A stretch of 20,273 nucleotides of DNA, taken from the IMG/VR virus record IMGVR_UViG_3300030110_000327, positions 1 to 20,273 of that record; one strand, written 5' to 3'. Below the pieces are notes generated by a model. It was given only the letters and a program-made list of their open reading frames with translations. It was not told the origin of the DNA and made no database searches. This DNA is from a virus. Positions 1-20,273 of this stretch are shown piece after piece. Every line of letters starts with the position of its first letter. The first letter of the stretch is position 1. A program made the translations under genes and the position numbers.

Positions 1-159
1 ATCTGAACCTACTGTAATATAACAATCAACTGTAATTGCTGATGTTGAAACATTTGCTAACGAGATACCTATAATTGTATCATTTGAGTTAGAAGTATGA
101 ACAGTCACTACTGATGTTCCTACATTATTACTTGCATATCTTTTAAAATCTTGTGCCAT
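1..159 (-). CDS. Partial tail/virion accessory protein (N-terminal 53 aa)
   Basis: Open reading frame beginning at ATG 159 and running off the left edge, so only the first 53 residues are visible (starts MAQDFKRYASNNVGTS). The start is supported by a good AAGGAG Shine-Dalgarno sequence 5 nt upstream, which lies in the 9-nt gap after the tail-fibre-like gene. The visible part is rich in Thr, Ser, Val and Ile, as in beta-structured virion proteins, with no signal peptide or membrane segment. Small proteins beginning MAQDFKR next to tail fibre genes are familiar to me from marine phages, but I cannot assign a function. Position at the end of the tail-tip block suggests a tail accessory or fibre-associated role (inference). 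Confidence 0.7.
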   Translation of the reverse strand, partial: MAQDFKRYASNNVGTSVVTVHTSNSNDTIIGISLANVSTSAITVDCYITVGSD

Positions 160-168
160 TTATTCTCC

Positions 169-753
169 TTATAAAGCTATTGACATTGCTATTGCAAAAC
201 CTGCAGTTACACCTGCTGATGTAGAAATAAAACTTAAATTTCCACTACCATCGGTTTTTATTACTTGATCTGCTGAACCATCTGCAGTTGGTAAAGTAAA
301 TGTTGTGTTACCACCTAAAGTCGTTGGTGCTTTAAGTGATATATAATTAGAACCATTATCTGTATCTTCTAAAAATCTTATTTCTCCAGATTGTGTAGAA
401 CCACCACCTACTGAAACATGACCTGCTGGTGCTATGGCTACTGAACCATTTGCTAAAGTCATTACAGTATTGGTTGCAGAAGTTGCTATCCCTGCAATTG
501 TACCTGTTGAATCTATAAAATTAACTGTATTATTAGCTTGATTAAAAGTAGCTAATTGAATCCATGCATTGTTTGCCGCATTACGCATATACCAAAAATT
601 ATTAGCAGTATCAAACCACATTTGATAAGCATAAGTTGTACTTGGCGAAGAACCATTTGAGTTATTAGATACTATTGCAGATAACACAGAGTTTAAATCC
701 GATCTAAAAGATGGAAAAGACTGGTTATCTATTATATAATCGTGAGTTGCCAT
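169..753 (-). CDS. Tail-fibre-like protein, 194 aa
   Basis: Probable virion fibre or tail-tip appendage protein. The N-terminal third (about residues 14-70) carries a segment recurrent in marine phage fibres: FRSDLNSVLSAI, then a Ser/Thr-Asn linker, TTYAYQMWFDT and MRNAANNAWIQL. The C-terminal half is Gly/Ser/Thr rich and holds a second recurrent fibre segment near residues 152-176 (TFTLPTADGSADQVIKTDG). Low-complexity, beta-rich composition without signal peptide fits a trimeric fibre. Start at ATG 753 has only a weak AAGG about 13 nt upstream. It follows a 103-bp gap, the longest break before a gene in the left half of the window apart from that at 13013-13117, so it may have its own promoter. 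Two of the three GTWAC sites in the window lie in this gene, possibly a sign of module exchange. The family match is from memory of sequence motifs; the receptor is unknown. Confidence 0.8.
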   Translation of the reverse strand: MATHDYIIDNQSFPSFRSDLNSVLSAIVSNNSNGSSPSTTYAYQMWFDTANNFWYMRNAANNAWIQLATFNQANNTVNFIDSTGTIAGIATSATNTVMTLANGSVAIAPAGHVSVGGGSTQSGEIRFLEDTDNGSNYISLKAPTTLGGNTTFTLPTADGSADQVIKTDGSGNLSFISTSAGVTAGFAIAMSIAL

Positions 754-798
754 TGTTTAAATATACCTTTTTTTTGTTCTTATCAGATGTAAATTTTC

Positions 799-824
799 AA
801 ATCAACACTATTATAAGTTGATTT
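799..824 (-). promoter_or_regulatory. Inverted repeat with a TATAAT box in its loop, upstream of the tail-fibre-like gene
   Basis: In the gap 754-856, an 8-bp perfect inverted repeat (AAATCAAC 799-806, GTTGATTT 817-824) flanks a 10-nt loop. On the minus strand the loop holds a perfect TATAAT (810-815), with no clear -35 box. The arrangement could be a promoter overlapped by an operator, or a weak hairpin terminator after the J-like gene. On the minus strand only three T residues follow the stem, so a minus-strand terminator is unlikely. A TTGATTT at 818-824 could also act as a -35 for a GATAAG further downstream. Confidence 0.35.
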
Positions 825-856
825 TTAAAAAATTACTATCATTATTTATCCATAAA

Positions 857-3800
857 TCAATAACCTTTTGCAATAAAATCAAAGGTTCTTGATACCCCAG
901 AACCCCCAGAATTGATAAAAGCTACATCAAAACCTGTATTTGTCTTATTTGTGATAGTATAAGTATCTCCAGACGACATATTTTGCACTGCAAATCCAAG
1001 TGATGGAACAGTTAAATATGCTTGTGCATAAGTGACTGATTTAGTTCCTGTACCAGAAACTATGTTATTACCAGATTCAATTCTATCTTCCATATCTAAA
1101 GTGACTGATAATGCTGTCACAACAGGTGTTGCACTGCCATCAATAGATGTTAATTTTAATCTAAATTTATAATATCTAGCTAAATAATCTCCTACAACAA
1201 AATCTTGGAAAGGTGTAAAAGTGACACCATTTGGAGATATTGAAATTTGTAGTTCTGCTGAACAATTAACCTCTGCATCTCCATCAAATAACCCTGCTCT
1301 AGAATCAAAATTTCCTGATACTGTATCAAATAAATCATCAATATTGATACTAGATTGTGTTATTCCAGCACTTATAGTAGTTTTAACTCTTGAACCAACA
1401 TCAATTGTATTGTCAAAATTATAAAATCCTTCTTTTGCTAGATTTCCACTTGTTGTTCCAGAATCAAAATTTCTAGTTGTATAATCATCAAAATTACCAG
1501 TACCAGAATCAAATAATTGTGTATCAGCTAGACTTAAAGCATTTACAACACTATAATTTTTTGAAACTAAAACATTATCTTTAACACCAGTAAAATTAGG
1601 ATTTTGTGTTGATGATGTCACAAAATTAAAATTACCAATTGTATCAACAGCAACATAAACAACAGTTGCATTAACACTTGGTAAACCCAATTTATCTCTA
1701 GCTTTGATTAAATAAGCTCCTGTTTTAGCAGGTACAACTACTGATGTTGCTGGTCTTGATACCTTTTTAACAATAGGTATAGAATTAGACCATGCCGCAT
1801 TGGCAGTTGCATTTTGGTATCTTAATTCATAATAACTTAAATCTAGTACATCAACAGCAGTCCAACTTAAAAAAGCATCTAGACCAACAATATTACAAGC
1901 AAAGTTTTCTACATCTGGTGGTGGGTCAGATAAACCAACAACAGTATGACTAGAAGATATTGTTGATGAATTAACTCCATAGATGTTTACACCTCTTGCT
2001 CTTACTTCATAACTAGCTTTATCAATTACATTTAAGAACTCAAATTTTGTTCTAGCACCTCTACCTATTTGTTTAAAAGTATCGCTTACAGCATTACCAT
2101 TAGCATCTGTTAATTGTTTTATTTCTATCTCATATAATTCTGTAAAATTATCTGTTGCTGCAGTTAAATTTATAACAAGTTTTACGATTACAGTACCATC
2201 ATTATAAGACACAAGTTCATCTGTTAATGTAATTGCTTGAGGTGGAGATACAGATGTAGATTTAGCTAAATTTGTAGCTTTACCACTTGATATTGTAGAA
2301 TAATCACTTGTTGAAAAATTATATACTGCACTAGCTATTTCTCTAAATTCTGTATTTATAACTAAAGATGTATTATTACCAATGCCAAAACTCCAATCTA
2401 CCAATTGAAAAGTTTTATTTGTCCATCCCATTCTTTCATTTGTTATATTTACAGTATCTCCAACATTTAATTGAAAAGCTGTTAAATCAAATGTAGCAGA
2501 AAAAGAAATTTGCTGTCTTGCTTTTAATAATTGTATTTTAGATAATCTTTGACACATTCTACTTGAGTTTGTGTAAGGATAATCAAATGTTGCATAAATT
2601 CTTTCACTATTATCTTCTGACTCAAATGTAGAGTTTGTTAAAAATGGATAATTTTGAGGTTGATAATCATTAGCTGGTTCAGAATAAATACCCTTAACAG
2701 CATTAAATAACTCTTTTTTACTTATTCTTGTGTTTACCTCTATTCCACTTCTTAAATTACTTTCATTTAAAGTGACAGTTGGAGATGAATAAACTGCTGG
2801 AACAAGTTTAAATTGTCCATTTGAATAAACTAAAAATCCACCTAAAGAAGTTAGTAAATTTTCTATAATTGTTTTAGGTGTTGATTGTAAAGTAAATGTT
2901 CCATTACAAGTAAATCTTTTTTCTGTCCCTGTAGGATTAGTGACATTAACTGTTTCATCACAAGTATTTGCAGTTGATATAAAATTTGTATCATTAATTT
3001 CTTCTATTGTTGTTTTTAAACCAAATTTTGTTTCTGTTAAATAATCTCTAATTATTAAACTTGGATTATCTGAAAAAGTTGTAAAATTAAATTTTTGTGT
3101 TGTACTTCCTGTGACAGAAGTTAAATTTATTGCAGAACCAGAAACACAGTTGGAATAATTAGTTGCTAGTTTTATGGTATTATTATCTACTTTTATTACA
3201 TAATAAGTAGTAGTATTTGTTAGACCACCAATAGCAGTATTCCCATTAACATCGTAATAAGCCCTGTCAAAAGTAGAAAGCCCATGTGAAGATAAGGTAA
3301 TTGTATTATTAGCTGTAGATACATTAGTAGAATTAGCAGTAAAGCTAGTAGCTCTTGGGTCATATACTTTTTTTCCTTTTGTTATACAAGAAAACATTGG
3401 AACACCATTAGGGTAAACATCAGAATCAAATTGTAATCTTAAATATACATAAGCTTTCCCCTGTATTCTATGTGCAGTAGTCCATTGTGATACATCAGAT
3501 ACTAAATTTGCATCTGCTACCTGATCATCATTTCCAAAATGTTTTTTAACTCGTAATTTTCCCTCATACCTATCTCCAGAAGTAGGTGTCCAAATAGGAA
3601 TACCATTACTATCATTACTTGTGGTTTCTAAACTTACTGAATCTTCTCCTAAAAAAATAGTTGGTATATCATCTACTTCATGTCCAGATACAACAACAAC
3701 CATGTGTAAAAATTCATTTGTACTTGATGTTGTTTCTGCATAAACAATAGTACCACCAACTCTTGTTTGTCCATAAATAATTCTGTGTGGAGCAGTTGGA

Positions 3801-4156
3801 GATTTAGTTGTCATTGTGACACCAGCTTCAAGACCTGTACCAAATGATGGTGGATCAATTTTAGGTGCTAATGCTTTTCCTACTGCACCCATAACTAAAG
3901 ATGAACCAACACCTACGATTATTCTTGCCGCAGTGACTCCAAATTTATTAGCTAAAAAAGAACCCTCTGCCGCAAGTGGTCCTGCAAAATAAGCAACAGC
4001 CGCAGTAATAACTAATTGACCAATATCACTACTTAAAAGGTCTGTTGCTGTCTCTACTGCTTTTTTTGTTTTTACAATAGGTCCTACATAATTATATGAA
4101 TCTTCATAAATAATATTATCATTTATATCATATACAATTTTATTATAAATTTTCAT
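857..4156 (-). CDS. J-like tail tip / host-specificity protein, 1099 aa
   Basis: Large central tail-tip protein expected to form the distal end of the siphovirus tail and contact the host receptor, like lambda gpJ or RcGTA Gp15. I chose ATG 4156 over one 8 codons upstream: it has GGAGAA 5 nt upstream and forms an ATGA overlap with the preceding peptidase-like gene. Visible parts: a hydrophobic Gly/Ala-rich stretch at about residues 45-95; a hub-like region beginning PHRIIYGQTRVGGTIVYAET; an inserted beta domain at about 270-358 with ITLSSHGLS and TTYYVIKVDNNTIKLA, a module seen in many phage tail proteins; a fibronectin-III-like region in the second half (PPDVENFACNIVGLDAFLSW); and a C-terminal region with repeated FDSG/NFD motifs ending TFDFIAKGY. 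The C-terminal part is the likely receptor-binding segment (inference). It is the last gene before a 103-bp break. Confidence 0.88.
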   Translation of the reverse strand: MKIYNKIVYDINDNIIYEDSYNYVGPIVKTKKAVETATDLLSSDIGQLVITAAVAYFAGPLAAEGSFLANKFGVTAARIIVGVGSSLVMGAVGKALAPKIDPPSFGTGLEAGVTMTTKSPTAPHRIIYGQTRVGGTIVYAETTSSTNEFLHMVVVVSGHEVDDIPTIFLGEDSVSLETTSNDSNGIPIWTPTSGDRYEGKLRVKKHFGNDDQVADANLVSDVSQWTTAHRIQGKAYVYLRLQFDSDVYPNGVPMFSCITKGKKVYDPRATSFTANSTNVSTANNTITLSSHGLSTFDRAYYDVNGNTAIGGLTNTTTYYVIKVDNNTIKLATNYSNCVSGSAINLTSVTGSTTQKFNFTTFSDNPSLIIRDYLTETKFGLKTTIEEINDTNFISTANTCDETVNVTNPTGTEKRFTCNGTFTLQSTPKTIIENLLTSLGGFLVYSNGQFKLVPAVYSSPTVTLNESNLRSGIEVNTRISKKELFNAVKGIYSEPANDYQPQNYPFLTNSTFESEDNSERIYATFDYPYTNSSRMCQRLSKIQLLKARQQISFSATFDLTAFQLNVGDTVNITNERMGWTNKTFQLVDWSFGIGNNTSLVINTEFREIASAVYNFSTSDYSTISSGKATNLAKSTSVSPPQAITLTDELVSYNDGTVIVKLVINLTAATDNFTELYEIEIKQLTDANGNAVSDTFKQIGRGARTKFEFLNVIDKASYEVRARGVNIYGVNSSTISSSHTVVGLSDPPPDVENFACNIVGLDAFLSWTAVDVLDLSYYELRYQNATANAAWSNSIPIVKKVSRPATSVVVPAKTGAYLIKARDKLGLPSVNATVVYVAVDTIGNFNFVTSSTQNPNFTGVKDNVLVSKNYSVVNALSLADTQLFDSGTGNFDDYTTRNFDSGTTSGNLAKEGFYNFDNTIDVGSRVKTTISAGITQSSINIDDLFDTVSGNFDSRAGLFDGDAEVNCSAELQISISPNGVTFTPFQDFVVGDYLARYYKFRLKLTSIDGSATPVVTALSVTLDMEDRIESGNNIVSGTGTKSVTYAQAYLTVPSLGFAVQNMSSGDTYTITNKTNTGFDVAFINSGGSGVSRTFDFIAKGY

Positions 4157-4572
4157 TCTATTCTCCAAGCAATTATGCAATCCTCTTTTTTTATTAAACT
4201 AATATTATCCCAATTAAACATTACTGTTTCTCCAATACAAACTCCTAAAGTTCCATTAAAATCTGCTTTATTACTTTTATGATATAAAATATCTCCTCTT
4301 TGTGCTTTACTAATATCAATTTGTTTAAAATTATGTTCTTTAGCACTTTTTAAAGCCAAACATAATATATCTTTAGATCGTAAATTTTTTAAAATTTTTT
4401 TAGCTTCTTTAAAAGTTTTATATTTAGTATCAAAAACTTTGATGTTTGTGATAGCTTCAATACATTTAGTAGGAAAAGTCACACAATCATTTTTACCTAA
4501 AACCCATTTATCTGAATTTATAGTTTCTTGTATAACTTTCTCTAATTTAGATTCCCAATTATTAACACGCAT
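4153..4572 (-). CDS. NlpC/P60-like tail protein (DUF6950-type), 139 aa
   Basis: Small protein in the slot occupied by the cell-wall peptidase of RcGTA (Gp14) and by lambda gpK. The N-terminal motif W-V-L-G-K-N-D-C (residues 23-30) places Cys30 where NlpC/P60 enzymes carry their nucleophile. Further on are ISKAQRGDILYH and LGVCIGE, which match the RGDhh and hGIYhG strands of that fold. The histidine normally found before the second strand is replaced (GTLGVCIG has no His), so catalysis is uncertain; it may be structural or use another residue. I recall this degenerate form as DUF6950. The gene overlaps the hub gene upstream by one base (TAATG) and the J-like gene downstream by four (ATGA), with no strong ribosome binding site, so translation is probably coupled. 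Confidence 0.7.
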   Translation of the reverse strand: MRVNNWESKLEKVIQETINSDKWVLGKNDCVTFPTKCIEAITNIKVFDTKYKTFKEAKKILKNLRSKDILCLALKSAKEHNFKQIDISKAQRGDILYHKSNKADFNGTLGVCIGETVMFNWDNISLIKKEDCIIAWRIE

Positions 4573-5150
4573 TAACTGGTTTCTTTACCCCAAGTAATTT
4601 CTTTATCTTGTAAATCTGGTATAAATTCAAAACCAACATCACTAGGAAAATCTACTTGTTGATCTTCTAAAGTATATTTTCTATCAATTGGTAAATCAAA
4701 AGAAATTAATCTACTTTCTATGTTTAAAGTTATTGTAGATGTAGTACCTTGTTCAGATATATTTAATACATCCATCTTTCCTTGAAAGATAGTATAAACA
4801 TCAGATACAACATTTTGCGATGTATCAAATAAACCTAAATAAATACTTCCATTTCTATTTGTGTATTGAGCAGATAAAGCAGTAGATATTAAACTACCTT
4901 TAATACCAGAAACTGATATAGTGACACCACTCATTTGTAAAGTTGTACTTTCTGATATTGGTGTTATTCCCAAGAGATCTCCTGTACCAGTAAATGTTTT
5001 AGATGAACCACCTGCTGTCATAGTTAAATTACCATAACCATTCCAAAATCTTAATATTCCATCACTAAAATCTAATTCAATAGCAATAATTGGTTTTACT
5101 ACTTGACTTCCAATAGCAGTTTTAAAAGCATTAGTAATATTTCTAGCCAT
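4572..5150 (-). CDS. Baseplate hub-like tail protein (DUF2163/RcGTA Gp13-like), 192 aa
   Basis: Tail-tip protein of a family common in alphaproteobacterial and marine siphophages. Typical segments are KPIIAIELDFSDGILRFWNG near residues 19-38, MSGVTISVSGI, RNGSIYLGLFD, FQGKMDVLNIS and a Tyr-Thr-x-Glu-Asp-Gln-Gln motif near residue 161, followed by VGFEFIPDLQDKEITWG. These resemble the DUF2163 hub proteins placed between the distal tail protein and the peptidase in RcGTA. The fold is probably mostly beta. The start ATG 5150 overlaps the TAA of the upstream 70-aa gene (TAATG), and its own stop overlaps the start of the peptidase-like gene. Hub function follows from position and family resemblance; no structural comparison was possible. 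Confidence 0.75.
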   Translation of the reverse strand: MARNITNAFKTAIGSQVVKPIIAIELDFSDGILRFWNGYGNLTMTAGGSSKTFTGTGDLLGITPISESTTLQMSGVTISVSGIKGSLISTALSAQYTNRNGSIYLGLFDTSQNVVSDVYTIFQGKMDVLNISEQGTTSTITLNIESRLISFDLPIDRKYTLEDQQVDFPSDVGFEFIPDLQDKEITWGKETS

Positions 5151-5362
5151 TATTTATCCAATAGTTTAAGTATTTTTTTTTCGCCCATATATATTTCTGT
5201 TTTAGCTTTTACCTTTTTACAACTAAAAACAACTCTTTCTGGATTTACTGCTCTTTCTGCAATTCTTTTTGATTTTAAACAGTCAGACATTTTATCTTTA
5301 TAAACATGTTCTATAACTGAACCATTTAATGTTAAAATTAATGCTACTACTACTTCTATCAT
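5150..5362 (-). CDS. Small secreted or membrane-anchored protein, 70 aa
   Basis: Not assigned to a known function. The N-terminus (MIEVVVALILTLNG) is a short hydrophobic stretch that could be a signal peptide or membrane anchor. The rest is Lys/Glu rich, with two cysteines (positions 28 and 48) that could form a disulfide if the protein is exported. Start ATG 5362 has AAAGGTAAG upstream and lies in an ATGA overlap with the 54-aa gene before it; its TAA overlaps the hub gene start. It is the last of six small genes inserted between the distal-tail-like protein and the hub. I have an impression of similar small proteins in marine phages but cannot name a family. Confidence 0.7.
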   Translation of the reverse strand: MIEVVVALILTLNGSVIEHVYKDKMSDCLKSKRIAERAVNPERVVFSCKKVKAKTEIYMGEKKILKLLDK

Positions 5363-5523
5363 AAAATCTTACCTTTGTTGATACCTTTTTTAATAACATA
5401 TTTTTGAGTACCATTAGCACCTATATTAACTTCTTGTTTAAGATTTTTAACACAATACATTTGTTTTTCTTTTTTTTTTTGATCTGAAATATATTGTAAA
5501 ACTTGTTTAATAATCCTTGCCAT
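5359..5523 (-). CDS. Small basic protein, 54 aa
   Basis: Short gene filling the gap between the 131-aa and 70-aa genes. The product starts MARIIKQVLQYISDQKKKEK and ends GINKGKIL. It is very Lys rich, with one cysteine and no membrane segment. Reality is supported by its joints: its TGA overlaps the downstream start as ATGA, and its ATG 5523 lies 17 nt inside the end of the upstream gene with AAGG about 12 nt ahead. It contains a run of 11 A on the coding strand (5470-5480) encoding KKK, a site where polymerase or sequencing slippage could occur. Function unknown. Confidence 0.62.
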   Translation of the reverse strand: MARIIKQVLQYISDQKKKEKQMYCVKNLKQEVNIGANGTQKYVIKKGINKGKIL

Positions 5524-5902
5524 TTGCTCTTACCTTATCTTTTAAAACTTCTAATTGTGATGTAAGTTTATCAACATCTTTAATTAGTCTTTCTATATTT
5601 ACTTTGTTGTTCATCATATCATCAACTCTAGTGACTAATTTTTCTATATCAACTATTGTATCTTCAATTAATAAAAATTGTTCTGCATCTGCAGGAAGTG
5701 AACCCATTTCTCCTCGTGGCCACTTAATTCTAAATTCTGTATTCTTTTCTACATCTACTATCATTAACTTACCATTAGTTTCAATAGTATTTAATCTTTC
5801 AATAATCCCAAAGTATGCCCAGACTGCAACTGCAACTCCTGCAATTATAGAAATTAAATTTCTCAGAGGTAGTTGTATATTAGTGTTATCACTTACTTTC
5901 AT
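5507..5902 (-). CDS. Single-pass membrane protein with coiled coil, 131 aa
   Basis: One strong transmembrane segment near residues 14-34 (LISIIAGVAVAVWAYFGI) is followed by a conserved-looking motif FRIKWPRGEMGSLPADAEQF at about 57-76 and then a long helical segment rich in Lys, Asp, Val and Leu (about 80-125) that looks like a coiled coil. I recall the RIKWPRGE...LPAD motif from many marine phages, where the family has no firm function. The topology (N-terminal anchor plus coiled coil) resembles inner-membrane spanins or holin-associated proteins, but there is no endolysin next to it, so this is only a possibility. Its ATG forms an ATGA overlap with the 44-aa gene upstream. Confidence 0.75.
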   Translation of the reverse strand: MKVSDNTNIQLPLRNLISIIAGVAVAVWAYFGIIERLNTIETNGKLMIVDVEKNTEFRIKWPRGEMGSLPADAEQFLLIEDTIVDIEKLVTRVDDMMNNKVNIERLIKDVDKLTSQLEVLKDKVRANGKDY

Positions 5903-6033
5903 TTTCTTTTCCTTTTATTCATACCCATATAATTTTTAGATGGTTCATAATCCCATCTTTTACCATGATGACCCCTAATGTCTGCATACCACATTCGTAA
6001 TCTTACTATTATTTTTATAAAATTTCTACTCAT
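5899..6033 (-). CDS. Small basic protein, 44 aa
   Basis: Short gene in the gap between the signal-peptide protein and the 131-aa membrane protein. The product begins MSRNFIKIIVRLRMWYADIR and continues GHHGKRWDYEPSKNYMG, ending in a very basic MNKRKRK tail. Both ends are ATGA overlaps: ATG 6033 with the TGA of the gene upstream, and its TGA with the ATG at 5902. There is no ribosome binding site, so coupling is expected. The amphipathic, Arg-rich N-terminus and the aromatic/His middle suggest a conserved mini-protein rather than chance. I remember similar MxADIRGHxGKRxDY peptides in marine phages, without a known role. Confidence 0.68.
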   Translation of the reverse strand: MSRNFIKIIVRLRMWYADIRGHHGKRWDYEPSKNYMGMNKRKRK

Positions 6034-6554
6034 TCTGGTATTGGCATTTTATAGTCTGGTGGTGGTAATAATAATTTATCTCCCATTAATTTAATATCTG
6101 GATTTTCTTTTTTATAATCATCTTTTAAATTATCCCAATGACTTTTTGAATCACTTGGTCTAGTATTATCTCCTGTTGGAGTCACACCTCTACATTTAGA
6201 TACAAGTAAAGCAAAGTTTTTATTTAATGCTAGACTAGGATTGCTATTTACTCTACCACACATTTTCATTAATTCTAGTTGTTGTTTAATAGCAACATTT
6301 TCTTTAGATGTTTTACAATCAGTTCCTAAATATTTTCTAAATGTAATACTAAAATTTTGTGAGTCATCATCATAATCACTAGAATTTGATGTTCTATAAT
6401 CTTGATCTCTATTTCTTTGTTCTACTCTAAAATCAACTTCTCCACATCTTACACCATACTCATTAAGATATTCATTTCTTGCATTTGCTGGTTTTACAAA
6501 TAATGCTAACAAAGTCATCAAAATAATTAATATTCCTGTAAAGTAATAATTCAT
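6030..6554 (-). CDS. Secreted protein with signal peptide, 174 aa
   Basis: Exported phage protein of unknown function. I chose ATG 6554 over ATG 6569 because GGAGAG sits 7 nt upstream of the former; the longer form adds five residues. The N-terminus (MNYYFTGILIILMTLLALFV, then KPANA) is a classical Sec signal peptide with a likely cleavage after ANA near residue 25. The mature part has four cysteines, compatible with two disulfides in the periplasm, and a Pro-rich end (LLLPPPDYKMPIPE). No catalytic motif was seen. Neighbours on both sides are membrane or basic mini-proteins. The presence of a signal peptide inside a tail operon suggests action at the host envelope, such as lysis or superinfection exclusion (inference). 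Confidence 0.72.
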   Translation of the reverse strand: MNYYFTGILIILMTLLALFVKPANARNEYLNEYGVRCGEVDFRVEQRNRDQDYRTSNSSDYDDDSQNFSITFRKYLGTDCKTSKENVAIKQQLELMKMCGRVNSNPSLALNKNFALLVSKCRGVTPTGDNTRPSDSKSHWDNLKDDYKKENPDIKLMGDKLLLPPPDYKMPIPE

Positions 6555-6582
6555 ATTGGCACTCTCCATTATTCATAAATCC

Positions 6583-6882
6583 TTATCTGTTTAAATCCTT
6601 AATATCATAACTGTGTTCTCTAACTTCATCAGCTAATTGTCTATATAAATTTTCTGCCATTTGCCATGTAGATTCAGCAGAAGTTAATCTTGTGTTTAAG
6701 TCTGTTATATCTTTTTTAGCAATATCTAAATCACTTTCCAATTTAATAATTGTTAGTTTGCTATCATCAATAGTTGAAGTTAAATTTAAAACATATCTAA
6801 TAGATGTAAATGTTCCAACTAGAATAGAAGCTACTACTGGTATCAATATTATATTTTTTTTAAATAATTCAGCTAAATTCAT
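6583..6882 (-). CDS. Membrane-anchored coiled-coil protein, 99 aa
   Basis: A short N-terminal cytoplasmic stretch (MNLAELFKKN) precedes one transmembrane segment (about residues 11-31, IILIPVVASILVGTFTSIRYV). The remaining 65 residues form a long helix with heptad-like hydrophobics (IDDSKLTIIKLESDLDIAKK and onward), that is, a probable coiled coil. The layout resembles small phage proteins annotated as holin-like or i-spanin-like, but sequence alone does not decide. The ATG overlaps the stop of the distal-tail-like gene (TAATG), so it is coupled to a structural gene. It is the first of the six-gene membrane cassette. Confidence 0.72.
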   Translation of the reverse strand: MNLAELFKKNIILIPVVASILVGTFTSIRYVLNLTSTIDDSKLTIIKLESDLDIAKKDITDLNTRLTSAESTWQMAENLYRQLADEVREHSYDIKDLNR

Positions 6883-7508
6883 TATAATGCCTCACTACAT
6901 GAAAAAGATATTCCATATTTACTTACTTGATCTGTATCCCAGTTTGTAAAATTTGTATCTAATCTCATTATTGTTGTTGTGTTAGTATAAATTACTGTTG
7001 TGTTATCATTTATTGTTTCAATACTTGATCTTAAAGAAGGTTCTATTCTTACATTTGCTTCGCCACTACCATTACTATTAACATCTTCTATAACCATATA
7101 TAAATAAGAACCTATTTGTATATAATCTCCAGCTTTAAAAACATTATTTGTACTGTTAGCGAAACCATCTAAAGCTACTTGGTTTCCTGTTTGACTAGCA
7201 CCATTAACTAATATAGTTCCTGTTGCAACACCTTGTATAGTTTTTCTATCTTGATCTCCTATTTTAAATGTTCCCCTAACTCCTCTTAAAGATAATAAAA
7301 AAGCTAACCATACAGAAGCATGATTTTTTTTCATCGCAGGTAAAGTAAATGTTGCTCTCCATTGTTGTCCTTCATGTTCATATACTTGTTGTTGAGAAGT
7401 AAATGGAGATTGAGTAATAGCAACAGTTTTATTTAAACCCCAATTTTGTGTTGTAATTCCTGTCACTGTTGGAAGTGTTAATGGATAACTTGGTGTATAT
7501 ACTGCCAT
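6882..7508 (-). CDS. Distal-tail-like protein, 208 aa
   Basis: Protein directly after the tape measure, where siphophages encode the distal tail protein linking tube and tip. The family is recognisable by HEGQQWRATFTLPAMK near residues 44-59, the following WLAFLLSLRGVRGTFKIGD, then GASQTGNQVALDG, AGDYIQIGSYLYMVIEDVNS near 125-145 and a C-terminal YGISFSCSEAL. Such proteins follow tape measure genes in many HK97-like phages. It occupies the RcGTA Gp12 slot. The ATG 7508 lies two bases after the tape measure stop. Dit function is inferred from gene order and family; the protein could equally be a minor tail subunit. Confidence 0.75.
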   Translation of the reverse strand: MAVYTPSYPLTLPTVTGITTQNWGLNKTVAITQSPFTSQQQVYEHEGQQWRATFTLPAMKKNHASVWLAFLLSLRGVRGTFKIGDQDRKTIQGVATGTILVNGASQTGNQVALDGFANSTNNVFKAGDYIQIGSYLYMVIEDVNSNGSGEANVRIEPSLRSSIETINDNTTVIYTNTTTIMRLDTNFTNWDTDQVSKYGISFSCSEAL

Positions 7509-7510
7509 GA

Positions 7511-9523
7511 TTATGCTCCGAATGCTTTGCTAAATTTACCACCTCTTTGCTTTGCATTTGCAACAGCTGATAATGTTGATTGTTGTATTGCTGGTAGCAT
7601 ATTCATTACTTCTGCTCTAACAGTATTTGTGACACCAACAGCAAAGTTTAAATTTTGTACTATATTTACTCCACCACCTCCACCCATAGCAGATTTAGTA
7701 TTTGAATTATTTAAAATTTTACCTGTTGCATTAGGTACAAATAACTCTGGACCTCTTTCCCCAACAAGAGTTGGAGTATTAGGTTGAACTGTACCACCAC
7801 TTGCATTAGGAACAACATGACCTACATCTTTTTTACCACCAAAAATAGAACCTAAAACATTAGAAAGAAAATCATTACCAGAAGAACCTTTTCGCATTCT
7901 TTCTTCTATTTTTCTTTGTATTTCATCAAGTACCATAATTTTGAAAATCATTTTTTGAATTTCAATAATCATTTCTCTTAAAATATTTGTAAAGTCTAAA
8001 GTAGCTAATTTACCTCTAGCCATAGCATCATTAATCTTATCTCCTACATTTGCAAATGCACTACCTACACCACTTGCGGCTTTATCTAATTTATTTTGTA
8101 ATTCTATTTGTTCAAATAATAAATCATTTTGTTTTTTTACAGCTTCTATTTGTGCGTCTGCTGTTTTTCTAGCTTCTACTCTAGCTAAATCAGACATACT
8201 GTTCATTTTAGCCAAGAGTGCATCTTCAATTTTTCTTATCTCATTTATTTCTCTTAATTCTTTTTGAGTTTTACCTAAATCTTCTATTTCTCTACTAACT
8301 CTTAAATCTCTTTTTTTAGCATTATCTTCTGCTAGTTTTTCCAAATCAGTTAATGCTTTTTTCTCATCATTTATACTAGCTTTTTTTCTATGAAGATTTC
8401 TTTCTTCTGCATCTCTTAAGAGTTCTTGTTGTATTCTTAATTCTTTAAGTAATTCTTGTATTTCTCCAATTCTTTCTTGATCTTTTGTTAATGTTTCTGC
8501 TAGTGGGTCATGATTTTCTGGATCAAGACCAGCCATTTCAATATTAAGTTTTTTAATTTCTGCAGAAATACCACTTAAAGTTTTTATTGCACTTGCATCT
8601 TTATCAAAAGAATCCATTTTTTCTGATAAAAAATTTAAAGACCTTGTTAATAAATCTACTGCCGCCCTACCAACTTTAGTCTGTTCAAAAAACATTGTAA
8701 ATTTTTCTTTAACAGAATCTATTGCACCAGCTAAACCTTTTGCCGCTTTAACACCAGCACCACCTACTTGTTCATTTAATGCTTTTAAAATAATTTCTTG
8801 TGCTTCTACTCTACGACCAGTTAAATCTAAAACTTTTATTTGTTCTTTTTGTGCTTCTGTAAATGATACACCTACTCGTCTTAAAGCACCTAATCCAACG
8901 ATTGGCTCCTCTAATGCTTTACCTAATTGTGTTGCACCTGTTTTTAAATCTCCAAAACCAACTTCTGCTAAATCTTGTGTTAATCTTAATGCTTCTTTAA
9001 AAACATCTCCTTGTACAGATTTAAAAGTAAGTAAGATACCTGCCGCATCTCTAACTTTTTGTGTACTTGCTAATGTTTGAATACCAATCTCTTTTGATAA
9101 ATCTTCTATTTCAGCTAAACTTAAACCTGCCGCACCACCAGTTGCTTTTAAAATAGCTTCTAATTTTAAAAATTGTTGTTCTGCTCTACCAACAACACCA
9201 ACCATAGCTTTTAGAGCAAATGTTAATGCCGCAATACCAACAGTAAGTATTGCTGTTTTTAAACCAACATTTCCTATAATAGTACCTAAAGATGTAATTC
9301 TACCAGCAATTGGTCCTAGTGGTCCTTGTATTGCCGCAATAGATTGTGATGTTCTTCTAAATTGTTCTTGTATAGTTTTTTGTCCAGTAGCTGTTTTTTT
9401 ATTTATGGCAGTTGTTTTTTTACTAAATTGATCTAACTTTTTTTTACTACCATCAATTTGAGTAGTAAAACCTTTGGTGTTAGTTCTTAATTCTACAAGT
9501 ATTGTTGCTAAATTTGTTGCCAT
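7511..9523 (-). CDS. Tape measure protein, 670 aa
   Basis: Tail length ruler and scaffold of the tail tube. N-terminal helical and Lys-rich part, then a hydrophobic Gly/Ala segment at about residues 68-115 (ending LKAMVGVVG), a conserved block around 120-280 typical of prophage tape measures (LEAILKATGG, GIQTLASTQKVRDAAGILL, LGKALEEPIVGLGALRRVG), a long coiled coil rich in Glu/Lys (about 300-480), and the familiar C-terminal motif TLVGERGPELFVP followed by poly-Gly. By the usual ruler relation (about 1.5 A per residue) the tail would be near 100 nm. The start ATG 9523 has no recognisable ribosome binding site and lies 2 nt after the stop of the frameshifted chaperone reading frame, so its translation may be coupled to that product. 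Confidence 0.92.
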   Translation of the reverse strand: MATNLATILVELRTNTKGFTTQIDGSKKKLDQFSKKTTAINKKTATGQKTIQEQFRRTSQSIAAIQGPLGPIAGRITSLGTIIGNVGLKTAILTVGIAALTFALKAMVGVVGRAEQQFLKLEAILKATGGAAGLSLAEIEDLSKEIGIQTLASTQKVRDAAGILLTFKSVQGDVFKEALRLTQDLAEVGFGDLKTGATQLGKALEEPIVGLGALRRVGVSFTEAQKEQIKVLDLTGRRVEAQEIILKALNEQVGGAGVKAAKGLAGAIDSVKEKFTMFFEQTKVGRAAVDLLTRSLNFLSEKMDSFDKDASAIKTLSGISAEIKKLNIEMAGLDPENHDPLAETLTKDQERIGEIQELLKELRIQQELLRDAEERNLHRKKASINDEKKALTDLEKLAEDNAKKRDLRVSREIEDLGKTQKELREINEIRKIEDALLAKMNSMSDLARVEARKTADAQIEAVKKQNDLLFEQIELQNKLDKAASGVGSAFANVGDKINDAMARGKLATLDFTNILREMIIEIQKMIFKIMVLDEIQRKIEERMRKGSSGNDFLSNVLGSIFGGKKDVGHVVPNASGGTVQPNTPTLVGERGPELFVPNATGKILNNSNTKSAMGGGGGVNIVQNLNFAVGVTNTVRAEVMNMLPAIQQSTLSAVANAKQRGGKFSKAFGA

Positions 9524-9525
9524 AA

Positions 9526-9744
9526 TTAATCTGGATATTGCCTCATTAAATCTTCCATTCCTTTTCTATCTAATGGATTTTTATTGTTTCCTTTACCATT
9601 CTTTAAATGATAACCATTCAAAGCTGATACAAATTCTATTACTGATAAATCCCAAAATACTTTTGGGGAGAATCTTAATACACCAAGACCTATTTCTAGG
9701 TATTGCTGGATTGGGTATTTTTCTGCTCGTTCTCCCCCTGTACT
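9526..9744 (-). CDS. Frameshift extension of the tail assembly chaperone (gpT-like part), 72 aa
   Basis: Open in the -1 frame relative to the chaperone gene upstream, with no ATG before the conserved part; the frame is closed upstream by a TGA at about 9757-9759, just before the slippery site. The peptide contains YLEIGLGVLRFSPKVFWDLS, then VIEFVSALNG, closely resembling the short chaperone encoded after g10 in RcGTA (GLGVLRLSPxEFW, rcc01693-like). It would be made as a 183-aa fusion: 111 residues from the zero frame through SPL, then STGGERAEKY and onward. The stop TAA is at 9526-9528, two bases before the tape measure start. In tailed phages the frameshifted form usually bridges tape measure and tail tube subunits during assembly. 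Confidence 0.8.
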   Translation of the reverse strand, partial: STGGERAEKYPIQQYLEIGLGVLRFSPKVFWDLSVIEFVSALNGYHLKNGKGNNKNPLDRKGMEDLMRQYPD

Positions 9745-10076
9745 AAAGGGGAATCTTCATTCTGTTTGTCACTACCTGTAAAAAGAGTAGATAAAACATT
9801 TGCTCCGATAACTGCTGAATCTACCAATCCAGTTTGCATAATCATATCTCCAACAGATGGTTGCGTACATTTTGTACCTGCACCTTGCAGTCCTTCATGT
9901 AAAACTACTAATATATCTTTAAATGAAAATGTATTAGTAGAAACACTTGCCGCAACATCCATAATAGATTTGCCAGTTTTGTTTTCTATATTTACTATTG
10001 ATTCAAAGGTAAGTCGGAAAGTTCTTTCTTTATCTCCCAACTTACCTTTAATTTCGCCTTTATACTGATTTGCCAT
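9696..10076 (-). CDS. Tail assembly chaperone (gpG-like, zero-frame product), 126 aa
   Basis: Short helical protein located between the tail tube and tape measure genes, the standard site for tail assembly chaperones. It begins MANQYKGEIKGKLGDKERTF and has SIVNIENKTGKSIMDVAASV and FKDILVVLHEGLQGAGTKCT, which match the RcGTA Gp10 type of chaperone that recalls GTA tail tube-binding proteins. The start ATG 10076 has AAGGA 6 nt upstream and overlaps the end of the 112-aa gene by 17 nt. The last 15 codons lie downstream of a slippery heptamer; most ribosomes would end here at TAG (9696-9698), a minority would continue in the -1 frame to give the longer fusion. Confidence 0.8.
   Translation of the reverse strand: MANQYKGEIKGKLGDKERTFRLTFESIVNIENKTGKSIMDVAASVSTNTFSFKDILVVLHEGLQGAGTKCTQPSVGDMIMQTGLVDSAVIGANVLSTLFTGSDKQNEDSPLVQGENEQKNTQSSNT
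9744..9750 (-). promoter_or_regulatory. Predicted -1 ribosomal frameshift site CCCTTTA
   Basis: On the coding strand the heptamer C-CCT-TTA fits the canonical X-XXY-YYZ form in the zero frame of the chaperone gene (Pro CCT, Leu TTA). Sliding back one base keeps pairing at CCC and TTT and opens the frame of the gpT-like part. The site lies just after the only -1 frame stop that would block the fusion. A TCCCC / GGGGA inverted repeat with a 9-nt loop spans the heptamer and the following bases, and could pause ribosomes or compete with slippage. Confidence 0.75.
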
Positions 10077-10398
10077 TGGTGTCCTTTTCTATCAATTGTT
10101 CAGTTAATGTTTTTTCTTTCGGTTCACTTTTTTTAAGTTTTTTTAAAGTTTTATTTGAAGCAATTATATCACTTGTTTTTGGATTCTCACAAGTAATCTC
10201 TGCTCTGCTTTGATAAAACTGAACCTTTTGAACAATTAATTCTTCTACACCAATTGTGACCTTATCATAGGGTTTGATAGGAATATCTTTTCTTGTTTCG
10301 ACAGTTATTACGCCCTTTCTAGCAACCTTGTAAAAACCATTATAGGACTTGCCTTGAAATTTTATTTCTATCACTTTAAACCCATTTGTATATTCCAT
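10060..10398 (-). CDS. Hypothetical tail-region protein, 112 aa
   Basis: Not recognised. The N-terminal two thirds look like a small beta-rich domain (MEYTNGFKVIEIKFQGKSY, VTIGVEELIVQKVQFYQS), the C-terminal third (from about residue 78) is a charged Lys/Glu tail likely to be disordered or helical. No signal peptide or membrane segment. A strong AGGAG lies 6 nt ahead of ATG 10398. It sits between the tail tube protein and the chaperone, overlapping the latter by 17 nt, so a role in tail tube assembly is likely (inference from position only). Confidence 0.72.
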   Translation of the reverse strand: MEYTNGFKVIEIKFQGKSYNGFYKVARKGVITVETRKDIPIKPYDKVTIGVEELIVQKVQFYQSRAEITCENPKTSDIIASNKTLKKLKKSEPKEKTLTEQLIEKDTNGKSV

Positions 10399-10415
10399 AT
10401 ATTCTCCTATACTAA

Positions 10416-10847
10416 TTACGCGTTAGTATAAGTCATTGTTCCATTTGATTCAAGACTGATAGAGAAAGTTTCTTCTCCATTGTATTCTCCTGCTCTTTCA
10501 TAAGATGTTACGATAAATGCACCTTTTACATTTGAACCATCTCCAAAAACCAAATCATAGTTTAATGAGTCCCCAGTAAATGCTGCACCTCTAACATTGT
10601 TTTCTCCATTAGAGTCAGTAAATACTCCACTTGCTGATAAAGACATACTTCTAATACCTCCATTAGGTAATAAAGCTCTTCCAAGATCATTTCCTGCTTG
10701 TCCATCAAATGTTGTTGAATCTTTTGTTGTGACATCTACCATTTCTCCATTGATTGTCATAGATGTACTTCTCATACCACCAATAGTTATTGGTGTTCCA
10801 CTACTATTTTCTTTTAATAAGAAAGCTGAACCTCTATTTGCCGCCAT
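10416..10847 (-). CDS. Major tail tube protein (TP901-1 family), 143 aa
   Basis: Subunit of the siphovirus tail tube. Length and motifs match the Phage_tail_2/TP901-1 family: GGMRSTSMTINGEMVDVTTK near residues 23-42, GGIRSMSLSASGVFTDS near 63-79, VRGAAFTG, NYDLVFGDGSNVKGAFIVTS near 96-115 and the C-terminal block YERAGEYNGEETFSISLESN. These residues form the beta-sandwich ring of the tube. The start ATG 10847 has AAAAGGAGA upstream, one of the best ribosome binding sites in the window, fitting a highly made virion protein. It corresponds to RcGTA Gp9. Confidence 0.93.
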   Translation of the reverse strand: MAANRGSAFLLKENSSGTPITIGGMRSTSMTINGEMVDVTTKDSTTFDGQAGNDLGRALLPNGGIRSMSLSASGVFTDSNGENNVRGAAFTGDSLNYDLVFGDGSNVKGAFIVTSYERAGEYNGEETFSISLESNGTMTYTNA

Positions 10848-10879
10848 TTTATTTTCTCCTTTTTTACTTTTTTAATTGT

Positions 10880-11287
10880 TTATGAATTAAAAACTACTGC
10901 GCTAAATCTTTGAAAGCCATGTGTAGTTAATCCATCATTTTCCTTTATAATATCAGAGAACTCAAATCTTAAATTTAAGAAACTTGCTCCTGAAACTGAT
11001 AAACTAGATTCATGTAAAACATCATATACTAATGACATTATTTCTTTTGTCTCTTTACTTCCTCTATATCTTGAAAAAGTGTCAATGACAAGGGTATAAT
11101 CGCTACCCTTTTCAGTTTTCGTTCCATTATCAACTGCACTACCAGTACCTAATTTTACATAAGGAAATGCAGTATTTTCTGGAACAAAATCATAAATTTT
11201 ATTACCACCTAATTTTGTGGTTAAGGTACTATTACCTGTTAAAGCATTATAAATAGTTGTTTGCAAAGCTACACTTAAATCACTCAT
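10880..11287 (-). CDS. Tail terminator / tail completion protein (DUF3168), 135 aa
   Basis: Protein that caps the tail tube and joins it to the head connector. It matches DUF3168: an N-terminal helix (LSVALQTTIYNALTGNSTL), FPYVKLGTG near residue 41, a central DYTLVIDTFSRYRGSKETKE near 63-82 and a C-terminal strand ending HGFQRFSAVVF. Length is typical. Start overlaps the TAA of the gp10-like gene (TAATG). It lies immediately before the tail tube gene, the standard order (RcGTA Gp8 and lambda gpU slot). Confidence 0.88.
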   Translation of the reverse strand: MSDLSVALQTTIYNALTGNSTLTTKLGGNKIYDFVPENTAFPYVKLGTGSAVDNGTKTEKGSDYTLVIDTFSRYRGSKETKEIMSLVYDVLHESSLSVSGASFLNLRFEFSDIIKENDGLTTHGFQRFSAVVFNS

Positions 11288-11733
11288 TATTTAATACCCT
11301 CTATAACTTTAACTACTCTTAAAAAAGTAGCTTTCATAATTTTATCTTGGCTCATTTTATAAGCTGGAAACATAAATGGTCTTGCTCTCATTTTACTATT
11401 TCCATATTCTAAATCTTTTGAATATGTTGCACCACTCTCAACTTGCATTACATCTTGATTAACTTGAACAACTTTTATGTTTCTAACTAAATTTCCTGTA
11501 TCACTTGCTGGAGCTTGACCAGGTGCAGAAGATATATGTTCTCTATAAGGATTATATCTTTTATAAACTTTTCCAGATTTAGCACCTTTTTGAATTAAGT
11601 TTACAGCTTCTGTTCTAATTTGTTGTGCACCACCTTTTATAACTGCCTGTAAGTCTGGCAATATAGTGACATTTAATTTTTTTAATGATGAAATTACTCT
11701 TTTTAAATTTCTAACTTTAATTTCTGTTTGCAT
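11287..11733 (-). CDS. HK97 gp10-like tail component, 148 aa
   Basis: Small neck or tail-completion protein of the HK97-gp10 family. Evidence is the N-terminal helix (LKRVISSLKKLN), the central motif HISSAPGQAPASDTGNLVRN near residues 66-85 and the C-terminal YSKDLEYGNSKMRARPFMFP near 104-123, which is the family signature. It lies between the head closure and terminator genes, overlapping both by one base (TAATG at each end). Member proteins act at the head-tail interface, but the exact role varies between phages. Confidence 0.88.
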   Translation of the reverse strand: MQTEIKVRNLKRVISSLKKLNVTILPDLQAVIKGGAQQIRTEAVNLIQKGAKSGKVYKRYNPYREHISSAPGQAPASDTGNLVRNIKVVQVNQDVMQVESGATYSKDLEYGNSKMRARPFMFPAYKMSQDKIMKATFLRVVKVIEGIK

Positions 11734-12086
11734 TATGTTCCAACATTTTCAATTGCTTTAATTGTTAAATAGTTATCTAACTCATTAACATTGTTTATTT
11801 CAATAATATCAAATGTTCTTGTTCCAAATAATATTCTCATATTTTTTGTTATTGCACTTTTAGTACCATTGTATCTAATTAAAAATTCAAATGTGTGAGG
11901 ATTTTCTACTTGTTCTCCTGTCACATTACCAAATTTTTGTGAACCTCCTTTTGGAGTTATTTTAGCAAATGCACTAACATAAGTTGATCTACCAGTTGAA
12001 TAACCACCAATGTTATCAGTGGTCATATCTGTATTTTGTATTGTAATTTTATTTCTTAATGAACCTACTTTTGAAACACTTGGCAT
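11733..12086 (-). CDS. Head closure / head-tail adaptor protein (SPP1 gp16-like), 117 aa
   Basis: Stopper protein that closes the connector after DNA packaging. It matches the phage head-tail joining family (PF05521): N-terminal VGSLRNKITIQNTD, a GGYSTGRSTYVSAFAKITPK block near residues 27-46, a middle HTFEFLIRYN and a C-terminal FDIIEINNVNELDNYLTIKA. A perfect GGAGG precedes ATG 12086 by 5 nt, with the stop of the connector gene just ahead. Position after the connector protein is canonical (RcGTA Gp7 slot). Confidence 0.88.
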   Translation of the reverse strand: MPSVSKVGSLRNKITIQNTDMTTDNIGGYSTGRSTYVSAFAKITPKGGSQKFGNVTGEQVENPHTFEFLIRYNGTKSAITKNMRILFGTRTFDIIEINNVNELDNYLTIKAIENVGT

Positions 12087-12087
12087 T

Positions 12088-12765
12088 TTATCCTCCCAAA
12101 ATGTTATTTAATCTTTGTACTTTGTATTGTCTTAATAATGCACCAACAGTATTTGGAATTTTATTTACTGTCATGCTTGTCACTAAATCTCTATTTTCAT
12201 AAAGATGTAAAGCTAACATTTTTATTGCATTAATTATATTTCTTGGAACACTTGCCGCTGTATCTCCATTGTTAGTACCATAACCAGCTTTGTATTCTAT
12301 TTCATATGCGTTAGCATCTCTTAACTCTGAAACAGTAGGCCATGATTTTCCATTTCTCAAAACAACTCTACCTTGTTCACTTGTGGTATCTACATAATAA
12401 TTACTAGAAGCAAATGTAGTTGAAGTATTATCATCAGAATAATATTTTACACTTTCTACACTTATTAAATTTGGTTTAGGTAATACAATATAATTAGAAT
12501 TATATTCTAAATCTACACCAGTATAAACACCCTCTCTTAAAGGTATATCAGCATAGAAAGGTAATTTATCTAAAAATAATTGTAAAACTTGATATGTAAT
12601 TGCTCTATTAGTAAATTGTTCAGCTAAATCTTGTGCTACAAATATTAAAGATTCAATGAGTGAGTTTTCTGTTGTGTCAGAACTATCAATCCTTGCAAAT
12701 GCTTTGAAATCAGCACTACTGACAACATTTGTTGTCCAAGCTGTTTTTATTTTTAATCCACTCAT
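12088..12765 (-). CDS. Head-tail connector protein (HK97 gp6-like), 225 aa
   Basis: Ring protein docking under the portal. The pattern of gp6-like/Phage_connect proteins is visible: DFKAFARIDSSDTTENSLIE near residues 19-38, LAEQFTNRAI near 47-57, then LRDANAYEIEYKAGYG near 147-162, a motif followed by VPRNIINAIKMLALHLYENR and a C-terminal LLRQYKVQRL. AAGGA lies 7 nt before ATG 12765. It starts the connector-tail block after the lysine-rich 78-aa gene. Confidence 0.87.
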   Translation of the reverse strand: MSGLKIKTAWTTNVVSSADFKAFARIDSSDTTENSLIESLIFVAQDLAEQFTNRAITYQVLQLFLDKLPFYADIPLREGVYTGVDLEYNSNYIVLPKPNLISVESVKYYSDDNTSTTFASSNYYVDTTSEQGRVVLRNGKSWPTVSELRDANAYEIEYKAGYGTNNGDTAASVPRNIINAIKMLALHLYENRDLVTSMTVNKIPNTVGALLRQYKVQRLNNILGG

Positions 12766-12775
12766 TGATTATTCC

Positions 12776-13012
12776 TTATTTTTTTTTGCCAAATATTTTT
12801 TTAACAATTCCTTTTGTTTTCTTTTCCATTTTAGTCACAACTTTTTTTGTTGTTTCGCCAATAGATTTTTCTGCTTTACCATCATTTAGAAGCATAGTTG
12901 CAATATTCATTTTATCACTCATATCATAAACTTCTCCACTTCTGTAAACCATAGATACAGAACCGTCACTATTTGCAGATGCTTCTACTGTTGCGTTCAT
13001 TTTTATTTTCAT
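12776..13012 (-). CDS. Small lysine-rich head-region protein, 78 aa
   Basis: Short protein with a small N-terminal beta-rich half (MKIKMNATVEASANSDGSVS, then YRSGEVYDMSDKMNIATMLL, NDGKAE) and a strongly basic C-terminal tail (about residues 49-78, nearly half lysine). Small proteins with the pattern GExYDhxxxhA...hhxxGxA are common between capsid and connector genes, but I know no proven function. The basic tail could contact DNA or acidic capsid surfaces (inference). A perfect GGAGG lies 5 nt before ATG 13012, indicating strong independent translation after the two-hairpin gap. Confidence 0.72.
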   Translation of the reverse strand: MKIKMNATVEASANSDGSVSMVYRSGEVYDMSDKMNIATMLLNDGKAEKSIGETTKKVVTKMEKKTKGIVKKIFGKKK

Positions 13013-13040
13013 AGTTTCCTCCTTTTAAAATTTTGTAAGA

Positions 13041-13076
13041 GTAGGGGAAGTTCCACTCTCGCTTTCCTCCCCCTAC
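13041..13076 (-). promoter_or_regulatory. GC-rich inverted repeat in the capsid-connector gap
   Basis: Arms GTAGGGG (13041-13047) and CCCCTAC (13070-13076) are exact complements with a 22-nt loop, in a region otherwise AT rich. It sits just ahead of the strong ribosome binding site of the 78-aa gene. No long T-run follows on the minus strand, so it is a poor intrinsic terminator; an attenuator, RNA processing site or mRNA stabiliser fits better. Confidence 0.45.
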
Positions 13077-13081
13077 AATAG

Positions 13082-13111
13082 TAATTCCCAATGTTATATA
13101 ACAGGGAATTA
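13082..13111 (-). terminator. Hairpin directly after the capsid accessory gene
   Basis: Perfect 8-bp arms TAATTCCC (13082-13089) and GGGAATTA (13104-13111) enclose a 14-nt loop that itself contains the palindrome GTTATATAAC (13093-13102). It begins 6 nt after the stop of the 150-aa gene. Position after the abundant capsid genes suggests a partial terminator or a 3' stabilising hairpin; the lack of a T-run on the minus strand makes strong termination unlikely. Confidence 0.45.
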
Positions 13112-13117
13112 ATTTTA

Positions 13118-13570
13118 TTATTGGTTAGCTTGTGAGCTAGTTGGACCAGATAATGGTCTTCCTTTAACTCCAACTACACCAAAGATAGTTCCTGTACCAT
13201 GAGTACCACTAAAGTTTAAAACAACTCTAGAGTATCTTTTGCCACCTACATAACCAATAGCATAGACTGCATTACAGTCGCCATCAGCATCAATAGTTTG
13301 CCATAGTCCATTTGTTCCTACTGTTCCACCAACAACTGAAGCGTTGTCAGTCACATCTGTAAATGTCGCATTATCGTCAGATTCTTCTAGTTCAATCTCA
13401 ACTTTGTTAGTTGTACTAAAAGTTATTCCATTCGCACCAACATTTACAACATGAGTCACACTAGAGAAACCTTTTGAATCAACTCCAGTACAATCTGTAT
13501 CTGCAGTTTTAGCAATAGCATTTAAACTTTCGTCAAATGCTAGTCCTGATTTTCCATCATATATTGCCAT
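13118..13570 (-). CDS. Probable capsid accessory / decoration protein, 150 aa
   Basis: Beta-rich protein made directly after the major capsid protein, the usual place for decoration or head-fibre subunits. Visible motifs include VEIELEESDDNATFTDVTDN near residues 57-76, GNCNAVY-like Asp-Gly-Asp-Cys, IGYVGGKRYSRVVLNFSG near 105-122 and a C-terminal GVVGVKGRPLSGP. The [IV]GYxGGKRYxRV block is familiar from proteins next to capsid genes in alphaproteobacterial phages. No signal peptide. Good ribosome binding site AGGAG about 11 nt before ATG 13570. Decoration is an inference from position and composition. Confidence 0.72.
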   Translation of the reverse strand: MAIYDGKSGLAFDESLNAIAKTADTDCTGVDSKGFSSVTHVVNVGANGITFSTTNKVEIELEESDDNATFTDVTDNASVVGGTVGTNGLWQTIDADGDCNAVYAIGYVGGKRYSRVVLNFSGTHGTGTIFGVVGVKGRPLSGPTSSQANQ

Positions 13571-13591
13571 GATATTTTATCTCCTGTATTA

Positions 13592-14791
13592 TTAAGTTGT
13601 TATTGTTGTAAGAGCTTCTGGTAGAACAACTTGTCCACCAACTCTTCTTCTTGCGATATATCTAACATTACCAGAAGATGCTTGTGTAAAAGGATCTCTC
13701 ATAATTGATAGATTAACTCTATCAACAATCATATAACCTCTTTTAAAGTCTCCAAACATAACTGGTTTTGTACCACCTGCAACATTAGGCATGTCAGTAG
13801 CTTCAACAATAGAGTGTCCTAAAATATTAGAACCTATACCCATACCATAAATTCCTGGCTGAAATATATATTGTCCTCCACCATCTTTAAGCTTTCTAAC
13901 CGCTGATACTGTTGATCTGTTCATAACGAATGTTCCATTTTTAGAATATTCAGTTTTAACATTGTGTGCAGCACTGATAAGAGAATCGCCATCTAAAGCA
14001 CCACCACCTTTTGCAACATTATTAACACTTGCATTAGATAGTATTCCTTGTGGTTTTCCTACAGAGTTGCCAGATACAAACGCATTACCTTCTGCTTTTG
14101 CAAATTGATCTACAAATTCAGAGTTCATTTCTGCTTCAAGATTGAAAACTGAATCTTCAAGTTCTTGTTCAGAAATATCAACAAGTGCATATAACTCATG
14201 CGCTGGAATTTCTTCCAAACCAACAGCATATCCAGTTGTTTCAGTTCTAGCACCCTCTTCGGCTACCCATTGTGCCGCAAATTGACCAGTTCTTTTTGGA
14301 ACTTGAATACTTCTATTAGTTGTTGATCTTACTCTTGCGATTGATCTAATTGGAGAAAACTCAGTCACACCTTTGATTATTTCTCTCACATATTCTGGTG
14401 GAGCTAAATAACCTGCAGTATTATCGTTAGACACAGTTAATACTTTAACTTCGTCTGGAGATAAAGAGTCTTTTCCTTTTCTTAACCATTTATCAAAAAC
14501 TTTAACTTGCATAGATTCTACTGGAGAACCTTTACCAAAGTCTGGTCTTGATACAATAGTTTCTAATCTATCTAGTTGAGCTTTAGCTTGATCGTTAGCT
14601 TTTTTCTGTGATGCTTCCATATCAGAAAACTTATCTAAATCAGCTTCGATTTTTTTAAGTTTATCTTCTACGATTGGATCAGCAGAACCTTTGCTTTCAA
14701 TCTCTTTGATTCTTTTATCGTTAGTTTCTTTAAAAGCCTCAAAAGTTTTTCCTAAAGTTTCAACTGCAGATTTTACTTCATTATTATCCAT
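13592..14791 (-). CDS. Major capsid protein, HK97 fold, 399 aa
   Basis: Main head shell subunit. The first ~95 residues are charged and helical (LKKIEADLDKFSDMEASQKK), matching the delta scaffolding domain that the neighbouring protease removes. The HK97 core then starts: LTVSNDNTAGYLAPPEYVRE near 118-137, FSPIRSIARVRST, VPKRTGQFAAQWVAEEGART near 164-183, the long spine region EIPAHELYALVDISEQELED, EGNAFVSGNSVGKPQGIL near 234-251, and a C-terminal FGDFKRGYMIVDRVNLSIMRD. Length is typical of delta-domain capsids. AAAGGAAA lies about 7 nt before ATG 14791. Placed between protease and accessory protein as in HK97 and RcGTA (Gp5). Confidence 0.95.
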   Translation of the reverse strand: MDNNEVKSAVETLGKTFEAFKETNDKRIKEIESKGSADPIVEDKLKKIEADLDKFSDMEASQKKANDQAKAQLDRLETIVSRPDFGKGSPVESMQVKVFDKWLRKGKDSLSPDEVKVLTVSNDNTAGYLAPPEYVREIIKGVTEFSPIRSIARVRSTTNRSIQVPKRTGQFAAQWVAEEGARTETTGYAVGLEEIPAHELYALVDISEQELEDSVFNLEAEMNSEFVDQFAKAEGNAFVSGNSVGKPQGILSNASVNNVAKGGGALDGDSLISAAHNVKTEYSKNGTFVMNRSTVSAVRKLKDGGGQYIFQPGIYGMGIGSNILGHSIVEATDMPNVAGGTKPVMFGDFKRGYMIVDRVNLSIMRDPFTQASSGNVRYIARRRVGGQVVLPEALTTITT

Positions 14792-14809
14792 AATTGTTTC
14801 CTTTTGGTT

Positions 14810-15979
14810 TTATTGTTTAAGTTTATCAGCGACTTTGAGAATTAAACTCGCTAATGATTTATTGTCATCAACAGCATCTCGCTGTGATAAAGATTCCGAT
14901 AAAGCTTTCGCACCTATCTTCGCCTCTGTCCGAGAAAGACCTCCTGCCTCTCGCAAGATTTTTTCCCACTCTCGAATATTTTTAGCATTCCCTTTAACAG
15001 TTTCTATTAATGCACTTTCGTTCATTGGGAAAGTGACTAAAGAAATTTCCATAAGATCAACTTCTTTAAGAGTTCTTACACCTCTTTTGTTTTCGTTGTA
15101 TCCTTGTTTTTCTGGGTCTGCTCTAAATCCTATTGACATACCATCTAATGCACCCATTTTTAAAAGTTCGTATGCTTCACGACCTTTTTGGGTTCCCATA
15201 GCTAGTTGTCCTTTTACAAATAAACCTTTTTCATCTTCATACATATCTGTAAAGATACCAATAGGTTCATCTGTTTTATGTTGAAATAACATTTTTACTT
15301 TATTTGCTGGTCTGCTTACTAAAGATTTAGTAAACGCACCTTTTTGCATAATATCTTTTCCTTGATCTTCATTACCAAAAATAGAACCATAGCCAGTAAA
15401 TATTCCTTTTACATCTGATTTTATTTCTGATTCAAAAACTAAATGTTTTAATTCTGTATCACATTGACAAATACCATCATCTTGACAAACACAAATATTT
15501 TTCTTTTTTGGTTTTTTATGATATTTTTCATCAACTAATTCTTCGTACTTATCATGTGTTGAACATGGCATATAAATTGTTTTACCATCTTCATCTTTCA
15601 TAGTATGCGTTCCTTGACAACCTATTTCTTTTGCTCTTGCTTCTGCTGGAGCTTGTCTATCAAATTTATCCATATCATCTACTGCATTAGTATCTATAAA
15701 TGCTTCTGCTTCTGGTTTTTTAGGTTTAGCACTACTTCCATCTCCACCATAAGTTTTTTCTTTTGACGAGATAACATCTGTTAAAGATTTTATAGCTTCG
15801 CCCATTTTCTCTATATCGTTCATAGAATATTTCTCCTTTTTATTATTTTCATATTGAGAATTACACACAGCTAATCTTTGTTCTGTTGTATCAAATTCAG
15901 AAGTAGTTTTATCGTCTGCCATACATCTACTAATGAAATCTTCTCGTTTTTCTTTTTCTTTTGGTTTTACTAATGGCAT
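14810..15979 (-). CDS. Prohead maturation protease (HK97/S78 family) with N-terminal extension, 389 aa
   Basis: Cleaves the capsid delta domain during head maturation. The protease domain spans about residues 178-325: FTGYGSIFGNEDQGKDIMQK near 194-213, KMLFQHKTDEPIG with likely catalytic His234, LKMGALDGMSIGF with likely Ser282, and LMEISLVTFPMN with Glu311. The N-terminal ~175 residues are unusual: a segment DFISRCM...QRLAVCNSQYE (14-43) that in other phages I remember as a separate or fused head of such proteins; a GCQGTH...MPCSTHDKYEEL block (120-147); and a Cys cluster CVC-x5-CQC (163-173) that could bind metal. An internal ATG at 15823 (Met53) has a strong AAGGAG upstream, better than that of ATG 15979, so a 337-aa form may also be made. 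The start overlaps the upstream 37-aa gene (TAATG). Confidence 0.9.
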   Translation of the reverse strand: MPLVKPKEKEKREDFISRCMADDKTTSEFDTTEQRLAVCNSQYENNKKEKYSMNDIEKMGEAIKSLTDVISSKEKTYGGDGSSAKPKKPEAEAFIDTNAVDDMDKFDRQAPAEARAKEIGCQGTHTMKDEDGKTIYMPCSTHDKYEELVDEKYHKKPKKKNICVCQDDGICQCDTELKHLVFESEIKSDVKGIFTGYGSIFGNEDQGKDIMQKGAFTKSLVSRPANKVKMLFQHKTDEPIGIFTDMYEDEKGLFVKGQLAMGTQKGREAYELLKMGALDGMSIGFRADPEKQGYNENKRGVRTLKEVDLMEISLVTFPMNESALIETVKGNAKNIREWEKILREAGGLSRTEAKIGAKALSESLSQRDAVDDNKSLASLILKVADKLKQ

Positions 15980-16092
15980 TATTTTCTCTTAACTATTTTC
16001 ATTACCTTTTTGCAACAATTACTAAACCATTTATACTTATCGTTTAATCTGCATAAAACTATGCCGATTATTATTCCAATTATTATTTCCAT
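15979..16092 (-). CDS. Membrane mini-protein, 37 aa
   Basis: Short gene in the gap between the Mu F-like protein and the protease. The first 14 residues (MEIIIGIIIGIVLC) are a continuous hydrophobic stretch, followed by a basic tail (CRLNDKYKWFSNCCKKVMKI, then VKRK), the pattern of a single-pass membrane peptide with its positive end inside. A good GGAG lies 7 nt before ATG 16092, and both ends are TAATG overlaps with the neighbouring genes, which argues strongly for a real gene. Function unknown; holin-like or envelope-active peptides have this shape, but this is only a possibility. Confidence 0.68.
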   Translation of the reverse strand: MEIIIGIIIGIVLCRLNDKYKWFSNCCKKVMKIVKRK

Positions 16093-16874
16093 TATTGTAC
16101 TCCTATAAAGTCTGGTGTTGTATAAACTACAACACATCTACAGTTTATTGTTTCTTGTGGCGACCCCATTGGGTCTGCAGGGTATCTTAACAAATCTCCC
16201 CCTACCTCAAATTCACTTTCTAAATTAACTCTCTGTCCATCTGCAAAGACATGATTTAATCTAGTTCTTTCGTCATTTACTGAAACCCATTCTTTTATCG
16301 TTCCAGATAAATTCATATTATTAGCAACCATCTCATTAGCAAATGAGGCAGTTCTATGTACTTCTGTACGAGCAATAGTTAATGCTCTTGATAAACCAAA
16401 AGCAACAATTGTATTTCTTAAAAGGTTGCTTGTTTCTTGTACAGATAAACCCTCGTCATAACCATTGGCTATGGCTTGTAAAATTTTTTTTCTTGTAGTT
16501 TCATTTATACCAGAAACTAAAGTTCCAACATTATTTGCAATAAATAAATCTAACTCTACTTCAAAATCAGTATTTATATCTTTAACATTTACTTCTCTAC
16601 CCAAAAAATAGTTTCTAAAAATATTAGCTATTCTTTTGTATTGAAACCTAAATATATTCTGTAATCTATCGTAATAGTTTTGTAAAGTATAATCTATTGT
16701 AAGTTGTGAATCCATTATATAGTCTTTATAAATATCATTACCTAAATCAGTATAATATCTTTTAAGAGCAACCCTAAACTCATTTTCATAAGGTTTTCGT
16801 AGGTTATTTTGTCTAATCCACTCCCTACGACCTATATCTTTAAAGATTCTTCTTTGTGATTCTCTATAAATCAT
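16092..16874 (-). CDS. Minor head protein, Mu F / SPP1 gp7-like, 260 aa
   Basis: Minor capsid protein of the phage Mu F family, associated with the portal inside the procapsid. The N-terminal ~120 residues are helical and aromatic-rich. The C-terminal domain shows the family signature: ALTIARTEVHRTA near residues 165-176, EWVSVNDERTRLNHVFADGQ near 195-214, then YPADPMGSPQETINCRCVVV near 231-250, with the NCRC motif at 244-247. Its ATG is in an ATGA overlap with the lipoprotein gene upstream. Unlike many Mu F proteins it has no fused toxin or transferase domain. It lies between portal and protease, as usual. Confidence 0.9.
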   Translation of the reverse strand: MIYRESQRRIFKDIGRREWIRQNNLRKPYENEFRVALKRYYTDLGNDIYKDYIMDSQLTIDYTLQNYYDRLQNIFRFQYKRIANIFRNYFLGREVNVKDINTDFEVELDLFIANNVGTLVSGINETTRKKILQAIANGYDEGLSVQETSNLLRNTIVAFGLSRALTIARTEVHRTASFANEMVANNMNLSGTIKEWVSVNDERTRLNHVFADGQRVNLESEFEVGGDLLRYPADPMGSPQETINCRCVVVYTTPDFIGVQ

Positions 16875-16984
16875 TTTTGTAAACTATGTTGTATCGTTTT
16901 CTTTAATATAGCTGTTGCTGGGTCAAATTTTAAATTATCAGCAGAACAACCAGTCAAAATAATTAAAACTGTCAAATACTTCAT
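16871..16984 (-). CDS. Small lipoprotein, 37 aa
   Basis: Short gene in the gap between the 73-aa gene and the Mu F-like gene. The product begins MKYLTVLIILTGCSADNLKF: a Lys after Met, a hydrophobic core and the lipobox Leu-Thr-Gly-Cys with Cys13 as the lipidated residue. Cleavage would leave a 25-aa mature lipopeptide (CSADNLKFDPATAILKKTIQ and six more). Asp is not at +2 (Ser is), so outer-membrane sorting is expected in a Gram-negative host. Both ends are tight overlaps (TAATG at ATG 16984, ATGA at the stop). Such a tiny lipoprotein resembles o-spanins in form, but it lies among head genes; its role is open. Confidence 0.72.
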   Translation of the reverse strand: MKYLTVLIILTGCSADNLKFDPATAILKKTIQHSLQK

Positions 16985-17205
16985 TAATGCAAAGTAGTAT
17001 TTAGTGGTTTAATTAAATCTGTAAAATCTATACTTTTTGTTGCATATACATAACTTGCCATGTGTACAGCATCTAATTCTCTTGTAAATGGACCAATATC
17101 CAAACAAAGTGTAAAACACATATTATCGTCTTGTTGTATTGATATGTTTGAGTTTAATTTCATCATACCTAAATCTTCTAATAATTTTTTTTGTTTTTTG
17201 TTCAT
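16984..17205 (-). CDS. Hypothetical small protein, 73 aa
   Basis: Not recognised. Lys-rich start (MNKKQKKLLEDLGMMKLN), a central stretch with two cysteines (NMCFTLCLDIGPF) and a C-terminal part without clear motif (SYVYATKSIDFTDLI). No signal peptide or membrane helix. The ATG 17205 overlaps the portal TGA (ATGA) and its own TAA overlaps the lipoprotein start, so it is probably translated by coupling. It may correspond to the small gene between portal and protease in related phages (as g3.5 in RcGTA), by position only. Confidence 0.65.
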   Translation of the reverse strand: MNKKQKKLLEDLGMMKLNSNISIQQDDNMCFTLCLDIGPFTRELDAVHMASYVYATKSIDFTDLIKPLNTTLH

Positions 17206-19202
17206 GATTTTAATGGGTGTCCACTTGGTAATAAATCTAAATCAAATTTACCACCTTTGAATCTTCCTGTTCTTACTGCATATAAAAAAGCATTAACTCT
17301 TGCATATGCCCATTGTTCTTCGCTAGTCACATTTGGTCTTACAGACCCTGGATTAGTTCTATAAGCACCTACACCTCGTCTAAATACTGCACTTAACATT
17401 CGTAGTGTCACTTTCTTTCCTTTTTTATCTCCATGTTTTTCATTGTGATCTTCTACTTTTTTAGCTAAACCTTTTTTAACTGCTGCACTTACTGATTTTT
17501 CTTCAATATCAATTTCATAAAACTTATCTCTTTCTCTATCTAATTGGTTTCTTACTTTTCTTGACCAACTAAATCCTGCATCGCCACCCCATAATGCCCA
17601 AGCTATTCTTCCTGCAGATGGATAACCATCTTGACCTTGTCTAAAACCTTGTCCTTGTTTATCTACCTCATGACGACTAAAGAAACTGAACATTCTTCTT
17701 ACTGTACTTGGAGATAAACTTACCTTTCTTATAATTTGATTTGCTCTAGTTGCACCAACTTGTGTACCACCTCTACCAAATTCTTTTCTCCAAGCTAATC
17801 CTCTTTTTGCTTCTTCTACCATAGCATCTGTAGGTGTTGTATTTATGTCACTAATTGCTTTTACAAGTTCATCAGTATCATCATCTTGGTTTTCTATTTG
17901 TATAGCTTCTTCTTCTCTTTCATCTACAACTTCTGGTGGTTTTACAACTTCATCTACTTGGTCAGCAAATGATAAAGGCATTAAATTACTTGGTACTAAT
18001 AATTCATCAGCACCACTTATAGAATCAAAACCTAATTGATGTCTTGCTTCGTTTCTAGTTAGAATACCATTTTGTACTCCACCTATAACAGATTCAAAAA
18101 CTCTTTTCCTTTGTTCTGCGATTGCAGGTATAGAATCATAATCAAATTTTAAATAAAGGTCACTTCCAAATTGAGGTGTTAGCCATTCGTTTAAATCTGA
18201 TTGTAGTCTATCTAGTAAAGGAATAATTGTTTCGTTGTATAATGCAAGTTTAGCTTCACTAAAGTTTGAATAAGTTTGTGTATCTTTAATACCTATAAGC
18301 TGACTTGGTACACCAAAAATTAATGCAATATCTTTTGCACTCATATTTTTAAATTCTAAAAAATCCATTTCTTTTGGACTTAAACCCATTTCTTTCCAAT
18401 CAAAATCGCCCTCTAACAACATAGGTTTACCAGCATTATTTACACCAGAAAACCTTTGGTTAATATCATTGACCAATTGATTTCTTTGTGTGTCGCTTAA
18501 TTGCATACTCCCACCACTATCATCTTTAGGATTAAATATAACAGCACCACTTGGTCTAGCACCATTTGATAATAAATTTACATTATGTTTGTTAGCTAGG
18601 TTGTAGCTATCAATATCTATACTGGCAGTTTGTATTGGCGATAATCCATAATAATCATCATTTGGATTAAATAATTTTATTTGTTTAATTTGTGAATCTC
18701 CACTAGCTTGATCTATTTCATATCTGTTTATTACTTGTCCACCTATTATATAATTAAAAGCTGATGGGATAGCTTTTGTACTTGGTTCAATTCTAATTCT
18801 ATCTGGTCTTAAAGGATAAAGTTCTGTTGGTTGTTGTTTGTCTGGACCACTTCTTAAAATATAACTATTACCACTTATTAATAAATATGAAATTACACTG
18901 ACAAGAAATTCTACTTTTCCTTGAGTGGGGTTCGGATTTTCTAATAAATTTAAAAGTTCGTGATCTTCTAATTCTTGACGACCTCTAAATAAATTTAAAT
19001 CTACTCTACTTGAAGCATTCGCTATTTCATTTATACATCTATAAACGATAGCATTTGAGCTATAACCCTCTTTTACTAAATCGGTATAGTTAGTTTTCTG
19101 TTCTACATTATAACCTAACCCATTATAGTAAACTACTGGAGCTTCCTTTTTACTATACTTTTGCGAAGCAAAAGTTTTTTTTATTTTTTGAAATATATTC
19201 AT
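17202..19202 (-). CDS. Portal protein with C-terminal two-domain extension, 666 aa
   Basis: Twelve-fold ring at the head vertex through which DNA is packaged. Residues ~25-420 form an HK97-type portal (PF04860-like): YSSNAIVYRCINEIANASSR, VISYLLISGNSYILR, TELYPLRPDRIRIEP, NDDYYGLSPIQTA, then DFLEFKNMSAKDIALIFGVP and NEWLTPQFGSDLYLKFD. An acidic linker (about 425-450) leads to an extension uncommon in portals: domain A at about 456-556 (EEAKRGLAWRKEFGRGGTQV, FFSRHEVDKQGQGF, DGYPSAGRIAWALWGGD) and domain B at about 561-666 (LRMLSAVFRRGVGAYRTNPG, EQWAYARVNAFLYAVRTGRF, DLDLLPSGHP). I recall both modules from other phage head proteins. I chose ATG 19202 (AGGA upstream, 11 nt after the terminase stop); a GTG at 19229 would add nine residues. 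Confidence 0.92.
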   Translation of the reverse strand: MNIFQKIKKTFASQKYSKKEAPVVYYNGLGYNVEQKTNYTDLVKEGYSSNAIVYRCINEIANASSRVDLNLFRGRQELEDHELLNLLENPNPTQGKVEFLVSVISYLLISGNSYILRSGPDKQQPTELYPLRPDRIRIEPSTKAIPSAFNYIIGGQVINRYEIDQASGDSQIKQIKLFNPNDDYYGLSPIQTASIDIDSYNLANKHNVNLLSNGARPSGAVIFNPKDDSGGSMQLSDTQRNQLVNDINQRFSGVNNAGKPMLLEGDFDWKEMGLSPKEMDFLEFKNMSAKDIALIFGVPSQLIGIKDTQTYSNFSEAKLALYNETIIPLLDRLQSDLNEWLTPQFGSDLYLKFDYDSIPAIAEQRKRVFESVIGGVQNGILTRNEARHQLGFDSISGADELLVPSNLMPLSFADQVDEVVKPPEVVDEREEEAIQIENQDDDTDELVKAISDINTTPTDAMVEEAKRGLAWRKEFGRGGTQVGATRANQIIRKVSLSPSTVRRMFSFFSRHEVDKQGQGFRQGQDGYPSAGRIAWALWGGDAGFSWSRKVRNQLDRERDKFYEIDIEEKSVSAAVKKGLAKKVEDHNEKHGDKKGKKVTLRMLSAVFRRGVGAYRTNPGSVRPNVTSEEQWAYARVNAFLYAVRTGRFKGGKFDLDLLPSGHPLKS

Positions 19203-19213
19203 ATTTTTTTTTC

Positions 19214-20273
19214 CTATGTTATTCGCCACATCGGTTTATTGTTCCGATTTAAGCTATCGTATAATGCACTTATTGTATCTACTTGGTCGTCGTGTACATC
19301 GTTTAATCCTGTAAACGAACAAATCTCCTGTACCATGTCGTTTGTAAACTTTTTTCCTGTCGGAAGCAATACCCTACCATCATTCCATGCGGCACTCACT
19401 GGTTGTGCCCTTGTAAACTTATCTCCACGAGCAGGTTTTTCTATAACCCTTAAATTATGTTCTCTTTTTAAAAAGTCCACTATACCCCTTTCAGTACCAC
19501 CTATATAACAGTGGATAGGAACATCGTATTTGACTTGAAAATTTTTTAGTACAGACGCAAATTGTGATGCTTCTGTTTGACCTCTCCACCAATCTATAAT
19601 ATATAATTTTTTATTGAACCACTTTCCTACACCTACCACACTATAATCAGAATACGATTTCGTACTATATGCAAAATCTACTGACAACCCTAAAATGCCT
19701 CCTTCTGGCTCTTTGTCGTAAAAGTTTGCATCTGCAAAGACCCTACCACCTTTGACATAAGGTTTTTGTTGATACATAGATGTGAACCAAAAATCTCCAA
19801 CCTGTTTTTTTCTCTCGATTAAAGTATCTGTATCATACCTATCTTTCCATAGAGCTTCCCCTATCTCTCTACCCATTGGGTCATTTGTTTCTGCAATAGC
19901 AGGTAAAGATAATACCTCCCACTGCTCCCCTCCCTTTTGAGCATGTGTAATTAAATGACCAGCAAGGTCATCTGGATGCCACCTAGTCATAATGATTATG
20001 ACAGAAGCATTTGGACTTAATCTAGTAGATGCAACTGACTGGAACCAATCGACTGTTTTATCTCTATAAACTTGTGACATAGCTTGTTCGTTGTTCTTTA
20101 CAGGGTCGTCTATAATCAACATATCAGCACCCCTACCAGTGATACCACCACCGACACCAACACAATACATATAACCACCTTGTTCTGTTTCCCAATTTCC
20201 TTGAACATTAACTTTCATGTTTCTTTGGACACCATAATGTTTCGGTACTACATCATCAAATACCTCTCTAGCT
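19214..20273 (-). CDS. terL: Large terminase subunit, C-terminal ~350 aa (5' end outside window)
   Basis: ATPase-nuclease that cuts concatemers and drives DNA into the head. The frame is open to the right edge (visible part begins AREVFDDVVPKHYGVQRN), so the Walker A region is missing and the Met at 20218 is internal. Seen here: the Walker B-like strand DMLIIDDPVKN near 20125-20095, the coupling motif IIIMTRWHPDDLAG near 20000-19960, and the RNase H-like nuclease with LSVDFAYSTKSYSDYSVVGV (first acidic residue), YIGGTERG, and HDDQVDTISALYDS near the C-terminus. The family is Terminase_6/TIGR01630-like. The stop TAG (19214-19216) precedes the portal ATG by 11 nt. A small terminase, if present, would lie outside the window. 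Confidence 0.94.
   Translation of the reverse strand, partial: AREVFDDVVPKHYGVQRNMKVNVQGNWETEQGGYMYCVGVGGGITGRGADMLIIDDPVKNNEQAMSQVYRDKTVDWFQSVASTRLSPNASVIIIMTRWHPDDLAGHLITHAQKGGEQWEVLSLPAIAETNDPMGREIGEALWKDRYDTDTLIERKKQVGDFWFTSMYQQKPYVKGGRVFADANFYDKEPEGGILGLSVDFAYSTKSYSDYSVVGVGKWFNKKLYIIDWWRGQTEASQFASVLKNFQVKYDVPIHCYIGGTERGIVDFLKREHNLRVIEKPARGDKFTRAQPVSAAWNDGRVLLPTGKKFTNDMVQEICSFTGLNDVHDDQVDTISALYDSLNRNNKPMWRIT

Follow-up and report, generated by a model that had tools for sequence, protein, structure and literature searches.

The window analysed here, by which we mean the whole stretch of marine phage DNA at its full length of 20,273 bases, contains an overlapping pair of open reading frames in a -1 relation on its minus strand, set between the genes for a tail tube protein and a tape measure protein. 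The tail tube protein (10416..10847, minus strand) belongs to family PF06199 and is related to Rcc01691 of RcGTA (PDB 6tba, E 4.8e-19), while the tape measure protein (7511..9523, minus strand; 670 aa) is recognised from its PHROGs tape measure matches, the best of which has E 6.3e-23. Further neighbours in the window follow a gene transfer agent (GTA)-like order: a distal tail protein, another tail protein, an NlpC/P60-like protein and a hub protein. A 112-aa open reading frame (10060-10398, minus strand) lies between the tail tube and chaperone genes and overlaps the chaperone start; it has neither a Pfam family nor a convincing PHROG.

The zero-frame member of the pair, referred to below as G (9696..10076, minus strand; 126 aa), is a tail assembly chaperone of the GTA-gp10 family, and matches PF11836 (Phage_TAC_11, 'GTA-gp10') with E 2.4e-16 and 60 bits against a curated cut-off of 27.8. 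The -1 frame segment, T (9526..9744, minus strand), runs from STGGER to QYPD over 72 codons followed by a TAA, and matches Phage_TAC_6 (PF09550) with E 6.4e-11 and 43 bits against a curated cut-off of 23.4. The two frames meet at the slippery heptamer C_CCT_TTA (9750-9744, minus strand), which is in register with the zero-frame reading frame 9696-10076. The -1 frame is closed just 5' of the heptamer by a TGA (9759-9757) and is then open until the TAA at 9528-9526, 2 nt past which the tape measure ATG (9523) begins. These positions are those of the original prediction, which also held that T has no ATG before its conserved part; GTG and TTG are absent as well ahead of the conserved GLGVLRFSPKVFW part in the 72 codons past the heptamer, and the related sequences described below agree in having no plausible start.

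In the predicted fold of G most of residues 8-101 have a pLDDT of about 95, and residues 102-126, where the slip falls, form a low-confidence tail; the confidence of the T model is low (65). In structure comparison the G model resembles predicted viral proteins, some of which are named tail assembly chaperone. A sequence search of G against the PDB gave no match and a Foldseek search of the G model against the PDB no significant one, VIA-align returned low scores only (lactococcal phage p2 ORF12, at Z 3.4, was tied with unrelated chains), and tblastn against phage records produced one weak match for G and none for T.

Conservation of the heptamer and of the -1 segment

The presence of a slippery heptamer is not in itself informative. 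CCCTTTA occurs 2 times on the two strands of the window compared to 3.2 expected, and an in-register XXXYYYZ of some kind is found at 80 of the 5126 codons of the window's genes, none of the 80 being CCCTTTA. Since the heptamer alone is unremarkable by chance, the evidence for its role must come from conservation, which was evaluated in 92 heptamer-region sequences consisting of the window and 91 contigs from many metagenomes, obtained by viral contig scans. The original prediction had named conservation of the heptamer in related phages as a check: CCCTTTA is present in register in 91 of the 92 sequences, a count which does not represent 91 independent events because the relatives share ancestry, and the remaining sequence has CCCAAAA, which is also slippery. 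The -1 segments of the relatives are about 55-83% identical, and the codons CCT and TTA are invariant in all 76 unique sequences. Part of this conservation reflects protein constraint, since the heptamer and the overlap are dual-coding. The CCCAAAA relative (L142:1812-1818) has a downstream stem that is weaker against recoding (112/1000).

A fixed distance separates the heptamer from the zero-frame stop in 92 of 92 sequences, and from the upstream stop to codon +20 the -1 frame is devoid of ATG, GTG and TTG, the exceptions being one ATG 57 nt upstream (1 sequence) and one internal TTG (2 sequences). An internal ATG or GTG is present from codon +24 onward in 27 of 92 sequences, which is too late to make the whole T domain. 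Substitutions in the part that codes for T alone fall on T codon positions 1, 2 and 3 with 12277, 6414 and 17701 pairwise differences respectively, and the T segment thus evolves as a coding sequence in its own frame. These observations bear directly on the possibility that a sequencing or assembly error, or the decay of a gene, has split one frame in two, which a single contig could not exclude by itself but which is refuted by the relatives, since both the frame relation and the fixed stop distance recur across the 92 sequences (91 from contigs of many metagenomes), and by the coding constraint still acting on T, so that its probability is negligible.

The downstream RNA stem

Folding of the window RNA places an 8-bp stem around the zero-frame stop, in which GGGGAGAA (9737-9730) pairs with UUCUCCCC (9672-9665). 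The stem begins 6 nt past the heptamer, the spacer occupying 9738..9743 on the minus strand, and its 3' arm, TTCTCCCC, lies within the T codons for F-S-P; the stop codon itself, TAG (9696..9698, minus strand), and an inner hairpin, ACCTA-GAAA-TAGGT (9688..9701, minus strand), are both inside its loop. In E. coli, a strong stimulator brings frameshifting above background at 61 of 64 X_XXZ_ZZN motifs, C_CCU_UUA does not belong to the three failures, and stimulatory structures generally begin 5-8 nt downstream (PMC4066793).

The window stem has z = -2.85, and its 8 bp are unchanged in all 25 window-type sequences. For 45 of 51 unique sequences, no more than 23 of 1000 synonymous recodings of the 3' arm gave a stem as strong as the one observed, and the window is identical at this arm to the sequence that scores 23/1000; in the other 6 of 51 (59-112 of 1000 recodings) the stem is not clearly above chance. 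The 3' arm also uses the rare serine codon TCC, found once in the ten window genes that were counted, and TTC, which accounts for 9% of phenylalanine codons. In a divergent subgroup the 5' arm is in place and reads GCGGAGAA or GUGGAGAA, and its 3' partner, UUCUUCGC or UUCUCCAC, is found at a different, nearer site; the GCGGAGAA/UUCUUCGC stem has 97.2% of cells paired, and in 3 of 16 sequences both sides of the stem have changed, from C-G to U-A. Because the window-type stem never varies, the covariation evidence consists of this one base pair and the contrast between the subgroups. Taken at the level of sequence, these patterns argue that the stem has been selected as RNA, and its probable role is that of a stimulator of frameshifting. 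The inner hairpin, which shows no covariation beyond G-U changes, may follow from the codons for YLEIG alone.

Probable programmed frameshifting and its alternatives

The original proposal of a G/GT-type chaperone pair is supported by the membership of both proteins in GTA-chaperone families, the conserved heptamer, the conserved stem downstream of it and the coding-type evolution of T. Production of G and GT by a programmed -1 frameshift at CCCTTTA explains the region far better than any rival reading, and we regard it as very probably correct. Most ribosomes would continue to the TAG at 9698-9696 and produce the 126-aa G, while a minority, pausing at the stem when CCT occupies the P site and TTA the A site, would slip back by one base, giving a predicted GT product of 183 aa in which 111 residues ending in DSPL are followed by STGGER and the rest of T. 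If the analogy with lambda holds, the G part would coat the tape measure protein, the T part would recruit the tail tube protein, and both would leave before the tail is completed.

The alternative that survives best, though it is improbable, is that T is a separate small gene which is translated by coupling from a non-standard start (e.g. ATC or ATA) inside G, as in the GTAs of the Rhodobacteraceae, whose homologues of T start independently and mostly overlap the g10 stop. A GGGGGAG run does look like a ribosome binding site, but it stands far from the first AT-rich start-like codon, the relatives have no ATG, GTG or TTG where the T domain begins, and coupling would account for neither the invariant in-register heptamer nor the stem; among GTAs, moreover, a local start and a heptamer occur as alternatives to each other. 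Still less likely, to the point of being very doubtful, is that the fusion is made by transcriptional slippage or at some shift site other than CCCTTTA. Frames related in this way can be joined by slippage in AT-rich genomes, but the runs at the window site are of just 4 C and 3 T, and the site is an in-register tandem-slippage heptamer with a stem at the usual spacing.

Frameshifted tail chaperones, for which we return here to the programmed -1 shift, have long been known, and the window is a further case, in GTA-type protein families. The -1 frameshift of the tail assembly genes of dsDNA phages was treated by Xu, Hendrix and Duda 2004 (as cited in PMC3556154), the lambda mechanism and frameshifted tail chaperones are reviewed in PMC5009743, and further frameshifted tail chaperones are covered by PRFect (PMC10885494) and found in phiCbK (PMC3556154) and in most Rhodobacter capsulatus phages (PMC8601537). 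The window resembles lambda gpG/gpGT in the position of the pair between the tail tube and tape measure genes, in the -1 relation, in a slippery heptamer that comes shortly before the first frame ends and in a second domain that has no start of its own; unlike lambda, it has GTA-type domains (PF11836/PF09550), the heptamer CCCTTTA and a long-loop stem that encloses the zero-frame stop. Caudoviricetes sp. ctOK67 (MW202613) has CCCTTTA in the same chaperone pair, but it is a distant relative only and its pair is annotated as two separate chaperone genes.

Several named phages came into view through other genes of the window. The C-terminal residues 466-675 of the portal protein (17202-19229, minus strand) are 60% identical to the start of an open reading frame of Roseobacter phage CRP-821 that is annotated as major capsid protein and comes after a separate portal gene. 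In the same phage (L322:9040-9046) an in-register AAAAAAC stands at the end of the annotated chaperone, and behind it an unannotated -1 frame stays open as far as the tape measure region, which is likely to be a missed frameshift. The best named relative of the window's major capsid protein (13592-14791, minus strand) is that of Rhizobium phage RHph_X2_25, at 48% identity; in the chaperone region of this phage the second domain is in the -1 frame, and no XXXYYYZ site was found there.

Proposed modes of g10.1 expression in chromosomal gene transfer agents

The window is expected to share its chaperone families with RcGTA g10/g10.1 and other Rhodobacteraceae GTAs, and it has the tail gene order and a related tail tube protein of the RcGTA type, which raises the question of whether it is itself a GTA. 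We reject this identification on account of a hub with no TIM-barrel domain and a long tape measure. The GTA TIM-barrel PF13547 is absent from the window hub (857-4156), in which only PF13550 is matched, with E up to 0.01, while the hubs of the two chromosomal GTAs examined match PF13547 with E below 1e-148; the tape measure has 670 aa in the window against open frames of 179-277 aa in the GTAs seen. Only phage genes are recognised in the window, and none of seven long related contigs, which are fragments, contains an integrase.

The class around a rhizobial GTA was sampled for chromosomal GTAs in 289 genomes, of which 37 have PF09550, and two small orders were then searched. At 14 chromosomal alphaproteobacterial loci (L229, L230, L232, L233, L240, L243, L250, L291-L293, L316 and L318-L320) an in-register C_CCT_TT(C/T) lies exactly at the FPW-like motif of T, the zero-frame stop follows shortly 3' of the heptamer, and there is no start just ahead of T (g10.1), the nearest approach being one GTG far upstream in L229. 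For two of the 14 the entire locus was examined: each holds a complete cluster of the RcGTA type, which has the GTA_TIM and Rcc01698_C domains and adjoins host-type genes. Among the first seven loci, L230 and L232 have a strong fold 3' of the heptamer; in the remaining five the downstream fold is weaker, is differently placed or was left at a first look. Loci with other slippery motifs, namely GGGAAAG (L234, L242, L253), AAACCCT (L239, L255-L257) and GGGAAAC (L258, L259), were left out of the 14. The frameshift-type GTAs, for example L230 and L243, thus resemble the window in having a PF09550 T in the -1 frame behind an in-register heptamer with no start just ahead of it, but differ from it in the location of the heptamer directly at the FPW motif, in a short tape measure and in a GTA_TIM hub. 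Because the GTA heptamer is about 11 codons nearer to the T domain than that of the window's group, common descent of the site itself cannot be claimed.

The Rhodobacteraceae GTAs, chosen because their tail tubes share 81-92% identity with the RcGTA tail tube, present the other arrangement. In all 29 readable members (a thirtieth, truncated, was left out) g10.1 has its own ATG, GTG or TTG, mostly overlapping the g10 stop, and none of the 29 has a relevant heptamer, one TTTGGGC in another frame and one GGGGGGC far upstream being disregarded; they differ from the window in both respects, and the window's tape measure is far longer. The statement in the original prediction that the two RcGTA chaperones are separate reading frames is therefore supported for the family of RcGTA but not for GTAs at large, given the 14 heptamer loci. 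The R. capsulatus genome was outside the sample, in which the best tail tube identity is 92%, so that the statement about RcGTA rests on its family. Both modes are represented in the order of L243, though not in the same genomes. Since the frameshift arrangement is also found inside chromosomal GTAs, the suggestion that a fused form in the window would link GTA-like and lambda-like arrangements has to be given up as far as any unique link is concerned.

It is likely, on these comparisons, that many chromosomal alphaproteobacterial GTAs frameshift at CCCTTT(C/T) and that in the Rhodobacteraceae lineage, to which RcGTA belongs, a g10.1 with its own start took the place of the frameshift, so that one gene family would be expressed in two interchangeable modes; that the frameshift is the older of these is a guess. 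Searches of open-access papers, with few subscription journals among them, for frameshifting in combination with gene transfer agents gave no statement about g10/g10.1. Wherever g10.1 has no start codon, it would escape annotation pipelines and surveys of GTAs that rely on annotated genes. The finding assigns the GTA chaperone families to the G/GT frameshift class, with the model GTA as the suggested exception. What deserves following up is the divide among chromosomal GTAs between frameshift and independent start. Given how short GTA tails are, a comparison of the two kinds would provide a natural test of the role of the G:GT ratio in tail length.
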